Source: Nonomuraea deserti (lineage in GTDB: Bacteria; Actinomycetota; Actinomycetes; Streptosporangiales; Streptosporangiaceae). From it: a stretch of 64,000 nt of DNA. The DNA is taken from positions 1-64,000 of the forward strand of contig NZ_SMKO01000003.1 of the NCBI RefSeq assembly GCF_004348685.1, given 5' to 3'. This document shows, one piece after another, positions 1 to 64,000 of this stretch. The stretch's first letter is position 1; every line of letters begins with the position of its first letter. Position numbers and translations under genes: made by a program. Under the pieces are notes generated by a model that worked only from the letters and a program-made list of their open reading frames with translations, had not been told where the DNA came from and did not search any database.

Positions 1-1002
1 CCGCCGCCCCCGCCACAGGCGCCGCCGGCCCCGCCCTACGCCGCGTCCTCCGCCGGCCCCTATGCCGCGCACTCCGCCGGGCCCGCCTACCACGCGCCCT
101 CCCCGGGGCCCGCGGACCGGGCCACCGCCGAGGTCGAGCACTCCAAGGTGAGGTTCGCCGACGTGGCGGGCATGGAGGCGGTGAAGGAGGCGCTGCGCGT
201 CAAGCTGCTGCTCCCGCTCCAGCAGCCGGAGATGTTCGCCGCGTTCGGCAAGCGCGCAGGTGGCGGCGTGCTGCTCTACGGCCCTCCCGGCGCGGGCAAG
301 ACCCACCTCGCCAGGGCCGCCGCCGGGGAGCTCGGCGCGTCGTTCGTCAACGTGGGCCTGGCCGACATCCTGGACATGTACATCGGCTCCAGCGAGCGCA
401 ACCTGCGGGCCACGTTCGACCTGGCCCGGCGCAACCGGCCGTGCGTGCTCTTCTTCGACGAGGTCGACGCGCTGGCCGCCCGCCGCTCCGACATGCGCCA
501 GGCCCACACCCGGCAGCTGGTCAACCAGTTCCTGGCCGAGCTCGACGGCGTGGACGAGCACGCCAACGAGGGCGTCCTCGTGCTGGCGGCCACCAACGCC
601 CCCTGGTACGTGGACCCGGCCTTCCGCCGGCCAGGCCGCTTCGACCAGCCCGTGCTCGTCCCGCCGCCGGACGCCGCCGCCCGCGCGGCCATCCTGCGCA
701 TCCTGTGCCGTGACAAGCCCCTGGCGGAGATGGACTACGACGCGGTCGCCCGGGTCACCGACCACTTCGTCGGCGCCGACCTCAAGGGCCTGGTGGACCG
801 GGCGGTGGAGGCCAAGCTCCAGCAGTCGATCAGCGCCGGCCGCCCCATCCCGCTGTCGACGCCCGACCTGCTGGCCGCCGCGCAGACCGTCCGTCCCACG
901 GCGGTGCACGAGTGGATGGCCACGGCGCGCAACTACGTGATGCACGCCAACGACTCGGGCGCGTGGGACGAGCTGCTGCCCTGGGTCAAAGGCAAACGGT
1001 GA
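1..1002 (+). CDS. AAA+ ATPase of the FtsH/Vps4-like clade, 5' end outside window
   Basis: The frame is open to the window edge, so the N-terminus is missing. The visible 333 residues begin with about 45 residues rich in Pro, Ala and Tyr, likely a disordered linker. A classical AAA module follows: the entry motif FADVAGMEAVKEAL, Walker A GPPGAGKT near visible residue 94, Walker B LFFDEVDA near 150, an ATN sensor 1 and the second-region-of-homology arginines in RRPGRFD. The C-terminal helical part ends in WDELLPWVKGK. There is no HEXXH protease motif, so it is not FtsH itself; the layout is closer to Vps4/katanin-like unfoldases. Its TGA overlaps the GTG of the TPR membrane gene, so the two are translationally coupled and probably work together at the membrane. 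The substrate is unknown. Confidence 0.85.
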   Translation, partial: PPPPPQAPPAPPYAASSAGPYAAHSAGPAYHAPSPGPADRATAEVEHSKVRFADVAGMEAVKEALRVKLLLPLQQPEMFAAFGKRAGGGVLLYGPPGAGKTHLARAAAGELGASFVNVGLADILDMYIGSSERNLRATFDLARRNRPCVLFFDEVDALAARRSDMRQAHTRQLVNQFLAELDGVDEHANEGVLVLAATNAPWYVDPAFRRPGRFDQPVLVPPPDAAARAAILRILCRDKPLAEMDYDAVARVTDHFVGADLKGLVDRAVEAKLQQSISAGRPIPLSTPDLLAAAQTVRPTAVHEWMATARNYVMHANDSGAWDELLPWVKGKR

Positions 1003-2186
1003 CGTCCACGGCCGACCCGCTCGAGCGGGCCCGGACGCTGCTGCAGCTGCGCAGGCCCGCCGACGCCGAGCGCGAGCTGCGCGGCGTGCTCGCCCGGCAA
1101 CCGCAGTACGCCACCGCGCACGCCTTCCTGGCCCTCGCCCTGGTCCAGCAGGGCAACGCGGCCGAGGCGGTCGAGGAGTCGGACGAGGCGGTACGGCTGG
1201 CGCCCGACCACTGGTCCACCCACTACGTGGCCGCGCAGGTGCACCACCGGGCCCGCCGCCCTGCCGCCGCGCTGGCGGCCGCCACCACCGCGCTGCGGCT
1301 CAATCCCGAGCACCCGCCGATCTGGGAGCAGCTCGCACGTACCCACATGCTGGTCGGCCAGTGGCCTCAGATGGCCGACGCGGCGCAGCGCGGGCTGGCC
1401 CTCGACCCGGAGGACTCCGACCTGGCGAGCCTGCTGTCGCTGGCCCGCACCCAGCTCGGGGACGCGGAGCCGGCCAGGGCCGCCGCCGCGCACGCCGTAG
1501 GGCTGGATCCGGAGAGCGCCACCGCGCACGTCGCCTACGGCCGCGCGGAGCTGGCCTTCGGCGACCCCAGGCGGGCCGCGGAGGCCTTCCGCGAGGTGCT
1601 CCGCCTCGATCCCGGCTACGGCCACGCCCGGGACCTGCTCGTGGCGGCGCTCAAGCAGCGCAACCCCCTGTACCGATGGCTGGCGGCGGTGCGCGGCAGG
1701 TTCCGCGGCGGGTGGCGGCTGCTGTTCCTGCTGCCCGCGATCCCGCCGGTCATCCTGGTCTTCTTCGTCGTCGCGCTGCTGCACTGGGCGGCGTGGGTCG
1801 CCGAGGCGGTCACCACGCTCCGGCTGGCCCGCGGCAAGGCCACCCAGTTGCTGTTCGACGTCGTCGAGTCCCGCGTGGCCGTGCTCTGCTGCGGCCTGGT
1901 GGCCGTGGGCGCGGTGGCGCTGGGCCTCGGGATCTCGCTCGGCAGCGAGCCGCTCGGCACCGCGGGCGTCGGGGCCATGGCCCTGGTCACCCCCGCCCAG
2001 GAGGCCGCGCACACCGGTTCGGAGCCCCGCCGCAGGATCCTGTACGGCTGGGCGGTCCTGCTCGCCCTGGCCCTCGTCGTGTCGGTGGTCCTCGCCTCGG
2101 TGGGCGTGGCGCTGCTCAGCGTGTACGCCTGCCTGGCCACGGTCTGGGTGGCGGCCGGCGTACGCGGCAGGCCCGAGCTCCTTTGA
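999..2186 (+). CDS. TPR-repeat membrane protein coupled to the AAA+ ATPase
   Basis: 395 residues. The GTG start at 999 overlaps the upstream stop as GTGA; a longer reading of this frame from 912 would lie inside the ATPase gene and is rejected. Residues 1 to about 235 are consecutive 34-residue tetratricopeptide repeats with typical Ala/Leu/Tyr spacing and LDP-type turns. They are followed by hydrophobic segments near 240-265, 290-315 and 345-390. No signal peptide is seen, so the TPR part should be cytoplasmic and the C-terminal part membrane-embedded. TPR domains bind other proteins, so a role as adaptor or membrane anchor for the ATPase is a reasonable inference. No enzymatic motif is visible. 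Confidence 0.8.
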   Translation: MTSTADPLERARTLLQLRRPADAERELRGVLARQPQYATAHAFLALALVQQGNAAEAVEESDEAVRLAPDHWSTHYVAAQVHHRARRPAAALAAATTALRLNPEHPPIWEQLARTHMLVGQWPQMADAAQRGLALDPEDSDLASLLSLARTQLGDAEPARAAAAHAVGLDPESATAHVAYGRAELAFGDPRRAAEAFREVLRLDPGYGHARDLLVAALKQRNPLYRWLAAVRGRFRGGWRLLFLLPAIPPVILVFFVVALLHWAAWVAEAVTTLRLARGKATQLLFDVVESRVAVLCCGLVAVGAVALGLGISLGSEPLGTAGVGAMALVTPAQEAAHTGSEPRRRILYGWAVLLALALVVSVVLASVGVALLSVYACLATVWVAAGVRGRPELL

Positions 2187-3167
2187 CTAGAGGAGGGTCC
2201 CGCCGGACACCTCGAAGGCGGCCAGGGCCTTGCCGATCGCGTCGAGCGTGTCCGGGTGCAGGGTGAGGTCGGCCGCCGCCAGGTTCTCCTCGATGTGGGA
2301 GGGGGTGCGGCTGCCCGGGATGGTCACCACGTGCTCGTCCTGGTGCAGCAGCCAGGCCAGGGCCAGCTGGGCGGGCGTGATGCCGAGCCGCGCGGCCATG
2401 GCCCTGATCGGGGCGTAGCGGTCGTTGTTGCTCGCCAGGTTGACCGCGTCGAAGCGCGGGGCGTTGTGGCGGAAGTCGCCCTCGCCGAGCGACCGGACCG
2501 TGCCCGTCAGGAAGCCGCTGCCGAGGGGGCTCCACGCCACGACGCCCACGCCCAGCTCACGTGCGGTGGCCAGGAGGCCCGGGTCCACGTGCCGCCACAT
2601 CGACCACTCGTTCTGCACGGCCGACACCGGGTGGACGGCGTGCGCCGCGCGCAGCTGGGCGGCCGTCACGTTGGACAGGCCGACATGCCTGATCAACCCG
2701 TCGCGCACCAGGCCGGCCATCGCGCCGACCGTCTCCTCGATCGGCACGCCGGGGTCGGGGTAGTGCGCGTAGTAGAGGTCGATCACGTCCGTGCCGAGGT
2801 TGCGCAGGCTGCGCTCGGCGTAGCGGCGCACCAGGCGGGGCTCGGCGTTCACCCGGAGCTCGTTGAAGGCGTAGCCGACCGGGTGCGACCTGCTGGGCTC
2901 GCTCTCCGGGATCGCCAGGCCGAACTTGGTCGCGACCACCACCTCGTCGCGGCGGCCCTTGATCGCGCGGCCCACGAGCCGCTCGTTGTGCCCGTCCGCG
3001 CCGTAGGCGTCGCTGGTGTCCACGTGGGTGCCGCCCGCGTCCAGCGCCGTCCTGAGCGCCGTCTCGGCACGCTCGTCGTCGATGTCGCCGTACACGCCGG
3101 GTGAGAGCACCATGGCGCCGAAGCCGATGGCGGGGACCTGCAGGTTTCCAAGGGTGCGCGTCTTCAT
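2187..3167 (-). CDS. Aldo/keto reductase
   Basis: 326 residues, starting at the ATG encoding MKTRTLGNLQV; upstream in-frame codons run into the divergent promoter and were not used. It has the AKR TIM-barrel hallmarks: GFGAM near the N-terminus, the catalytic Asp-Tyr region DTSDAYG, a catalytic Lys in VVATKFG, YYAHYPDP for the catalytic His and a C-terminal NADPH-binding segment with IPGSRTPSHIEENL. Such enzymes reduce aldehydes and ketones with NADPH in the cytoplasm; the substrate cannot be told. It is divergent from a LysR gene with 62 bp between the starts, the usual arrangement for a regulator and its target. Confidence 0.88.
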   Translation of the reverse strand: MKTRTLGNLQVPAIGFGAMVLSPGVYGDIDDERAETALRTALDAGGTHVDTSDAYGADGHNERLVGRAIKGRRDEVVVATKFGLAIPESEPSRSHPVGYAFNELRVNAEPRLVRRYAERSLRNLGTDVIDLYYAHYPDPGVPIEETVGAMAGLVRDGLIRHVGLSNVTAAQLRAAHAVHPVSAVQNEWSMWRHVDPGLLATARELGVGVVAWSPLGSGFLTGTVRSLGEGDFRHNAPRFDAVNLASNNDRYAPIRAMAARLGITPAQLALAWLLHQDEHVVTIPGSRTPSHIEENLAAADLTLHPDTLDAIGKALAAFEVSGGTLL

Positions 3168-3216
3168 GGCAGCGAGCCTGCCGGGCGGGTGGGACGTACG
3201 TCCAAGACCCTTTGCT

Positions 3217-3231
3217 ATAACCATTGGCTAT
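3217..3231. promoter_or_regulatory. LysR-type operator palindrome
   Basis: ATAACCATTGGCTAT is a near-perfect 15-bp inverted repeat (6 of 7 arm pairs match) with ATA-N9-TAT spacing close to the LysR T-N11-A box. It lies between the divergent aldo/keto reductase and LysR genes and overlaps the LysR ATG at 3230, so binding could also repress the regulator. Function is inferred from position and symmetry. Confidence 0.6.
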
Positions 3232-4108
3232 GGACGTGCATCTACGGGAGCTGCGCTACTTCGTGGCGGTGGCCGAGGAGCTCAACGTGACGCGCGCCGC
3301 CGAGCGGCTGTTCGTCTCCCAGCCCGCCCTGTCCAAGCAGCTCAGGGTGCTGGAGCGGCAGCTCGGGTTCGGGCTGTTCGAGCGGGTGCCCAGCGGGGTG
3401 GCGCTGACCAGGCAGGGCGAGGCGCTGCTGCCGGTCGCCCGCGACCTGCTGGGGCGGTGGGCCGCCGGCGTGGAGGAGGCGCGCGCGGCGGCGCCGGCGG
3501 GGACGCTGGTGATCGGCATGCAGACGGCCGTGGGCAGGGGGCTGCAGCAGGCGGCCCTGCGCCGCTTCCGCGAGCGGCTGCCGGGCTGGGAGGTTTCGCT
3601 GCGGCTGGTCGGATGGGACGACCCCAGCGGCGGCCTGTCCGACGGGAGCTCCGACGTGGCGTTCATCTGGCTGCCGGTGCCGCCGGGGGTGCGGACGCAC
3701 GTGGTGGCCACGGAAGGGCGTGGCGTGGCCATGCCGGCCGATCATCGGCTCGCCGGGCTGGCGGAGGTGCCGTTCCCGGCCCTGCGCGACGAGCCGTTCA
3801 TCGCGCTGCCCGCGGTGGCGGGGCCGCTGCGCGACTTCTGGCTCGGGCTGGACGCCCGCGACGACGAGCCGGTCGTCGGGGTCACCGCCAACACGCCCGA
3901 GGAGGTGTTCGAGGCCGTGACCAGCGGGCTCGGCGTGGTGCTCGTGGCCGAGGGCAACGCCGAGCTCTACAGCAGGCCGGGGCTGGCCTACCGGCCCGTC
4001 ACGGGGCTGCCTCCAGGCGAACTCGCCATCGCGTGGCGAGAGGGCGACAGGAGACCACAAGTCGTGGCATTCATCGACGCACTACGACAAGTCGCTACTA
4101 AGGTCTGA
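3230..4108 (+). CDS. LysR-family transcriptional regulator
   Basis: 292 residues. An N-terminal winged helix-turn-helix (about 1-60) has the LysR pattern of LRYFVAVAEELNVTRAAERL followed by QPALSKQLR and LER. The rest is a periplasmic-binding-protein-like effector domain. The ATG at 3230 is chosen over an in-frame TTG at 3224. No ribosome-binding site precedes it and the ATG lies in the palindrome, so the message may be leaderless. It probably controls the divergent aldo/keto reductase; the inducer is unknown. Confidence 0.88.
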   Translation: MDVHLRELRYFVAVAEELNVTRAAERLFVSQPALSKQLRVLERQLGFGLFERVPSGVALTRQGEALLPVARDLLGRWAAGVEEARAAAPAGTLVIGMQTAVGRGLQQAALRRFRERLPGWEVSLRLVGWDDPSGGLSDGSSDVAFIWLPVPPGVRTHVVATEGRGVAMPADHRLAGLAEVPFPALRDEPFIALPAVAGPLRDFWLGLDARDDEPVVGVTANTPEEVFEAVTSGLGVVLVAEGNAELYSRPGLAYRPVTGLPPGELAIAWREGDRRPQVVAFIDALRQVATKV

Positions 4109-4139
4109 CGCGACAGCGGATCCCGCAGAAGGGCGACCC

Positions 4140-4340
4140 ATGAGCGACTACGCGACCACCTTCGACCTGATCGACGCCGACAAGGACGGGAGGATCTCCG
4201 CGGTCGAGCTCGTACGGCTGATGGAGGTGCTCGGCCGGCCGGTGACGCTGGAGGCCGCGCAGGCCGGTGTGCAGCAGCTCGACAAGGACGGCGACGGCCT
4301 GATCGACGTGGAGGAGTTCGCCGCCTTCCTCCAGAAGTGA
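4140..4340 (+). CDS. Small two-EF-hand calcium-binding protein
   Basis: 66 residues with two canonical EF-hand loops: DADKDGRISAVE (residues 12-23) and DKDGDGLIDVEE (48-59). Both have Asp at positions 1, 3 and 5, Gly at 6 and Glu at 12, so both should bind calcium. There is no signal peptide or membrane segment, so it is a cytoplasmic calmodulin-like protein of a type common in actinomycetes. It lies 31 bp after the LysR gene and just before a PucR-type regulator. Its role, whether calcium buffer or sensor, is not known. Confidence 0.85.
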   Translation: MSDYATTFDLIDADKDGRISAVELVRLMEVLGRPVTLEAAQAGVQQLDKDGDGLIDVEEFAAFLQK

Positions 4341-4404
4341 CAACAAACAAGCTCTTGCTACACAACTCTTGTCTCCTGGGTCACAATAGGTGTCAGGAGG
4401 GACG

Positions 4405-5580
4405 ATGGTCATCAAGAGTGACAGCAGCGAAAGCCGTACCACCGCGGACATCGCGAAAGCGCTCAGGCCGGGGATCGGGCGGGTCTCCGACGAGGTGATC
4501 GAGGAGATCCAGACCCGGATCCCCGAATACGCGAGGCCGTCGGACGAGCTCTACATCAAGGTCATCAGGATCGCGGTCGAGCAGGCGGTCGAGGGTTTCC
4601 TCGACCGCGTCGAGGACCCGGACGCCCCGTGGGACCCCGAGCCGTTCCGCATGATCGGCAGGGGCGAGGCGGCCGAGGGCCGCAATTTGGAGCCGCTGCA
4701 GGCGGCGATGCGGCTCGGCGCCAGGGTGGGCTGGCGGCGGCTGACCGAGCTCGCCGGCCCGTGCGCGCTGTCCCCGCAGAACCTGTACGACCTGGGCGAG
4801 GCCATCTTCGTCCACCTCGACCAGCTCGCCGGCGCGGCGGGCGAGGGCTTCGCCGAGGCCAGGGCGCACGCCGCCGGCGAGATCGAGCGCCGCCGCACCC
4901 GCCTGCTCGACCTCCTGCTCAGCCGGCCGCCCGCCAGCGCCGAGGCCATCGCCGACCTCGCCAGGGCCGCCGGGTGGCGGCTGCCCAGGACGGTGGCCTG
5001 CGTGGCGCTCGACGACGGGCTCGGGCCCTGCCCCGCGCTCGCGTTCCCCTCCGACGTGCTCACCGCCATGGACCGGCCGGAGCCGTGCCTGCTGGCGCCC
5101 GACCCCAACGGCCCCGGCCAGGCCAGGATGCTCGACCAGGCCCTCCGCGGCCGCCGGGCCGCCATCGGCCCGGCCGTGCCCCTGACCGCCGCCGCGACGT
5201 CGTTGCGGTGGGCCAGGGAGGCGCTCGGCCTGTCGCGCCGCGGCGTCCTGCCCGGCGGGCTGGTGCGGTGCGCCGACCACATGGCCACGCTGGTGGTCTT
5301 TAAGGACGAGGAGCTCGTCAGCGCGCTGGCCGAGGTGCGGCTGGCGCCCCTGGCCCACCTGCGGCCCACCCAGCAGGACCGGCTGGCGGAGACGCTGCTC
5401 GCCTGGTTGCGGCACGGCAGGGGCGCCGGCGAGGTGGCCGCCCGGCTGCACGTGCACCCGCAGACCGTGCGCTACCGGTTGCGGCAGCTCGAAGAGCTCT
5501 ACGGCGACCAGCTCACCGACCCCGACATCCGCTTCGAGCTGGAGATCGCCCTCAGGGCCCGGCAGGCCGCCAGGGCCTGA
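4405..5580 (+). CDS. PucR/CdaR-type helix-turn-helix regulator
   Basis: 391 residues. AGGAGG at 4395-4400 sits four bases before ATG 4405, which decides the start over a GTG at 4390 that would itself include the ribosome-binding site. The C-terminal 50 residues (VAARLHVHPQTVRYRLRQLE) are the PucR/CdaR-type HTH. The N-terminal part is a helical sensory region of the kind found in actinomycete RsbRD/PucR-like regulators. No enzymatic motif is seen. Its stop is directly followed, tail to tail, by the stop of the next gene on the other strand. Target and signal are unknown. Confidence 0.8.
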   Translation: MVIKSDSSESRTTADIAKALRPGIGRVSDEVIEEIQTRIPEYARPSDELYIKVIRIAVEQAVEGFLDRVEDPDAPWDPEPFRMIGRGEAAEGRNLEPLQAAMRLGARVGWRRLTELAGPCALSPQNLYDLGEAIFVHLDQLAGAAGEGFAEARAHAAGEIERRRTRLLDLLLSRPPASAEAIADLARAAGWRLPRTVACVALDDGLGPCPALAFPSDVLTAMDRPEPCLLAPDPNGPGQARMLDQALRGRRAAIGPAVPLTAAATSLRWAREALGLSRRGVLPGGLVRCADHMATLVVFKDEELVSALAEVRLAPLAHLRPTQQDRLAETLLAWLRHGRGAGEVAARLHVHPQTVRYRLRQLEELYGDQLTDPDIRFELEIALRARQAARA

Positions 5581-5991
5581 CTAGTGGACGGCCCTTCTCG
5601 ACGGGTACCAGGTGTCGCCGACGGGCTCGCCGGCCATGTTCCAGCTCCACGAGACGGTCGGCGTGATGCGCGCGTAGAGGCCGGGGCCGATCATCCCCGT
5701 CCGCTCCACCGGACGCTCGGCCTCGCCGTAGACGCGCACGCCGCGGGCGACGAACGGGTCGAGCGACACCATGTCGTCCACGACCAGGGCCACCTTGAGG
5801 TGTCCCGCCTCGAGGTTGCGGAACTTCCTGGTGCGCAGGACGTCCCGGCCCGAGCCGCCGACCCAGAAGCACGTCCCGTCGAACTCGAAGGCGACCGGCA
5901 CGACGTCCGGCTGATCGTCGCCCGAGAGTGTCGCGAGCCGGGCGAGCGGCTGCGACCGCAGGTAGGCGATCTCCTCGTCGGTGAAAGACAT
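5581..5991 (-). CDS. PPOX-fold F420/flavin-dependent oxidoreductase, OxyR-like subfamily
   Basis: 136 residues starting MSFTDEEIAYLRSQPLARLA, preceded by a good GGGAGGA ribosome-binding site. The pattern LATLSGDDQPDVVPVAFEFDG is the split-barrel signature of pyridoxamine-oxidase-like proteins that use F420 or FMN, and the whole protein resembles the short family that includes dehydrotetracycline reductase OxyR. The conserved RTRKFRN and WSWN segments support this. It should be a soluble dimer; the substrate is unknown. It ends immediately next to the PucR-type gene's stop. Confidence 0.75.
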   Translation of the reverse strand: MSFTDEEIAYLRSQPLARLATLSGDDQPDVVPVAFEFDGTCFWVGGSGRDVLRTRKFRNLEAGHLKVALVVDDMVSLDPFVARGVRVYGEAERPVERTGMIGPGLYARITPTVSWSWNMAGEPVGDTWYPSRRAVH

Positions 5992-6095
5992 GGGGTCCTC
6001 CCTTTCCGTACGCGATTCCTTCTCTCTACACGAACGGCGGCCGGCCGGATCGACGCTTGTAGCATGACCACAAAGGCGTAAAAGAGGGGGATTTC

Positions 6096-7028
6096 GTGCC
6101 GACACCGGTGATTCTGGACTGCGATCCGGGGCACGACGACGTCTTCGCGATCTGGCTCGCCGCGGGGCATCCGGAGATCGACCTGCGCGCCATCACCACC
6201 GTCGGCGGCAACGGGCGGCTCGATCACACCACCTACAACGCCAGGGTCGCGGCCCACGTCGCCGGGATCACCGGGGTGCCTATCTCGCCCGGCGCGGCCG
6301 GCCCCCTCGTCCGCCGGTTGTCGACGGCCGGCTCCATCCACGGGGAGAACGCGCTCGGCGGGCCAGAACTGCCCGTGCCCTCCGTGGCGGCGGATCCGCG
6401 CGGCGCGATCGACCTCATCAGGGACACCATCGACGCGGCGGGCCAGCAGGTGACGATCGTCGCGACCGGCCCGTTGACGAACATCGCGCTGTTCGCCCGC
6501 ACCTACCCCGAGAGGCTCTCCCGCGTGCGGGAGATCGTCTGGATGGGCGGGTCGACGGGCCGGGGCAACGTGACCCCGTACGCCGAGTTCAACGCCTGGC
6601 TCGACCCCGAGGCGGCGGCCATCGTGCTCGGGGCGGGCCCGTCGTTCACCATGATCGGGCTGAACGTCACCCACCAGGCCCTGGTCACCCCCGACGTGCT
6701 CGCCCGCGTCAACGCCGTCGGCAACAGGACGGCCGCGTTCGGCGTGGAACTGCTCAACTTCTTCAACTCGACGTACGAGACCGGCCAGGGCATGCCCGAC
6801 GCCCCGCTGCACGACCCGGTGGCGGTGGCGCTGGTCGCCGCGCCCGGCGTGGTGACCACCGTGCGCACCAGGCTCGACGTCGAGCTGCACGGCACGGAGA
6901 CGTCGGGCGCGACCAGCGTCGACCTGCTGAACTCGCTGGGACGCCCGCCCAACGCGAGCGTCGGCACCGGGATCGACGTCGAGCGTTTCTGGGGCATGGT
7001 CGAGGACGCGATCCGCACACTGTCGTGA
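6096..7028 (+). CDS. Nucleoside hydrolase (inosine-uridine preferring type)
   Basis: 310 residues. The GTG start at 6096 follows GAGGGGG at 6084-6090. The N-terminal DCDPGHDD (residues 8-15) is the diagnostic calcium and ribose-binding cluster of nucleoside N-ribohydrolases. VTIVATGPLTNIA, a GGS loop and the C-terminal HDPVAV calcium ligand are also present. It cleaves the N-glycosidic bond of nucleosides for salvage in the cytoplasm; base specificity cannot be read from the sequence. The GH13 gene follows 30 bp downstream on the same strand and may be co-transcribed. Confidence 0.9.
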   Translation: MPTPVILDCDPGHDDVFAIWLAAGHPEIDLRAITTVGGNGRLDHTTYNARVAAHVAGITGVPISPGAAGPLVRRLSTAGSIHGENALGGPELPVPSVAADPRGAIDLIRDTIDAAGQQVTIVATGPLTNIALFARTYPERLSRVREIVWMGGSTGRGNVTPYAEFNAWLDPEAAAIVLGAGPSFTMIGLNVTHQALVTPDVLARVNAVGNRTAAFGVELLNFFNSTYETGQGMPDAPLHDPVAVALVAAPGVVTTVRTRLDVELHGTETSGATSVDLLNSLGRPPNASVGTGIDVERFWGMVEDAIRTLS

Positions 7029-7058
7029 CACCGCGGCCATCAGGGGTAGCGGGCATGG

Positions 7059-8720
7059 ATGCGACTGACGTACACCTCCGATCTGTGGTGGAAGAACGCC
7101 GTCGTCTACTGCCTGGACGTCGAGACGTTCAGGGACGGCAACGGCGACGGCGTGGGCGACTTCCGCGGGCTGACGCAGCGGATCGACTATCTCGCCGGTC
7201 TGGGCGTGACCTGCCTCTGGCTCATGCCGTTCTTCCCCACCCCCAACAAGGACGACGGGTACGACATCACCGACTTCTACCGCGTTGACCCGCGACTGGG
7301 GACGCTGGGCGACTTCGTGGAGTTCATGCGCACCGCCCACGACCGGGGTCTCCGGGTGATCGCGGACCTGGTCGTCAACCACACCTCTGACCAGCACCCC
7401 TGGTTCAAGGAGTCGCGGTCGGGCAAGGACTCGCCCATGCGCGACTGGTACGTCTGGTCCGACACCCCCGAGCCGGACAACCCCGAGCAGATCATCTTCC
7501 CCGACAAGGAGGACAGCGTCTGGGAGTACGACGAGGGGTCGGGACAGTACTACCTGCACACCTTCTACCGGCACCAGCCGGACCTCAACATCGCGAACCT
7601 CGAGGTGCGGGACGAGATCATGCGCGTGCTCGGCTTCTGGATGGAGCTGGGGCTGGCCGGGTTCAGGGTGGACGCGGTGCCGTACCTCATCGAGAACGTC
7701 GACCCGGAGCTGGCGAACCCGCACGACTTCCTGGCGGACCTGCGGGCGTTCATGACCCGCCGCCAGGGCGGGTCGATCCTGCTCGGCGAGGTCAACCTCC
7801 CCTACAAGGACCTGATGACCTATTTCGGCGAGGGGCTCGGCGACCAGGTCACCGTCTGCTTCGACTTCGTCGGCATGCAGAAGGCCTGGCTGTCGATGGC
7901 CCGCGGCGACGCCCGCCCGCTCGCCGCCGCCCTGCGCGAGCGCCCGAAGCCGCCGAAGGACTGCCAGTGGGCCATGTTCCTGCGCAACCACGACGAGCTC
8001 ACCCTCGACAAGCTCAGCGACGAGGAGCGCCAGGAGGTCTTCGCGGCGTTCGGCCCGCAGAAGGACATGCAGATCTTCGGCCGCGGGCTGCGGCGGCGGC
8101 TGCCGGGCATGCTCGGCGGCGACCTGCGGCGGGTCAAGCTGGCCTACAGCCTGCTGTTCTCCCTGCCGGGCACGCCGGTGATCTTCTACGGCGAGGAGAT
8201 CGGCATGGGGGAGAACCTCGATCTGGAAGGCCGCATGGCGGTCCGCACGCCGATGCAGTGGGCGCCGGACGGGGGCTTCGGCTCCGCCGAGCCGGAGCGC
8301 GCGATGCCGGACGGCCCCTTCGCCCCGGAACGGGTGAACGTGGCCGCGCAGAGGAAGGACCCCGACTCGCTGCTGCGCTGGTTCCAGCTCCTCATCGAGC
8401 GTTACCGGGAGTGCCCCGAGCTGGCGTGGGGCGACTGCACCGTGCTCGACACCGGCGAGAACGCGGTCTTCGCGCACCGGTGCGAGGCCGACGGGGCGAC
8501 GATGGTGATCGCGCACAACCTCGGAGACACGGCGTGCGACGTGGAGCTGACGCTGCCGGGGCTGGAGGGCTCCCGGCTCACCGACCTGCTGGTGGACGAC
8601 ACGCTGGAGGTCTCGGGGGAGGGCGCGGTGCGGGTGGCGCTCGGCCCGCACGGCTGCCGCTGGCTGCGGGCCTCCGCTCCTGGAGTGTCGCCGGAGAACG
8701 CCTCGGCCAAGGCCATGTGA
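7059..8720 (+). CDS. GH13 alpha-amylase family enzyme, trehalose synthase-like
   Basis: 553 residues. The GH13 conserved regions are in order: DLVVNHTSDQH (region I), GFRVDAVP with the nucleophile Asp near 205, LLGEVN with the acid/base Glu near 242, and FLRNHDEL with the transition-state Asp near 309. WWKNAVVYCLDVETFRDGNGDG and the DEL variant resemble trehalose synthase and related maltose-acting enzymes. A C-terminal beta-sandwich follows. There is no signal peptide, so it acts on intracellular alpha-glucans or trehalose. The protein is somewhat shorter than typical TreS and lacks the maltokinase fusion, so the exact activity is open. Confidence 0.82.
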   Translation: MRLTYTSDLWWKNAVVYCLDVETFRDGNGDGVGDFRGLTQRIDYLAGLGVTCLWLMPFFPTPNKDDGYDITDFYRVDPRLGTLGDFVEFMRTAHDRGLRVIADLVVNHTSDQHPWFKESRSGKDSPMRDWYVWSDTPEPDNPEQIIFPDKEDSVWEYDEGSGQYYLHTFYRHQPDLNIANLEVRDEIMRVLGFWMELGLAGFRVDAVPYLIENVDPELANPHDFLADLRAFMTRRQGGSILLGEVNLPYKDLMTYFGEGLGDQVTVCFDFVGMQKAWLSMARGDARPLAAALRERPKPPKDCQWAMFLRNHDELTLDKLSDEERQEVFAAFGPQKDMQIFGRGLRRRLPGMLGGDLRRVKLAYSLLFSLPGTPVIFYGEEIGMGENLDLEGRMAVRTPMQWAPDGGFGSAEPERAMPDGPFAPERVNVAAQRKDPDSLLRWFQLLIERYRECPELAWGDCTVLDTGENAVFAHRCEADGATMVIAHNLGDTACDVELTLPGLEGSRLTDLLVDDTLEVSGEGAVRVALGPHGCRWLRASAPGVSPENASAKAM

Positions 8721-8755
8721 GCCGCCGGCGCGGTCGGGGTTCGTCGCCCGGACGA

Positions 8756-9496
8756 TCACAGGTAGGACGGCCCGGTGACGCGGTGCCGGAACGTCCACCA
8801 CACCCACGCCTGCGCCGCGACGAGCAGCGGCATCAGCGTGAGCACGACCGGCACCAGCACCACGCCCGCGCTGCCCGGCTCCAGCGGGAGCCGCAGCCCC
8901 GCCAGCACCCCGACCGTCACCAGCGCCGCCGAGGTCAGCGCGTACGTACGCGCCTCCCCGGCCCCGCCGGACAGCACGGCCGCCCGCGCCCGCAGCTCAC
9001 CGCGGAGCCGCAGCGACGCGAACGTCATGCCGTGCGTGCCGAACAGCGCGGCCACCACCAGCGCCGGCAGCACCGCGAACGGCCCGGTGATGCCGAGCAG
9101 CACGTGCCCGAGCAGCAGGCCCCAGCTCAGCGCCAGCCCCCAGCTGCCGGCCACGATCGCGCCGTCCCAGAACGCCTGCCAGCGCGCCCCCGGCACCCGC
9201 CCCCGCAGCCACAGGCCCATGTCGCGGACCACCCACGCCAGCAGCAGCACCACGACCACCGTGTAGTTCCCGCTCAGCAGCTCGCCCTCCAATTCGGGGA
9301 AGAGCCCCGCGAGCACACCTGCCGTGGCCACCAGCCACACCTCATTGCCGAGGAAGAACGGCGCGATCGCGGCGATCACCTCGCGCCGTTCCGCCGCGGA
9401 CCTGCCCAGGTACGGCAGCGCCATGCCGACCCCGATGTCGGCGCCGGCCAGCACGAGGTAGCCCAGCGCGAAGAAGGCCAGGATGAAGATCTCCAT
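8756..9496 (-). CDS. cydB: Cytochrome bd ubiquinol oxidase subunit II, short form
   Basis: 246 residues, well below the usual 330-380. The N-terminus MEIFILAFFALGYLVLAGAD and GNEVWLVATAGVL match CydB. About seven hydrophobic segments are visible, so the usual C-terminal helices are compressed or missing. It pairs with CydA nine bases upstream to form the quinol-oxidising, oxygen-reducing terminal oxidase in the membrane. The reading frame is intact, with normal codon use, and ends in a proper stop. It therefore looks like a genuine short variant rather than a truncation. Confidence 0.82.
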   Translation of the reverse strand: MEIFILAFFALGYLVLAGADIGVGMALPYLGRSAAERREVIAAIAPFFLGNEVWLVATAGVLAGLFPELEGELLSGNYTVVVVLLLAWVVRDMGLWLRGRVPGARWQAFWDGAIVAGSWGLALSWGLLLGHVLLGITGPFAVLPALVVAALFGTHGMTFASLRLRGELRARAAVLSGGAGEARTYALTSAALVTVGVLAGLRLPLEPGSAGVVLVPVVLTLMPLLVAAQAWVWWTFRHRVTGPSYL

Positions 9497-9505
9497 GACG
9501 GCTCC

Positions 9506-10756
9506 TCAGAAGGTAGGGGCGGGAACGGGCGCCTCGATCGGGCGGTCGCCGAGCGTCACGGCGGCGGGCCCGCGCCGGGCGTGCCGCGCCAGCAGCCAGT
9601 AGTTGACGGCGATCAGCACAGCGAAGACCGTGAGGAAGGCGACCACGGAGAACCGCATCTGCCCCGCCGACACAGGGGACATCGCCTGCGACGTCTTCAG
9701 CAGCCCGTACACCGTCCACGGCTGCCGTCCGAACTCGCGGAAGGCCCAGCCGGCGAGCATGGCCAGGAACGGGACGGGGATCATCAGCGTCATCAGCCAG
9801 TGCCAGAGCCTGAAGCCGCGCACGACCGGCCGGAAGAGCATCAGCAGGCAGCTCAGCCCCGCGAAGAACATCATCAGCGCGAAGAGGAGCATCATCGTCG
9901 TGCCGCTCGCCTGCACCCAGCCCACCGGAGGCAGATAGTCCCCCGGCCCGTGCGCGGCCACCATCTCCGCCTGGGCCGCGGCGAGCCGTTCGGCGTCGCC
10001 CGACCACGCCGCCAGCTTGGCCGGCTGCATCGTCTCGAACCCGATCCCGCCGAACGTCGCGGTGAGGAAGACGGCCGGCAGCGCCACGCCCATCCCGATC
10101 CGCAGCGACTTGCGGAAGACGTCCTGCTCGGCGGTGCGCCTGCGCAGGTGGTACGCGCTCACCCCGGCCATGAAGAACCCGCCGACGACCATCCCTGCGC
10201 TGACGACGTGCCAGAACGCCACCTGCGCCGCCGGGTTGGCCACCATCGCCCCGAAGTCCGCCAGCCGCATCCTGCCGCCCTCCAGCACGTGGCCCACCGG
10301 GTTCTGCAGGAAACCGTTCGCCACCATGATCCAGAAAGCCGACGCGTACGCGGTCAGCGTCACGACCCAGATCAGCGCCAGGTGCGCCCACCGGTTCAGC
10401 TTGTTCCAGCCGAAGATCCACAACCCCAGGAACGTGGCCTCGACGAAGAACGCCACCAGCGTCTCGATCGCCAGCGCCGAGCCGAACACGTCACCCGCGT
10501 ACTCCGTCAGCCCGCTCCACGACAGCCCGAGCTGGAACTCCATCACCAGGCCGGTGACGATGCCCATCGCGTAGTTGATGATGTACAGCTGGCCCCAGAA
10601 CCGCGTCATCCGCAGGTGCACGGGGCTGTCGCCGAAGGTGGCCCGCGTCTGGACGACCGCCAGCAGGGTCGCCAGGCCGAGGGTCAGCGCCACGAAGAGG
10701 AAGTGCGCGCCCGCGGTGATCGCGAACTGCAGGCGGGCGAGGTCAACGGTGTCCAT
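9506..10756 (-). CDS. cydA: Cytochrome bd ubiquinol oxidase subunit I
   Basis: 416 residues from MDTVDLARLQFAITAGAHFL, the usual CydA opening with the axial haem-ligand His. An in-frame ATG 39 bases further upstream (10795) is possible, but neither start has a clear ribosome-binding site. Nine or so transmembrane segments, the quinol-site GRQPWTVYG and the conserved KLAAWSGDAERL are present. The periplasmic Q-loop is short. No cydDC genes follow, unlike the common cydABDC order. It provides high-affinity respiration under low oxygen or when cytochrome c oxidase is inhibited. Confidence 0.9.
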   Translation of the reverse strand: MDTVDLARLQFAITAGAHFLFVALTLGLATLLAVVQTRATFGDSPVHLRMTRFWGQLYIINYAMGIVTGLVMEFQLGLSWSGLTEYAGDVFGSALAIETLVAFFVEATFLGLWIFGWNKLNRWAHLALIWVVTLTAYASAFWIMVANGFLQNPVGHVLEGGRMRLADFGAMVANPAAQVAFWHVVSAGMVVGGFFMAGVSAYHLRRRTAEQDVFRKSLRIGMGVALPAVFLTATFGGIGFETMQPAKLAAWSGDAERLAAAQAEMVAAHGPGDYLPPVGWVQASGTTMMLLFALMMFFAGLSCLLMLFRPVVRGFRLWHWLMTLMIPVPFLAMLAGWAFREFGRQPWTVYGLLKTSQAMSPVSAGQMRFSVVAFLTVFAVLIAVNYWLLARHARRGPAAVTLGDRPIEAPVPAPTF

Positions 10757-10905
10757 GCCGAGAGCCTGCGCGTACGGCCTGGGCGGCGGCGTCATGCTCC
10801 GGCGGGCACCTGGCCTACACCCCGGGTCGCATGGGCCCGCAGGACGTACTTCCCGGGGCGTACGTTGCGCCCGTCGGTCCGGGGCGTGCGGGGCGTCCCC
10901 GCAGG

Positions 10906-11574
10906 TCAGGGCGTAAGCCAGCCCGGGGTGATCATGCCGGCTTCGTACGCGATGACGACGAGCTGGGCCCTGTCGCGCACGGACAGCTTGGTCATGATGC
11001 GGCTGACGTGCGTCTTCGCCGTGGCGGGGCTGAGCACGAGCTGGGCCGCGATCTCGTCGTTGGACAGGCCGGCCGCCACCAGTGCCATGACCTCGCGCTC
11101 GCGATCGGTGAGCGCGTTGAGCTCGGGGCCGGGCTCGGGGCGCTTGACCCGGCCGGCGAACTCGGCGATCAGCCGCCGCGTGATGGACGGCGCGATCAGC
11201 GCGTCGCCCCTGGCCACGACCCGGACGGCGTGGATCAGCTCGGCTGGCTCGGTGTCCTTGACGAGGAAGCCGCTCGCGCCGGCCCGCAGCGCGCCGTAGA
11301 CGTAGTCGTCCAGGTCGAAAGTGGTCAGGATGATCACCTTGACGCCTTCGAGCCGGGGGTCGCCGGCGATCCGGCGGGTGGCCTCCAGGCCGTCGAGCTC
11401 GGGCATGCGGATGTCCATGAGGACCACGTCGGGCTGGAGCTCGCGGGCGCCCTGCACGGCCGCCGTGCCGTTGGGCGCCTCGCCCACGACCTCGATGTCG
11501 TCCTCGTCGCTGAGTATCGACCGGAATCCGGCGCGCACCAGGGTCTGGTCGTCGGCGAGCAGCACGCGGATCAT
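10906..11574 (-). CDS. NarL/LuxR-family response regulator
   Basis: 222 residues. The receiver domain begins MIRVLLADDQTLVRAG, with phosphoacceptor Asp54 in VVLMDIRMPE and a conserved Lys in GFLVKDTEPAE. The C-terminal LuxR HTH has LTDREREVMALVAAGLSNDEIA and TAKTHVSRIMTKL. The ATG at 11574 is preferred over the overlapping GTG at 11577 because AAGGGG then lies five bases upstream. The start overlaps the stop of the histidine kinase, so the pair is translationally coupled. Targets are unknown; cydAB lies next on the same strand. Confidence 0.92.
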   Translation of the reverse strand: MIRVLLADDQTLVRAGFRSILSDEDDIEVVGEAPNGTAAVQGARELQPDVVLMDIRMPELDGLEATRRIAGDPRLEGVKVIILTTFDLDDYVYGALRAGASGFLVKDTEPAELIHAVRVVARGDALIAPSITRRLIAEFAGRVKRPEPGPELNALTDREREVMALVAAGLSNDEIAAQLVLSPATAKTHVSRIMTKLSVRDRAQLVVIAYEAGMITPGWLTP

Positions 11575-12695
11575 CACATCCCCTTCGCCGGCAGCCGGGC
11601 GTGGACGCGGAAGCCGCCTTCGGGGCGCGGCCCCGCCTCCAGGGTGCCGCCCAGCACGGCGGCGCGCTCGCGCATGCCCGTCAGGCCGAAGCCGCTGCCC
11701 CCGTCATAGGCGGCGCCCGGCCCGTCATCCTCCACGCAGATCTCGATATTTCCGGACTTATTGTTGATCTTCAAGTATGCCTCGTTCGTGCCTGAATGGC
11801 GGGATACGTTCGTCAGGGCTTCCCTGACGATGCGGGCGGCGGCCAGGTCGACCTCGGTCGGGAGCGCGTCGAGCGGCCCGGACAGCTCGGTGCGTACCTT
11901 CAGCCCGGACGCCTCGACCAGCGCGTCCACCCGCGCCAGGCTGTCGGCCGGCGCGGTCGGCGCGTCCTCGTCGACCTGGCGCAGCACGCCCAGGGTGGTG
12001 CGCAGCTCGCGCAGCGTCTCCTTGCTGGTGTCCTTGATCGTCCGCAGCGCCGTCTCGGCGTCCTCGGGCCGCTTCCTCAGCCCGTGCAGCGCCGCCGCGG
12101 CCTGCACGTTGATCATGGAGATGTTGTGGCCGAGCACGTCGTGCAGCTCTCTGGCGATGCGCAGGCGTTCCTCTCCCGCCCGCCGCCTGGCCTCCTCGTC
12201 CTTGCTGTGCAGGGCGTCGAGCGCGTGGCGGCGCGCCTCCATGAGGTAGGCGCGCCGGTTGCGGGTGACGCCGCCGAACGCGATGGCCGCCACCACCCAT
12301 CCGGTGATCATCAGGAACGCGCCGTCGTCCACGTGCCTGACCCCGCCGGTCTCGCCGAGCCCCATGCCGAGCAGCGCCGCCGCCCCCGCGACGATGGCCG
12401 CGGTGAGATGCCCCTTGTCCGCGGCGGTGTAGAGGGTGAACAGCGGCAGCGCGATGAGCGGCCCGTCGACCGTCGCCCACGGGTAGTAGGCGCCCGTCGC
12501 CGCGATCACGATGACCAGCGCCGCGACGGGATAACGCTCCCGCAGCAGCAGGCCGGCCGAGGCGATGAGCGGCAGCACGACGTCGGAGGCGTTGAGCCGG
12601 CCGGAGCCGCGCAGCACCACGGTGAGGACGACTCCTGCCAGCACCGCGGCGATCATGGCGAGCGACACGAGTGTGCTCTTCGACGGCCTCCGCAT
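11574..12695 (-). CDS. Histidine kinase, NarL-system (HisKA_3) type
   Basis: About 373 residues. The N-terminal half has several hydrophobic segments (about residues 10-150), so the sensor is membrane-embedded. The phosphorylation motif RIARELHDVLGHN, with His near residue 180, defines the HisKA_3 dimerisation domain, and the HATPase end shows VEDDGPG and GFGLTGMRERA. Starts at 12695, 12704 and GTG 12716 are in frame; the first is chosen because a GGGAG precedes it, but the spacing is short. It phosphorylates the coupled LuxR-type regulator. The signal is unknown. Confidence 0.9.
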   Translation of the reverse strand: MRRPSKSTLVSLAMIAAVLAGVVLTVVLRGSGRLNASDVVLPLIASAGLLLRERYPVAALVIVIAATGAYYPWATVDGPLIALPLFTLYTAADKGHLTAAIVAGAAALLGMGLGETGGVRHVDDGAFLMITGWVVAAIAFGGVTRNRRAYLMEARRHALDALHSKDEEARRRAGEERLRIARELHDVLGHNISMINVQAAAALHGLRKRPEDAETALRTIKDTSKETLRELRTTLGVLRQVDEDAPTAPADSLARVDALVEASGLKVRTELSGPLDALPTEVDLAAARIVREALTNVSRHSGTNEAYLKINNKSGNIEICVEDDGPGAAYDGGSGFGLTGMRERAAVLGGTLEAGPRPEGGFRVHARLPAKGM

Positions 12696-12763
12696 GGCTC
12701 CCATTCTGTACGTCACCGGCAGAGCCGGGTAATCGCCGCCGCCCTCGTGGGTAGAGCCGGTGA

Positions 12764-12982
12764 ATGAGCACTAAGGACGAGCTCCGGCAGGTCGAAGAGG
12801 ATCTGGCCCGGCTGCGCGCCGAGAACCAGGACATCCGCGACCAGATCCGCGACATGGGCGCGACCGACCAGGTGGAGATCTCCGCCATGATCAGCCAGGC
12901 GGACGAGCAGGTCGAGCTGATCGCCGAGCTCGAACGCCGCCGCGACAGCCTGCGCAGGCGGCTGGAGGAGGGCGAGGCCTGA
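12764..12982 (+). CDS. Small coiled-coil protein
   Basis: 72 residues, almost entirely charged heptad-like helix: MSTKDELRQVEEDLARLRAE opens the first helix, and EQVELIAELERRRDSLRRRL forms the second. There is no membrane segment or Cys. Codon third positions are strongly G/C, supporting a real gene. It starts 69 bp from the divergent histidine kinase. It may act as a small dimeric scaffold; no family function is known to me. Confidence 0.65.
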   Translation: MSTKDELRQVEEDLARLRAENQDIRDQIRDMGATDQVEISAMISQADEQVELIAELERRRDSLRRRLEEGEA

Positions 12983-13011
12983 CCGGGCGCCCTCTCCGGG
13001 CGCCCGGCCGG

Positions 13012-14025
13012 TCATCGGAGCGCGGCCCCGACCTCGTGCAGGTGCCGAAGCGCCTGCCCGTACGACGTGATGAGCCCCGTCTGCAGGTAGTCGACGCCGA
13101 TCTCCGCGCAGTACGCCTGGACGATCGGCTGCGCCCTGCGCAGGTTGGGCGCCGGCATGTTCGGGAACAGATGGTGCTCGATCTGGTAGTTGAGCTGGCC
13201 GAGCGCCACGTCGGTGAGCCAGCCGCCCATGACGTTGCGTGAAGTCAGCACCTGCTTGCGCAGGAAGTCAAGTTTGTCCTCCTTGGTCAGCACGGGCATG
13301 CCCTTGTGGTTGGGCGCGAACGAGAGGCCCAGATAGATCCCGAACAACCCCTGGTGCACAATCAGGAACACCAGCGCCTTGCCGAGCGGCAGGACGGAGA
13401 AGACCAGCCCGAAATAGAACACGAAGTGCACGATGATCAGGCTCAGCTCGGTCGTGCGCCGCTTGGCGCCCGGCTTGAGCAGCGCCTTGACGCTGGCCAC
13501 GTGCAGGTGCCAGGCCTCCAGGGTGAGCAGCGGGAAAAACCAGTAAGCCTGATATTTCGCGACGAAGCGCGGAATGCCGCGGCTTCTGGCGACCTGGTCC
13601 TCCGACCAGACGATCACGGCGGGCGACACGTCCGGATCGTGGTCCTCGTGGTTGGGGTTGGCGTGGTGCCGGTTGTGCTTGCTGGTCCACCACCCCCAGC
13701 CGAGCCCGACGCCGAGATTGCCGATCACCAGCCCGGCGACGTCACTCGGCCGCCGCTTCCTGAAGACCTGCCGGTGCCCGAGGTCGTGGGCGAGGAAGCC
13801 GAGCTGCGCGAAGACCACGGCCATCGCGGCCGCGACGAGAATCTGCAACCAGGAGTCGCCCACCCAGGCGAACAGCGCCCAGCAGCCGAGATAGATCGCG
13901 GCTGCGATGCTCATCCTGACGGCGTAATAAAGGGGACGCCGGTCAAGGAGACCGGCGTTCATGATCCGATGGGCGAGTCGGGCGAAATCGCTGCCCCGAG
14001 TGTCAAGCGTGCCAGGACTGACCAC
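13012..14025 (-). CDS. Membrane fatty acid desaturase (front-end/acyl-lipid type)
   Basis: 337 residues with the three histidine boxes of integral-membrane desaturases: HDLGH near residue 80, HNRHH near 117 and QIEHH near 282. The Gln in the third box is typical of front-end and acyl-lipid delta-6-type enzymes. Paired hydrophobic stretches lie between the boxes. AAGGAGA at 14029-14035 just before GTG 14025 sets the start; an ATG at 14070 lacks such a site. It would introduce a double bond in membrane acyl chains using di-iron, oxygen and an electron donor not encoded nearby. Confidence 0.9.
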   Translation of the reverse strand: MVSPGTLDTRGSDFARLAHRIMNAGLLDRRPLYYAVRMSIAAAIYLGCWALFAWVGDSWLQILVAAAMAVVFAQLGFLAHDLGHRQVFRKRRPSDVAGLVIGNLGVGLGWGWWTSKHNRHHANPNHEDHDPDVSPAVIVWSEDQVARSRGIPRFVAKYQAYWFFPLLTLEAWHLHVASVKALLKPGAKRRTTELSLIIVHFVFYFGLVFSVLPLGKALVFLIVHQGLFGIYLGLSFAPNHKGMPVLTKEDKLDFLRKQVLTSRNVMGGWLTDVALGQLNYQIEHHLFPNMPAPNLRRAQPIVQAYCAEIGVDYLQTGLITSYGQALRHLHEVGAALR

Positions 14026-14028
14026 AGG

Positions 14029-14035
14029 TCTCCTT
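14029..14035 (-). promoter_or_regulatory. Ribosome-binding site fixing the desaturase GTG start
   Basis: AAGGAGA on the minus strand, three bases before GTG 14025. It decides against the in-frame ATG at 14070, which would place this sequence inside the coding region. Confidence 0.6.
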
Positions 14036-14113
14036 ACCTCGCGGTGCAAGTTGCCTAAACCATCGCGCATCCGCCGCCAAACCGGAAGCGTGACGTTGCC
14101 GTAGGCTGGCGAG

Positions 14114-14998
14114 GTGATCTACGCCACCACGCCGCTGACCCCCGCGATACGCGAAGCCGTGGGCCTGACCTGGGGTTTCACCGGTGAGGGCGAGCGACTG
14201 CACGGTGGCGAGGAGTCCGCCGCCTACCGCCTCGACGGCCATGTGATCCGGGTCGGCCCCGCCGGGCGCGACGCCGCCGAGCCCGAGTGGTGCCACACGA
14301 TCGCCAGGCACGCCGCCGCCACGCTGCCGGAGGCGCTCGCCCCCCTTCCCGCCCCCGACGGGACGACGGTCATCACGGTCGAGGGCCGCCCGATCTCCTG
14401 CTGGCCCTACATCGACGGGGCCTGGCCCGACGCCGGGGTGGTCGCGCAGCGCGTGGCCGGCGCCCGCCTGCTGGCCCGGCTGCACCGGTCGCTGGCCGGC
14501 TGCCGGCCCGGCCCGCGCCCGGTGCCCGCCTTACAGGAGTCCGGCCTGTACGGCGACCCGCCCCACGATGCCGCCGAGCTGGACGACCCGGTGCTCGACC
14601 GCTGGCTGGCCGACTTCCACGCCCGGCATCCGCTGCGCCACCCGCTGCACGGCGACTTCTACGCCGGCAACGCGCTCGCCAGGGACGGCACGATCGTGGC
14701 CGTCCTCGACTGGGACGAAAGCTTCGTCGGCGCGCCCGAGACCGAGCTGGCGGCGGCCGCGCTCGAATGGGGCGACGACCTGGCGGGGCCGAGCAAGGAG
14801 TTCGTCGACGCCTACCACGAGGCGGGCGGCACGGCCTCCCGGCTCGACGAGGAGTCGCTGGCCCAGCTCGTCCGCCACAAACTGCGCAGGGAGTACGCCT
14901 ACTTCCACAAGGCCGCCCGCTTTGGGGTCGAGCACGACCAGGCCGACCTCGACTACCACCACGCCAGGGTCGAGCTGTTCCACCGCCTGCGCCCCTGA
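14114..14998 (+). CDS. Aminoglycoside phosphotransferase (APH)-fold kinase
   Basis: 294 residues from GTG 14114. The APH/choline-kinase catalytic loop HGDFYAGN lies near residue 182, and the metal-binding DWDES (equivalent to the kinase DFG) near 199. An N-terminal lobe has ESAAYRLDGHVIRVGP for nucleotide binding. Small-molecule phosphotransferases of this fold act on sugars, choline, antibiotics or homoserine; the substrate cannot be assigned. It stands alone, divergent from the desaturase and upstream of a direct-repeat array serving the next gene. Confidence 0.82.
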   Translation: MIYATTPLTPAIREAVGLTWGFTGEGERLHGGEESAAYRLDGHVIRVGPAGRDAAEPEWCHTIARHAAATLPEALAPLPAPDGTTVITVEGRPISCWPYIDGAWPDAGVVAQRVAGARLLARLHRSLAGCRPGPRPVPALQESGLYGDPPHDAAELDDPVLDRWLADFHARHPLRHPLHGDFYAGNALARDGTIVAVLDWDESFVGAPETELAAAALEWGDDLAGPSKEFVDAYHEAGGTASRLDEESLAQLVRHKLRREYAYFHKAARFGVEHDQADLDYHHARVELFHRLRP

Positions 14999-15030
14999 CA
15001 GCGCTCCGGCAGCGACACACGCGACACGGG

Positions 15031-15096
15031 AGTGATCCGGCAGCGAACCGGTAGTGATCCGGCAGCGATCTGGCAGTGGTCCGGCAGTGATGTGGC
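15031..15096 (+). promoter_or_regulatory. Six 11-bp direct repeats, candidate SARP binding array
   Basis: Six consecutive 11-bp units follow the consensus AGTGATCCGGC, starting at 15031, 15042, 15053, 15064, 15075 and 15086. Alternate units (22 bp apart) are the most alike. SARP (AfsR/DnrI/RedD) regulators bind direct repeats with 11- or 22-bp periodicity just upstream of the -10. The array ends 25 bp before the ATG of the FAD monooxygenase, and a SARP-type gene sits next to that gene. The regulatory role is inferred; a plain tandem repeat is the alternative. Confidence 0.5.
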
Positions 15097-15121
15097 AGGG
15101 CGTCCCGGCATCGTCGGCGGC

Positions 15122-16501
15122 ATGACCCACGTACTGATCGTCGGCTCCGGGCCGACCGGACTCACCCTGGCCATCGACCTCGCCCGCCGCGGCGTCGAGC
15201 TCCGCATCGTGGAGCGGTCGCAGGAGCCTCCCGCGGGGGTACGCGGCAAGGGCCTCCAGCCGCGCACCCTGGAGGTCTTCGACGACCTCGGCGTGATCGA
15301 CGAGATCCTGGCCACCGGTGCCGAATACCCGGACCTGCGCGCCTACCGGGGCGACCAGGTGATCTGGGAGGGGCGCATGGACGAGATCCGCGCGCCGTCC
15401 GCGGGAGTGCCGTACCCCAACCTGATCATGCAGCCGCAGTGGCGGACGGAGCGCATCCTGCGCGACCGGCTGGCCGAGCTGGGCCACCGGGTCGAGTTCG
15501 GCACCGAGGTGACGGACCTCATGCAGGACGCGGACGGCGTGACCGCCACGCTCGGCACCGGGGAGCGCGTGCGCTGCGCCTACCTGGTCGGGGCGGACGG
15601 CGGCCGCAGCACCGTGCGCAGGCGGCTCGGCGTCGGCTTCGCCGGGGAGACCTTCGACAGCGAGCGCGCGCTGCTCGCCGACATCAGGACCCGCGACCTG
15701 GACCGCGACCACTGGCACGTGTGGGGGTCGATGGCGGACCAGACCATGTACTTCACGATCTGCCCGCTGCCGGGCACCGACGTCTTCCAGCTCGTGGCGC
15801 CGCAGCCGGCCGGTGACGACCTGCCGGCGCTGGTCGCCGCGCACGCGCCGCACGTCCGCATCGACGAGATCGTGTGGCGGTCGGAGTACCGCGTCAACGT
15901 GCGCATGGCCGAGCGGTTCCGGGCGGGCCGGGTGTTCCTCGCCGGCGACGCCGCCCACGTGCACTCGCCCGCGGGCGGGCAGGGGCTCAACACCGGCGTG
16001 CAGGACGCCTACAACCTGGGCTGGAAGCTGGCCGCCGGCTCCGAGGCGCTGCTGGACACGTACGAGGACGAGCGGATGGCCGTGGCGGAGCACGTGCTGG
16101 GCCTCAGCACCCGCCTGTACCGGGAGGGCGACGCCCGGCGCGGCGACCACACCAACCAGCTCGACCTGGCCTATCCGGGCAGCCCGCTGTCCGCGGGCCC
16201 GCGCGGCGGCGAGCGGCTCGGCACGCTGTTCGAGGAGCAGCGCGGCACCGGCTTCCTCCTGCTGGCCGGCACGGTGGCCGGCACGGAAGCCGGCACGGAA
16301 GCCGGCACGGTGGCCGGCACGGTGGCGGGAGCCGTGGGCGGGAACCATCCGGTCAGGGTGCATCCGCCGCTCGACGGGCAGCAGGGGGTCATCCTGGTGC
16401 GGCCCGACGGTTACATCGGCTATCACGGCGACGAGAGCGGCCTCAGCGCGTACCTTTCTGGGTTCGGCATCGACGCGCCCCTCCTCAGCGCCTCCCGGTA
16501 G
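15122..16501 (+). CDS. FAD-dependent aromatic hydroxylase (PheA/TfdB type)
   Basis: 459 residues. It has an N-terminal Rossmann motif GSGPTG, the NADPH/FAD motif YLVGADGGRSTVRR near residue 160 and GRVFLAGDAAHVHSP near 270, the full set for class A flavoprotein monooxygenases. The start is ATG 15122; there is no evident ribosome-binding site and the message may be leaderless. Residues about 382-401 are a run of AGTV/AGTE repeats from five 12-bp units in the linker before the C-terminal thioredoxin-like part. The last 79 bp overlap the 3' end of the opposing SARP gene. It likely hydroxylates an aromatic or polyketide-like substrate. Confidence 0.85.
   Translation: MTHVLIVGSGPTGLTLAIDLARRGVELRIVERSQEPPAGVRGKGLQPRTLEVFDDLGVIDEILATGAEYPDLRAYRGDQVIWEGRMDEIRAPSAGVPYPNLIMQPQWRTERILRDRLAELGHRVEFGTEVTDLMQDADGVTATLGTGERVRCAYLVGADGGRSTVRRRLGVGFAGETFDSERALLADIRTRDLDRDHWHVWGSMADQTMYFTICPLPGTDVFQLVAPQPAGDDLPALVAAHAPHVRIDEIVWRSEYRVNVRMAERFRAGRVFLAGDAAHVHSPAGGQGLNTGVQDAYNLGWKLAAGSEALLDTYEDERMAVAEHVLGLSTRLYREGDARRGDHTNQLDLAYPGSPLSAGPRGGERLGTLFEEQRGTGFLLLAGTVAGTEAGTEAGTVAGTVAGAVGGNHPVRVHPPLDGQQGVILVRPDGYIGYHGDESGLSAYLSGFGIDAPLLSASR
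16265..16324 (+). repeat. Five in-frame 12-bp repeats in the FAD monooxygenase
   Basis: Units GCCGGCACGGTG or GCCGGCACGGAA at 16265, 16277, 16289, 16301 and 16313, encoding repeated AGTV or AGTE. The unit length is a multiple of three, so changes in copy number keep the frame. Confidence 0.9.
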
Positions 16502-19269
16502 GCGTCCGCGCCCAGGGCCGCCGTACACCGCCGCGCCAGGTCGTTGACGTAGGGGTCGGCGGACTCGTCGATCCCGCGCAGCGCCCGCGCGGCGCCCAGC
16601 AGTTCGGCCGCCGGCAGCGGGTCGACGTGCCCGGCCACGCCTTCGAGCACGGTCGCTCGTACGGTCCGGTCGGAGCAGCCGGCCATGAGCTCCAGCGCCG
16701 CCCGCAGCGGCCCGCCCGGCGCGGGGCTCACCTTGGCCAGCTCCACCCGCATGAGCGCCCTCAACTGCGCGGGCATCTCGAGGTCGAGGTCCAGGGCCGG
16801 CGCCAGCAGCCGCGCGGCCTCGCCCGGGTCGCCGCCGCGCCTGGCCAGCTCGGCCCTGGCGTGCATGACCCGGGCCACGATCGTCTGGTCGTCGGAGCGC
16901 AGCGCCGCCTCCCAGGCCTGCTCCAGCGCGGCGGTCGCCCCCGCGCGGTCGCCCGCCCGGCACTTGAGCTGGCCGAGCCGCAGCAGGAACGTCATGGGAC
17001 CCATCGGGCTGTCGAGCCCGGACAGCTCGGCGGCCGGCCTTTCGGGCTCCTCGGCGAGCGCGACGGCGGCGGCGAAGTCACCGCGGTTCTCGGCGACCAG
17101 CGACAACCAGTAGAGCGCCGCCCACTGCCCCCACCGGTCGCCCGTACGCCGGAACCCGGCCAGCGCCGGCTCCAGCAGATCCTCGGCCCCCGCCACCGGC
17201 CCGTACTCGAACCGTACGATTCCGGCGAGCAGCAGCGCCGCCGACCTGGTCCAGAGGTCGGGATGCGCGTGCAGCCGCGCGAGGTGCCGTTCGGCGAGAT
17301 CCACCACGTCGGGAGGCGCCTCCACGACATTCCCGAACATCCAGGAGAGCAGCGCGGCCGGATGGTCGGACCCGAGCACCACGCCGGGCGGCTCGGCTCC
17401 GGCCAGCATCCGGCAGAGCCCGTGCGCCAGCTCCCGTCCCTCCGGCGGCACGGCGCCGACCCTGCGCAGCACCGCCGCGGCCTGCTCGCGCATCTCGCGC
17501 CGCCTGCCGCGCACGTGCCAGGGCCAGAACAGGGGCAGGACCAGCCGGAGCGGGTCGTCGGAGTGCCGCAGCGCCGCGTCGAGGTTGCCCTGCTCGGCGT
17601 CCAGGACGGCCAGCCACTCCAGCTGCTCGCCCGTGCGCAGGCGCGGATCCGCGGCCTCGGCCAGCTCGGTGTAGTAGCGGGCGTGGGCCAGGCGGTGCCC
17701 GGGGAGGTCGGCCGCGGCGTACTGCCTGATGGTAGCCAGCATCGTGTAGCGGTCGCCGGAGACCGTGATGAGCGACTTGTCCACCAGCGAGGAGAGCAGG
17801 TCCAGGTCGCCGCCGCAGACGCGGGAGATCGCGTCGTACGTGGCGCCGCCGGAGAAGACCGTCAGCCCGCGCAGCAGGTCGCGCTCGCGTTCGGACAGCA
17901 GGTCCCAGCTCCAGTCGATGACCGCGCGCAGCGTGCGGTGCCGCGGCTCCGAGGTGCGCCCGCCGCGCAGGGACAGCCGGTCGCCGAGCTGCTCGACCAG
18001 CACGGACATGGGCATCGCCCGCAGGCGCGCGGCAGCCAGCTCGATGGCCAGCGGGATGCCGTCGAGCTCGCGGCAGATCCGGGCCGCGTCCGCCGCCGGC
18101 ACGGCCAGGTCTGGTCGGGCGGCAGCCGCCCGGTCCGTGAACAGCTCGACGGCGGGCCCTTCCGGCAGCGGCAGTACGGGATGCAGGACCTCGCCGGGAA
18201 TGTCCAGCGGCTCCCTGCTGGTGGCGAGGATGCGCAGCCCCGGCGCCTCGGACAGCAGCCACCGCGCCACCCTGGCGGCCTCCTCGATGACGTGCTCGCA
18301 GTTGTCCAGCACGATGAGCGGCGCGGTGCCGCGCAGCGTGGCCACGAGGTCGGTCGTCCTGAGCACGCCCTCCACCGCCGCGCGCACTCCCGATGCGGCG
18401 GCCAGCTCGACCAGCCATACCCCGTCGGGCACGTGCGGGCGGGTCGCCGCCTCCACCGCCAGCCGCGTCTTCCCGGCCCCGCCCGGCCCGGTGAGCGTGA
18501 CCAGCCTCGCCGTGCCGAGCAGCTCTTCCAGCCGGGCGAGGTCCGCCGACCGCCCGACGAAGCTGGTGAACCGGGCGGGCAGGTTGCTCCTGGGCCCCGG
18601 CTCGGCGTCGCGCAGCGCCGCCAGATGCGCCTCCCGCAGCTCCGGGCCGGGGTCGACGCCCAGCTCCGCCGCCAGCTCGGCCCTGATCCGCTCGAAGATC
18701 TTCAGCGCCTCGCCGCGCCGCCCGTCGGCGACCAGCGCGCGCATGAGCAGCGCGTGGAACGGCTCCCGCAACGGGTGCGCGGCGACCAGCTCCTCCAGCT
18801 CCGCCACCAGCCCGCCCGCGCCGCGTTCGAGGTCGGCGGTGATCCTGGCGGCCAGGGCGGTGAGCCGCAACTCGCGCAGCCGGGCCGCGGGGGCCGCGGC
18901 GAACGGAAGCCCGCCCGCGCCCGCCAGCGGCGTGCCCCGCCACAACGCCAGCGCCGCGCCGTGGTCGCCGCCGCGCACCAGGCGCTCGAACGCCCACGCG
19001 TCGACCTCGGCGGCCGGCACGTCGAGCAGGTAGCCGGCCGGATGCGACGAGATCATCCCGGGCGCCTCCCTGCGCGCCCTGGACACCAGCGACTGCAGCG
19101 CGGCCATCGGATGCGCGGGCGGCTCGTCCGGCCACAGGTCGTCGATCAGCCGATCGGCGGTCACCACCCGCCCGGGGTCGAGCGCCAGGCGAACCAGCAG
19201 CGCCCGCACCCGGGCTCCGCCGATCTCGGCCCCCGCCACCCGGAGCGGCCCCAGAATCCCGATCCGCAT
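16423..19269 (-). CDS. SARP/AfsR-type transcriptional regulator with NB-ARC and helical repeats
   Basis: 948 residues. Residues 1-90 are the OmpR-like winged HTH of SARPs (MRIGILGPLRVAGAEIGG, then ADRLIDDLWPDEPP). Residues 95-220 are the bacterial transcriptional activation domain. A STAND/NB-ARC ATPase follows, with P-loop GPGGAGKT near 260, LIVLDNCEHV as Walker B and LDGIPLAIELAAARL as the GLPLA-like motif. The C-terminal third consists of TPR-like helices. Such proteins activate secondary-metabolite or neighbouring genes from direct repeats at promoters. It overlaps the FAD monooxygenase gene tail to tail, and the 11-bp repeat array upstream of that gene is the obvious candidate target. 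Confidence 0.92.
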   Translation of the reverse strand: MRIGILGPLRVAGAEIGGARVRALLVRLALDPGRVVTADRLIDDLWPDEPPAHPMAALQSLVSRARREAPGMISSHPAGYLLDVPAAEVDAWAFERLVRGGDHGAALALWRGTPLAGAGGLPFAAAPAARLRELRLTALAARITADLERGAGGLVAELEELVAAHPLREPFHALLMRALVADGRRGEALKIFERIRAELAAELGVDPGPELREAHLAALRDAEPGPRSNLPARFTSFVGRSADLARLEELLGTARLVTLTGPGGAGKTRLAVEAATRPHVPDGVWLVELAAASGVRAAVEGVLRTTDLVATLRGTAPLIVLDNCEHVIEEAARVARWLLSEAPGLRILATSREPLDIPGEVLHPVLPLPEGPAVELFTDRAAAARPDLAVPAADAARICRELDGIPLAIELAAARLRAMPMSVLVEQLGDRLSLRGGRTSEPRHRTLRAVIDWSWDLLSERERDLLRGLTVFSGGATYDAISRVCGGDLDLLSSLVDKSLITVSGDRYTMLATIRQYAAADLPGHRLAHARYYTELAEAADPRLRTGEQLEWLAVLDAEQGNLDAALRHSDDPLRLVLPLFWPWHVRGRRREMREQAAAVLRRVGAVPPEGRELAHGLCRMLAGAEPPGVVLGSDHPAALLSWMFGNVVEAPPDVVDLAERHLARLHAHPDLWTRSAALLLAGIVRFEYGPVAGAEDLLEPALAGFRRTGDRWGQWAALYWLSLVAENRGDFAAAVALAEEPERPAAELSGLDSPMGPMTFLLRLGQLKCRAGDRAGATAALEQAWEAALRSDDQTIVARVMHARAELARRGGDPGEAARLLAPALDLDLEMPAQLRALMRVELAKVSPAPGGPLRAALELMAGCSDRTVRATVLEGVAGHVDPLPAAELLGAARALRGIDESADPYVNDLARRCTAALGADAYREALRRGASMPNPERYALRPLSSP

Positions 19270-19309
19270 CCACCCTCCACGATCGCGCGCACTCCACAGT
19301 ACGCGCGTC

Positions 19310-20047
19310 TCATGGGCCCAGCCGCTCCCGTAGCAGCTCGACGGACAGGTGCGGCACCGTGGCCTCGCTGAACTCCGGCAGCCCCACGACGAGCTCGTTC
19401 TCGGCGATCCGCAACCCTGCCCGCGCCGAATAGCCCCTGCTGCGCCGCGGCCCGATGGTGTAGAACGTGCCGGTGCCGTAGTCGATCCGCACGCTCTCCA
19501 GCGATGGCCGCGCGCTGGCCAGGCACGCCCCCATGGGCAGCCCCAGGTCGGTCCACGACGTCCTCGTGTGGGCGTTGCCCGCGACGACGAGTGCGGGCTC
19601 GACGTGCGCCTCCAGCACCCGCCGCGCCATAGAGGCGTCCCGCTGCGACCAGTCGCCGGTGAACATCCCCCCGTCGAAGAGCCTGACCCGCAGCCCCGGG
19701 ATCGCCATGAACGTCGCGAAGTGCCCCGCCGTCACGCGCCCGTCGCCGATCCACCACAGAGGATGGTCGAGCCCTTTCCCGCTTCTGAGAAAGGCGTCGA
19801 GCTGCGGTTGCAGGTCGGCCGGCCACTCCAGGGCCAGGTTGGTCAGGCCGAGCGCCCGCATGAGACCGAGGATGATCAGCGGGTTCTCCTTGACGCCGTG
19901 CACCTCGCCGAGCAGCAGCAGCCCGGCCTCGTCGATCGACCGCCTGGCCCGGTCGAGCGCAGGGGTCTCGATGGCCAGGTCGTACGCGTGCGTGTCGAAC
20001 TCGGCCACGGCCTCCAACAGGCCGTCCAGCGTGTCGATGCCCGGCAT
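19310..20047 (-). CDS. Putative ChaN/TIKI-superfamily-like protein
   Basis: 245 residues with no signal peptide or membrane segment. LLLLGEVHGVKENPLII near residue 45 and ALVVAGNAHTRTSW near 155 resemble the GE-x-H and GN-x-H pairs of the ChaN/TraB/TIKI (erythromycin-esterase-like) superfamily, where these residues line a metal or haem site. The middle has LALEWPADLQPQLDAF and WWIGDGR. The assignment rests on these motifs only. It lies between the SARP gene and a FAD monooxygenase, on the same strand as both, with 42 bp to the monooxygenase stop. Its role is unknown. Confidence 0.45.
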   Translation of the reverse strand: MPGIDTLDGLLEAVAEFDTHAYDLAIETPALDRARRSIDEAGLLLLGEVHGVKENPLIILGLMRALGLTNLALEWPADLQPQLDAFLRSGKGLDHPLWWIGDGRVTAGHFATFMAIPGLRVRLFDGGMFTGDWSQRDASMARRVLEAHVEPALVVAGNAHTRTSWTDLGLPMGACLASARPSLESVRIDYGTGTFYTIGPRRSRGYSARAGLRIAENELVVGLPEFSEATVPHLSVELLRERLGP

Positions 20048-20089
20048 GCCTCCACATTCCGCGCACCGGTCGATCCGCGCAACAGGCGG

Positions 20090-21532
20090 CTAGGAGAACA
20101 CCTTGGCCTTGAGCGAGGGGAATCGCTGGACCAGGCGCAGGAAACTCTTGAATCCCATGCGCGCCACCCGGCTGTCGCCGATGAACTGCTCGGCCGAGCG
20201 CAGCGAGTCGCGTACGGCGGCGAAGCCGTACTCGCGCATTCGCGACTCGTAGCGGGCGATGGCCGCGACAGGGTCACCGCCGCCCGCGGGACCTCCCGTG
20301 ACCGCGTTCGTGCCCCCGTCCGCGAGCCCGTCCGCGAGCCCGTCCGCGAGCCCGTCCGCGAGCCCGTCCGTGGGTGCCCCCGCGCGTGGGCCCGCGAGCC
20401 CGTCCGGGACCCTGTCCGTGAGTTGGCCCGCGAGCCCGTCCGTGGGTGCGCCCGGGAGCCTTCCCGTGAGTGCGGTCGTGAGCTCGCCGCAGAGCAGGCG
20501 GGCGTCGCGGAGCGCGGTGTTCGCGCCGATGCCGCGCATCGGGGTCATGCTGTGGATGGCGTCGCCGATGAAGGTGATGGTGGAGGCCGGCCACGGGTCG
20601 ATCGGGATCGAGGTGCGGATCGGCAGCAGGGTGACGGTGCCGGGGTCGGTCATGCCGACCAGCCTGCGCAGGTCGGGGTGCCAGGAGCTGATCAAGCCGG
20701 CCACGGTGTCTTTGAGCTGTGAGCCTGACATTCCCGAAATATCTGTCGGGAAGCGGCCGGCGGTCGCGCCGAACGCCCACAGGATGTAGCTGCTGGTGTT
20801 GTCCATCAGCGCCCCCTCCTGCTCTGTCGCCCCGATCCCGCCGTACGTCACGGGCTCGCCCAGGTCGTGCGGAGCCGTGAAAAGGCCCATGCCCCTGGGC
20901 GGGATGACGGTGTTCGGCCCGTCGGCCAGTCGCGGGGCCAGGCGCTTCCTGGTCGCGTCGGTGAGCGGGAACTTGCCGGCGACCGTGATGATCCCGGTGT
21001 CCACCCGCTTGGCGTGCGGCAGGTGCTGCTCGCGGACCCGCGAGTTGCCGCCGTCCGCGGCGACCACGATGTCCGCGTCCTCGCTGGTGCCGTCGGCGAA
21101 GAAGAGCCGGATCCGCCCGTTGGGCAGCCTCTCGTACCGCTCGTACGTCTTCCCGAACCGTACGACGTCGTCCAGGCCCGACAGCAGCACCTGCCTGAGC
21201 GTGATCCGGCTGACCGAGTGGTGGTCGTCGGCGGGGTCGCCGGCCTTGGGCGTTTCGAGCAGCGCGAGCAGGCCCAGCCGTTCGGTGAGGAAGCCGAAGT
21301 CCTGACCGCCCCGCCCGGTCGTGCCGAGGAAGGCCTCCCACAGGTGGGCGGGCAGGCAGTCGTGCAGCGCGCGGGCGCCGTGCGGGTCGATGTGCACGCG
21401 GTAGCCCTGCAGCCGGTCTGCCGGGGTGCGGTCCCGTTCGTGAACGGTCACGTCGAGACCGGCTTTGCGCAGCCCCTGGGCCAGGCAGAGGCCGCCGATC
21501 CCGCCACCGATGATCGCGATGTGAGGTGTCAT
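20090..21532 (-). CDS. FAD-dependent monooxygenase
   Basis: 480 residues from MTPHIAIIGGGIGGLCLAQG, with the dinucleotide motif GGGIGG. It has the RLQGYRVHIDPHGARAL substrate-side region, ADIVVAADGGNSRVR (DG motif) and ITFIGDAIHSMTPMRGIGAN (GD motif), typical of class A flavin hydroxylases. About 70 residues before the C-terminus lies a low-complexity DGLA repeat insertion from 12-bp units. Translation starts at ATG 21532 with a strong promoter whose predicted start point is almost at the ATG, so the mRNA is probably leaderless. It is divergent from a TetR gene that likely represses it. The substrate is unknown. Confidence 0.88.
   Translation of the reverse strand: MTPHIAIIGGGIGGLCLAQGLRKAGLDVTVHERDRTPADRLQGYRVHIDPHGARALHDCLPAHLWEAFLGTTGRGGQDFGFLTERLGLLALLETPKAGDPADDHHSVSRITLRQVLLSGLDDVVRFGKTYERYERLPNGRIRLFFADGTSEDADIVVAADGGNSRVREQHLPHAKRVDTGIITVAGKFPLTDATRKRLAPRLADGPNTVIPPRGMGLFTAPHDLGEPVTYGGIGATEQEGALMDNTSSYILWAFGATAGRFPTDISGMSGSQLKDTVAGLISSWHPDLRRLVGMTDPGTVTLLPIRTSIPIDPWPASTITFIGDAIHSMTPMRGIGANTALRDARLLCGELTTALTGRLPGAPTDGLAGQLTDRVPDGLAGPRAGAPTDGLADGLADGLADGLADGGTNAVTGGPAGGGDPVAAIARYESRMREYGFAAVRDSLRSAEQFIGDSRVARMGFKSFLRLVQRFPSLKAKVFS
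20321..20368 (+). repeat. Four perfect 12-bp in-frame repeats in the FAD monooxygenase
   Basis: CGCGAGCCCGTC is repeated at 20321, 20333, 20345 and 20357, with degenerate copies as far as about 20475. On the coding (minus) strand it encodes DGLA units. Confidence 0.9.
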
Positions 21533-21539
21533 GAGAGCG

Positions 21540-21568
21540 ATAATCATCCATATGGGTGATTCTGTCAA
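21540..21568 (-). promoter_or_regulatory. Promoter of the FAD monooxygenase
   Basis: On the minus strand, TTGACA (21563-21568) and GATTAT (21540-21545) are separated by 17 bp, a near-consensus sigma-70 promoter. The expected start point is about one base from ATG 21532, implying a leaderless transcript. Confidence 0.7.
21543..21560. promoter_or_regulatory. TetR-type operator palindrome 1
   Basis: ATCATCCATATGGGTGAT is an 18-bp palindrome with 16 of 18 symmetric positions. It occupies the spacer between the -10 and -35 of the FAD monooxygenase promoter, an ideal place for repression by the divergent TetR protein. Confidence 0.65.
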
Positions 21569-21580
21569 CCAAACGGTTGG
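21569..21580. promoter_or_regulatory. Operator-like palindrome 2 between TetR and monooxygenase
   Basis: CCAAACGGTTGG is symmetric at 10 of 12 positions. It abuts the monooxygenase -35 and lies just upstream of a GATAAT -10-like hexamer (21583-21588) for the TetR gene. It could mediate autoregulation. Confidence 0.5.
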
Positions 21581-21597
21581 ATGATAATCTGCCGACC

Positions 21598-22200
21598 ATG
21601 AGACGAGCACCCGAGGAGAAGCAGCGCGACCCCGAGCGCACGAAGGCCCGCATCCTGCAGGCGGCGCTGGAGGAGTTCGCCGCGAAAGGGTTCGCGGGGG
21701 CACGGGTCAGCGAGATCGCCGCCAGGGCCGGCGTCAACAAGCAGCTGATCTCGTACTATTTCGGCGGCAAAGAGGGCCTCTACCAGGCGCTGAACGCACG
21801 GTGGCAAGAGGAGGAGGGCACCTTCGCCGACTCCTCGTCCGAACTCGCCGAGCTGGTCGCCGGCTACGTCCGGGCCAACTCCTCCCGCCGCGACTACGGC
21901 AGGCTGATGCTCTGGCAGGGGCTCACGGACGACGGCTCGCCCGACCCGGCGTTCGTGGCCGACGTCCGCCGCGACCTCGAGCACCTGCGCCGGCGCCAGC
22001 AGGAAGGCGAGTTCCCCGCCGACCTCGACCCCGGGGCCGTTCTGGTGGCGCTGTTCTCCATGGCCGCGGCCGGCATCTCCTTCCCCCAGCTCGTCCGCGC
22101 CGTCTGGGACGACGACCCGGCCTCGCCGGAGTTCGCCGAGCGTTACGCGCGGGAGATCCAGAAACTGGTCGGCCACCTGCGCACCGTTCCGGCTCCGTAA
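21598..22200 (+). CDS. TetR/AcrR-family regulator
   Basis: 200 residues from ATG 21598. The N-terminal HTH reads ARILQAALEEFAAKGFAGAR then VSEIAARAGVNKQLISYYFG, with the C-terminal ligand domain starting at about residue 60. A GATAAT hexamer about ten bases upstream and no ribosome-binding site suggest a leaderless transcript. It is divergent from the FAD monooxygenase with 65 bp between starts and two palindromes there, the usual layout for a repressor and its target. The ligand is probably a substrate or product of the monooxygenase (inference). Confidence 0.9.
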   Translation: MRRAPEEKQRDPERTKARILQAALEEFAAKGFAGARVSEIAARAGVNKQLISYYFGGKEGLYQALNARWQEEEGTFADSSSELAELVAGYVRANSSRRDYGRLMLWQGLTDDGSPDPAFVADVRRDLEHLRRRQQEGEFPADLDPGAVLVALFSMAAAGISFPQLVRAVWDDDPASPEFAERYAREIQKLVGHLRTVPAP

Positions 22201-22360
22201 GATCCGCGCGGCGGGCGAGGGTCCTGGATCGGTGATCTCCGCACCGGCTCGGCGGCCACATCGGGCGGTGCGGATTTCGGGCGGTGCGGGCCTGCGGGGG
22301 TGGGGCGTTCCGGGGTGGTGCGGGCCGGTCGGCTGGCGGGTCGCCGAGGCCGAGGTGACG

Positions 22361-23299
22361 TCACGGGCAGCGGACGACCATTCCCGCATAGGACAGGTTG
22401 CCGCCGAAGCCGAACAGCAACATCGGCGCACCGCGGCGGATCTCACCGCGTTCGAGGAGCTTGGACAGCGCCAGCGGTACGCTCGCGGCGGAGGTGTTGC
22501 CCGACTCCACCACGTCACAGGCGATGATCGCGTTGACCGCGCCGAGCTTCTTGGCGATGGGCTCGATGATGCGCAGGTTCGCCTGGTGCAACACCACGGC
22601 GGCCAGTTCCTCCGGGGTCACGCCGCCGCGTTCGCACGCCTGCCGCGCGATCGCGGGGAGCCGGGTGGTGGCCCAGCGGTAGACGCTCTGGCCGTCCTGG
22701 GAGAAGCGGGTCGGCGTGCCCTCGATGCGTACGGACCTGCCCAGCTCCGGCATCGATCCCCACACGACCGGTCCGATCTCCGCCTCGGGGGCCGCGCTGA
22801 CCACGGCCGCGCCCGCGCCGTCGCCCGTCAGGACGCACGTGGTCCGGTCGGTCCAGTCGGTGACCGCGGTCATCTTCTCCGCGCCCACGACCAGGGCGTT
22901 CGTCGCGGCGCCCGCGCGGATCGTGTGGTCGGCCACGGCCAGGGCGTGGGTGAAGCCCGAGCACGAGACGCCGACGTCCATCAGGGCGGGGGAGGGCACG
23001 CCGAGTGCGGCGGCGACGCGGGAGGCGACGTTGGGGGCGCGCTCGGTCTGGGTGCAGGTGGCGACGAGTACGAGGTCGATGTCGGACGCGTCGAGACCGC
23101 TGCCGGCCAGGGCTTTGGCGGCGGCGTGGGCGGCGAGGTCGGACACGCTCTCGTCGGGCCCGGCGACATGCCTGGTGCGGATCCCTACCCGCTGGGTGAT
23201 CCACTCGTCGTTGGTGTCCACCATGGTCGCCAAATCCTCATTAGTCAGGACTTGTGCGGGTTGGTAGTGGCCTGTGGCGACGAGTCGTGATCCATTCAT
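22361..23299 (-). CDS. 3-oxoacyl-ACP synthase III (FabH/KAS III family)
   Basis: 312 residues from MNGSRLVATGHYQPAQVLTN. The catalytic triad is intact: Cys in VGVSCSGFTHAL near residue 112, His in LHQANLRIIEPIAKK near 236 and Asn in ESGNTSAASVP near 266. WITQRVGIRTRHV and the glycine-rich C-terminal FGFGGNLSYAG are typical. KAS III condenses an acyl-CoA starter with malonyl-ACP in fatty acid or secondary metabolism. No acyl carrier protein, FabD or other fab gene is nearby, so this is an orphan copy. The coding frame remains open upstream through a 20-bp repeat array, but that part is not counted as protein. Confidence 0.92.
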   Translation of the reverse strand: MNGSRLVATGHYQPAQVLTNEDLATMVDTNDEWITQRVGIRTRHVAGPDESVSDLAAHAAAKALAGSGLDASDIDLVLVATCTQTERAPNVASRVAAALGVPSPALMDVGVSCSGFTHALAVADHTIRAGAATNALVVGAEKMTAVTDWTDRTTCVLTGDGAGAAVVSAAPEAEIGPVVWGSMPELGRSVRIEGTPTRFSQDGQSVYRWATTRLPAIARQACERGGVTPEELAAVVLHQANLRIIEPIAKKLGAVNAIIACDVVESGNTSAASVPLALSKLLERGEIRRGAPMLLFGFGGNLSYAGMVVRCP

Positions 23300-23360
23300 G
23301 GGGCGGACTATAGCCCCCGTATCCGTACAGAGACGCGAAGGGCTCCCGCCCACCGTTCGC

Positions 23361-23480
23361 CGCCGTGCCCCCGGCTGCGCCGCCGTGCCCCCGGCTGCGC
23401 CGCCGTGCCCCCGGCTGCGCCGCCGTGCCCCCGGCTGCGCCGCCGTGCCCCCGGCTGCGCCGCCGTGCCCCCGGCTGCGC
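23361..23480. repeat. Six perfect tandem copies of a 20-bp unit
   Basis: The unit CGCCGTGCCCCCGGCTGCGC is repeated without change from 23361 to 23480, followed by one degraded copy. It lies upstream of the KAS III gene, in the 286-bp gap after the small hypothetical gene. Each unit contains a small inverted repeat, GCCG then CGGC around TGCCCC. There are no spacers, so it is not CRISPR. The rest of the gap (23300-23360 and 23501-23585) shows nothing recognisable. Confidence 0.95.
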
Positions 23481-23585
23481 CGCCATGCCCGCTGCGCTGC
23501 CCGGGTCCGGCCCCTTGGCGGGGCAGCGGGCATCGCGGGCCGGTGTCGCCTTCGACCGCCGGCCTCGGGCGATGAACCTGCCGGG

Positions 23586-23846
23586 CTAGTCCGCCGACAA
23601 CCGGTCGAAGATTGCGAGCGCCGCCGTGCGCACCTCAGCCGGGGTGAGCCCGTCCAGCGTCTTCCTGGCGTCGGAGATGTCGCGGGTCGTGGCGAGCGTG
23701 ATGGCCACGGACGAGGCGGCGGCGCGGTCGATCGATCCCGTCGGGGCGGCGTCGGCCAGCTGCTGGGCGCTCGCGGCGAGGTCGAGGTTGTCTTTCAACG
23801 GATCTCCTCGGGTGAAGGCGGCTCGGGCCATTGCATCATTTGACAT
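23586..23846 (-). CDS. Small hypothetical protein
   Basis: 86 residues (81 if the second ATG at 23831 is used). It is hydrophilic and Ala-rich: LDLAASAQQLADAAPTG, DISDARKTLDGLTPAEVRTA, with no Cys, membrane segment or signal peptide. The first ATG overlaps the end of the SnoaL-like gene by 11 bp, so the two are probably translated from one message. I do not recognise a family; the codon pattern supports a real gene. Confidence 0.55.
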   Translation of the reverse strand: MSNDAMARAAFTRGDPLKDNLDLAASAQQLADAAPTGSIDRAAASSVAITLATTRDISDARKTLDGLTPAEVRTAALAIFDRLSAD

Positions 23847-24186
23847 CGTGCAGCATCCACCATTCGGTGAATTCCCGGCACCGCCCGTCCGGCACGAACC
23901 GGATGACCCAGAGGTTGCTATAGGTCTTATCGGGATATGTCGTGACTCCTTGGATGACGCTCACGTCGTCCGTCACGCACACCGGATGCCACTCGAACGT
24001 GGCATCGCCCGGCTTGTCCTGCCGCGCCAGCCATTCCGAGACGATCGCTTCGCGCCCCTGCCAGGGCGAGCTGTACGGCTCGGTGTAGTAGACGGCGTCC
24101 TCGGTGAACAGCGCGGAGATGTCGTCGGGATCGTTGGAGTTCCAGGCTCGTACGTATCCCTCGATCCACGGGCGCGGCTGGATCAT
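23836..24186 (-). CDS. SnoaL-like/NTF2-fold protein
   Basis: 116 residues. The pattern WIEGYVRAWNSNDPDDISAL, followed by FTEDAVYYTEPYSSPWQGRE, is the usual start of a SnoaL-like cone-shaped barrel. The C-terminus FTEWWMLHDVK gives the last strand. Members act as small isomerases or hydrolases, or only bind ligands; the active-site residues are too variable to assign a reaction. It is soluble and sits in a minus-strand row with the DUF3140 gene three bases upstream and the small hypothetical gene overlapping downstream. Confidence 0.72.
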   Translation of the reverse strand: MIQPRPWIEGYVRAWNSNDPDDISALFTEDAVYYTEPYSSPWQGREAIVSEWLARQDKPGDATFEWHPVCVTDDVSVIQGVTTYPDKTYSNLWVIRFVPDGRCREFTEWWMLHDVK

Positions 24187-24189
24187 GTG

Positions 24190-24507
24190 CTATCCCCTCA
24201 ACGGATCGTGACCGACGGACATGAGCTCGCGCCGCGACTCGTCGTCCGTCCGGTCACCCATCGTCTCGACGAGGTCGACGACCTGCCGCATCACGTCGAG
24301 GTCGGCGCTGGTCAGGTCGCCCTTGCGCTTGCTCAGGACGTGCAGCACGCCCCGGCCCAGCTCGTCGATGCCCAGGTCGGGGTCGGGCGGGAAGCCCTCC
24401 TCGTCGGAGGCGTCGGCGAGCAGGTGCGCGCGCAGTTCCTCGGAGTTCATGTTGACCGTCCGGTGGAACTCTTCCCACAACATCTCGGTGTCGAAACCCT
24501 CAGTCAT
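24190..24507 (-). CDS. DUF3140-like protein
   Basis: 105 residues starting MTEGFDTEMLWEEFHRTVNM. The segment EFHRTVNMNSEELRAHLLAD and the later VLHVLSKRKGDLTSADLDVM match, from memory, the small DUF3140 family common in actinomycetes, fungi and plants, whose function is not established. It is acidic and soluble. Its stop is three bases before the ATG of the SnoaL-like gene, pointing to one operon. Confidence 0.6.
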   Translation of the reverse strand: MTEGFDTEMLWEEFHRTVNMNSEELRAHLLADASDEEGFPPDPDLGIDELGRGVLHVLSKRKGDLTSADLDVMRQVVDLVETMGDRTDDESRRELMSVGHDPLRG

Positions 24508-24592
24508 GGAGCCCCGCCTACCCGCGAGCCCACGCGTTACGCCCCTGCTCAAGGCCCTGTCGGGCGGCGTCACGCGGCTGGTGGGAGTGCGG

Positions 24593-25039
24593 TCACGCCA
24601 CCCCGTCGGCGAGCCTGGCGACGGTGTCGGCGACGCGCCGCTGCCGGGTCTCCGGCTTCTTCGCGCCCTCCACGAGGAGCACGTAACGCCTCTGCCGTGA
24701 GTACGACAGGCTCTCGAAGAACGCCTTGGCCTCGGGAGCGCGGCCGAGCGCCTCCGCCAGGTCGGCGGGCACCGACACCTGCCTGGGCGCGGTGTCGAGC
24801 TCGATGTCCACCTCGGCCTCGTCGCCGGCGGACAGCCCCGCGCCCTGCCGGTTCTCGGCGCTCAGGGGCAGCATGAACCGCCCGCCCATCGTCGCCACCG
24901 TGCTGCGGTAGGAGTGGGAGCCGATGGTGACGGTCACGGCGGGCCGCCGGCCGGCGCCGAGCTTCTCGACGACCTCGGCCGGGACCTCGAAGCCCGTGGC
25001 GGTCTTGCCGCCCAGCTCGATCGTGGTGCGGAACCTCAT
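24593..25039 (-). CDS. DUF1905/YdeI (bacteriocin-protection-like) protein
   Basis: 148 residues. The N-terminal beta-barrel MRFRTTIELGGKTATGFEVP and VTVTIGSHSYRSTVATMGGRF form the DUF1905 domain. The C-terminal FFESLSYSRQRRYVLLVEGA and KKPETRQRRV form the YdeI/OmdA helical tail, in which the SYSRQRRY motif is diagnostic. The two-domain layout and length are typical. Biochemical function is unknown; YdeI relatives have been linked to peptide and antibiotic resistance. Confidence 0.8.
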   Translation of the reverse strand: MRFRTTIELGGKTATGFEVPAEVVEKLGAGRRPAVTVTIGSHSYRSTVATMGGRFMLPLSAENRQGAGLSAGDEAEVDIELDTAPRQVSVPADLAEALGRAPEAKAFFESLSYSRQRRYVLLVEGAKKPETRQRRVADTVARLADGVA

Positions 25040-25065
25040 CGCATACCTCCGGGAAAGCCCGCCGC

Positions 25066-25116
25066 GAAGAGACGGGGGAGCAGGTCAGTGCCTCGAAGAG
25101 ACGGGGAGCAGGTCAG
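25066..25116. repeat. Imperfect direct repeat at the 3' end of the hydrolase gene
   Basis: A 22-23 bp segment, GAAGAGACGGGGAGCAGGTC plus AG, occurs at 25066-25088 (with one extra G) and at 25095-25116. The second copy covers the stop codon of the alpha/beta hydrolase. It looks like a local duplication. Confidence 0.85.
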
Positions 25117-25907
25117 CGGAAGAACTCCGTCAGCACGGGCGCCAGCGCCGCCGGCTTGACGATGTGGGTCTGGCCGTCGAGCGTGCGGTGCTCGGCGCCG
25201 GGCAGCAGGCCGGCCAGCGACCTGGCGGCGTTGCGGATCCACGGCCGGCTCTTGCCGCCGTCCATGACGAGCGTGGGCGTCTTGACCGCGGCCCAGCTCG
25301 ACTCGGGGTAGGGCTCGCCCTTCTCGTACGGCGCCACGAACGCCACGTCGTACGGCAGCGTGTGCGCCACCGACTTGAGCGTGGACCAGGCCGGCATGAA
25401 CCGCATCATGGCCACGACCACGCCCGGCAGCCCGACGCCCGCGCGCATGAAGTAGCGCACCGCGTCGGCGCGGCGGTCGGCGGCCACCAGCTCGTCCAGC
25501 GTGCGCTCGTAGCCGGCGGGGATGGCGGGGCGGGTGTCGTCGACGATGAACGGCGGTTCGTACAGCGCCAGCTTCTCGACCGGCACCCCCGCGTCGGTGG
25601 CGGCCAGCGCGAGGGCGGCCCCTGACGACGTGCCGTACAGCCGCACCGGGCCGCCGGTCTCGGCGGCGAGCGCGGCCAGGTCCTCGATCTCGCGCTCCGT
25701 CGTGTACGGCGGGGTGTCGCCGCTCTCGCCGCGCCCGCGCCTGTCGTAGGTGTAGACCGTGAAGTCCCCGGCCAGCGCGGTGGCCAGGCCGGTGTTGATG
25801 CTCTGCGCGCGGAAGCTGAGCGCGCCGTCCACGAGGATGACCGCGGGGCCCTGGCCGGCGCGGGTGTAGGCGATGGGGGTGCCGTCGGCCGAACGTACTG
25901 TGCTCAT
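25113..25907 (-). CDS. Alpha/beta hydrolase
   Basis: 264 residues. Nucleophile elbow GTSSG, with Ser near residue 94, DRRGRGESGDTP before it, the acid in TLVMDGGKSRPW and the base His in DGQTHIVKP complete a catalytic triad. There is no signal peptide, so it is cytoplasmic. The ATG at 25907 coincides with the predicted transcription start of a consensus promoter, so the message is probably leaderless. The promoter contains an inverted repeat that may be an operator. It is first in a minus-strand row with the YdeI-like gene. The substrate is unknown. Confidence 0.88.
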   Translation of the reverse strand: MSTVRSADGTPIAYTRAGQGPAVILVDGALSFRAQSINTGLATALAGDFTVYTYDRRGRGESGDTPPYTTEREIEDLAALAAETGGPVRLYGTSSGAALALAATDAGVPVEKLALYEPPFIVDDTRPAIPAGYERTLDELVAADRRADAVRYFMRAGVGLPGVVVAMMRFMPAWSTLKSVAHTLPYDVAFVAPYEKGEPYPESSWAAVKTPTLVMDGGKSRPWIRNAARSLAGLLPGAEHRTLDGQTHIVKPAALAPVLTEFFR

Positions 25908-25913
25908 GCGTTG

Positions 25914-25942
25914 AACCTAGGACCGACAAAAAAATTTGTCAA
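25914..25942 (-). promoter_or_regulatory. Promoter of the alpha/beta hydrolase
   Basis: On the minus strand, TTGACA (25937-25942), 17 bp, then TAGGTT (25914-25919), close to the housekeeping-sigma consensus. The start point falls at or beside ATG 25907, hence leaderless. Confidence 0.75.
25925..25940. promoter_or_regulatory. Operator-like inverted repeat in the hydrolase promoter
   Basis: GACAAA, four bases, TTTGTC: perfect 6-bp arms overlapping the -35 and spacer. AT-rich DNA in an otherwise very GC-rich region marks it out. The regulator is not identified; no regulator gene adjoins it. Confidence 0.6.
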
Positions 25943-26145
25943 GATAGGTCACGGTCGCATCTCGGTTGGGCGTGGGCGTACTCAGGAGGGCTGCCCCGCG
26001 CTCTGTGTGGACGGGATGTGCCGCGAAGGAGGGGACGGCGCGTGCCGCGGCGGGAACGCGCGGTCTGCCAGCCGCGCACCTGGAGCCCGCGGCACGCGCC
26101 GCGGACCTGCGTGCACGGGGCCCGCGCAGGACCGGAAGCGCACGA

Positions 26146-26175
26146 GGGCCCGCGCGGTCAGGAGCGCGCGGGCCC
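26146..26175 (-). terminator. GC-rich hairpin over the stop of the first LacI gene
   Basis: GGGCCCGCGCG and CGCGCGGGCCC form a perfect 11-bp stem with an 8-base loop. The LacI stop codon (26158-26160) lies in the loop. There is no T-run, as is usual for actinomycete terminators. The gap 25976-26145 holds nothing else I can identify. Confidence 0.6.
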
Positions 26176-27168
26176 GGTGCTGCCGCGCGGCGTGAGCACG
26201 GCCGCCTGATCCTGGTAGGGAGGCACGCTCTCGCCGGAGATGAGGGCCAGCAGGCGCTGGGCGGCGTGCGCGCCGTAGGCGGGGATGTCGCGGGTGAGCG
26301 CGGTCAGCGGCGGCCGGACGACCTGGGCCAGCGGCGAGTCGTCCCAGGCCACGATGGACAGGTCGCGCGGCACCTCCACCCGCATCTCCTGCGCCACCGA
26401 CAGGCCGGCCACGGCCATGATGTCGTTGTCGTAGACGATCGCCGTCGGCCGGTCGGGCGAGCTGAGCAGCCGCCTGGTGGCCCTGGCGCCCTCCTCGCCG
26501 GTGTAGTCGGTGTGCACGATGACCTGCTCGGCCACGCCCTCGCAGGCCTGCGCGAACGCCTGGTCGCGCACGGTCGTGTGGACGAGCTCGGGCAGCCCGG
26601 CGACCCGCGCGAGGCGGCGGTGGCCGAGCGCACGCAGATAGCCGACGGTCTCGCGGACGGCCTCGCCGTCGTCGGACCAGACGGCCGACAGCGAGCCGGA
26701 CTCGGAGGGATGGCCGATCACCACGACCGGCATGCCGAGCCGCTCGAGCTCGGCCACGCGCGTGTCGGCATAGTGCAGGTCGACGAGGAACGCGCCGTCG
26801 ATGCGGCTCTCGCCCCACCAGTGCCGGTAGACCTCGCTCTCCTGCTGGTGGCTGGTGACGACCTGGAGCAGCAGCGCGTAGGAGCGGTCGGCGAGCACGC
26901 CCTCGATGCCGGAGATCAGCTCCATGAAGAACGGCTCGACGCCCAGGATGCGGGCGGGCCTGCAGAGCGCGAGCCCGACGCAGTTGGCCCTGGCGCCGTT
27001 GAGCGCCCGCGCCGCGCTGTTGGGCCGCCAGCCGATCTCGTCGGCGATGGCGACGATCCTGGCCCGCGTCGCCTCCGACACCCCGGGCTGCCCGTTGAGC
27101 GCGTAGGAGACCGCCACCTTGGACACTCCCGCCCGGCTGGCGATGTCGGCGATCGTCGGTCGCTTCAC
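26158..27168 (-). CDS. LacI-family repressor (first)
   Basis: 336 residues. The GTG start at 27168 is preceded by GGAGAGGA five bases away; longer readings lack a site. The HTH PTIADIASRAGVSKVAVSYA and the hinge NSAARALNGARANCVGL are classical, followed by a periplasmic-binding-like effector domain. It lies in a polysaccharide-use locus with a second LacI gene upstream on the same strand. A palindrome of the type TTAACCGTTTAA occurs 82 bp upstream of its start and again before the mannanase gene, making that enzyme a likely target. Confidence 0.92.
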   Translation of the reverse strand: MKRPTIADIASRAGVSKVAVSYALNGQPGVSEATRARIVAIADEIGWRPNSAARALNGARANCVGLALCRPARILGVEPFFMELISGIEGVLADRSYALLLQVVTSHQQESEVYRHWWGESRIDGAFLVDLHYADTRVAELERLGMPVVVIGHPSESGSLSAVWSDDGEAVRETVGYLRALGHRRLARVAGLPELVHTTVRDQAFAQACEGVAEQVIVHTDYTGEEGARATRRLLSSPDRPTAIVYDNDIMAVAGLSVAQEMRVEVPRDLSIVAWDDSPLAQVVRPPLTALTRDIPAYGAHAAQRLLALISGESVPPYQDQAAVLTPRGSTGPARS

Positions 27169-27249
27169 GGACGTCCTCTCCTGAACCGGATAACCCTCTC
27201 TACTGTAGGTCACCGGCACCCAGCTGGACCGTTCCCCTCGGGGAGAGCG

Positions 27250-27261
27250 TTAACCGTTTAA
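27250..27261. promoter_or_regulatory. LacI-type operator upstream of the first LacI gene
   Basis: TTAACCGTTTAA, symmetric at 10 of 12 positions, between the two LacI genes. The same core, TTAACCGGTTAT, lies 22 bp upstream of the mannanase start at 39002-39013. Confidence 0.5.
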
Positions 27262-27307
27262 GCCAGAGGAGATCCCGTCCCGCGCGGGTGTCAAAGGATA
27301 CAGAGGG

Positions 27308-28321
27308 TCAGGAGACGCCGGGCGGGGAGGTGGAGTCTCTGATCACGAGCTGGCAGGGCATCCTGTGCACCCCGGGCGTGGCCTTGCCGTCGATGGCCGC
27401 GAACAGGTGCTGCGCCGCCGTCCGCCCGAGCAGCTCCAGGTTCATGTCGACCGTCGTCAGCGCCGGCCGGGTCTCCGTCGACAGCACCTCCCAGTTGTCG
27501 TAGCCCACCACCGCGATGTCGTCGGGCACCCGCCGCCCGCGCTCGCGGGCGGTCTCCACGAAGCCGGCCGCGATCTGGTCGCTGCCGCAGAACACCGCGT
27601 CGATCTCCGGCTCGGCCATCAGCAGCATCTCGGCGGCGTGCCGCCCCCACCGCTGCGACCACGCCCCGGACAACGTCCGCCCGGCCTGCTCCAGGCCGGC
27701 GTCCGCGAGCGCCAGGCGCAGCCCTTCCTCGCGGTCGCGGGCCGCTTTGTAGTGCGCGGGACCCGTGACGTGCGCGATGCGGCGGCGGCCCAGCGCCAGC
27801 AGGTGGTTGACGGCCATCGCCGCCGCCCCCACGTCGTCGGGCACGAACGACACGTCGGCGGGGTCCTCCGACGGGCCGTAGGCGTACACGACGGGGATCG
27901 GCAGGTTCCTGCTCACCGAGGGGCGCGGGTCGGTGCTCTCGCCCACCACGATCAGCCCGTCGACCCGGCGTGACAGCAGCGCGCGTACGTGGTGCTGCTC
28001 CCTGATCGCGTCGCCGCGCGCGTCGCACAGCAGCACGGCCATCTCGCCGGCCCCGAACGCGTCCTCCGCGCCGAGCAGCACCGGGATGCCGAACCGGCCG
28101 ACGCTGTCGGAGGTCAGCAGCCCCACCGTGCGGGTCTGCCCGGACAGCAGCCCTCTGGCCAGGGCGTTCGGCTGGAAGGAGAGCTCCGCCGCGGCGGCGA
28201 GCACCCGCTCGCGCGTCGCCGCCCGCACATCCTGGCGCCCGTTGAGCGCCTTGGACGCCGTGGCGATCGACACCCCCGCCAGCGAGGCCACATCGTTGAT
28301 GGTCGCCCGCTTACTCGCCAT
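27308..28321 (-). CDS. LacI-family repressor (second), divergent from the sugar importer
   Basis: 337 residues. HTH ATINDVASLAGVSIATASKA, hinge NALARGLLSGQTRTVGLL, then a sugar-binding effector domain with YDNWEVLSTETRPALTT. The perfect palindrome GTTTCGAAAC touches its ATG, and a related sequence overlaps the -10 of the divergent importer promoter. It therefore probably represses both itself and the operon until an oligosaccharide binds it. The sugar is likely an arabinan- or hemicellulose-derived oligomer, judging from the co-transcribed GH127 (inference). Confidence 0.93.
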   Translation of the reverse strand: MASKRATINDVASLAGVSIATASKALNGRQDVRAATRERVLAAAAELSFQPNALARGLLSGQTRTVGLLTSDSVGRFGIPVLLGAEDAFGAGEMAVLLCDARGDAIREQHHVRALLSRRVDGLIVVGESTDPRPSVSRNLPIPVVYAYGPSEDPADVSFVPDDVGAAAMAVNHLLALGRRRIAHVTGPAHYKAARDREEGLRLALADAGLEQAGRTLSGAWSQRWGRHAAEMLLMAEPEIDAVFCGSDQIAAGFVETARERGRRVPDDIAVVGYDNWEVLSTETRPALTTVDMNLELLGRTAAQHLFAAIDGKATPGVHRMPCQLVIRDSTSPPGVS

Positions 28322-28331
28322 GTTTCGAAAC
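28322..28331. promoter_or_regulatory. LacI operator at the second LacI gene start
   Basis: GTTTCGAAAC, a perfect 10-bp palindrome immediately upstream of ATG 28321, consistent with autorepression. Confidence 0.6.
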
Positions 28332-28372
28332 CCTTTTCGTCACCTCTGAACTGCATAGCACCCTAGCACCCA

Positions 28373-28401
28373 TTGACATGCGGTCATGTTTCTTCTACGT
28401 T
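28373..28401 (+). promoter_or_regulatory. Promoter of the sugar-importer operon
   Basis: TTGACA (28373-28378), 17 bp, TACGTT (28396-28401). The start point is expected near 28408, inside the operator that follows. Confidence 0.7.
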
Positions 28402-28410
28402 TCCGAAAAC
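28399..28410. promoter_or_regulatory. LacI-type operator over the importer promoter
   Basis: GTTTCCGAAAAC, symmetric at 10 of 12 positions and related to GTTTCGAAAC at 28322. It overlaps the -10 and the predicted start point. Confidence 0.6.
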
Positions 28411-28431
28411 CTTTAAGTCCAGGAGGCCACC

Positions 28432-29691
28432 ATGAGACGAAGGCTGGCCGGGATCTCACTCCTCGGTGTGTTAACGCTCACAGCAGCGGCCTGCGGCAGC
28501 GGCGGCGGCTCGCAGCCGGCGGACGGTCCCGTGACGATCACCATGTGGACCCGCGCGGCCACCCAGGCGCAGAGCGAGCGCCTGGTGAAGGCCTACAACA
28601 GCAGTCACAAGAACCAGGTCAAGCTCACCGTCATACCGACCGACAACTACCAGCCGCGCATCGCCGCCGCGGCCGGCGCCAAGCAGCTTCCCGACGTCTT
28701 CGCGGCCGACGTCATCTTCGTCCCGAACTACACCTCCCAGGGCCTGTTCATGGACGTCACCGACAGGGTCGCGGCCCTGCCGTTCAAGGACAAGCTCGCG
28801 CCCTCGCACATGAAGCTCGGCACCCTCGACGGGCGGCAGTACACCCTCCCGCACACGCTCGACCTGTCGGTCTGGTTCTGGAACAAGGACCTCTACACCA
28901 AGGCCGGGCTCGACCCGGAGAAGGGGCCCACGACCCTGAAGGAGTTCGCCGAGCACGCCACCACCATCCAGGACAAGCTCGGCAAGGACGGCAAGGTGCA
29001 CGGCACCTTCTTCGGCGGCAACTGCGGCGGCTGCTACGTGTTCACGTTCTGGCCGTCGGTGTGGGCGGCCGGCGGGCAGGTCATGAATCCGGAGGGCACC
29101 ACCTCGCTCAACGACCAGCCGGCCATGATTGAGGTCTTCAAGACCTACCGCGAACTGTACGAGAACAAGGTCACGGGCCCGACGACCAAGGAGGAGCAGG
29201 GGCCGACCTGGACCGGCTTCTTCCCCAAGGGCGAGATCGGCGTCATGCCGATGCCCTCGACCATGCTCGGCCTGATGCCCGAGGACATGGAGATCGGCGT
29301 CACCGCGATCGCCGGGCCCGACGGCGGCGAGTCGACGTTCGTCGGCGGCGACTCCATCGGCGTCTCCGCCACCTCCGAGCACGCGGACGCGGCCTGGGAG
29401 TTCCTGTCCTGGACGGTCGCCGACGAGGCGCAGGTCGAGATCATGGCCAAGAACAAGGACGTGGTCGCGCGCATCGACCTGGCCGGAAACAAGTACTCCG
29501 CCGAGGACCCGCGCGTGGAGCTGATCAACTCGCTGGTCGCCAAGGGCCAGACGCCGTACGCGCTGCGCTTCGGCCAGACCTTCAACGACCCGCAGGGGCC
29601 GTGGTTGCGGCTGGCCCGCGAGGCCGTGTTCGGGGACGCCTCGAAGATCCCCCAGCTCAACGCCGAGATCACGAAGTCGCTGCAACAATGA
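28432..29691 (+). CDS. Sugar ABC importer, substrate-binding lipoprotein
   Basis: 419 residues. The signal peptide MRRRLAGISLLGVLTLTAAA leads to a lipobox Cys21, so the protein is anchored outside the membrane. The extracellular-solute-binding family 1 pattern follows (ITMWTRAATQAQSERLVKAY, PDVFAADV, the WFWNKDLYTKAGLDPEKGP lobe hinge). AGGAGG at 28421-28426 precedes the ATG. It delivers an oligosaccharide to the two permeases whose genes overlap in turn. No ATPase gene is present; such importers usually share the ATPase MsiK. A LacI-operator-like 14-mer lies inside the signal-peptide codons. Confidence 0.93.
   Translation: MRRRLAGISLLGVLTLTAAACGSGGGSQPADGPVTITMWTRAATQAQSERLVKAYNSSHKNQVKLTVIPTDNYQPRIAAAAGAKQLPDVFAADVIFVPNYTSQGLFMDVTDRVAALPFKDKLAPSHMKLGTLDGRQYTLPHTLDLSVWFWNKDLYTKAGLDPEKGPTTLKEFAEHATTIQDKLGKDGKVHGTFFGGNCGGCYVFTFWPSVWAAGGQVMNPEGTTSLNDQPAMIEVFKTYRELYENKVTGPTTKEEQGPTWTGFFPKGEIGVMPMPSTMLGLMPEDMEIGVTAIAGPDGGESTFVGGDSIGVSATSEHADAAWEFLSWTVADEAQVEIMAKNKDVVARIDLAGNKYSAEDPRVELINSLVAKGQTPYALRFGQTFNDPQGPWLRLAREAVFGDASKIPQLNAEITKSLQQ
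28469..28482. promoter_or_regulatory. Intragenic operator-like 14-mer, copy 1
   Basis: TGTTAACGCTCACA within the signal-peptide codons of the binding protein. The related TGTTAGCGCTCACA occurs at 33244 in the signal peptide of the last operon gene. Both resemble LacI-family operators. Confidence 0.4.
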
Positions 29692-30614
29692 CGTTGACGA
29701 GCAGCCGATCCGGCACACGATCCGGGCGGCGGCCGGCCCACTCCGCGCCGCCCGCCCGGTGGCGGAGCAGGAAGGTCCAGGGCTGGTTGTACGCGGCCCC
29801 GACCGCCGTCATCGTGGGCGTGTTGTTCCTCGCGCCCCTGGTGCTGGTCGTCTGGATGTCGCTGAACCGCTGGCCGCTGCTCGGCCCGGCCCGGTTCAAC
29901 GCCCCCGACAACTACCTCAAGATCGCCGACAACGCGCTCTTCGTGGACGCGGTGTTCTTCACGCTCAAGTACACCGCGATCACCACGGTCCTGCTGTCGG
30001 CCGTCGCGCTCGGCCTTGCCCTGCTCGTGCAGGAGCGCGGGCCGGGCATCGGCTTCTTCAGGACCGCGTTCTTCCTGCCGGGGGCCGTCGGCTTCGCCGC
30101 CGCGGGCCTGCTGTTCTACGGCATGCTGAACAACGACTTCGGCCCCGTCGACCCCATGCTCCAGGCGCTGGGCATCACCAGCGAGCCCGTCAAGTGGATC
30201 GGCACGCCCGACATGGCGTTGTTCTCCACGATCGCGCTGGTGCTCTGGCGCTTCGCCGGGTTCAACATGCTCATCCTGCTGACCGGTCTCCAGGCGATCC
30301 CGGTCGAGGTCTACGAGGCCGCCAGGAGCGACGGCGCCGGCCGCTGGCAGATCTTCACCAGGATCACGCTGCCGCTGCTGCGCCCGACGCTGGCGCTCAT
30401 GCTGATCCTCAGCGTCACGGGCTCGCTGCTGGCCTTCGACCAGTTCTTCGTCTTCACCAACGGCGGCCCCGACAACAGCACGGTCTCCATGGTCATGGTC
30501 ATCTACCGGGCCGCGTTCTTCCGCTTCGACCTCGGCGGCGCGGCGGCGATGTCGGTCGTGCTGCTCGTGGCCCTGGTCGGGCTCAACACGCTGATGATGC
30601 GGAGGCTTCGGTGA
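29688..30614 (+). CDS. Sugar ABC importer permease 1 (MalF-like)
   Basis: 308 residues; the ATG overlaps the lipoprotein stop as ATGA. Six hydrophobic segments follow a basic N-terminus, starting with GWLYAAPTAVIVGVLFLAPL. The cytoplasmic EAA loop, PVEVYEAARSDGAGRWQIFT then RITLPLLRP, docks to the ATPase. FDQFFVFTNGGPDNSTV near the end is a common signature of this family. It forms the inner-membrane channel with permease 2. Confidence 0.93.
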   Translation: MTLTSSRSGTRSGRRPAHSAPPARWRSRKVQGWLYAAPTAVIVGVLFLAPLVLVVWMSLNRWPLLGPARFNAPDNYLKIADNALFVDAVFFTLKYTAITTVLLSAVALGLALLVQERGPGIGFFRTAFFLPGAVGFAAAGLLFYGMLNNDFGPVDPMLQALGITSEPVKWIGTPDMALFSTIALVLWRFAGFNMLILLTGLQAIPVEVYEAARSDGAGRWQIFTRITLPLLRPTLALMLILSVTGSLLAFDQFFVFTNGGPDNSTVSMVMVIYRAAFFRFDLGGAAAMSVVLLVALVGLNTLMMRRLR

Positions 30615-31375
30615 GCCGGTATCTCACGCTGTCCGCCCTGGCGGTGCTGTTCCTGTTCCCGCTGGTGTGGAGCGGGTACGCGTCAATGGAGGAGCCGTCC
30701 AACTACCTGGAGATGGCTCGCTTCGGCGAGGGCGTCGGCACGTACACGACCAACAGCGCGCTGGTGTCGTTCATGACGGTGGCGGGCACGCTGGCCGTCT
30801 CGGCGCTCGGCGGCTACGGCTTCGCCCGCTTCGACTTCCCGGGCAAGAACCTGCTGTTCCTGGCCACGCTGGCGATCCTCATGGTGCCGTACGCGACGAT
30901 CCTGATCCCGCTCTACGTCCTGCTCGGCTACCTCGGCCTGCAGAACTCCCTGGTCGGGCTCTCGCTGGTGTTCGTGATGTTCCAGCTGCCGTTCGCGCTG
31001 TTCATGATGCGCAACGCGTTCGAGGCGGTGCCGCGCGAGCTGGAGGAGGCCGCGCTGGTGGACGGCTGCGGCACGTTCAGGGCCTTCTCCAGGATCCTGC
31101 TGCACGCCGTGCGGCCCGCGCTGATCACAGTGGGCCTGTTCGCGTTCCTCGCCTCGTGGAACGACTTCTTCGCGCCGCTCATCCTGCTCAACGACGGCGC
31201 GTCGTTCACCCTGCCGGTGGCCGTGGTCAGCATGACGTCGCAGACGATGGGCGCGATCGACTACGGCATGCTCCAGTCGGGCGTCATGGTCATGGCCATT
31301 CCCTGTCTCATCCTCTTCATCGTGCTGCAGCGCCACTACGTGCGCGGATTCATGTCAGGAGCTCTGCGTGGCTGA
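30611..31375 (+). CDS. Sugar ABC importer permease 2 (MalG-like)
   Basis: 254 residues from a GTG that overlaps the permease 1 stop as GTGA. It has six hydrophobic segments and the EAA loop PRELEEAALVDGCGTFRAFS followed by RILLHAVRP. SWNDFFAPLILL and the C-terminal QRHYVRGFMSGALRG are typical of MalG-like proteins. It is slightly shorter than usual at the N-terminus. Its 3' end overlaps the GH127 gene by 8 bp. Confidence 0.92.
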   Translation: MSRYLTLSALAVLFLFPLVWSGYASMEEPSNYLEMARFGEGVGTYTTNSALVSFMTVAGTLAVSALGGYGFARFDFPGKNLLFLATLAILMVPYATILIPLYVLLGYLGLQNSLVGLSLVFVMFQLPFALFMMRNAFEAVPRELEEAALVDGCGTFRAFSRILLHAVRPALITVGLFAFLASWNDFFAPLILLNDGASFTLPVAVVSMTSQTMGAIDYGMLQSGVMVMAIPCLILFIVLQRHYVRGFMSGALRG

Positions 31376-33200
31376 CCCCGTCGTGCCCTCATCGGGCGTC
31401 CTCTCCCCGCTCGGCCTCGACGCGGTACGGCTGTCGCCCGGTTTCTGGGGCGACCGGGTCGCGCTGAACCGCGAGGTCACGATCGCCCACTGCCAGGAAT
31501 GGGAGGAACGCGAAGGCTGGATCGGCAACTTCCGCGGCGAGCGCCCCCGGAGGGGCCGGGAGTTCAGCGACTCGGAGATCTACAAGCTGCTGGAGGCCAT
31601 GGCCTGGGCGGACCACCCGGGCCTGCCGGCGCTGGCGGAGACCGTGGCCCAGGCCCAGGAGGGCGACGGCTATCTCAACACCCGCTGGTCCGGCAGCCGC
31701 TACACCGACTTCGAGTGGGGTCACGAGCTCTACTGCTACGGCCACCTCATCCAGGCCGGGGTCGCCCGGCTGCGCGTGCACGGCGAGGACCTGCTCACGC
31801 AGGTCGCCGTCAGGGCCGCCGACCACGTGTGCCGCCGCTTCATGGAGGGCACGCGGACGTGCGGGCATCCCGTGATCGAGATGGCCCTCGTCGAGCTCTA
31901 CCGCGCGACCGGGACCGAACGTTACCTGGAGATGGCCCGCCGCTTCGTCGACCGGCGCGGCCTGCCCGCGCTGGCCGACATCCCCTTCGGCCGCGCCTAC
32001 TACCAGGACGACCTGCCCGTCAGGCAGGCGCAGGTGTTCCGCGGCCATGCGGTCCGCGCGCTCTACCTGGCCTCGGGCGTGGTGGACGTGGCCGTCGAGA
32101 CCGGCGACGAGGAGCTGCTGAAGGCGGTCGAGGCGCAGTGGGAGCGCACGGTCGCGCGGCGCACCCACCTGACCGGCGGGATGGGGTCGCGGCACGCCGA
32201 CGAGTCGTTCGGCGAGGACCACGAGCTGCCGCCGGACCGGGCCTACAACGAGACGTGCGCGAGCATCGCCTCCATCATGCTGTCGCACCGGCTGCTGCTG
32301 GCCACGGGCGACGCCCGCTACGCCGACCTGGCCGAGCGCACGCTGTACAACATGCTGGCCACGGGGGTCGCCCTGGACGGCCGGTCGTTCTTCTACGCCA
32401 ACCCGCTGCAGGTGCGGGTGCCCGCGGTGCCGCTGGAGGGCGTCAATCACGCCCCCGAGGGCGGGCTGCGCTCGCCGTGGTTCGACGTGTCCTGCTGCCC
32501 GAACAACATCGCCCGCACGATGGCCTCGTTGCCCGCCTACGTCGCGACCTCCTCGGACGACGGGATCCAGATCCACCACCTCACGCCGTCGGAGATCCGG
32601 CACGGGCGGCTGGCGGTCAGGGTCGAGACCGGCTACCCGTGGACCGGCTCGGTGCGCGTGCGGGTGCTGGAGGGCGGTCCAGGAGGCATCACGTTGCGCG
32701 TGCCCGCCTGGGCCTCGGACGCGACGATCGCGCACGTGCCCGCGTCGTCTCCCGGAGCGCCGCTGCCCGACGGCCCCGTGGTCAGGCCGGCGCCTCCCGG
32801 TTACGTCTCCGTGGAGGGGCCGTGGCGGGCCGGCGACGAGATCCGGCTGGAGCTGCCGATGGCGCCCCGGTGGACGTTCCCCGACCGGCGGATCGACGCG
32901 CTGCGGGGGAGCGCCGCGGTCGAGCGGGGACCGCTGGTCTACTGCGCGGAGTCGGTGGCCGACGAGCCGCCGCTCGGCGACCTGACCGCGCGGGTCGAGC
33001 CGCCCGTGGAGCACGAGGTGGACGGCGTGGTCGAGCTGGAGGTGGCGGCGGCGCTCGGCTCGGGGGGCGAGGGCGGCTGGCCGTACACGCCGGTCGCCGG
33101 CGGGCGGGCGGGCGGCCCGGACGTCACGCTGCGGCTCGTGCCCTACCACCGGTGGGGCAACCGCGGCCCCGCGACCATGCGTGTCTGGCTACCGATCTGA
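31368..33200 (+). CDS. GH127 family beta-L-arabinofuranosidase
   Basis: 610 residues from GTG 31368, overlapping the permease gene. The DUF1680/GH127 signature is clear: SPGFWGDRVALNREVTIAHC, GYLNTRW, GGMGSRHADESFGEDHELPP, YNETCASIASIMLSHRLL with the Glu-X-Cys zinc ligands, and SCCPNNIARTMASLPAY with the nucleophile/zinc Cys pair. There is no signal peptide, so it acts inside the cell on the imported oligosaccharide, removing beta-L-arabinofuranose. Co-transcription with the importer suggests an arabinose-decorated substrate such as hydroxyproline-rich glycoprotein glycans or pectic side chains (inference). Confidence 0.92.
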   Translation: MADPVVPSSGVLSPLGLDAVRLSPGFWGDRVALNREVTIAHCQEWEEREGWIGNFRGERPRRGREFSDSEIYKLLEAMAWADHPGLPALAETVAQAQEGDGYLNTRWSGSRYTDFEWGHELYCYGHLIQAGVARLRVHGEDLLTQVAVRAADHVCRRFMEGTRTCGHPVIEMALVELYRATGTERYLEMARRFVDRRGLPALADIPFGRAYYQDDLPVRQAQVFRGHAVRALYLASGVVDVAVETGDEELLKAVEAQWERTVARRTHLTGGMGSRHADESFGEDHELPPDRAYNETCASIASIMLSHRLLLATGDARYADLAERTLYNMLATGVALDGRSFFYANPLQVRVPAVPLEGVNHAPEGGLRSPWFDVSCCPNNIARTMASLPAYVATSSDDGIQIHHLTPSEIRHGRLAVRVETGYPWTGSVRVRVLEGGPGGITLRVPAWASDATIAHVPASSPGAPLPDGPVVRPAPPGYVSVEGPWRAGDEIRLELPMAPRWTFPDRRIDALRGSAAVERGPLVYCAESVADEPPLGDLTARVEPPVEHEVDGVVELEVAAALGSGGEGGWPYTPVAGGRAGGPDVTLRLVPYHRWGNRGPATMRVWLPI

Positions 33201-33215
33201 CCCCTGGAGATGCAC

Positions 33216-36200
33216 ATGCGTGAACGGCTGGCCCTTCTGGCGGTGTTAGCGCTCACAGCCTCCCTTGCCGCGGCGCCTTCGCACGCGGCGCAGGACGACC
33301 TCGGCATGCCGGTGTTCACCGGCGGCGACCCGGTGCCCGCCGAGCCCGTGAAATACCACCCGCGCACGATGATGAAGGCCATCTACGACAAGGAGAAGGG
33401 CGGCGACTCGTACTGGATCGACCGCATGCTCGCCCGGCCGGGCGACGACCCGGCGGGCTCGTGGCTGATGTCGCGCGGGCGGGCGTTGTTCATGAAGGAG
33501 CACGACCCCGGCAAGATCGGCTTCGGCGGGTACGTCGCGTACTGGGAGAGCATCGACGACCGCGACGCGTACACGATCTCGCTCGGCGCCGGCCTCACCG
33601 AGGAGGTGGCCGAGCGGCTGCAGATGCCCAGCCACTGGACCGGCCGCTACACCGGGGACGGGCTCGCGGTCGGGGTGAAGAAGTTCATCACGCACGAGAA
33701 CGTCGCCGTCACGACCCTGGAGATCACCAACACGGGGCCGGAGCCGCGTTCCGTGCCCGTCACCGTGACCTCGCCCTACGCGAAGACCGCCGACGGCGAC
33801 CGGGAGCTGACCGGTGTCGTCGCGGCCAGGAACGAGCTGACCACGATCTTCCCCCGGCTCAGCGGCGACGGGCTGAAGGTCGCCGGCGGTGAGCTGAAGG
33901 GCTCGGTGGACGTCGCGCCGGGCAGGACCGTGCGCACCAAGGTGCAGATGGGCTTCGTCACGGAGGAGCTGCCGGGCTCGCGACCGGAGTACGACGACTA
34001 CCGGGAACGGTCGCCCGAGAAGGCCCTGCGACGCCAGCTACAGGACTACAACGCCTGGTGGGCGGAGAACCTGCCCTACATCGACGTGCCCGACGAGAAC
34101 ATCAAGAAGTTCGTGTACTACCGCTGGTGGCTCATGCGCTTCAACTTCCTCGACGCCGACATCCCGGGCAACGACTTCCAGTTCCCGACGTCGGTCGAGG
34201 GAGCGCTGGGTTACAACAACGCGATCGTGCTGACCGTGCCGATGTTCGTGCAGGACCTGAAGTATCTGCGGAACCCGATCTACTCGTACGGGCCGTGGGT
34301 GTCGGCGGGCGAAGTATCGCGAAACTCGAAATATACGGATAATCCGGGCGATCCCGAGAACTGGTCGAACAGCTACACCCAGTACATCTCGGCGGCGGCG
34401 CTGGAGAGTTACCAGATCCACGGCGGGCAACCCGCGATCCTGCGCAACCTCGCCCGCTACGCGGAGAAGGACGTCTACGGCCAGCTCGCCGCCTACGACT
34501 CCAACGACAACGGCGTCATCGAGTACGACTGGGAGGCGATGACCGGCAACGACGCCGACGCGGTGTCGTTCCACTACTACGACCGGGCCAACGAGCGGCT
34601 GGAGGGCGCCTACGTCTACGCCAACGCGATGGCGGCGGCGCAGGCGTACGCGTTGTCCGGCGACCCGGCCAGGGCCGCCGAACTGCGCGGTGTGGCCGGC
34701 AAGGTGAAGAACGGCATCCTCACCCTGCTCTGGGACGAGGAGAACAACCTGTTCAAGCACCGCGACCTGCAGACGGGCAACCTGATCCCGTGGAAGGAGT
34801 CCAACAACTACATCCCGTACGCGACGGGGCTGGTGCCGACCGACGACCCGAAATACCGGGAGGCGCTGCGCTTGTGGGCCGACCCTGCGGAATATCCGAT
34901 ATTTCCGGCGTATACGGCTAATCAGAAGGACAAGGCGGAGGCCGCCGCCGCCGGCAAACCGGGCTCCAACAACTTCTCCCAGATCAACTCCACCAGGAAC
35001 TTCGCGCTGTTCTCCAAGGCGCTGCGCCAGTACGCCTCGCCGTACATCACCGCCGGCCAGTACAAGCAGCTGCTCTACTGGAACGCCTGGTCGCAGTTCG
35101 TCGGCGGCGACACCCGCTATCCCGACGCCAACGAGTTCTGGTCGAACTGGAACCCGCGGACCAAGACCATCGACTACCGGTCCTGGATCCACCACACCAT
35201 CCTGGGCAGCAGCAACTGGACCATGATCGAGGACGTCATGGGCCTGCGCCCCCGCTCCGACGGCAAGGTCGAGCTCTGGCCGGTGGACATCGGCTGGGAC
35301 CACTTCACCGTCAATGGCGTCAACTACCGGGGCGACGACCTGACGATCGTCTGGGACAGGCCGGGCGACGGCACGAGGCACTACGCCGGGGTGCCCGAGG
35401 GTTACTCGATCCTCGTCGACGGCAGGCGCAAGGTCACGCTCTCCGGCCTGGCGCACGCCGTCTGGGACCCGGAGACGGGCAAGGTCGAGGGCGGGCAGGT
35501 GGTGCACGCCGAGAAGGCCAGGTCGCTCAAGGCCCCCGCCGAGGTGGAGCTGACCGGCGACCGCATCGAGGACCTGTTCCAGAAGGCCGGCGTGGACCTG
35601 CGCTCCACCCGCCCCAACCTGGTCGAGTCGGTCACCGCCTCCCACGGTGACGCCGTCGGCGCGGCCGACGGGTTCACGATCAACGAGCCGTACTGGAGCA
35701 GCGAGGGCTCCGGCAAGGCACAGGACTGGCTGGAGGTGGACCTCGGCTCGGCGCGGCCCGTGGACCGGCTCAAGCTGTACTTCGTCAACGACCGCAGGGA
35801 GGCGGGCCACAGCGAACCGGCCTTCTACTCGGTGCGGTACCTCGACGGCGACACGTGGAAGGACGTGCCCCGGCAGGCCAGGCAGCCGGTCTACCCCCGC
35901 GCCAACCTCAACGAGGTGAGCTTCCCGCCCGTCACCGCGCGGAAGCTGCGCGTGCTCGTCACCCACCGGCCCGGCCACGCGACGGGCGTGAAGGAGGTCC
36001 AGGCGTACGCGACCGGCCGGCGGCCGCCGCAGCCGCGCAACCAGGCGCCGTACGTGCTGGCCGTGCCCGACCCCACGTTCGGCAGGCCCGGTCAGGCCCG
36101 CGTCGACGCCGTGGTCAAGGACGACGGGCTGCCCTCGGGCAAGCTCACCACCCAGTGGACCAAGGCAGACGGGCCCGGCGACGCGTTCTTCACCGACCCG

Positions 36201-37211
36201 ACCGGGACGAGCACGGTCATCTCGTTCACCGAGGCGGGCACGTACACGCTGGAACTCACCGCCGACGACGGCGAGCGCAGCACCACCGCGACCGTGACCG
36301 TCACCGCCGGCGCCCAGGGCGAGCAGGCGAACGTGGCCCCCTACGCCACGCCCACCGCCTCCTACACCTCGCCGTGGGAGCAGGTCGCCGCGGTCAACGA
36401 CGGTATCGACCCGCCACGCTCCAACGACGGCGCAAACCCGCGCTGGGGCACCTGGCCGCAGCAGGGCACGCAGTGGGTGCAGCTCGAATGGCCCGCGCCC
36501 GTGCGGGTGAACAAGGCCGAGGTGTACTTCTTCGACGACGGGGGCGGCGTGCGCGTCCCGGCCTCGTGGCGGATCCAGCAGTGGGACGGCGACTCGTTCG
36601 AGGACGTCCCCGGCACCTACCCGGTGGCGGCCGACGCCTACAACACCGTCTCCTTCGACACCGTCTCGACCTCGAAGCTCCGCGTCCAGCTGGAGTCGGG
36701 CGCGGGGTCGGTCGGGTTGCTGGAGTGGAAGGTGTACGCGATCCCGCCCGACTCGGTGCGTCCCGTGCACGTCCCGACCCCGGCCGGCACGCTGCCCGAG
36801 CTGCCGCGCACCGTCGAGACCCGCTACGCGGACGGCGCCCGCGGCCAGGCCGCCGTCACCTGGCAGCAGGTGACCCCCGACCAGGTCGAGACCGGCGGCA
36901 CCAGCTTCACCGTCGCCGGCCTCGCCGAGGGCGTCCGCCAACCCGCCCAGGCCACCGTGTACGTCAGGACGACGTCGGAGGTGACGATCACGTCGATCGC
37001 CGAGGAACCGGTCACGACCCGGCCCGGGGTCGCGCCGGCGCTGCCGGAGACCGTCGTCGCGACGTACAACGACGGCTCCAGGGACAGTTCGGTCGCGGTC
37101 ACCTGGGAGGCGGTCGATCCCGGCGACTACGCCCGGCCCGGCACCTTCACGGTGACGGGCCGGGTCGAGGGCACCACGATTCCCGCCAGGGCTGCGGTCA
37201 CCGTCGAATGA
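33216..37211 (+). CDS. Large secreted multidomain glycosidase-like protein
   Basis: 1331 residues. ATG 33216 is chosen because GGAG lies six bases upstream; the ATG at 33210 is too close to it. The signal peptide MRERLALLAVLALTASLAAA ends near APSHAA. Residues about 30-780 have an N-terminal beta-sandwich and a helical barrel rich in Trp/Tyr (FVYYRWWLMRFNFLDADIPG, WESN-like WKESNNYIPYATGLV, WSNWNPRTKTIDYRSWIHHT), resembling (alpha/alpha)6 glycosidases of the GH63/MGH1-like type. Then come a discoidin-like domain (about 797-935), a PKD/Ig-like domain (940-1030), a second galactose-binding-like domain (1038-1165) and two bacterial Ig-like (BIG_4) domains (1185-1331). It follows GH127 by 15 bp in the operon. 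The exact glycosidase family is not certain. Confidence 0.8.
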   Translation: MRERLALLAVLALTASLAAAPSHAAQDDLGMPVFTGGDPVPAEPVKYHPRTMMKAIYDKEKGGDSYWIDRMLARPGDDPAGSWLMSRGRALFMKEHDPGKIGFGGYVAYWESIDDRDAYTISLGAGLTEEVAERLQMPSHWTGRYTGDGLAVGVKKFITHENVAVTTLEITNTGPEPRSVPVTVTSPYAKTADGDRELTGVVAARNELTTIFPRLSGDGLKVAGGELKGSVDVAPGRTVRTKVQMGFVTEELPGSRPEYDDYRERSPEKALRRQLQDYNAWWAENLPYIDVPDENIKKFVYYRWWLMRFNFLDADIPGNDFQFPTSVEGALGYNNAIVLTVPMFVQDLKYLRNPIYSYGPWVSAGEVSRNSKYTDNPGDPENWSNSYTQYISAAALESYQIHGGQPAILRNLARYAEKDVYGQLAAYDSNDNGVIEYDWEAMTGNDADAVSFHYYDRANERLEGAYVYANAMAAAQAYALSGDPARAAELRGVAGKVKNGILTLLWDEENNLFKHRDLQTGNLIPWKESNNYIPYATGLVPTDDPKYREALRLWADPAEYPIFPAYTANQKDKAEAAAAGKPGSNNFSQINSTRNFALFSKALRQYASPYITAGQYKQLLYWNAWSQFVGGDTRYPDANEFWSNWNPRTKTIDYRSWIHHTILGSSNWTMIEDVMGLRPRSDGKVELWPVDIGWDHFTVNGVNYRGDDLTIVWDRPGDGTRHYAGVPEGYSILVDGRRKVTLSGLAHAVWDPETGKVEGGQVVHAEKARSLKAPAEVELTGDRIEDLFQKAGVDLRSTRPNLVESVTASHGDAVGAADGFTINEPYWSSEGSGKAQDWLEVDLGSARPVDRLKLYFVNDRREAGHSEPAFYSVRYLDGDTWKDVPRQARQPVYPRANLNEVSFPPVTARKLRVLVTHRPGHATGVKEVQAYATGRRPPQPRNQAPYVLAVPDPTFGRPGQARVDAVVKDDGLPSGKLTTQWTKADGPGDAFFTDPTGTSTVISFTEAGTYTLELTADDGERSTTATVTVTAGAQGEQANVAPYATPTASYTSPWEQVAAVNDGIDPPRSNDGANPRWGTWPQQGTQWVQLEWPAPVRVNKAEVYFFDDGGGVRVPASWRIQQWDGDSFEDVPGTYPVAADAYNTVSFDTVSTSKLRVQLESGAGSVGLLEWKVYAIPPDSVRPVHVPTPAGTLPELPRTVETRYADGARGQAAVTWQQVTPDQVETGGTSFTVAGLAEGVRQPAQATVYVRTTSEVTITSIAEEPVTTRPGVAPALPETVVATYNDGSRDSSVAVTWEAVDPGDYARPGTFTVTGRVEGTTIPARAAVTVE
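33244..33257. promoter_or_regulatory. Intragenic operator-like 14-mer, copy 2
   Basis: TGTTAGCGCTCACA, symmetric at 12 of 14 positions, inside the signal-peptide codons of the secreted multidomain protein. It differs at one base from the copy at 28469. Confidence 0.4.
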
Positions 37212-37313
37212 GCGCCGAGGCCCGCCGCGGCCGGGCCGGTCACCGCGCTCACCTCCGATCCCGCGGACCTCGCCGCCCTGTGCGGCAACCGCGTCACCGT
37301 CATCAAGATCTGA
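37212..37313 (+). pseudogene. C-terminal remnant of a PIN-domain (VapC-like) toxin
   Basis: The frame directly after the TGA of the large secreted protein reads VTALTSDPADLAALCGNRV then TVIKI and a stop. TSDPADLAAL followed by a short beta strand is the usual C-terminus of actinomycete VapC PIN toxins. Only about 25 residues remain and there is no start codon or antitoxin. It indicates a deletion or insertion event at the end of this locus. Confidence 0.5.
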
Positions 37314-37327
37314 GACGGTCCCGCCGT

Positions 37328-37358
37328 GTCCCCGCCCGGTAGCAACCGCGGCGGGGAC
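37328..37358. terminator. Bidirectional hairpin between convergent genes
   Basis: GTCCCCGCC (37328-37336) and GGCGGGGAC (37350-37358) form a perfect 9-bp stem with a 13-base loop, between the large secreted protein gene and the convergent mannanase gene. Confidence 0.6.
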
Positions 37359-37369
37359 GCGGCGGACGG

Positions 37370-38980
37370 TCAGGACGCGGCGCAGGTGTAGGAGCCCGCC
37401 GTGGCCGTGTCGCCGCCGGGGCGGCTCGCCTGGAAGCCGAAGCTGGTGGAGCCGCCGGCGGCCAGGCTGCCGTTGTAGCCCGCGTTCCGCGCCGTGACGG
37501 TCTGCCCGCTGACGCTCAGCGTGGCGTTCCACGAGCCGGTGACGGTGTGCCCGCTGGGCAGCGTGAAGGTGACCGTCCAGCCGCTGATGGCGGAGGAGCC
37601 GCCGTTGGTGACGGCGACCTGCGTGACGTAGCCGCCGTCCCACTGGCTCTGCACCGTGCCGGTGGTCGTGCAGCCGCCGCCGGGGCCGCCGCCGGACGAC
37701 GTGGTGAACGTGGTCGTGGCGGAGTTGCCGGACAGGTTGCCCGCGCCGTCGCGGGCGCGCACGTACACCTGGTACTCCGTCGCGGCGCTGAGCCCGGTCA
37801 GCGTGATCGCGTTGGTGGCGGTCTGGCCGAGCAGGGTGTCGGTGCCGCCCTGCTCGCGGTAGACGTTGTAGCCGGCCAGGCCGGAGCCGCCGGAGTCGGT
37901 GGCGGCCGTCCAGCTGAGGGCGGCGCCGCTCGCGGTCACGTTCGTGGCCGACGGAGTGCCGGGTGTGGTCGGCGCGGTGGTGTCGTCACCGGTGCCGCCG
38001 CCGAAGAACGTCGCCTCGCGTGAGGTCTGCCCGATGCCGTCGGCGCCGTGGAAGATGCGCTCGCCCCAGGAGGTCAGGCTGGAGGCGTTGAAGTCGTTCA
38101 CCATGTCGAGGTATTCGACGCCGCCGCCGTTGCCGCTCCACGACCAGCCGATGTAGCCGATGCCGCGCGACCGGGCCTCGGACATGATCGTGTCCTCGTC
38201 CGGGTTGCCGTCGGAGTGGTCGTGCCCGAACTCGCCGATCACCAGCGGCAGGCCGGCCGACTGGAAGGCGCCGAGGTAGGCGGTGATCTCGGAGGCCGTG
38301 TCGAAGACGCCGTACATGTGGACGGAGAAGACCGTGTTGTCCTGGGGGTCGGCGGCGGCGACGGTCCTGGCGTTGTCACGCATGGTGAACTGCCAGTCCT
38401 GGCCCCAGTTGGGCGCGTCCACCATGAGCAGGTGGTCGAAGCCGAGGCCGCGCATCCGGGTGATCGCGTTGGTGGTCGCGCTGGTCCAGGCGGAGACGTC
38501 GTTGTTGCCGTAAGGCTCGTTGCCGATGTTGATGACGATGAAGTCCTCGGTGCCGGTGAGCGCGCTCCTGACGCTGCTCCAGTAGTCGACGGCCTGGCTG
38601 AGCGTGTACGCGCCGCTCTGCTCGCCGTATCCGGTCGTGTCGTGGTTTTCGAGCACGCATATTAACCGGTTCTGTCTGCACAGGGATACGACGTTGGCCA
38701 CGTCGGCGGCGTCGTTGGGGGTCCACCTGCCGCCGCTCAGCACCACGCGGACCGTGTTGGCCCGCAACGACTTGATGCCGGCGAAGGAGCCGGTCTGGCT
38801 GGTGAACCAGGTGTGCGCATGGCTGACGCCGCGCATGACGAACGGGTTCCCGTTGGCCTCCACGATCCTGGTGCCGCTGACCCGGAGCCCGGCCGCGGCG
38901 TGCGCGGGAGCGGGGGCGACGATCATCGAGACGAGGAGCGACAGGAACGCCGCGGCCACGAGCCCGAGCCGGTTGGTCAT
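37370..38980 (-). CDS. Secreted GH5 endo-beta-mannanase with Fn3 and CBM2
   Basis: 536 residues. The signal peptide MTNRLGLVAAAFLSLLVSMI ends near APAHA. The GH5 subfamily-8-like core (about 30-330) has EANGNPFVMRGVSHAHTWF, the acid/base Glu in VINIGNEPYGNN near 154 and the nucleophile Glu in LVIGEFGHDHSDG near 247, matching actinomycete mannanases. A fibronectin type III domain (345-430) and a Gly-rich linker lead to a CBM2 (435-536) that ends in Cys, with paired Cys and conserved Trp. It cuts beta-mannan outside the cell and binds cellulose. A TTAACCGGTTAT palindrome lies 22 bp upstream. Confidence 0.92.
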   Translation of the reverse strand: MTNRLGLVAAAFLSLLVSMIVAPAPAHAAAGLRVSGTRIVEANGNPFVMRGVSHAHTWFTSQTGSFAGIKSLRANTVRVVLSGGRWTPNDAADVANVVSLCRQNRLICVLENHDTTGYGEQSGAYTLSQAVDYWSSVRSALTGTEDFIVINIGNEPYGNNDVSAWTSATTNAITRMRGLGFDHLLMVDAPNWGQDWQFTMRDNARTVAAADPQDNTVFSVHMYGVFDTASEITAYLGAFQSAGLPLVIGEFGHDHSDGNPDEDTIMSEARSRGIGYIGWSWSGNGGGVEYLDMVNDFNASSLTSWGERIFHGADGIGQTSREATFFGGGTGDDTTAPTTPGTPSATNVTASGAALSWTAATDSGGSGLAGYNVYREQGGTDTLLGQTATNAITLTGLSAATEYQVYVRARDGAGNLSGNSATTTFTTSSGGGPGGGCTTTGTVQSQWDGGYVTQVAVTNGGSSAISGWTVTFTLPSGHTVTGSWNATLSVSGQTVTARNAGYNGSLAAGGSTSFGFQASRPGGDTATAGSYTCAAS

Positions 38981-39001
38981 GAGGGTGCCTTTCCGCTGGG
39001 G

Positions 39002-39013
39002 TTAACCGGTTAT
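39002..39013. promoter_or_regulatory. LacI-type operator upstream of the mannanase gene
   Basis: TTAACCGGTTAT, symmetric at 10 of 12 positions. TTAACCGGTT is repeated inside the gene at 38662-38671, and TTAACCGTTTAA lies by the first LacI gene at 27250. The flanking gap to 39157 shows nothing else. Confidence 0.5.
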
Positions 39014-39157
39014 GTAACCGGCATGGTCTGCGGATTCGGCCCTCGTGTACAGCGCCGGGCGGGAGGCGGCACGCGCTTCCGAGCCCCGGGGAAGGGCCCT
39101 ACATGGGAAGACGCCCGGCCCGGCCCGGCGCGCGCCGGCGGCCCAGGGGTGAAACTT

Positions 39158-39805
39158 TCATCTGAGCGTGGGCAGCCCGGCTGCCAGCGCCATGAGGGCG
39201 CGGACGAGGCTGGGCCGCAGCTGGGGGCAGTGCGCGGCGAGCTCGGGATTCTGGGCGTAGACCTCGGCCATCGTGGGGGGCGGGTTGGCGGCCGGATAGA
39301 GCATGCCGGCCAGCCCCGCGGCGGCGGAGACGAGCTCCGCCCCCTCGCTGTCCGTCAGCCCCGTTGCGCGGCCGACCCGCGCGCCCAGGTCGGCGGCCGT
39401 GCGCAGCGCCGTGACCTTGAACTCGCGGGCCGCCGGGACCGACACGTTGTGCTCCAGGCTGGTGCTCGCATGGCTGAGCAGGTCGCAGAAGAGTGGCTGA
39501 TCGGTGATCGTGTCCGCCAGAGCCGCCGCCACGTCGGCCGTGTCGCGGGCCGTGCGCAGCCGGTCGGTGACCGCGTCCGCCCACCGCTGCCACTCCTCGC
39601 AGGCGAGGACGAGGTAGATCTCCTCCCGGGTGCCGAAATAGCGCACGACGTTGGACTTCGCCAGCCCGACCGCCTCCGCCACGGCCCCCAGGCTGACGTT
39701 GCGCACGCCGGACGCGGTGGCGAGCTCGCGCGCGGCGGAGAGGATCGCCTCACGCCGCTGCTGTTTGTGCTCGGGTCGCCTGGCCCGCAGGAAGGTCCGC
39801 GTCAT
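39158..39805 (-). CDS. TetR/AcrR-family regulator
   Basis: 215 residues from ATG 39805. The HTH reads REAILSAARELATASGVRNV then SLGAVAEAVGLAKSNVVRYF. The C-terminal ligand-binding part is helical. It is divergent from the molybdenum oxidoreductase operon with 105 bp between starts, which contain the inverted repeat AGAACACCGTTCT. It probably represses that operon. The ligand is unknown but may be an aldehyde or aromatic substrate of the enzyme (inference). Confidence 0.9.
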   Translation of the reverse strand: MTRTFLRARRPEHKQQRREAILSAARELATASGVRNVSLGAVAEAVGLAKSNVVRYFGTREEIYLVLACEEWQRWADAVTDRLRTARDTADVAAALADTITDQPLFCDLLSHASTSLEHNVSVPAAREFKVTALRTAADLGARVGRATGLTDSEGAELVSAAAGLAGMLYPAANPPPTMAEVYAQNPELAAHCPQLRPSLVRALMALAAGLPTLR

Positions 39806-39834
39806 CGTCGCCCAGCATACGACGCCCATTTAAA

Positions 39835-39847
39835 AGAACACCGTTCT
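39835..39847. promoter_or_regulatory. TetR-type operator between the TetR and oxidoreductase genes
   Basis: AGAAC-ACC-GTTCT, a perfect 5-bp-arm inverted repeat immediately upstream of the oxidoreductase -35 box. Confidence 0.55.
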
Positions 39848-39848
39848 C

Positions 39849-39877
39849 TTGTTAAGGAAACGCTGTTCTGTTAGCGT
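39849..39877 (+). promoter_or_regulatory. Promoter of the aldehyde oxidoreductase operon
   Basis: TTGTTA (39849-39854), 17 bp, TAGCGT (39872-39877). A second inverted repeat, ACGCT (39860-39864) and AGCGT (39873-39877), straddles the -10, and CGGAAC/GTTCCG follows at 39881-39896. Confidence 0.6.
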
Positions 39878-39910
39878 CGCCGGAACACCGGTTCCGACGG
39901 AAGGAAGCGC

Positions 39911-40414
39911 GTGACGGAGATACGGATGCGAGTGAACGGCGCCGCCGAGTCCCTCGACGTCGAGCCGTGGGTCAGCCTGCTCGACGCCCTGCGGGACCGG
40001 CTCGGCGTCACCGGCCCCAAGAAGGGCTGCGACCAGGGCGCCTGCGGCGCCTGCACGGTGCTCGCCGACGGCGTGCGCATCAACGCCTGCCTGGCCCTGG
40101 CCGTCCAGTACGACGGCAAGGAGATCACCACGATCGAGGGCCTGGCGACCGGCGACGACCTGCACCCGTTGCAGGCGGCGTTCATCCGGCACGACGGCCT
40201 CCAGTGCGGCTACTGCACACCCGGCCAGATCTGCTCGGCGGTCGCCATGCTGGCCGAACACCGCGCGGGCATGCCCAGCGCCGTGACGGAGCGGTCGGGA
40301 GAGCTCGACGAGGCCGAGATCAGGGAGCGCATGAGCGGCAACCTGTGCCGCTGCGGCGCCTACAACGGCATCGTCGACGCCATCAAGGACGTCGCGGGGC
40401 AGGAGGCACGGTGA
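39911..40414 (+). CDS. PaoA-like [2Fe-2S] subunit of aldehyde oxidoreductase
   Basis: 167 residues from GTG 39911 after AAGGAAG. The first cluster site, KKGCDQGACGACTVL with a later Cys in RINACLAL, is plant-ferredoxin-like; the second is LQCGYCTPGQICSA with NLCRCGAYNGI. This is the small electron-transfer subunit of xanthine-dehydrogenase-family molybdenum enzymes. There is no Tat signal, so unlike E. coli PaoA it should be cytoplasmic. Its stop overlaps the next start as GTGA. Confidence 0.92.
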   Translation: MTEIRMRVNGAAESLDVEPWVSLLDALRDRLGVTGPKKGCDQGACGACTVLADGVRINACLALAVQYDGKEITTIEGLATGDDLHPLQAAFIRHDGLQCGYCTPGQICSAVAMLAEHRAGMPSAVTERSGELDEAEIRERMSGNLCRCGAYNGIVDAIKDVAGQEAR

Positions 40415-41406
40415 AGCCGTTCGCCTACGTCAAGCCCGCCGACGTCGCCGGCGCCGTCCGCGCCGTCTCCGACGAGCCCGGCGCGAAGTTCCTCGGCGGT
40501 GGCACCAACCTGGTCGACCTCATGCGCGAGGGTGTCGAGCGTCCCGACACGGTCGTCGACGTCACCGGCCTGCCCCTCGACACCGTCGACCAGCTGCCCG
40601 GCGGCGGGCTGCGGATCGGCGCGATGGTGCGCAACAGCTCGCTCGCCGCCGACGAGCGGGTGCGCGCCCGCTACCCGATGTTGTCGCAGGCGATCCTCGC
40701 CGGGGCCTCGGCCCAGCTCCGCAACATGGCGACCGTCGGCGGCAACCTGCTCCAGCGCACCCGCTGCCCCTACTTCTACGACCCCGCCGCCGCCTGCAAC
40801 AAGCGAGAGCCGGGCGGCGGCTGCGACGCGCTCGGCGGGTTCAACCGGTCACACGCCGTCCTGGGCGTCAGCGGCAGCTGCATCGCCGCGCACCCCTCCG
40901 ACATGTGCGTGGCGCTGGCCGCGCTCGACGCCGTGATCGAGGTGGAGAGCGTACGCGGGACGCGGCGCATCCCCATGACGGGCTTCCACCGGCTGCCCGG
41001 CGACACACCGGAGATCGAGACGGAGCTGGCCCCCGACGAGCTGGTCACGGCGGTGGAGCTGCCGCCCGCCCCGTTCGCGGCCCGCTCCCGATACCGCAAG
41101 GTGCGCGACCGGGCGTCGTACGCGTTCGCCCTGGTCTCCGTGGCGGCGGCGCTGGAGGTGCGGGACGGCGCCGTGACGGCGGCGCGGCTGGCGCTCGGCG
41201 GCCTCGCGGCCAAGCCGTGGCGCGCGCACGAGGCGGAGCGGATCCTGCTCGGCGGGCCGGCGAGCGAGGAGTCCTTCGCCCGCGCGGCCGAGGCCGAGCT
41301 CGCCGGGGCCGACGTCCGGCCGGGCAACGCGTTCAAGGTCCACCTGGCGCGCGCCACGATCGTGGCCACGCTGCGCGAGCTGAACACCGGGAAGGGCACG
41401 GCATGA
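40411..41406 (+). CDS. PaoB-like FAD (and [4Fe-4S]) subunit
   Basis: 331 residues from a GTG overlapping the PaoA-like stop. FAD-binding motifs AKFLGGGTNLVDLMREGV and ATVGGNLLQRTRCPYFYD are present. The Cys-rich stretch RTRCPYFYD, CNKREPGGGC and GSCIAAHPSDMCVALAALDA is the extra [4Fe-4S]-binding insertion that marks the PaoB type rather than ordinary CO-dehydrogenase medium subunits. It passes electrons from the iron-sulfur subunit to an acceptor. Confidence 0.9.
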   Translation: MKPFAYVKPADVAGAVRAVSDEPGAKFLGGGTNLVDLMREGVERPDTVVDVTGLPLDTVDQLPGGGLRIGAMVRNSSLAADERVRARYPMLSQAILAGASAQLRNMATVGGNLLQRTRCPYFYDPAAACNKREPGGGCDALGGFNRSHAVLGVSGSCIAAHPSDMCVALAALDAVIEVESVRGTRRIPMTGFHRLPGDTPEIETELAPDELVTAVELPPAPFAARSRYRKVRDRASYAFALVSVAAALEVRDGAVTAARLALGGLAAKPWRAHEAERILLGGPASEESFARAAEAELAGADVRPGNAFKVHLARATIVATLRELNTGKGTA

Positions 41407-43673
41407 CCACGAAATACGCCGAGACCGAGCCGCGGCAGGACGCCGTCAAGCACGTCGGACGCCCGGTCGACCGGGTCGACGGCCGGGCCAAGACCACCGG
41501 CGAGGCCCGCTACGCGGCCGAGCACCGCTACCCCGGGATGGCCCATGCCGCGCTCGTCCACGCCACGGTCGCCCGGGGCCGCATCGAGGCCGTCGACACC
41601 GAGGCCGCGCGGGCCGTGCCCGGCGTCATCGAGGTGCTCACCCACGAGAACGCCCCGGCCATGAAGCCGGCGCCGAAGACCAGCCTGATGAACCTCAGCT
41701 CGCTGGCCTCCGGCACGACGGTCAGCTACCTGGCCACGGACGAGGTGCACTGGAACGGCCAGCCGGTGGCGGTCGTGGTGGCCGAGACGCCCGAGACCGC
41801 CAGGCACGCGGCGTCCCTGGTGCGGGTCGCCTACCGCGAGCTGCCCGCCGTGGTGGACTTCGCGGCCGAGGAGCCGAACGCGTCGCCGCAGAAGAGCAGC
41901 GTGCTCCAGCCGGCCGGCGGCGACAAGGGCGACGCGGTGGCCGCGCTCGCCGCCGCGCCGGTGTCGGTGGACCTGCGCTTCACCACGCCGCCGGAGCACC
42001 ACAACGCGATGGAGCCGCACGCCACGATCGCCGTGTGGGACGGCGACCGCCTGACCGTGCACGAGGGCACGCAGAACATCGCCTGGCTGCGCGCGCACCT
42101 GGCGCAGAGATTCGGCATCCCCGAGCGGGCGGTCAGGGTGCTGTCCCCCTACGTGGGCGGCGGGTTCGGCGGCAAGGGCTTCGTCTGGGCGGGCACGCTG
42201 CTCGCCGTGCTGGCCGCCCGCGCGACCGCCCGCCCCGTGCGGCTCGCCCTCACCAGGGAGGGCGTCTACCGCACGGTCGGCGGCCGGACCCCCACCGTGC
42301 AGCGGGTCGCGCTGGGCGCCGACGGCGACGGCGACCTGACCGCGCTGATCCACACCAGCGTGGCCATGACGGCCCGGATCGGCGGCATGCCCGAAGGGGT
42401 CGTCTCGTCCTCCCGACACCTCTACGACGCCGCCACCATCCACCTGCGGCAGCGCCTCGTCCGGCTCGACCTGCTCGCCAACACGGCCATGCGCGCCCCC
42501 GGCGACTCCGTCGGCTCCTTCGCCCTGGAGTCGGCCATGGACGAGCTGGCCTGCGAGCTGGGCATCGACCCGATCGAGCTGCGCAGGCGCAACGAGCCAG
42601 AGCGCAACCCGATGGACGGCAAACGGTTCACGCACCGGATGTTGCGCGAGGCGTACGAGGTGGGGGCGGAGCGCTTCGGGTGGCGCGAGCGCGATCCCCG
42701 GCCGGGCTCCATGCGGGACGGGCGCTGGCTGGTCGGCATGGGGGTCGCCACGGCGTACCACCCGTCGTTGACGATGCCGGCTGACGTCACCGTGCGGCTG
42801 GCCGCCGACGGCGCGGTCGTGGTGCGGTGCGCCCTGCAGGAGATCGGCGTCGGCGCGGCCACCGTGCAGGCCCAGATCACCGCGGACGAGCTGGGCGTGC
42901 CGCTGGAGGCCGTGCGCGTCGAGATCGGCGACTCCGAGCTGCCGGCCGGGCCGGGCGCGGGCGGGTCGGCGCAGACCGCCGGCGCCGCCGCGGGGGTGCT
43001 GGACGCGTGCCGCAAGCTCAAGGAGTCCGCGCTCGCCCTGGCGCGGCGGGCGCCTGACTCGCCGTTGCGCGGGCGCAGGCTGGACGACCTGGAGGCCCGC
43101 GACGGCGGGCTCTACCACGGAGGGCGCGGCGAGACGTACGCGGCGATCCTGGCCCGCGCGGGGCGCGACCACCTGGAGGCGGGTGGGGGGACGGGCATGC
43201 TCAAGTTCCTGGCGAAGACGCTGAACGAGCGCAGGCGCTGGGTGAAGGCCGCGAGCGGCGCCCACTTCTGCGAGGTGCGGGTCGACCGGGACACCGGCGA
43301 GGTACGCGTGTCGCGCTGGCTGGGCATGTTCGACGTCGGCCGGGTGATCAACGCGAAGACGGCGGCGGGGCAGCTGCGCGGCGGCATCGTGATGGGCATC
43401 GGCATGGCGCTGACGGAGGCGACCCAGGTGGACCCGCGCACCGGCCGCATCATGAACCCGAGCCTGTCCGAGTACCACGTTCCCGTGCACGCCGACATCC
43501 CGCGCATCGACGTGCACTGGCTGGACGAGCCCGACCCGACGATGCCCCTGGGGCTGCTCGGGATCGGGGAGGTGGGCATCACCGGGGTCGCCGCCGCCGT
43601 CGCGAACGCCGTCAGGCACGCCACCGGCAAGCGGGTCCTCGACCTGCCCATCACCCTCGACAAGCTGCTGTAG
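41403..43673 (+). CDS. PaoC-like molybdopterin catalytic subunit
   Basis: 756 residues from an ATG overlapping the previous stop as ATGA. Molybdopterin-binding patterns include GRPVDRVDGRAKTTGEARYA near the start, SPYVGGGFGGKG, NTAMRAPGDSVGSFALESAM and GPGAGGSAQTAGAA. The catalytic Glu is in LGIGEVGITGVAAAV near the C-terminus. It oxidises an aldehyde or N-heterocycle with water as oxygen donor. It needs molybdenum cofactor (MCD in PaoABC); a cofactor-insertion chaperone of the XdhC type is not in the operon, so it must be encoded elsewhere. Confidence 0.92.
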   Translation: MTTKYAETEPRQDAVKHVGRPVDRVDGRAKTTGEARYAAEHRYPGMAHAALVHATVARGRIEAVDTEAARAVPGVIEVLTHENAPAMKPAPKTSLMNLSSLASGTTVSYLATDEVHWNGQPVAVVVAETPETARHAASLVRVAYRELPAVVDFAAEEPNASPQKSSVLQPAGGDKGDAVAALAAAPVSVDLRFTTPPEHHNAMEPHATIAVWDGDRLTVHEGTQNIAWLRAHLAQRFGIPERAVRVLSPYVGGGFGGKGFVWAGTLLAVLAARATARPVRLALTREGVYRTVGGRTPTVQRVALGADGDGDLTALIHTSVAMTARIGGMPEGVVSSSRHLYDAATIHLRQRLVRLDLLANTAMRAPGDSVGSFALESAMDELACELGIDPIELRRRNEPERNPMDGKRFTHRMLREAYEVGAERFGWRERDPRPGSMRDGRWLVGMGVATAYHPSLTMPADVTVRLAADGAVVVRCALQEIGVGAATVQAQITADELGVPLEAVRVEIGDSELPAGPGAGGSAQTAGAAAGVLDACRKLKESALALARRAPDSPLRGRRLDDLEARDGGLYHGGRGETYAAILARAGRDHLEAGGGTGMLKFLAKTLNERRRWVKAASGAHFCEVRVDRDTGEVRVSRWLGMFDVGRVINAKTAAGQLRGGIVMGIGMALTEATQVDPRTGRIMNPSLSEYHVPVHADIPRIDVHWLDEPDPTMPLGLLGIGEVGITGVAAAVANAVRHATGKRVLDLPITLDKLL

Positions 43674-43727
43674 ATCCACGGTTCGCCGGGCCGCTCCCGT
43701 TAGGCTTCCGTGGAAAAGGAGGCGCCC

Positions 43728-44186
43728 ATGTCCCGCCCGCCCGTCCCGCCGTTCACCGAGGAGAGCGCTCGCGTCAAGGTGCAGGCCGCCGAGGACGCCT
43801 GGAACACCCGCGACCCGGAGAAGGTCGCGGGCGCGTACACCGAGGACTCGGTGTGGCGCAACCGCGACGAGTTCGTGACCGGCCGCGACCAGATCGTCGA
43901 GTTCCTGCGCCGCAAGTGGGCGAGGGAGCTCGACTACGCGCTGCGCAAGGAGCTGTGGGCGGTGCTGGGCGACCGCATCGCGGTGCGCTTCCAGTACGAG
44001 TCGCGCGACGCCTCCGGGCAGTGGTGGCGCAGCTACGGCAACGAGCAGTGGGAGTTCGACGAGTCGGGCCTGATGCGGCGCAGGGAGGCGAGCTTCAACG
44101 ACGTGCCCATCACGGAGGCCGAGCGGCGCATCTTCGGCCCGCGCGGCGAGGCCGAGCACGGCGTGGACGTCCTGCCGCTCAGGTGA
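43728..44186 (+). CDS. NTF2-like DUF1348 protein
   Basis: 152 residues; AAGGAGG five bases upstream fixes ATG 43728. [40 protein letters not shown] and [20 protein letters not shown] with [16 protein letters not shown] are typical of DUF1348, a nuclear-transport-factor-2-fold family. It is soluble and small. It follows the oxidoreductase operon by 54 bp and overlaps the convergent permease gene by 8 bp. Its function is unknown. Confidence 0.82.
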
Positions 44187-45471
44187 GGTAACGCAGCCAC
44201 AGGTACGGCGTCGACAGCGCCACGGTCACGAACGTGACGACCAGCCCGTACTTCGTGAACTGCCAGAAGCTGATCGGGGTGCCGTTGCGGGCGGCGATGC
44301 CGAGGATGACGACGTTGGCCGCCGCCCCGACGGCCGTGGCGTTGCCGCCCAGGTCGGCGCCGATGGCCAGGGCCCACCACAACACCTGCGCCGACTCGCC
44401 GCCGCCCGCGGCCTGGACGAGCTCGGCCACGATGGGGCTCATGGTGGCGACGTACGGGATGTTGTCCACGACGGCCGAGAGCACGGCCGAGCCCCACAGC
44501 AGCACCATCGTCGAGAGCGCCAGCCGCCCGCCCGTGGCCTGCGCCGCCGCCTCGGAGATCAGCCCGATGACCCCGGTCTCCACCAGCGCCCCGACCATGA
44601 CGAACAACCCCGCGAAGAACACCAGCGTCGGCCACTCGACCTCGCGGATGGCGTCCTCGGTCGTCACCCGGGTGGCCGCGACCAGCACGCCCGCGCCGAG
44701 CAACGCGACCACGGACGGCTCGTAGTGCAGCACGGGATGGAGCACGAACGCCGCCATCACCAGCACCAGCACGGCCAGCGACTGCCGCAGCAGCCGGCGG
44801 TCGGCGATGGCCTCCCGCTCGTTCAACGTCATGATCTCGGCAGCCCGCTCGGGGTCGTACGTGAACGCCGACCTGAACAACCACCGGCACAGCCCGATGA
44901 ACACCGCCACCAGCACCACGATGAGCGGCCCCATGTGGACGAGGAAGTCGTTGAAGGTCAGGCCGCCGCGGCTGGCGATGATGATGTTCGGCGGGTCGCC
45001 GACGAGCGTGGACGCGCCGCCGATGTTCGACGCCAGCGCCTCGGCGATCAGGTAGGGGACCACGGGCAGCGCCAGCCGCTCGCACACCAGGAACGTCACG
45101 GGCGCGATCAGCAGCACGGTGGTCACGTTGTCGAGCAGCGCCGACGCGGACGCCGTGATCACGATCAGCAGCGCCATCAGCCGGAACGGCCGGCCCTTGG
45201 CCCGCTTGGCCGCCCAGATGGCCAGAAACTCGAAGACGCCGGTCTGCTTCAGCACCCCGACGATGATCATCATGCCGAGGAGCAGGAAGATCACGTTCCA
45301 GTCGATGCCGGAATGTTCGCTGAAGAACGCCGAGCCCGCGTCGGTGGCGTGGATCACCAGCATGATCGCCGCACCGCCGAGCGCCGCCGCGACCCGGTGC
45401 ACCTTCTCAGTGGCGATCAACGTGTACGCGCACAGGAACGCGGCCACCGCCACCCAGGCCGTAACGGTCAA
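44179..45471 (-). CDS. Anion/cation permease of the ArsB/CitMHS type
   Basis: 430 residues from TTG 45471, which has GGAG five bases upstream; a GTG at 45507 is the alternative. About eleven hydrophobic segments are seen. [40 protein letters not shown] and the second-repeat equivalents [15 protein letters not shown] and [17 protein letters not shown] are the inverted-repeat substrate motifs of the ion-transporter superfamily (ArsB, NhaD, CitM). It exports or imports an anion; arsenite, citrate and sodium/proton exchange are all possible. No ars genes are nearby. Confidence 0.82.
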
Positions 45472-45517
45472 ACGAACTCCAGACTCGGTGACAGGACCGC
45501 CGACCACACGTTATCAA

Positions 45518-45531
45518 CCGCTGATCAGCGG
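45518..45531. promoter_or_regulatory. Perfect 14-bp palindrome between permease and nitroreductase genes
   Basis: CCGCTGATCAGCGG lies 14 bp downstream of the DsbA-like gene's stop and 46 bp upstream of the permease start. It could be an operator for the permease gene or a short terminator. Confidence 0.45.
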
Positions 45532-45544
45532 GCCTGCGCGGGCC

Positions 45545-46159
45545 TCAGCCGAGCACCGGCTCCTGGGGCGGCCCGCCCTTCAGCTCGTGGAAACCCGGGG
45601 TGCCCGCCACGAGCAGCGTCCCGTCCCACAGCCGGCCGGCGTCCTCACCGCGCGGGATGCGCGACACGACCGGACCGAAGAACGCGACGCGCCCGCCGCC
45701 GCCCGCGCCCGTGACGGCCACGACGGGCGTGCCCACGTGCTCGCCGACCAGGGCGATGCCCTCGGCGTGCGAGGCCCGCACGTCGCCGTCGTAGTCGGTG
45801 GACGTGCCGGCCGCGGCCAGCCCGGACGGGAGCCCCGCGCTCTCCAGCGCCGTGCGCAGGTCGCCGAGCCAGTCACCACCGCCGCCGGTGGTCCACAGCG
45901 CTGTGTAGAACCGGCCCAGCGCCTCCTGGCCGTGATGCCGCAGGACGGCCGCGCACACGCGTACCGGGACCCACAGGTAGCCCTCGGGATCGCCTTCGGG
46001 ATCGTCGTCCCGGCCCTCGTTGAGCACGGACAGGCTCATGACGTGCCAGCGCACCTCGACGGGCCGGACCTTGCGCACCTCCAGCAGCCAGCGGGAGGTC
46101 ACCCAGGTGTAGGGGCAGGACGGGTCGAACCAGATGTCGGCGACCTGACGCGTGATCAC
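45545..46159 (-). CDS. DsbA-family mycothiol-dependent nitroreductase (Rv2466c-like)
   Basis: 204 residues from GTG 46159. DIWFDPSCPYTWVTSRWLLE with HVMSLSVLNEGRDDDPEG closely follows the Rv2466c family of thioredoxin-fold proteins that use mycothiol to reduce nitro compounds or disulfides. The usual CPWC active site is CPYT here, so only the N-terminal Cys remains; a monothiol mechanism is implied. No signal peptide, so cytoplasmic. A helical insertion (about 60-130) and VVAVTGAGGGGRVAFFGPVV complete the fold. Confidence 0.82.
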   Translation of the reverse strand: MITRQVADIWFDPSCPYTWVTSRWLLEVRKVRPVEVRWHVMSLSVLNEGRDDDPEGDPEGYLWVPVRVCAAVLRHHGQEALGRFYTALWTTGGGGDWLGDLRTALESAGLPSGLAAAGTSTDYDGDVRASHAEGIALVGEHVGTPVVAVTGAGGGGRVAFFGPVVSRIPRGEDAGRLWDGTLLVAGTPGFHELKGGPPQEPVLG

Positions 46160-46221
46160 GATGCAACCGTATCCGGATCACACGGCCGTCGGGAGGCGCC
46201 GGCCGAGCCGGTGACGTGCCT

Positions 46222-47394
46222 TCACGCTCTGGCCGGCGGCGGTTCGCCGTCTCCCGGCACGGCCGGTCTGAGAGGCGACGGCTCATTACCCACCGGGGTC
46301 CCCGGCTTCGGGGGCGGCAGCTCCGGCGGCGGGTCACGGAAGAGCTCGGGTATCGACCGGTAGAGGATCGCGGCGATCGGCACGGCGACGACCGCGCCCG
46401 CGATGCCCGCCAGGATGCCGCCGACGGCGAGCACGATGATGATGGCCAGCGGGTGGAAACGCAGCACCCTGCCGACGATCAGCGGCTGCAGCACGTGGTT
46501 CTCGAGCTGCTGCTCCACCACGAGGATCCCGACGAAGATCAGCGCGTAGACGGGCCCTCTGGAACCGAGCGTGACCAGCGTCGCGACCGCCCCGGCGAAG
46601 AAGATGCCGACGATGGGGACGAAGCTCGCCAGGAAGATCAGCAGGGCGAGCGCCGGCCAGAGCGGGACCCTCATGATCGCCAGCACGATGCCGATGACGA
46701 CGCCGTGCACCGCCGCCACGGCCACCGTGCCGTGCACGTAATGCGAGAGCGTGGCCCAGGCCGTCCGCCCCGCCCTGTCGACCCGCGGCGCCGCCGTGCC
46801 GAACCCCTTGAGGAACCAGGCCCAGATCCGGTCGCCGTCCTTCAGCAGGAAGAACGTCACGAACAGCAGCAGCACGATGGAGGCCAGCACCTCGAGCACC
46901 ACCATCGTGCCCTGGAGCACGGTGGCGGTGATCTGCTGCTGCTGCGCCCTGATCAGGCCCGCGACGTCCTCGACCCACTGGCTGAGCTGGTTGGGCTCCA
47001 GGCGCAGCGGGCCGCTGTAGAGCCAGCCCTCCACGGTCTTCGCGGTCTCCTGCACCTGCTTGACCAGGCCAGGGAACTCCTCGTTGCCGCGTACGCCGAT
47101 GATCCAGCCCGTCCCGCCCAGCACGGCGAGCGCGACGAGCATCGTCACCCACGTGGCGTAGATCGGCCGCATGCCCGCCTCGCCCAGGCGCCTGGTCAGC
47201 GGGAAGAGCAGCGCGGTGAGCAGCAGGGCGACCGCCACGGGCAGCGCGATGAGGCGCATCGCCGCCACCACCCCGATCAGGTAGTTGGCCACCACGCCGA
47301 TGAGGATCAGACACGCACTCCACGCGGCCATCCTGGCCAGCAGCGGCGGCACCAGCCCCCACAGGGGATCCCGACCGGGCTTGAGGTTCTTCAC
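46222..47394 (-). CDS. AI-2E family transporter
   Basis: 390 residues from GTG 47394; GAGGTGAT three bases upstream serves as the ribosome-binding site. Eight hydrophobic segments in the usual two groups flank an amphipathic central region (FPGLVKQVQETAKTVEGWLY). Conserved late motifs are VPLWPALALLIFLASFVPIVG and VVEQQLENHVLQPLIVGRVL, followed by FHPLAIIIVLAVGGILAGIA. The Pro-rich C-terminal tail is cytoplasmic. The family exports autoinducer-2 in E. coli, but many members do other things; the substrate here is open. Confidence 0.88.
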   Translation of the reverse strand: MKNLKPGRDPLWGLVPPLLARMAAWSACLILIGVVANYLIGVVAAMRLIALPVAVALLLTALLFPLTRRLGEAGMRPIYATWVTMLVALAVLGGTGWIIGVRGNEEFPGLVKQVQETAKTVEGWLYSGPLRLEPNQLSQWVEDVAGLIRAQQQQITATVLQGTMVVLEVLASIVLLLFVTFFLLKDGDRIWAWFLKGFGTAAPRVDRAGRTAWATLSHYVHGTVAVAAVHGVVIGIVLAIMRVPLWPALALLIFLASFVPIVGIFFAGAVATLVTLGSRGPVYALIFVGILVVEQQLENHVLQPLIVGRVLRFHPLAIIIVLAVGGILAGIAGAVVAVPIAAILYRSIPELFRDPPPELPPPKPGTPVGNEPSPLRPAVPGDGEPPPARA

Positions 47395-47455
47395 ACCATC
47401 ACCTCTGCCCCGAATGGACGGGACTCCACGGCGAACGGTGATCTGAACGAGGCGG

Positions 47456-50400
47456 TCAGCAGCCCTCGCGGGTCAGCGTGACGTCGCGCCGGACGTCGGC
47501 GTGCGGCAGCGGCCGGACGTCGAAGGCGGACGTCCCGTGCCCACCGGCGGTGACGGTGATCCTCGCCTTCGACGGGCCGCCTACGAGCCACTGCTCGTAG
47601 CGGCCCTCGGCGTCGGCGCCCACGGTCCACGACTCGCGGTGGCGTTCGACCGTGACCGTCGCCCCCGCCAGCGGGGTCACCGTCCCGTCGCACGCCTTCG
47701 AGCGCACCTGACCGGACAGCCGCGCCCAGTGCCACGGCGCCCGCGCCTCCAGGGTCACGCCGAGGCTCGGCGCCGGGTACGGCGTGTCCTCGTTCACCAC
47801 CAGCTCCGCCTCGTACGTGCCGGGCCTGGCGAGCTGGCGGGCGTCCAGGGTGAGGGTGACGCGGGCGCTGGCGCCGGGAGCGAGCGTGCCGCGCGCCGGC
47901 TTCGCGCTCAGCCAGGGAGCGTCCGTGCCGGCCGCGTCGCAGCCGTCATGGCCGGGCAGCAGCTCCGCGAACGGTGTGACGCGCGGGCCGTCCGCGCCGC
48001 CCACCTTGTAGAGACCGCAGGCGGCGGCGCCCCGGTAGAGGGCGTAGCGGGAGTTCGGCAGCGGCGTCCAGGCGTCGGCGTCGGGGTCGTAGGCGAACGC
48101 CTCGTTGGTGAGGGTGGTGCCGCCCTTCGTGACCCCGCCGGCGACGACCAGCCTGCCGTTCGCCACCGCGTAACTGCTGCCCCACAGGTCGAACGGCAGG
48201 TCGGCGATCCGGTCCCAGGCGTCGCGGGCCGGGTCGTACACGTAGGAGCGCTGCGTGCCGTGCGGCCCTTCGGCCAGCCCGCCCGCGCAGTAGACCTTGC
48301 CGCCCAGGCCGCCGCAGGCCGCCCAGGAGATCGGCTCGGGGTAGGGGGCGGCGGTGGTGAAGCGGTCGCCCGCCACGTCGTACACCGTGACCTGGTTCGT
48401 CGCCGTCTGGCACTCTCCGGCGCAACCCCCGACGGCGTAGATCCTGCCGTTGAGCACGGCCGAGCCGACCGCGCCCCACGGGTGCGGGTTGTCCGCGCCG
48501 GTGCTCCAGCCGTCGGTCGCGGGGTCGTAGACGAGGGTACGCGCGGCCGGCTCGCCCTTGGGGCCCCAGCCGGTGACGACGTAGAACCTGCCGTCCACGA
48601 ACGCCGAGGCGGCCTTCTGCCGGGCTTCCGGCATGTCCGCGATGGGAGTCCAGGCGGTCGTGATCGGGTCGTAGACGTACGAGGCGGGCGTGCCGCCCTC
48701 GCCGCGCAGGGAGCCGCCGAAGGAGTACACCTTGCCGTCGTGGAGCCCGGCGGCGTTGTCCCTGATCGTGGTCGGGTAGTCGGCGACACCCGCCCACGGC
48801 GCCGCAGCCGCGGCCTGGCCGGTGGCGGTCCGGCCGGGCGCGGCCGCCGTGATCGCGGCGGGGCTGAGGCCGTCCGCCTCGACCCGGCGCACGGGCGCGC
48901 CCCGCAGCGCGGCCACGACGTCCCGCCGCGACTCGGCGAGGTCGTAGGTCAGCGGCGCGGTACCCCGGTTGGTGATGGTCAGGCGTGTTTTGACCTTCTG
49001 GCCGAGCCTGGCCCGCTCCGAGACGTCGTCCTCCTCGACCGAGAGCCGGCCGGCCTTCAACGTGAAGTCGGTCCTCGCCACCTCGCCGGCCCCCGCGGTC
49101 ACGCGGGCCGAGGCCGACTGGTAGCCGCGCTGGGCGGCGGTGAGCACGCGCTCGCCCGACATGGGCGCGAACACCCAGTAGAAGCCGTCAGGCAGAGCGT
49201 CGTCGTCAGGGGTGGGCGCCGTCTCGCCCTCCGTGGCGCCGCCGCCGCTCGTGACGGAGGCCGTGTCGACCGGGTCGCCGGTGTTCGCGTCGGTGACGGC
49301 GCCGTACACGAGCGCGCCGGGCACCGGAGCGCACGCGCCGTTCGCGGCGGCGTAGCCGGGGGCGGCGCAGGCCGCCGCGTCGACCCGCGCGGACAGGTCG
49401 AGCGTGACGTCGCCGCCGACCGTGACCTGGCCGGTCACGGGAGCGTAACCGGGGTAGCGCGGGGTGGCGGTGATCTCGTACGTGCCGTCCAGGGGCAGGT
49501 CGAGAACCGCCCGCCCGTCGCCGGGGTCGCCGAACCAGGTGCGCCCCGCCCCGGCCACGGTGACCGCCGCGTACACCGGCCAGCCCTGCCCCGACCCGTC
49601 CGCGACCCGGACGGTCACGCGCCCCGTGGGCGCGGGGGAGAGCCCGACGTCGCGGGTCCGCGTCTCGCCGGCGCTCACCTGCACGTCCTTCAGGTCATGC
49701 GTCCGGTAGCCGAAGAACGACAGGCTGACGTCGTAGTCGCCCTCGTCCAGGTAGAGCCGGTACGTGCCGTCGGCGGCGGTCGTGGTGTCCAGCGTGCGCG
49801 GCCCGGTGGCGGACACCCGCACGCCCGCCACCGGCTCGCCGGTGCGCTCGTCGGTGACCGTGCCGGTCAGCGTGCCGGCCCCTGCCCTCGGCGACGCGCC
49901 GACGGCCCGGTAGGCGTCCAGCATGCCCTCGCCGTACACGTTGTTGTCGCCCGCGGTGCCGCCGCAGGTCGTGTCGGCGCGGTCCTGCGCGGTGCGGTCG
50001 AGGATGTCCCTGGTCGCGGCGATGTCTCCAACCAGCGCGGGCGCGGCCGACCACATGAGCGCCACCGCGCCGCTCACGTGCGGGGCGGCCATCGACGTGC
50101 CGCTCTGCACCGCGTAGCCGCCGCCGGGGGCGCTGGACCGTACGTTCTGGCCGGGCGCGGCGATGTCCGGCTTGCTGTCGGCGGCCCCTTCCTCGCCGCG
50201 CGAGGAGAACCAGGCCACCGTGCCGTTCTGGTCGACGGCTCCGACGGCGTACGACTCCGGGTACTCGCCGGGAGAGTGCTGGGTGCCGCAGTCGGACCCG
50301 TCGTTGCCCACGGCGAAGGCAGGGAAGATGCCGGCCGCCACCCACTGGCGCACGTAGTCGCGGTACCACTCGTCGCCCGGCGCCGAGGACCAGGAGTTGT

Positions 50401-51460
50401 TGAGGATGTTCGGCCGCTTGGCCGGGTCGGGCGCGGAGCCGTCGGCCGCCGTGGGGGCCAGCATCCACTGCGCGGACAACGCCAGCGCCAGCTCGCCGCA
50501 CCGGTAGTCCTGGCAGCCCCGTGCCGCGATCCACCGGGCGCCGGGCGCGACGCCGATGCCCCCGGAGCCCACCATCGTCCCCATGGTGTGCGTGCCGTGG
50601 CCGTAGGCGTCGCACGGGCCCGGCTCCGTGCAGAGCCCCGTGGGGTCGTACCAGTTGTAGTCGTGCGTCCCGCCCGCGCCCCGGTACGCCCCGGCGAGCG
50701 CCGGGTGGGACACGTCCACGCCCGAGTCGATGTTGCCCACCACGACGCCGTTTCCGTCGCTCTTGTAGTCGCTCCACACCTTGTCGGCGTGGACGGCGGC
50801 CACACCCCACTCCACCGCCCCGGCGGCGGCCACGCGCTCGCCCGGCCTGGGCTCGGGCAGCCGGTAGGTGCGCGGCATCCGGACGCGCTCGACCGCCGGG
50901 TCCTCCGCCAGCTCACGCGCCAGCGCCGCCGAGCCGCTGTGCACGTAGATCGAGTTGTCGATGAACAGGGACGTGTACCGCGCCCCCGCCTCGCTCAGCA
51001 GCTCCTGCGCCTTCGCCTGGCTGGACTCCGCGGTCGAGCGCAGCTCCTCCACCACGGCGGCGCCCCGTGCGGTCCAGTCCTTGATCGTCGGGGCCCGCTT
51101 CAGCGCTGCCTGTGCCTTGAACTCCACCCAGAACGCCGAGTTTCCGCCCGCCAGCCGCGCTGCCAGCTCCGCCTGAACCCCCGCACGGCCCGCGTCACCG
51201 TCCTTGCCACCGCCAGGGTCGCCGGATGTGTCACCGGGCGTGTCACCGGGCGTCTCACCGTCCGTGCCACCGGATGTGTCACCGTCCGCGTCGCCGGGTG
51301 TGTCGCCGTCCACCGCCTGGGGGAGCGGGGTTCGAGCAGTTTCGGCCTGCGCCTGTGCGGGGACCGCCAACCCGGTCAGGACGAGCAGCGCCGTCATCGC
51401 GACCGAGATCGCGGCGGCGGTGCGGCGCGGTGGCCGGGCGGGAAAGACGTGCTGTCGCAA
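47456..51460 (-). CDS. Secreted S8 subtilase with regulatory-like and kelch domains
   Basis: 1334 residues. The TTG start at 51460 is set by GGAGG at 51468-51472; it gives a good signal peptide ([20 protein letters not shown] then AQAQA). A low-complexity GDTP/GDTS run (residues about 50-80) follows. The catalytic triad is Asp in [15 protein letters not shown] near 241, His in [13 protein letters not shown] near 287 and Ser in [16 protein letters not shown] near 455. Then come carboxypeptidase-regulatory-like domains ([19 protein letters not shown]), about five kelch repeats (about 893-1157, e.g. [21 protein letters not shown]) and a final such domain. It is an extracellular protease with a probable glycan- or protein-binding propeller. 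Confidence 0.9.
51225..51308. repeat. Seven 12-bp in-frame repeats in the subtilase
   Basis: Units of the type GGCGTGTCACCG run from 51225 to 51308 with one to three changes each. On the minus strand they encode [12 protein letters not shown]-like tetrapeptides just after the signal peptide. Confidence 0.85.
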
Positions 51461-51472
51461 CGGGGAGCCTCC

Positions 51473-51906
51473 ACTCGCGGCGCCCGGCCATCGATGTCGA
51501 CGAGCGCCACGAACGCCGTCGAGCAGCCTGGCCCATGACCTGCGCAATCTTCAAGCAATCCCCGAGGCGACATCACGCCATGTCATGAATACGACAACAG
51601 CGCAGGCAGTGGGACATGGCCGTCCCGTACGAGTGACCCCAAGCTGGTCCCGCTCGACTAAGGAGTGGAGGCCCGCCGATCGGCTTCGTACGAGAGCCAT
51701 AGGAGAAGAGGGATCCCCGGCGAGCTCGCCGATACCGTGCGAGCGTGCTTCGCGGTGAGCTTCGGCCCTGGGCAGTCGCGGTTGGGGCCGCCTTCTCGTC
51801 CGGGCCCGAGACGAGCACAGCACCATGCGCGTCGGCGAGGGCGCGGAGAGTCCACGCGGGGAAGGTTCGGTCCCGGGCTCGGACCGGGCTGTCGCCGAGA
51901 CCCCGG
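51473..51906. other. 434-bp intergenic region without a recognisable gene
   Basis: It lies between the subtilase start and the end of the stress-protein gene. Short open frames exist on both strands, but their third-position composition and residue content (Arg/Ser/Pro-rich) are not gene-like. The left part should hold the subtilase promoter; the right end has a terminator-like hairpin. Confidence 0.6.
51868..51886 (-). terminator. Hairpin downstream of the stress-protein gene
   Basis: CGGTCC (51868-51873) and GGACCG (51881-51886) with a 7-base loop, 21 bp after the stop on the minus strand. No T-run. Confidence 0.45.
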
Positions 51907-52392
51907 CTACGTGCGCCAGTTGTGTTTGATCAGCAGGTTGCGGGCGTCGTCGGCGACCGCCGCATCGGTCACGACGTCGTAGCGTTCGGCGATGACGGCC
52001 TGCTGGGAGACGAACCCGGGGCCCTTGTTGACCAGGTAGGTGACCAGTCCGAAGACGGCGCCGAAGAGCGCGCCGTACGCGATCCCGCCGAGCACGAGCG
52101 CCCCCGTCGAGCCCGTCGAGCTCGTGAAGAGCGGCATGAGCAGGCCGATCACCAGGCCGAACCAGAGGCCGGTGGCGGCCCCCGCGGCCGCGGCGCGTCC
52201 CGCGGTGGCGCGGCCCATGACGGTTTCGACCAGGCGCAGATCGTGGCCGACGATCGCGGATCGTTCCACGGGGAAACCGTTCTCGGCCAGGAAGCCGACG
52301 GCCTTCTTGGCCTGCTCGGCGGTGGTGTAGGTGCCGATCACCGGGCGGTCTTCCGCTGCCGGCAGGATGACCGTCGGTGCCGTCTTGAACAT
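51907..52392 (-). CDS. General-stress-protein-like membrane protein
   Basis: 161 residues from MFKTAPTVILPAAEDRPVIG, with AAGGAAGGGG five bases upstream. The N-terminal VIGTYTTAEQAKKAVGFLAE with GFPVERSAIVGHDLRLVE is the ferredoxin-like repeat of general stress protein 17M. A Gly/Ala-rich membrane hairpin (GAATGLWFGLVIGLLMPLF and ALVLGGIAYGALFGAVFGLV) follows, then a second half-domain ending in ARNLLIKHNW. It lies 51 bp after the Hsp20 gene on the same strand and is probably in the same stress operon. Function is unknown. Confidence 0.78.
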   Translation of the reverse strand: MFKTAPTVILPAAEDRPVIGTYTTAEQAKKAVGFLAENGFPVERSAIVGHDLRLVETVMGRATAGRAAAAGAATGLWFGLVIGLLMPLFTSSTGSTGALVLGGIAYGALFGAVFGLVTYLVNKGPGFVSQQAVIAERYDVVTDAAVADDARNLLIKHNWRT

Positions 52393-52443
52393 CGTGGTCC
52401 CCTTCCTTCGCGATGGGCGTGGCGAAACCGTCACGCCCATGGG

Positions 52444-52863
52444 TCACTTCGAGAGCGCCTTGGCGATCTCGACCTTGCGCGGCCGGGCCGAGGCCGGCAC
52501 CGGCACGCGCACGGTGAGGACGCCGTCGTCGTATGCCGCCTGGGCGCCGTCGGCGTCGAGGCGGCCAGGCAGGTAGACCTGCCGGGTGCAGTCGCCGGTC
52601 GAGCGCTCCTGGACGAACACGCTCTCGTCCTCGGTGTACGGCTCCTCGCGCCTGGCGTGCACCGTCAGGACGCCGCGGTCGACCGTGACCTCGATCGAGT
52701 CGGGGTCGACGCCGGGAAGGTCGAAGCGGAGCAGGATCTCGTCCTGACGGCGGACGGCGTCCATCGGCATCGCCGCCCACGCGTCACCGAGCACGGGCCG
52801 GGCCAGCCGGTCGAACTGCCGCTCCAGCTGGCGGAGAGCCGAGTCGATCGACGTGAGCCGCAT
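52444..52863 (-). CDS. Hsp20/alpha-crystallin small heat-shock protein
   Basis: 139 residues from MRLTSIDSALRQLERQFDRL; GGAGG nine bases upstream. The alpha-crystallin domain (about 40-130) has DEILLRFDLPGVDPDSIEVT, VLTVHARREEPYTEDE, RSTGDCTRQVYLPGRLD and the GVLTVRVPV beta strand. It is an ATP-independent holdase that binds unfolding proteins. The C-terminal I-X-I/V anchor is weak (VEIAKALSK). The promoter region carries the inverted repeat TTCAT/ATGAA at the -10. Confidence 0.9.
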   Translation of the reverse strand: MRLTSIDSALRQLERQFDRLARPVLGDAWAAMPMDAVRRQDEILLRFDLPGVDPDSIEVTVDRGVLTVHARREEPYTEDESVFVQERSTGDCTRQVYLPGRLDADGAQAAYDDGVLTVRVPVPASARPRKVEIAKALSK

Positions 52864-52908
52864 CGTCTGCCACCTCCGTACGTGTGGCTCGATCCTTCTA
52901 TGTGTGGC

Positions 52909-52947
52909 TTCATAAAACATGAAACTACAGTTGCAGGTTTATGTCAA
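52909..52947 (-). promoter_or_regulatory. Promoter and inverted repeat of the hsp20 operon
   Basis: On the minus strand TTGACA (52942-52947), 17 bp, TTTCAT (52919-52924). The inverted repeat TTCAT-AAAAC-ATGAA (52909-52923) covers the -10 and start region and is very AT-rich for this DNA. It does not match the HspR HAIR or CIRCE sequences. Confidence 0.5.
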
Positions 52948-53038
52948 GCGCCACGAAAAGCGATGGGAATCTGTCAGACCCTGGTGATAGGAACAGGTCC
53001 GATGCCGCCACTGCGGCCAAGGGGGAAAGGACCTGCCG

Positions 53039-55006
53039 GTGACCACCAACAGCTCGGAGTTCTCCGTCTCCGGTCCGCGCTACGACCGGCGCGGTCCCGT
53101 GCGCTGGCTCTGGTCCCATCTGCGCCGGCACCCCCAGCACCTGGCCGGGTTTCTCGGCGGGTCGTTGGTCATGGTGGTGCTCAACGCCGCCGTGCCCCAG
53201 TTCACCGGCGACGCCTTCGACGCCGTCCTGGGCGAGCGGGGCGAGCCGGCCTCCGCCCTGTGGTCGATCACGCTGGCGATGCTGGCGCTGGTGACGGCCC
53301 GCGGCCTGTCCGACATGGTCGCCAGGATGGGGAGCGAGGTGCTGGCCAAACGGCTGGAGCGCGACACCCGCGACGAGCTCTACGTCGCCCTGCTCGGCAA
53401 GAGCCAGACCTTCCACAACCGGCAGCGGGTCGGCGACCTCATGGCCAGGGCGGCCAACGACATCCGGCAGCTGTCCATCATGATCAGTCCCGGTGTCGAC
53501 CTGATCGTCGACTCCTGGCTGACCGGCCTGGTGCCGTTCTTCTTCATCGCCACGATCGACCCCCGGTTGCTGCTCGTGCCGGGCGTCTACGCGGCCGTCT
53601 TCGTGTTCGCGCTCCGCCACTACATGCGCAGGCTCAACCCGGTGTCGACCCGCATGCGCGACCAGTTCGGCGAGCTCAACGCCGGGCTCAACCAGGCCGT
53701 GCGCGGCATCGAGGTGATCAAGGTGACCGCGCAGGAGGGGCAGGAGCGGGGGCGGTTCCGCGCCAACGCGCGCCTCTATCGCGACTCGTTCGTACGCAAC
53801 GGCCTCGTCCAGGCGCGCTACCTGCCCACCCTTCTCTACGCCTTCGCGGTGGCCGGCGCCCTGTGGCACGGCCTCCAGCTCCAGGGCACGGGGGCCATCA
53901 CGGTCGGCGACCTCGTGGCCTACATGGGCCTGGTCGTCATGCTGGGCTTCCCGACGCAGATCTCGATCTTCACCTTCTCGCTGGTGCAGATCGGCATCGC
54001 CTCCTCCCGCCGCATCCTGAGCATCATCAGCGCCGAGGCCGAGCTGGAGCAGCGGCGCGACGGCCGCGCCGCGCCCATCGCGGGAGAGATCATCTTCGAG
54101 GACGTCACGTTCGCGTACGACGAGGGCGATCCGGTGCTGCGCGGCGTGACGTTCAGCGTGCGCCCCGGCGAGACCGTGGCGATCGTCGGCGAGACCGGTT
54201 CGGGCAAGAGCACGCTCACCAAGCTCGTGCCACGCATCTACGACGTCACCTCGGGCCGCATCCTGGTCGACGGCGTCGACATACGCGACTGGGACCTCGA
54301 CTCGCTGCGCTCCCAGATCTCCACCATCGAGCAGGACATCGTGCTCTTCTCCCGCTCCGTGGCCGAGAACATCGCCTTCAGCCTGGGCCAGCGGGCCGAC
54401 CGCGAGGCCGTGGTGCGGGCGGCGGAAGACGCCCAGGCCGCCGAGTTCATCGCCGAGCTCGACGACGGCTACGACACCGTCATCGGCGAGCGCGGCGTCA
54501 CGCTGTCCGGCGGCCAGCGCCAGCGCCTGGCCATCGCGCGGGCGCTGCTGACCGACCCGGCGATCCTCGTGCTCGACGACTCGACGAGCGCCATCGACTC
54601 CGCCACTGAAGACAAGATCCAGCAGGCGATCGGCCGCGTCCTCGACGGGCGCACGACGTTGCTGATCACCCACCGGCTCTCCCAGATCCGCTGGGCCGAC
54701 AAGGTCCTGCTGCTCAGGCGGGGCGAGCTGGTCGACTGCGGCACGCACGACGAGCTCATCCAGCGCAGCCGCCTCTACCGCCGGATCTTCGCCCACTACG
54801 ACGAGGTCGACGTGGCCCCGCAGGGCGACACGCCGCAGGAGGCGGGAGGCCCGGAGGGGGCGGGAGGCCCGGCGTTCGGGGCTGATGAGGCGGGAGGTCC
54901 GGCGATCGGGCCGGAGGAGGCGAGAGGTCCGGCGATCGGGCCGGACGAGCTGGATCCCGCGCACGAGGCCCCGGTCCTGGAGAGCGAGCAGGGGAGGGCC
55001 CGCTGA
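53039..55006 (+). CDS. ABC exporter half-transporter with degenerate ATP site
   Basis: 655 residues from GTG 53039 after AAAGGA. Six transmembrane segments (about 35-320) precede a nucleotide-binding domain: Walker A GETGSGKST near 385, signature LSGGQRQRLAIARALL near 489, Walker B ILVLDDSTSAID near 510 and LLITHRLS. The residue after the Walker B Asp is Asp, not the catalytic Glu, so this site is probably inactive. That is typical of one half of heterodimeric exporters such as TM287/288 or BmrCD. The C-terminal tail (about 605-640) is three 10-residue repeats (EAGGPAIGPE). Its stop overlaps the partner gene's start as TGATG. Confidence 0.92.
   Translation: MTTNSSEFSVSGPRYDRRGPVRWLWSHLRRHPQHLAGFLGGSLVMVVLNAAVPQFTGDAFDAVLGERGEPASALWSITLAMLALVTARGLSDMVARMGSEVLAKRLERDTRDELYVALLGKSQTFHNRQRVGDLMARAANDIRQLSIMISPGVDLIVDSWLTGLVPFFFIATIDPRLLLVPGVYAAVFVFALRHYMRRLNPVSTRMRDQFGELNAGLNQAVRGIEVIKVTAQEGQERGRFRANARLYRDSFVRNGLVQARYLPTLLYAFAVAGALWHGLQLQGTGAITVGDLVAYMGLVVMLGFPTQISIFTFSLVQIGIASSRRILSIISAEAELEQRRDGRAAPIAGEIIFEDVTFAYDEGDPVLRGVTFSVRPGETVAIVGETGSGKSTLTKLVPRIYDVTSGRILVDGVDIRDWDLDSLRSQISTIEQDIVLFSRSVAENIAFSLGQRADREAVVRAAEDAQAAEFIAELDDGYDTVIGERGVTLSGGQRQRLAIARALLTDPAILVLDDSTSAIDSATEDKIQQAIGRVLDGRTTLLITHRLSQIRWADKVLLLRRGELVDCGTHDELIQRSRLYRRIFAHYDEVDVAPQGDTPQEAGGPEGAGGPAFGADEAGGPAIGPEEARGPAIGPDELDPAHEAPVLESEQGRAR
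54857..54946 (+). repeat. Three in-frame 30-bp repeats in the ABC exporter tail
   Basis: Units at 54857, 54887 and 54917 encode variants of EAGGPAIGPE. The last two differ at only two bases; the first is more diverged. Confidence 0.85.
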
Positions 55007-56829
55007 TGGGCTTCATCATGGACGGCCTCGACGCCGAAGACTACGACCGCACCTACAACGACCGCGACCTGCTCCGCCGGATCCTGTCCTACTTCAGGCC
55101 CAGGATGGGCGCGATGTTCGTGGTGGCCGCGATGATCGTGCTGGGCTCGGTCAGCCAGGCGGCCATCCCGCTGCTGGCCAGCCTGGCCGTCGACGCGCTC
55201 GCCGACGGCACGATCGCCGAGGTGGGCTGGCAGCTGGTCGCCGGCACCCTGCTGGCCGGGGTGCTCGGGTGGGGGTTCAACTTCCTCCGGCAGTGGCAGA
55301 GCGCGCGGGTCACCGGCGACGTCGTCCTGCGGCTGCGCGAAGACGCGTTCGACGCCGTGCTGGAGCGCGACCTGTCCTTCTACGACGAGACGCCGTCCGG
55401 CCGGATCGTCAGCCGGGTGACGTCCGACACCGACGACTTCGCCACGGTCTCCACCCTGACGATGGACCTGATCAGCCAGGTGCTGATGGTCGGCTTCGTG
55501 ACGGTCCTGCTCTTCCTGCGCAGCGTCGAGCTCGCCCTGCTGACGATGCTGGTCGTACCGATCGTGGTGGGTCTCGCGCTGATCTTCCGCCGTCTCGCGC
55601 GGGCCAGCACGCGTCACGCGCAACGCTCGCTGAGCCGGGTCAACGCCAACCTGCAGGAGACCATGGGCGGCATCGCGGTGGCGAAGAACTTCCGCCAGGA
55701 GCGGCAGGTCTACGACGAGTTCCGGCCCATCAACCGGCAGAGCTACCGCGTGACGCTGCGGCAGGGGTTCGTCTTCTCCGCCATCTTCCCTGTGCTCTTC
55801 CTGGTGGCCGGGCTCGCCACGGTCGCCCTCATCCAACTGGGCGGCACGGCGGTGCTCGGCGGCGGCCTGAGCGCCGGCGACTGGTACCTCTTCCTGCAGG
55901 GGGTCGCGCTCTTCTGGTTCCCTCTGACGTCCATCGCCGCGTTCTGGTCCCAGTTCCAGCAGGGGCTGTCCGCGTCCGAGCGGGTCTTCGCCCTGATCGA
56001 CGCCGAGCCGAGAGTGGTGCAGACCGGCGCGCAGGATCCCGGCAGGATCGCCGGCCGCATCGAGTTCCGCGACCTCACGTTCGGCTACGACCCCGGCAAC
56101 CCCGTGCTCCGCGACTTCAACCTGCTCATCGAGGCGGGCGAGACCGTCGCGCTGGTCGGCCACACCGGCGCGGGCAAGTCGACGCTCAGCAAGCTGATCA
56201 CCCGCTTCTACGAGTTCCAGGAGGGCCGCCTCCTGATCGACGGCCACGACATCCGTGGCCTCGACCTGCCCGCCTACCGCCGGCAGATCGGCGCGGTCCC
56301 GCAGGCGCCGTTCCTGTTCAGCGGCACGGTCGCCGACAACATCCGCTACCCGCGGCCGGAGGCGAGCGACGACGACGTGCTCGCGGCCGCGTCGGCGGTC
56401 GGCGGCGGCGACTGGGTCGACGCGCTACCGCACGGCCTGCAGACCGACGTGGGCGAGCACGGCCGCGCCCTGTCCATGGGCCAGCGCCAGCTCGTCGCGC
56501 TGGCCCGCCTGCTCATCCAGGATCCCGCGATCGTGGTGCTCGACGAGGCCACGGCCAGTGTCGACCCGCTGACCGAGGCCCAGATCCAGGAGGGCCTCGA
56601 CGTCGTGCTGGCCGGCCGCACCTCGATCGTCATCGCCCACCGGCTCTCCACGATCGAACACGTCGACCGCATCATCGTGCTCGACCACGGCCAGATCGTC
56701 GAGGAGGGCGACCACTCCACGCTGCTGGCCCGGGGCGGCCGCTACTGCCAGGTCTACAACACCTACTTCCGCCACCAGTCCCCCAACTACCGAGCCGGCT
56801 CCGGATTCGTCCCCGTCGGCTCCCCGTGA
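55006..56829 (+). CDS. ABC exporter half-transporter with consensus catalytic site
   Basis: 607 residues from ATG 55006, coupled to the preceding half-transporter. Six transmembrane segments (about 35-330) are followed by Walker A GHTGAGKST near 386, signature LSMGQRQLVALARLLI near 489, Walker B IVVLDEATASVD with the catalytic Glu near 510, and IVIAHRLS. The signature is altered from LSGGQ to LSMGQ. In heterodimeric exporters the altered signature pairs with the partner's inactive Walker site, exactly as seen here. Likely a multidrug or lipid exporter; the substrate is unknown. Confidence 0.93.
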   Translation: MGFIMDGLDAEDYDRTYNDRDLLRRILSYFRPRMGAMFVVAAMIVLGSVSQAAIPLLASLAVDALADGTIAEVGWQLVAGTLLAGVLGWGFNFLRQWQSARVTGDVVLRLREDAFDAVLERDLSFYDETPSGRIVSRVTSDTDDFATVSTLTMDLISQVLMVGFVTVLLFLRSVELALLTMLVVPIVVGLALIFRRLARASTRHAQRSLSRVNANLQETMGGIAVAKNFRQERQVYDEFRPINRQSYRVTLRQGFVFSAIFPVLFLVAGLATVALIQLGGTAVLGGGLSAGDWYLFLQGVALFWFPLTSIAAFWSQFQQGLSASERVFALIDAEPRVVQTGAQDPGRIAGRIEFRDLTFGYDPGNPVLRDFNLLIEAGETVALVGHTGAGKSTLSKLITRFYEFQEGRLLIDGHDIRGLDLPAYRRQIGAVPQAPFLFSGTVADNIRYPRPEASDDDVLAAASAVGGGDWVDALPHGLQTDVGEHGRALSMGQRQLVALARLLIQDPAIVVLDEATASVDPLTEAQIQEGLDVVLAGRTSIVIAHRLSTIEHVDRIIVLDHGQIVEEGDHSTLLARGGRYCQVYNTYFRHQSPNYRAGSGFVPVGSP

Positions 56830-56848
56830 CCACAAGGTCACCGTGTCC

Positions 56849-56862
56849 GTCCGGTGCCGGAC
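56849..56862. terminator. Short hairpin between convergent ABC and phosphatase genes
   Basis: GTCCGGTGCCGGAC forms a 5-6 bp stem with a tetraloop, 20 bp after the exporter stop. The rest of the 128-bp gap (56830-56957) shows nothing else. Confidence 0.4.
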
Positions 56863-56957
56863 CGGCCTGACGGAGAACCGGAGGGCGTCCGGCGCAATGC
56901 GGCTTTCAGCGCACGAGCGCGCTGAGGGTTGCAGGGCGTCGGGTGTGGTGGGGGGCT

Positions 56958-58181
56958 TCAGAGCACGAGCCGTTCCGGCGTCCGGCTCTGCCATTCCACC
57001 ACCAGCACGGTGGCGTCGTCCTGGAGCCTGCCGCGCTGGTGCTTGAGGATGGCCTGGATCAGCCGCCGCAACGTCTCGGGGACGGTCAGCCCGTCGGCCT
57101 CGTGGCGGATGAGGAAGTCGATGAACCGCTCCAGCCCGAACAACTCCCGGTCCGGGCTCTGCGCCTCGATGATCCCGTCGGTGTAGAAGACCAGACGATC
57201 GCCCGGCTGCAGCTGATAGCCGAGCAGCCCGGTGCCCGGGCCCAGCCGGAAGCCCATCGGCGGGTCGGGTTCGGCGGCCAGCGTGGCCACCCACCGGCCG
57301 CCGCGCAGCACGAGCGGCGGGTGGTGGCCCCGGTTCACCCAGCTGAGCTCGCCGGTACGCAGGTCGAGGTCGGCCAGGATCCCGGTGGCGAACCGCCCGG
57401 TGAACTGCTCCGCGATCGCCTCGTCGATCGCCTCGCCGGCGGTGGGCAGGTCCGCCCCCTGGATCCGGGAGTTACGGCAGGCACCCATGGCGACGGTGGC
57501 GGTCAGCCCGGCCGAGGTGTCGTGGCCCATGGCGTCGAAGATCGACACGTGCAGGATGTCGCCGTCGATGGCGTAGTCGTAGGCGTCGCCTCCCACCTCG
57601 TACGCCGGCTCCAGGGCGGCGCTGACCACCACGCGCTCGTTGGCGAACGTGCCCGGCGGCAGCAGGTTGAACAGCACCTCGGCCGACAGGGTCATCGGCT
57701 GGACGCGGACCAGCCGCGCGTAGGAGTCGCTGTGGGTGCGCTTGCTCACCAGGATCATCGAGAGGAGCGAGGCCAGTTGGATGATCCGCCGCTCGGCAAG
57801 CTCTCCGAGGTCGGGCAGGGTCGCCTGGAGCACGCCGAGGCGCTCGGTGCCGTCCAGGATCGGCACCCACACCCGTAGCTCCTCCTCGGGCCTGAGCGTG
57901 GTGGCCGGCCCTCGCCGGCTGCGTACGACCTCCACGTTCCGGAAGGCCCGTCCGGCGAGCGTGGTGTCGATGAGCATCGGATCGAGCGCTTCGCCGTTGT
58001 CGCCGCTCTGGCCGGGCAGGGGCACGAGGCGCTGCTCCTGCAGATCGGTCACGTAGATCAGGGTCCGGGTGAATCCGGCCAGCCGCGCATGCTCCGCCAC
58101 CACACGGGGGACCTGCTCCAGCGCGACGAGGTGGACCGCTTCCAGCAGACCACCCAGCATCAGTTCGCCGTCACTCCGCAT
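56958..58181 (-). CDS. GAF-domain PP2C (SpoIIE/RsbU-type) phosphatase
   Basis: 407 residues from [26 protein letters not shown] lies ten bases upstream. Residues 1-165 form a GAF-like sensor domain (RTLIYVTDLQEQRLVPLPGQ, LRVWVPILDGTERLGVLQAT). Residues 185-405 are the PP2C phosphatase with metal-binding Asp in YEVGGDAYDYAIDGD, IFDAMGHDTSAGL, FATGILADLDLRTGELSWVN, GDRLVFYTDGIIEAQ and DDATVLVVEW. It dephosphorylates anti-sigma-factor antagonists in stress-sigma pathways, but no such partner gene is adjacent. It is soluble. Confidence 0.9.
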   Translation of the reverse strand: MRSDGELMLGGLLEAVHLVALEQVPRVVAEHARLAGFTRTLIYVTDLQEQRLVPLPGQSGDNGEALDPMLIDTTLAGRAFRNVEVVRSRRGPATTLRPEEELRVWVPILDGTERLGVLQATLPDLGELAERRIIQLASLLSMILVSKRTHSDSYARLVRVQPMTLSAEVLFNLLPPGTFANERVVVSAALEPAYEVGGDAYDYAIDGDILHVSIFDAMGHDTSAGLTATVAMGACRNSRIQGADLPTAGEAIDEAIAEQFTGRFATGILADLDLRTGELSWVNRGHHPPLVLRGGRWVATLAAEPDPPMGFRLGPGTGLLGYQLQPGDRLVFYTDGIIEAQSPDRELFGLERFIDFLIRHEADGLTVPETLRRLIQAILKHQRGRLQDDATVLVVEWQSRTPERLVL

Positions 58182-58269
58182 GCGCAGAACTCTCCTTGCG
58201 ACCCCCCCGTTACATCTGCGTCTTACCCAGGGGTTGCTCACCTCACGAGCGGTTGCTCCCATAATCGAG

Positions 58270-58303
58270 CCGGGGCCCGCACCAGTGCTGGTGCGGGCCC
58301 CGG
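58270..58303 (-). terminator. Strong 15-bp hairpin downstream of the cold-shock gene
   Basis: CCGGGGCCCGCACCA (58270-58284) and its exact complement (58289-58303) enclose the loop GTGC, 21 bp after the CspA stop on the minus strand. It is the most stable short hairpin I saw in the window. Confidence 0.75.
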
Positions 58304-58324
58304 ATCTGCGAGCTTGATGCCGTG

Positions 58325-58531
58325 TCAGGCGGGAACGATGTTCTCCGCCTGCGGGCCCTTCTGGCCCTGGACGACGTCGAAGGCCACCTTCTGGCCCTCG
58401 GTCAGCTCACGGTAGCCACCGTTGGAGACGATGTTGGAGTAGTGAGCGAAGACGTCGGCGCCGCCGCCGTCCTGCGCGATGAAGCCGAAGCCCTTTTCGG
58501 AGTTGAACCACTTCACGGTTCCGGTCGCCAT
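58325..58531 (-). CDS. CspA-family cold-shock protein
   Basis: 68 residues: [20 protein letters not shown] with RNP1 (KGFGFI) and RNP2 (DVFAHYSNI) aromatic nucleic-acid-binding motifs and the C-terminal [20 protein letters not shown]. It is an OB-fold RNA chaperone of the standard length. AAAGGAG six bases upstream is enclosed in a small inverted repeat, and the leader region contains a terminator-like hairpin, so translation is probably controlled by RNA structure. Confidence 0.96.
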
Positions 58532-58533
58532 GT

Positions 58534-58550
58534 CTATCTCCTTTAGATAG
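58534..58550 (-). promoter_or_regulatory. Hairpin enclosing the cspA ribosome-binding site
   Basis: CTATCTAAAGGAGATAG: arms CTATC and GATAG around TAAAGGA. An upstream CTCC can alternatively pair with GGAG. It is a small, weak structure that could melt or refold with temperature. Confidence 0.5.
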
Positions 58551-58623
58551 GAGGCGGAGACGAGATCCGCACTTTACGGACCCCGCGTCGCTGGAATGAG
58601 CCCATCCGGAGATGACCGGAAAC

Positions 58624-58659
58624 AAAAAACGCACCTGAAGATCAATCTCGTCAGGTGCG
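58624..58659 (-). terminator. Intrinsic terminator with T-run upstream of cspA
   Basis: CGCACCTGA (58630-58638) pairs with TCAGGTGCG (58651-58659), and on the minus strand the stem is followed by T6. It would end transcription from the upstream 129-residue gene. If the cspA promoter lies further upstream, it would instead be an attenuator in the cspA leader. It is the only terminator with a clear T-run in the window. Confidence 0.75.
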
Positions 58660-58726
58660 CACAAGTCTTATGGGTAACACATCTGCAACTGTGTCCACGC
58701 TATCACACATCGCCTGCGCATGTGCA

Positions 58727-59116
58727 TCATGAGTGCACGGCACGAACCTCCGTCACGACGAACTCGTCCACGATGTGCTGGTTCTGCACCAGGAATCCGA
58801 CCACGCCCGCGACCGCCTCCGCGCCCAGCGCCGCTCTGGCCTGCCCGCTCAGCAGGTAGACCAGCGGCGTCGACGGCTGGTCGATGGCGAACTGGCGGTC
58901 ATGGCGGTGCACGTCGTGCAGTGCCCTGATCGGGATGGGCCGCACCGAGGTGAACCACACTGCGACATCCCACAGCGGCAACGCCGGGTCGGCGTCGCCC
59001 GCGGCGTGGTAGCAGGTGACGCAGCCGTTCCCGGCATGTTGCCCGTGCGGGCACGTCCACTGGGCGATGTCGGCCCGGGTCTGGTCGTGGCCGCTCAGGA
59101 TCGCCGCCTCGGTCAC
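58727..59116 (-). CDS. Hypothetical protein with a Cys/His cluster
   Basis: 129 residues from GTG 59116. The N-terminal third has WTCPHGQHAGNGCVTCYHAA, three Cys and three His that could bind zinc or iron. The rest includes VWFTSVRPIPIRALHDVHRH and PSTPLVYLLSGQARAALGAE, then a hydrophobic VAGVVGFLVQNQHIVDEFVV. No signal peptide or clear family. It precedes the cold-shock gene on the same strand but is separated from it by an intrinsic terminator. Confidence 0.55.
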   Translation of the reverse strand: MTEAAILSGHDQTRADIAQWTCPHGQHAGNGCVTCYHAAGDADPALPLWDVAVWFTSVRPIPIRALHDVHRHDRQFAIDQPSTPLVYLLSGQARAALGAEAVAGVVGFLVQNQHIVDEFVVTEVRAVHS

Positions 59117-59317
59117 CCGGCGGCGCGGCGATCCCGCGTCGTACGGGCGGGAGTGGTCGCTGGTGATGATCGGTTCCCTCCGCTCCCAGGTTGGCTTTCG
59201 ACCTTATCCGCAGGCGTCGGTCCGGCACACGGTGGAGCGGCCCCAGGCTTGTCAACGAATCCTTGTGCCGCGAACCACGCCGTGCTCCGCACCCTGTCCC
59301 GGCACGGACGCGCGGAC

Positions 59318-59357
59318 GGGTGGCCGCGATCCGGTGTGACACCGGCCGCGGCCACCC
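59318..59357 (-). terminator. Long imperfect hairpin downstream of the DUF418 gene
   Basis: GGGTGGCCGCG (59318-59328) pairs with CGCGGCCACCC (59347-59357), and CCGGTG (59331-59336) with CACCGG (59340-59345), giving a 17-bp stem with a small internal loop, 25 bp after the DUF418 stop. The rest of 59117-59382 shows no gene. Confidence 0.7.
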
Positions 59358-59382
59358 GCTGGGCGGACAGAGGGTGAACCCG

Positions 59383-60546
59383 TCACCGGTAGGCCAGGCG
59401 GCGCAGCAGGATCTCCGCCGGGCCGCGGTGCCCGGCGCGGCGCATGAGGTCGGCGATGAGGATCGACAGCAGCCAGGTCGCCGTGGCCACTCCCGTGGCG
59501 CCTGCGAGGCCGAGGTCGTCCTGCAGGCCGAGCCCGTACGGGAAGAAGAGCGCGACGAACACGACGGACTGGAAGAGGTACAGGCTCATGGAACGCTGAC
59601 CGAGCGACTGGAGGGCGGTGGCCAGGGCGTTCGGCCGCCGGATGACCGGGATCGCGGCCAGCCCCATGATCGCGGCCAGGCCGATGCCGCCGAAATGCCC
59701 GGTGAGCGGCTGGATGAGCGACGCGACCAGCGCCGCCGTGCTCGACGGCTCGGCCCACCAGCCGGCCTGCATGAGCCCCGCGGGAACGGAACCGAGCAAC
59801 GACACCGCCGTGGTGATCACCGAGACGCGGATCAGCAGCGAACGGTGCCGGACGGGCTCCTCCAGCAGCCGCCGCCGCGCGGCCCAGATCCCGGCGAACA
59901 CCCCGGGGATCACCATGATGAGGCCGATGACCAGCCCGAACGGCCAGGCCACGATCCGGCCCACCAGCATCTCGACAGGGCCGAGCGCGCCGGGGGCGAT
60001 GCTGCCGGCCTCGTACGTCGACATCTCCCCCGACAGCGGATACCACATGACGAGCCCGACCATCAGCGCCGACGGCACCAGGGCGATGCCCGACACCCAC
60101 AGGAGCGTCGCGTCCTTGGCCCGCAGCAGGCCGACGCAGAGCAGGGCGGCGATGCCGTACGGAGCCAGGATGTCGAGCGGGACGAGCACCAGGACGTGCA
60201 CGAACCCGATCGCGAGCAACCACCAGCCCCGGCGGCGCAGCAGCTTGCGCACGCTCACCCAGTCGTTGCCGCGCTCCAACTGCCGGTTCAGCAACTGCAC
60301 CAGCGCATAGCCGAACAGGAACGCGAACATCGGCCGCGCGTGGTTGTTGATCAGAAGCTGGTGCAGGAAGGCGAGGACGTCGTTGAGCAGCGACGGGCCG
60401 CGGTCGACGGTCTGCACGTAGAGCGGCGCGTGCGCGTACGCGATCGCCAGCAACATGATGCCGCGGGCGAGGTCCGGGGCGGGCGCCCGCGCGGCAGGGG
60501 CGACCGGACCCTTCGGTGAGGTCGAGGACTGGAGTGACATGTTCAC
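59383..60546 (-). CDS. DUF418-family membrane protein
   Basis: 387 residues from GTG 60546, with AAGGGGG eight bases upstream. About ten hydrophobic segments; DLARGIMLLAIAYAHAPLYV, NNHARPMFAFLFGYALVQLL and the C-terminal GQRSMSLYLFQSVVFVALFF are typical of the DUF418/acyltransferase-3-like family. Relatives act as membrane acyltransferases or transporters in surface modification, but no activity is established for this group. It stands alone between two gene-poor stretches. Confidence 0.85.
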   Translation of the reverse strand: MNMSLQSSTSPKGPVAPAARAPAPDLARGIMLLAIAYAHAPLYVQTVDRGPSLLNDVLAFLHQLLINNHARPMFAFLFGYALVQLLNRQLERGNDWVSVRKLLRRRGWWLLAIGFVHVLVLVPLDILAPYGIAALLCVGLLRAKDATLLWVSGIALVPSALMVGLVMWYPLSGEMSTYEAGSIAPGALGPVEMLVGRIVAWPFGLVIGLIMVIPGVFAGIWAARRRLLEEPVRHRSLLIRVSVITTAVSLLGSVPAGLMQAGWWAEPSSTAALVASLIQPLTGHFGGIGLAAIMGLAAIPVIRRPNALATALQSLGQRSMSLYLFQSVVFVALFFPYGLGLQDDLGLAGATGVATATWLLSILIADLMRRAGHRGPAEILLRRLAYR

Positions 60547-60769
60547 GGCTGAAACCCCCTTGGATACTGGCTTCGACGCTAATCAGCCAGGTCAGGGGCC
60601 GGAATGAGGGTGAGGGCACGGCAGGGGTGTACTTAGGTGCACTGTTCGGCGCGGCGGCGGGTCAGGAGCCGGTGCTGCCGAGGCTGATGAACCATTCCGC
60701 GGGACGCGCACCAGGCCGGGCGACCGTGGCACGACGGCGAGGTAGATCCCGGCCGTCCTGTGGCCGGCC
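60547..60769. other. Gene-poor stretch upstream of the DUF418 gene
   Basis: Contains the DUF418 promoter region near 60547-60620. Beyond that I see no frame with gene-like codon use until the hypothetical frame ending at 60770. Confidence 0.5.
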
Positions 60770-61036
60770 TTACGGGCGTAGCCGGGCGGAGCGGTCCTGG
60801 CCGAACGCGGCCTGCAGGCGGGCGTGGGCCTGGGCGATCCCCCGAGGCGAGGCGATGAGGGCAGCGCCGTCGTCCGGTGCGAGCGCGGTGGCCATGCCGT
60901 TCCCGTCGCGGGCGACGGCGGGCGGCCGCGACCTGGCCGAGGTGACGGACATGAGGGTCATGCACCAGCCGTCCTGCGTCTTCTTGGAGACCGCATGCGA
61001 CCAGGAGGTGCCGCCCTCGCGGCGGAACCCGGCCAT
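60770..61036 (-). CDS. Hypothetical protein, possibly N-terminally truncated
   Basis: 88 residues with strong G/C third positions (about nine in ten), so it is or was coding. It has EGGTSWSHAVSKKTQDGWCM and ALIASPRGIAQAHARLQAAF. There is no ribosome-binding site at ATG 61036, and the frame stays open for another 75 bases upstream with poorer codon use, ending near other gene remnants. I do not recognise a family; a truncated or decayed gene is as likely as an intact one. Confidence 0.35.
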   Translation of the reverse strand: MAGFRREGGTSWSHAVSKKTQDGWCMTLMSVTSARSRPPAVARDGNGMATALAPDDGAALIASPRGIAQAHARLQAAFGQDRSARLRP

Positions 61037-61075
61037 GAACCACGGCGCGTCATCGCCGGCGTCTGCCTGTTCTGA

Positions 61076-61171
61076 GGTGCCTCCAACTACGCCAGTGTCC
61101 TCGGCGCCTCCCTAGCGCAGCAGACCGTGGTCACCGACCTGACGCTCGAGGGGAACCCCGTCTGCTCGTAG
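61076..61171 (+). pseudogene. 3' remnant of an unknown gene
   Basis: A short frame with coding-like third positions reads GASNYASVLGASLAQQTVVT then DLTLEGNPVCS and a stop; an in-frame TGA precedes it and there is no start. It appears to be the tail of a lost protein. Confidence 0.35.
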
Positions 61172-61215
61172 CGGAACCTGGGCAACAGTCCACCTAGCTG
61201 CGGCATTGCCTCCGC

Positions 61216-61961
61216 ATGGCGATGTTTTCCCTTCAGGCCAATGCCGCTGACGTCGAGTCCTGGACCAACCTGGCGCGACGGTGCGAGAGTGCCGGTTTCG
61301 ATGCTTTGCTTGCCGCCGATCATCCGGGCGTCACCGCCTCACCGTTCGTCGCGCTTGCGGCGGCGGCACCGGTCACTTCGGTGATCGGTCTTGGATCGTA
61401 TGTCTCGAACGCGGGCGTGCGGGAGCCGCTCTTGCTGGCCGCGGATGCCGCCACGCTGGATGTGTTGTCCGGCGGGCGGGCCCGGCTTGGACTGGGCGCG
61501 GGTCATACTCCCGGTGAGTGGGACGCGGTGGGTCGGAGCCGTCCCGATGTCGGAGGCAGGGTGCGGAGGTGCGTGGCCGTGGCCGAGGCTGTCCGCGCGT
61601 TGCTCGACGGTGAGGAGATCGATGTAGACACATCCGAGTTGGTAGCCCGCTCTGCTCGGTTGAGCAGTCCGATGCCTGTTCAGACGAGGATTCCCTTGAC
61701 CCTCGGGGGCAGCAACTCGCGACTCCTGCGCTGGGCTGGTGCGCACGCCGACGTGGTCGGCCTCACCGGCTTCGGGCGCACCCTTGCCGATGGGCACAAC
61801 CTGAGACCGACCTGCTGGCCTCGCCCTTCATCCTCGCAGGGACGGAGGAGGAGATCCTTTCCTCCGTCCAAGAACACGAAAGGCGGTGGGGCATCACCCG
61901 CTATGTGGACCGCGTGGATGCGCTGGACGGGTTGGCCTCGATCATGTCCAAGCTGAAGTAA
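61216..61961 (+). pseudogene. Luciferase-like (LLM, F420-type) oxidoreductase with internal deletion
   Basis: Residues 1-190 read as a normal LLM oxidoreductase: CESAGFDALLAADHPG, VIGLGSYVSNAGVREPLLLA, TLDVLSGGRARLGLGAGHTP, IPLTLGGSNSRLLRWAGAHA, DVVGLTGFGRTLADGH. At about 61800 the frame breaks. The family's usual C-terminus continues in another frame as DLLASPFILAGTEEEILSSV then [14 protein letters not shown] and ends at TAA 61961. Roughly 60-70 residues that normally lie between are absent, so a deletion whose length is not a multiple of three has inactivated it. Codon use is less GC-rich than its neighbours (GCTTTGCTT and similar), suggesting acquired DNA. Confidence 0.75.
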
Positions 61962-62030
61962 CCGCCAGCGTCACTGCACCCGGCCTTGGTCTGCCTGCCT
62001 CGACGCGCCTGAGACGTCTGGCTGGCGGTT

Positions 62031-62155
62031 CGGCGGAACACGGCGCGTCGGGCTTCATACTCTTCTCCTCCAGCCACGGCGCCTCCGACCTCACCACGCT
62101 GGCCCGCTGGGCCCAGGAGATCGCCCCGGCCATACGCGAAGCGATCGCGAAATAG
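62031..62155 (+). pseudogene. C-terminal fragment of a second LLM-type oxidoreductase
   Basis: The frame reads [20 protein letters not shown] then [20 protein letters not shown] and stops. The ending ([17 protein letters not shown]) is typical of the last strand-helix of LLM flavin/F420 enzymes. The frame extends upstream without family similarity. It lies 70 bp after the broken LLM gene. Confidence 0.45.
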
Positions 62156-62162
62156 CACGACC

Positions 62163-62479
62163 AGGGCCGCACACCAGCCGATGCGGCTGTAGAGCTGGAG
62201 GTAGCGGGCCAGGCGCTTTCCGATGCCGGGCATGCCGATGAGGATCAGACCGAGCTGGCTGCGGTCGTAGTGGTCGCGCGGTTGTTCCAGGCTGGGGTCT
62301 TGAGCCCGGTCGGCCTCGTCACTGATCAGCGTTCGGTGTACGAGCTGCTGCTGTGCGGCACGGCGCGGGCGCGCGGGTCCGTCGTGGTAGATGCGGATCT
62401 CGGCCATGTCCCGGGGGTCGTAGCGGATGACGACGTCTTTGCCGACGTAGGCGCGATGCCATAACGAACGGGTCGTCAC
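62163..62479 (-). mobile_element. Remnant of a Mu/Tn7-like transposase joined to its ATPase
   Basis: The minus-strand frame starts [20 protein letters not shown], the C-terminal beta-barrel of Mu/TniA-type transposases. It then jumps directly to ISDEADRAQ (the Walker B of the TniB/TnsC-like AAA partner) and [20 protein letters not shown] with [11 protein letters not shown]. The transposase end and the second half of the ATPase are fused, with everything between deleted. No ends or target duplication were found. It is a dead element. Confidence 0.65.
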
Positions 62480-62506
62480 CCCGAGCCCGAGCCCGCGCCT
62501 CGGAGG

Positions 62507-62576
62507 CGGCGATCCCGAGACGGCGATCCCGAGACGGCGATCCCGAGACGGCGATCCCGAGACGGCGATCCCGAGA
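62507..62576. repeat. Five perfect tandem copies of a 14-bp unit
   Basis: CGGCGATCCCGAGA at 62507, 62521, 62535, 62549 and 62563, followed by CGGC. It lies between the transposase remnant and the PCD/VOC gene. No spacers, so not CRISPR. Confidence 0.95.
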
Positions 62577-62624
62577 CGGCGGGCCGGTCTTCCTCATCCG
62601 CGGGCGGTACGCCAGCATGAACCC

Positions 62625-63278
62625 ATGACCAAGCTCACTGGACAGCAGATCGCCGACGAGGCGCTGGACGGGTGGGTTCTCCTGCTCGGCGGCCTGCACA
62701 CCCGCATCAGGACGGGGAACTTCGCGACCGGGCTCTCCGTCGTCGACGCCATCGGCGCGGCGGCCGAGGAGATGGACCACCATCCCGATCTCGACCTGCG
62801 CTACACCCACGTCGACGTCCGGCTCAGCAGCCATGACGAGCGCGGGGTCACCGACCGCGACATCCGGCTGGCTCGTACGATCTCCCGGATCGCCGCCGAC
62901 ACCGGCGTGGAGCTGGAGAGCGCGAGCGTCTCCCGCATGGAGCTCGCCCTCGACACCCCGTCCCACGAGCGGATCCTGCCGTTCTGGGGTGCCGTGCTGG
63001 CCATGAAGGACCAGTCGGAGGCCGGGGTCGACGACGAGGTGCGCGACCCGTACGACGCGCTGCCGGCGCTCTGGTTCCAGAAGTCCGGCAGCGAGGAGCC
63101 CCGCCAGCACTGGCACCTCGACGTGTGGGTGGATCCCGAGCAGGTGCGGCCGCGCATCGACGCCGCGCTCGCCGCCGGCGGCACGCTCGTGGACGACGAG
63201 GGGGCGCCGAGCTTCTGGGTGCTGGCCGACCCCGAGGGCAACCGGGTCTGCCTGTGCACCTGGCAGGATCGCGGCTGA
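62625..63278 (+). CDS. Pterin-4a-carbinolamine dehydratase/VOC fusion protein
   Basis: 217 residues. Residues 1-95 follow the PCD (DCoH) fold: LTGQQIADEALDGWVLLLGG, EMDHHPDLDLRYTHVDVRLS with the HHP active-site motif, then GVTDRDIRLARTISRIA. Residues 100-217 are a glyoxalase-like VOC domain (MELALDTPSHERILPFWGAV, HWHLDVWVDPEQVRPRIDAA and DPEGNRVCLCTWQ). The PCD half normally dehydrates 4a-hydroxytetrahydropterin; here the motif is close to intact (the usual Trp after HHP is Leu). No aromatic amino acid hydroxylase is adjacent. The reaction of the fusion is unknown. Confidence 0.82.
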   Translation: MTKLTGQQIADEALDGWVLLLGGLHTRIRTGNFATGLSVVDAIGAAAEEMDHHPDLDLRYTHVDVRLSSHDERGVTDRDIRLARTISRIAADTGVELESASVSRMELALDTPSHERILPFWGAVLAMKDQSEAGVDDEVRDPYDALPALWFQKSGSEEPRQHWHLDVWVDPEQVRPRIDAALAAGGTLVDDEGAPSFWVLADPEGNRVCLCTWQDRG

Positions 63279-63326
63279 CCGCGTCTCGCCGGATAGAGGT
63301 GAGGGCGGTGGGGTAGCAGTGACCTC

Positions 63327-63758
63327 ATGACAGAACGTGTGCCCGACCCCGCTCACCGCCGCCCAGCGGGGCTGGACGACGTCACCGTCGAGGCGCTGGG
63401 CGGCTTCAGCGAGGCTCTGGAGATGATCCACCGGGCCAGAGGCCATCTGTACGCCATGCACCAGCTCACGGGCAGCGCCGATTTCGCGCTGGACCGGGTG
63501 GTGGAGCTGCTGCGCCAGGGCGGGCACGACGCGTGGGCCGACCGGATCGAGCGCGAGCTGATCGGCCGTAACGTCCTCGCCGGCCGGTGGACGTTCCAGC
63601 TCGTGGAGGAGTACGACGACGGCTACTACCGCGAGTTCCAGGGCCTCGAACGCGAGATCCGCGAGGAACTGGCCGGGGGGCGCCGCCACCTGCACGAGGC
63701 GGAGCTGAAGCAGCGCCGCCGCACCCCCGGCCGCCCTGGCCACGAGACGGCACCCTGA
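63327..63758 (+). CDS. Conserved hypothetical helical protein
   Basis: 143 residues, mostly helical and charged. Core segments are GGFSEALEMIHRARGHLYAM, DRVVELLRQGGHDAWADRIE and RELIGRNVLAGRWTFQLVEE, followed by YDDGYYREFQGLEREIREEL and a basic tail. No membrane segment, signal peptide or Cys. The ATG at 63327 gives a start 48 bp after the PCD/VOC stop. I know it only as a hypothetical protein seen in actinomycetes; function is not assigned. Confidence 0.65.
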   Translation: MTERVPDPAHRRPAGLDDVTVEALGGFSEALEMIHRARGHLYAMHQLTGSADFALDRVVELLRQGGHDAWADRIERELIGRNVLAGRWTFQLVEEYDDGYYREFQGLEREIREELAGGRRHLHEAELKQRRRTPGRPGHETAP

Positions 63759-63958
63759 GCCGTCGAGAACCGACGAGCGCCCCTGGCCGGCGCCGGCGCG
63801 CGTCGTCTTCCCCACCGGGTGGGCTTCCTGCTGATCCCCCGAGCGAGCTACCCCGGCTGCCCACTCCAGCGTGATGATCTCAGCTGGTCTCCCGCCGTAG
63901 CGTCCTTGGCGTGGCCGCGGCGGGGTGCCGCGGGGCCGTGAGGGCGGAGGTCAGTTCG

Positions 63959-64000
63959 ATGGAGACGGACGTGCGGGTGCTTCCCGTGGCGGAGGCCAGG
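63959..64000 (+). CDS. Start of a gene running off the window
   Basis: ATG 63959 follows GCGGAGG eight bases upstream; the 14 visible codons read METDVRVLPVAEAR. Too short to assign. The 200-bp gap before it (63759-63958) holds no gene and presumably its promoter. Confidence 0.5.
   Translation, partial: METDVRVLPVAEAR

Follow-up and report, generated by a model that had tools for sequence, protein, structure and literature searches.

A phased direct-repeat array upstream of a FAD monooxygenase gene in Nonomuraea deserti as the probable operator of a convergent AfsR/SARP-type regulator

Introduction

The genome of Nonomuraea deserti raises the question of whether a short tandem repeat in front of a FAD monooxygenase gene (FMO) is the operator of a SARP-type regulator, whose gene converges on that monooxygenase gene. 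SARPs are known chiefly as activators of antibiotic gene clusters (PMC10972967). Their operators consist of direct repeats spaced at 11 or 22 bp, the 3' one lying 8 bp from the -10 element (PMC10936776). We examined the array in the window, i.e., the whole analyzed stretch of 64,000 nucleotides (contig NZ_SMKO01000003.1), and compared it with the corresponding regions of related genomes.

Results and Discussion

The monooxygenase gene and its convergent regulator

The predicted target, the FMO gene (15122..16501, plus strand), encodes a member of PF01494 (E 7.3e-78) and of NCBIfam subfamily NF004832 (511.2 bits, cut-off 476), the only NCBIfam model tested whose cut-off it passed. Rifampin monooxygenase (5KOW and 5VQB; E 1.3e-58 and 1.7e-54, respectively) provided its best solved relatives, while the score against the rifampin monooxygenase equivalog NF033145 (249.8 bits) was below the cut-off of 800. 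The predicted activator is encoded by a gene on the minus strand (16423..19269) for a large AfsR/SARP-type regulator of 948 aa, with an N-terminal winged helix (Trans_reg_C, PF00486; 28.1 bits, cut-off 26.2) followed by a BTAD domain (PF03704; 108.3 bits, cut-off 22.1). Its SARP domain matched the AfsR structure 8HVR (E 1.6e-30), as well as the EmbR structure. For the ATPase (NOD) and TPR regions expected after the SARP domain of a large SARP, only weak matches below cut-off were obtained (AAA_16, 25.9 bits against 32.6; TPR_12, 22.4 bits against 30.1), and the length of 948 aa fits such a protein. The protein scored 142.8 bits against the AfsR equivalog NF053617 (cut-off 1430), and no guanylate cyclase match was found in it up to E 0.001, which sets it apart from the PimR-type SARP-LAL regulators. 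The two genes overlap tail to tail by 79 bp (16423..16501), in agreement with the earlier note, and the PF01494, BTAD, and Trans_reg_C matches bear out its naming of both.

Genes for an APH-type phosphotransferase, a fatty acid desaturase, and a histidine kinase are located upstream of the FMO gene. Judged only from the family matches of seven neighboring genes, the locus may lie outside a biosynthetic cluster. Within the desaturase promoter (window 14041-14095), a stretch around CTTCCGGTTTGGCGGCGGATGCGC recurs in seven of 13 related loci scanned (L161, L162, L163, L166, L167, L170, and L171), as a separate conserved control element. The window also contains a 12-bp tandem repeat of 5.3 copies inside the FMO gene (16263-16326), translated in frame as a series of GTVA/GTEA toward the C-terminal part of the protein, a 20-bp repeat of 6.7 copies with 99% match (23358-23490), where open frames on both strands overlap, and a 14-bp repeat of 5.6 copies with 98% match (62503-62581) within a minus-strand open frame of 498 aa.

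The repeat array and its register

The array consists of six 11-bp units (15031..15096, plus strand) in the order AGTGATCCGGC AGCGAACCGGT AGTGATCCGGC AGCGATCTGGC AGTGGTCCGGC AGTGATGTGGC, with 25 bases between the last unit and the FMO ATG (15122); both the sequence and Tandem Repeats Finder reproduced this number and position of units, as first reported in the earlier note. Pairwise, the units are identical at a mean of 8.6 of 11 positions and the three 22-bp pairs at 16-19 of 22. Since period 22 (score 94) exceeded period 11 (score 81) in Tandem Repeats Finder, the array resembles three copies of a double site. With up to two mismatches, AGTGATCCGGCAG matched the window eight times (shuffle mean 2.53, maximum 7), and six of these matches were inside or just upstream of the array. 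A 22-mer pattern with up to three mismatches was found five times in the array and at two single places elsewhere in the own genome (10.7 Mb, 470 contigs), in which no second copy of the array was found. The pattern GRCAG-N6-GRCAG-N6-GRCAG occurred in that genome in the array only (two overlapping matches), but its reversed control gave eight matches, so this loose pattern is no proof by itself.

The element conserved among relatives is a GRCAG core within YGRCAGNG, which takes the form YGGYAGNG-N3 in the window. The 11-mer consensus AGTGATCCGGC proposed earlier is therefore a rotation of the conserved register: the repeat stands, with its register shifted. Counted back from the A of the ATG, the six half-sites of the conserved register begin at -84, -73, -62, -51, -40, and -29, all 11 bp apart on the plus strand. 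Half-site 1 (CGGCAGCG, 15038..15045, -84 to -77) recurs as half-site 3 (CGGCAGCG, 15060..15067, -62 to -55), and half-site 2 between them (CGGTAGTG, 15049..15056, -73 to -66) has one departure from GRCAG. Half-site 4 (TGGCAGTG, 15071..15078, -51 to -44) is the counterpart of the third site of relatives, and half-sites 5 (CGGCAGTG, 15082..15089, -40 to -33) and 6 (TGGCAGGG, 15093..15100, -29 to -22) are the upstream and downstream members of the core pair. After 8 bp from the end of half-site 6 (-22), a -10-like hexamer, CATCGT, follows on the same strand (15109..15114, -13 to -8), and it is CANNGT-like in most relatives. Its role as a -10 element is suggested by its conservation under an assumed transcription start, and the repeats overlap the -35 region only if transcription begins at or near the ATG. 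A worn unit copy is also present upstream of the array (15000..15012, plus strand), off the 11-bp phase.

Conservation upstream of FMO1 orthologues in Nonomuraea

Orthologues of the FMO (FMO1, at least 65% identity) were identified in 18 of 54 Nonomuraea genomes, including the own genome, and a SARP gene lies tail to tail with FMO1 in 16 of the 18 (own included). In the remaining two, G018 has the FMO and the operator on a contig that stops at the FMO, with no SARP found in an assembly that is 63% complete, and in G020 neither a SARP beside the FMO, nor a SARP orthologue, nor the operator was found. Phased half-sites occupy the same place before FMO1 in 17 of the 18 orthologues, the exception being G020. 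In all 16 tail-to-tail loci, the two proximal sites are spaced at exactly 11 bp and stand 22-23 nt from the ATG, with a -10-like hexamer after them; across the 17 promoters, the distance from the last site to the ATG is 23 nt in 16 and 22 nt in L174. Three strict RRCAG sites are present in 14 of the 17 promoters, the third site being worn in L159, L167, and L172. A 10-bp step separates the second and third sites in 13 of the 17 promoters, while the window, L121, L122, and L174 have 11 bp there, and the number of sites varies from mostly three in relatives to six in the window. The information content in the 17 promoters was 1.35 bits per column in the proximal two sites and 1.37 in the -10 hexamer, compared with 0.52 in the linkers and 0.19 from -110 to -62.

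These comparisons indicate that six copies are unusual and that conservation concerns the two proximal sites, their spacing at the 11-bp phase, and the -10 element. A variable or missing array in relatives that keep both genes had been named beforehand as evidence against an operator; copy number does vary, and the third site is often at 10 bp, but the core phase is kept in 16 of 16 loci. On the whole, the comparison of relatives supports the earlier proposal of a SARP operator that would control the FMO.

A second, distant monooxygenase gene with the same operator

The pattern RRCAG-N5-GRCAG-N6-GRCAG-N23-ATG gave 14 matches in the 54 Nonomuraea genomes and none when read backwards. Nine of the matches precede FMO1 orthologues and five precede FMO2, a second monooxygenase approximately 55% identical to FMO1; one of these five is a relict in G064. 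FMO2 (at least 78% identity to the G014 copy) was found in 14 of the 54 genomes, with the match in G002 covering part of the protein only, and all 14 FMO2 loci have two RRCAG sites and a -10-like hexamer in the arrangement defined below for the class counts. FMO2 is not adjacent to the SARP gene: the two share a contig in five genomes, at approximately 35 kb (G074) or 70-73 kb (G014, G023, G028, and G070), and are on different contigs in nine. The SARP of G070 is truncated (L171 9910-10353), with only its first 148 residues matching in an open frame of 210 aa.

The SARP was detected in 27 of the 54 genomes at E 1e-60, and a retest that covered eight of the 27 genomes without such a match revealed a contig-end fragment in one of them, G061, which raises the number to 28. 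All 28 SARP-positive genomes hold FMO1 (16) or FMO2 (14), two of them both, while only two of the other 26 hold FMO1 (G018 and G020); for this co-occurrence, the Fisher p of 2e-13 ignores kinship and counts the G064 relict as absent. At the 3' end of the SARP gene in 11 genomes without an adjoining FMO, no RRCAG pair at 10, 11, or 22 bp was found, the sole exception being one 10-bp pair at the edge of L161. In G060 (L160, approximately 7050-7330), an operator remnant joined to an apparent FMO tail was recognized by eye beside the SARP gene, as a trace of FMO deletion, and FMO2 is present elsewhere in that genome. In G064 (L231 and L206), an intact-looking operator precedes the FMO2 relict (approximately 63 residues match), and no SARP orthologue was found there.

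Thus, FMO2 is predicted from its promoter to be a second target of the same SARP, in trans. The monooxygenase had been proposed as a locally controlled target, but "local" is too narrow, since the distant FMO2 has the same operator.

The SARP clade and its own-genome targets

In the phylogenetic tree, 48 SARPs (those linked to an FMO, those of FMO2-only genomes, and those of genus g51) were split from 14 other SARPs with branch support of 96/89, and the branch was present in 98% of the bootstrap trees; AfsR and L198, among the 14, are long branches. The sequence ALQSLVSR in the recognition-helix stretch is shared by 26 of 32 linked SARPs, but it is no clade signature because one SARP outside the linked set (L222) also has it. 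By residue numbers counted by hand, R92 of AfsR aligns with an arginine and T88 with a serine in the window SARP.

Autoregulation of the SARP gene through the same motif was rejected, as none of the 11 genomes checked showed an RRCAG pair 10, 11, 21, or 22 bp apart in the 200 nt that precede the SARP start. When two sites and a -10 hexamer were sought in the own genome without mismatch, the array and one match inside long open stretches (C88:30962) were obtained. With up to one mismatch, the search for further own-genome targets gave 27 matches against 17 in reversed controls, little above chance.

Occurrence of the operator and SARP beyond Nonomuraea

Across 341 genomes of the family, TGACAGNGATCYGGCAG gave 28 matches, 26 of which were before an FMO, and reversed controls gave none. 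All 22 matches within Nonomuraea and four of six outside it precede an FMO, the other two being L223 and L224. In G157, G160, G241, and G329, the best SARP match in the genome (64-70% identity, compared with 48-55% for the next) adjoins the operator-bearing FMO tail to tail. Searching the 341 genomes with the SARP only, we found ten further genomes outside Nonomuraea, with an FMO tail to tail in five (G334, G158, G082, G083, and G088) and approximately 3 kb off in G237. The sites in these six genomes are 11 or approximately 22 bp apart, the first site being worn in G082. The other four (G142, G143, G144, and G148) belong, like G145, to genus g51; these five genomes have a SARP of the clade, and no FMO was found in the stretch read. 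The loci concerned are L304, L305, L306, L308, and L295. In Microbispora L054 and L060, the operator is present, and no SARP was found in the stretch examined.

Six Lentzea loci, among the 76 loci L042-L117, have a SARP gene tail to tail with the FMO, and their promoters contain three sites at 11-bp spacing that stand 22-23 nt from the ATG. Lentzea is a member of the Pseudonocardiaceae and belongs to another order than the Streptosporangiaceae. In several of the Lentzea FMO promoters (L100, L104, L105, L111, and L117), an upstream GGCCCTGTCA mirrors the middle-site TGACAGGGCC, forming an inverted repeat around the operator.

Start codons were sought 21-25 nt past the last site only, and no in-frame start codon was found at this distance in L281, L303, L309, and L312; a leaderless FMO mRNA is therefore not general. 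The operator region and -10 of the L303 promoter (G334) are present twice in tandem with an RBS-like GAGGAGG downstream, and this promoter is probably not leaderless because of that GAGGAGG.

Counts of the paired sites and -10 hexamer

Promoters were also scored for a pair of RRCAG sites spaced at 11 or 22 bp, the second of which has a -10-like hexamer 9-11 nt after it. This arrangement was found in all 16 SARP-linked FMOs of Nonomuraea and in 13 of 16 from other genera, i.e., in 29 of 32, compared with two of the 64 FMOs that have no SARP close by (Fisher p 7e-19, which ignores kinship). Shuffled sequences, taken from up to 16 loci per class, showed it at a rate of 0 to 0.001. The two SARP-less FMOs with this arrangement are Microbispora L054 and L060. 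The three SARP-linked loci lacking it are L279, where the operator is farther from the aligned start, L310, where the first site is GTCAG, and L307, where the pair is present with the hexamer AACAGT.

The class without SARP consisted of L126 and 63 of the 76 loci L042-L117, and the 13 loci left out of it were eight with a SARP tail to tail, together with L048, L052, L055, L056, and L058. Among the eight, L044 and L049 re-entered the analysis as G083 and G241 and the six Lentzea loci as themselves, and L048 re-entered as L309 (G237); L052, L055, L056, and L058 are Nonomuraea FMO2 loci. A further locus, L124, located at a contig end, was left out of the SARP-linked class of Nonomuraea.

Comparison with known SARP operators and a proposed mode of action

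The window SARP shares the winged helix and BTAD of AfsR, the large SARP that acts at the afs box in the afsS promoter of Streptomyces coelicolor (PMC10936776). The AfsR dimer covers two 11-bp repeats at -40 to -19 of the afsS promoter and touches the first 8 bp of each, upstream of a -10 element CACTGT (PMC10936776), which corresponds to CATCGT in the window. Should transcription begin at the ATG, the two proximal 8-mers of the window, on -40..-33 and -29..-22, would be placed like those of the AfsR box (PMC10936776). The systems differ in the repeat, which is CGTT(T/C)ATCGNN for AfsR (PMC10972967) and YGRCAGNG here, in the target, which is afsS there (PMC10936776) and an FMO here, and in the presence of more than two repeats in the window.

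The nearest known heptamer is that of PimR in the pimM promoter of Streptomyces natalensis, CGGCAAG, with a natural copy CGGCAGG close to YGRCAGN (PMC5930380). The PimR operator has three repeats with 4-bp spacers, in addition to a secondary operator with 10-bp units, and binding requires at least two heptamers (PMC5930380). The PimR operator lies off the -35 box, in an antibiotic cluster, and its target is a regulator gene; the C-terminal half of PimR resembles guanylate cyclases and LAL regulators (PMC5930380), whereas the window SARP is without a cyclase match. Addition of a fourth heptamer to the triplet raised expression to only 140%, while two triplets, i.e., six heptamers, gave 470%, the best construct described (PMC5930380). 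By analogy with the latter value, a stronger promoter may well result from the six sites of the window, although their spacing and position differ from those of PimR. The operators of SanG and PolR use the PimR heptamer and overlap the -35 hexamer of the target promoter; they have two heptamers only and are part of peptidyl nucleoside antibiotic clusters (PMC5930380 and PMC10972967).

Taken together, we consider it highly probable, from comparative sequence evidence, that the array is the operator by which the convergent SARP activates the FMO gene. We infer a mode of action in which one SARP protomer would bind each YGRCAGNG half-site. The proximal half-sites (-40..-33 and -29..-22) would carry a side-by-side SARP dimer over the -35 region, which would help RNA polymerase to use a poor -10 element (CATCGT), and the FMO mRNA would start leaderless or nearly so. 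The upstream half-sites might take further protomers and tune affinity or output, and in the genomes with FMO2, the same SARP would work on FMO2 in trans.

Alternative interpretations

The array might be a true operator that belongs to another regulator, such as a second SARP or a response regulator paired with the histidine kinase upstream, with the convergent SARP as a bystander. Nonomuraea genomes do offer many candidates, since each of eight genomes gave between 28 and 65 hits at E 1e-20 when searched with the full-length SARP, and the operator was found without this SARP in L054, L060, G018, and G064. Nevertheless, the operator accompanies SARPs of this clade in different genera, and its neighbor in G157, G160, G241, and G329 is the closest SARP of the genome by the margin given above (64-70% versus 48-55%). 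We regard control by another regulator as improbable on this basis. The response regulator of the nearby histidine kinase, in particular, was rejected, as L127 and L128 have the operator with no kinase match in a 19-kb stretch.

Two further interpretations deny that an operator exists. An ordinary promoter, in which the conserved TGACAG serves as a -35 hexamer and no activator is required, draws on the presence of CTGACA, near TTGACA, at -41 to -36 in many relatives. The distance from CTGACA to the -10 element, however, is 22 bp, more than an ordinary promoter allows; relatives retain two or three copies in phase, and the window itself has CCGGCA at that position. We rejected this interpretation on the distance and consider it very unlikely. 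Even less credible is a neutral tandem repeat, produced by slippage and located in the promoter by chance, although tandem repeats are many in the window (100 rows), one of 12 bp lies inside the FMO gene itself, and the number of six copies is not found in relatives. Conservation extends to the core half-sites and their phase but not to the flanks, and these half-sites have one position upstream of both FMO1 and FMO2 and in different genera; the contrast between core and flanks and the class counts led us to reject neutrality. Slippage may still have caused the growth from three to six sites within an operator of the convergent SARP, which we retain as the preferred explanation.

Biological implications

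The mechanism of SARPs and this type of operator are already known, and no description of the SARP-FMO pair was found among the titles and abstract openings listed from open-licence papers. Comparison of genomes that retain the repeat with those that have lost it turned a pattern noticed by eye into a probable operator. Many related soil bacteria combine the SARP, the FMO, and the repeat pattern, so the link between regulator and monooxygenase is directly testable. We tentatively suggest, with slightly less than even confidence, that a single SARP clade and its monooxygenases constitute an independent circuit of regulator and enzyme outside antibiotic clusters, in which an AfsR-like SARP would sense a compound and switch on one dedicated type of monooxygenase, the linked FMO1 or the distant FMO2; this unit would have been kept from Streptosporangiaceae to Lentzea, with its response tuned by added half-sites, six of them here. 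The predicted targets FMO1 and FMO2 would make up an unusually clear and testable two-target regulon and provide a route to the compound to which the SARP and the monooxygenase respond. Operators with two to six sites at 10 or 11 bp constitute a natural series for how the number and spacing of half-sites set SARP output. This clade would represent SARPs with mainly one enzyme family as the predicted target and an operator that is legible by eye and kept across two actinobacterial families.
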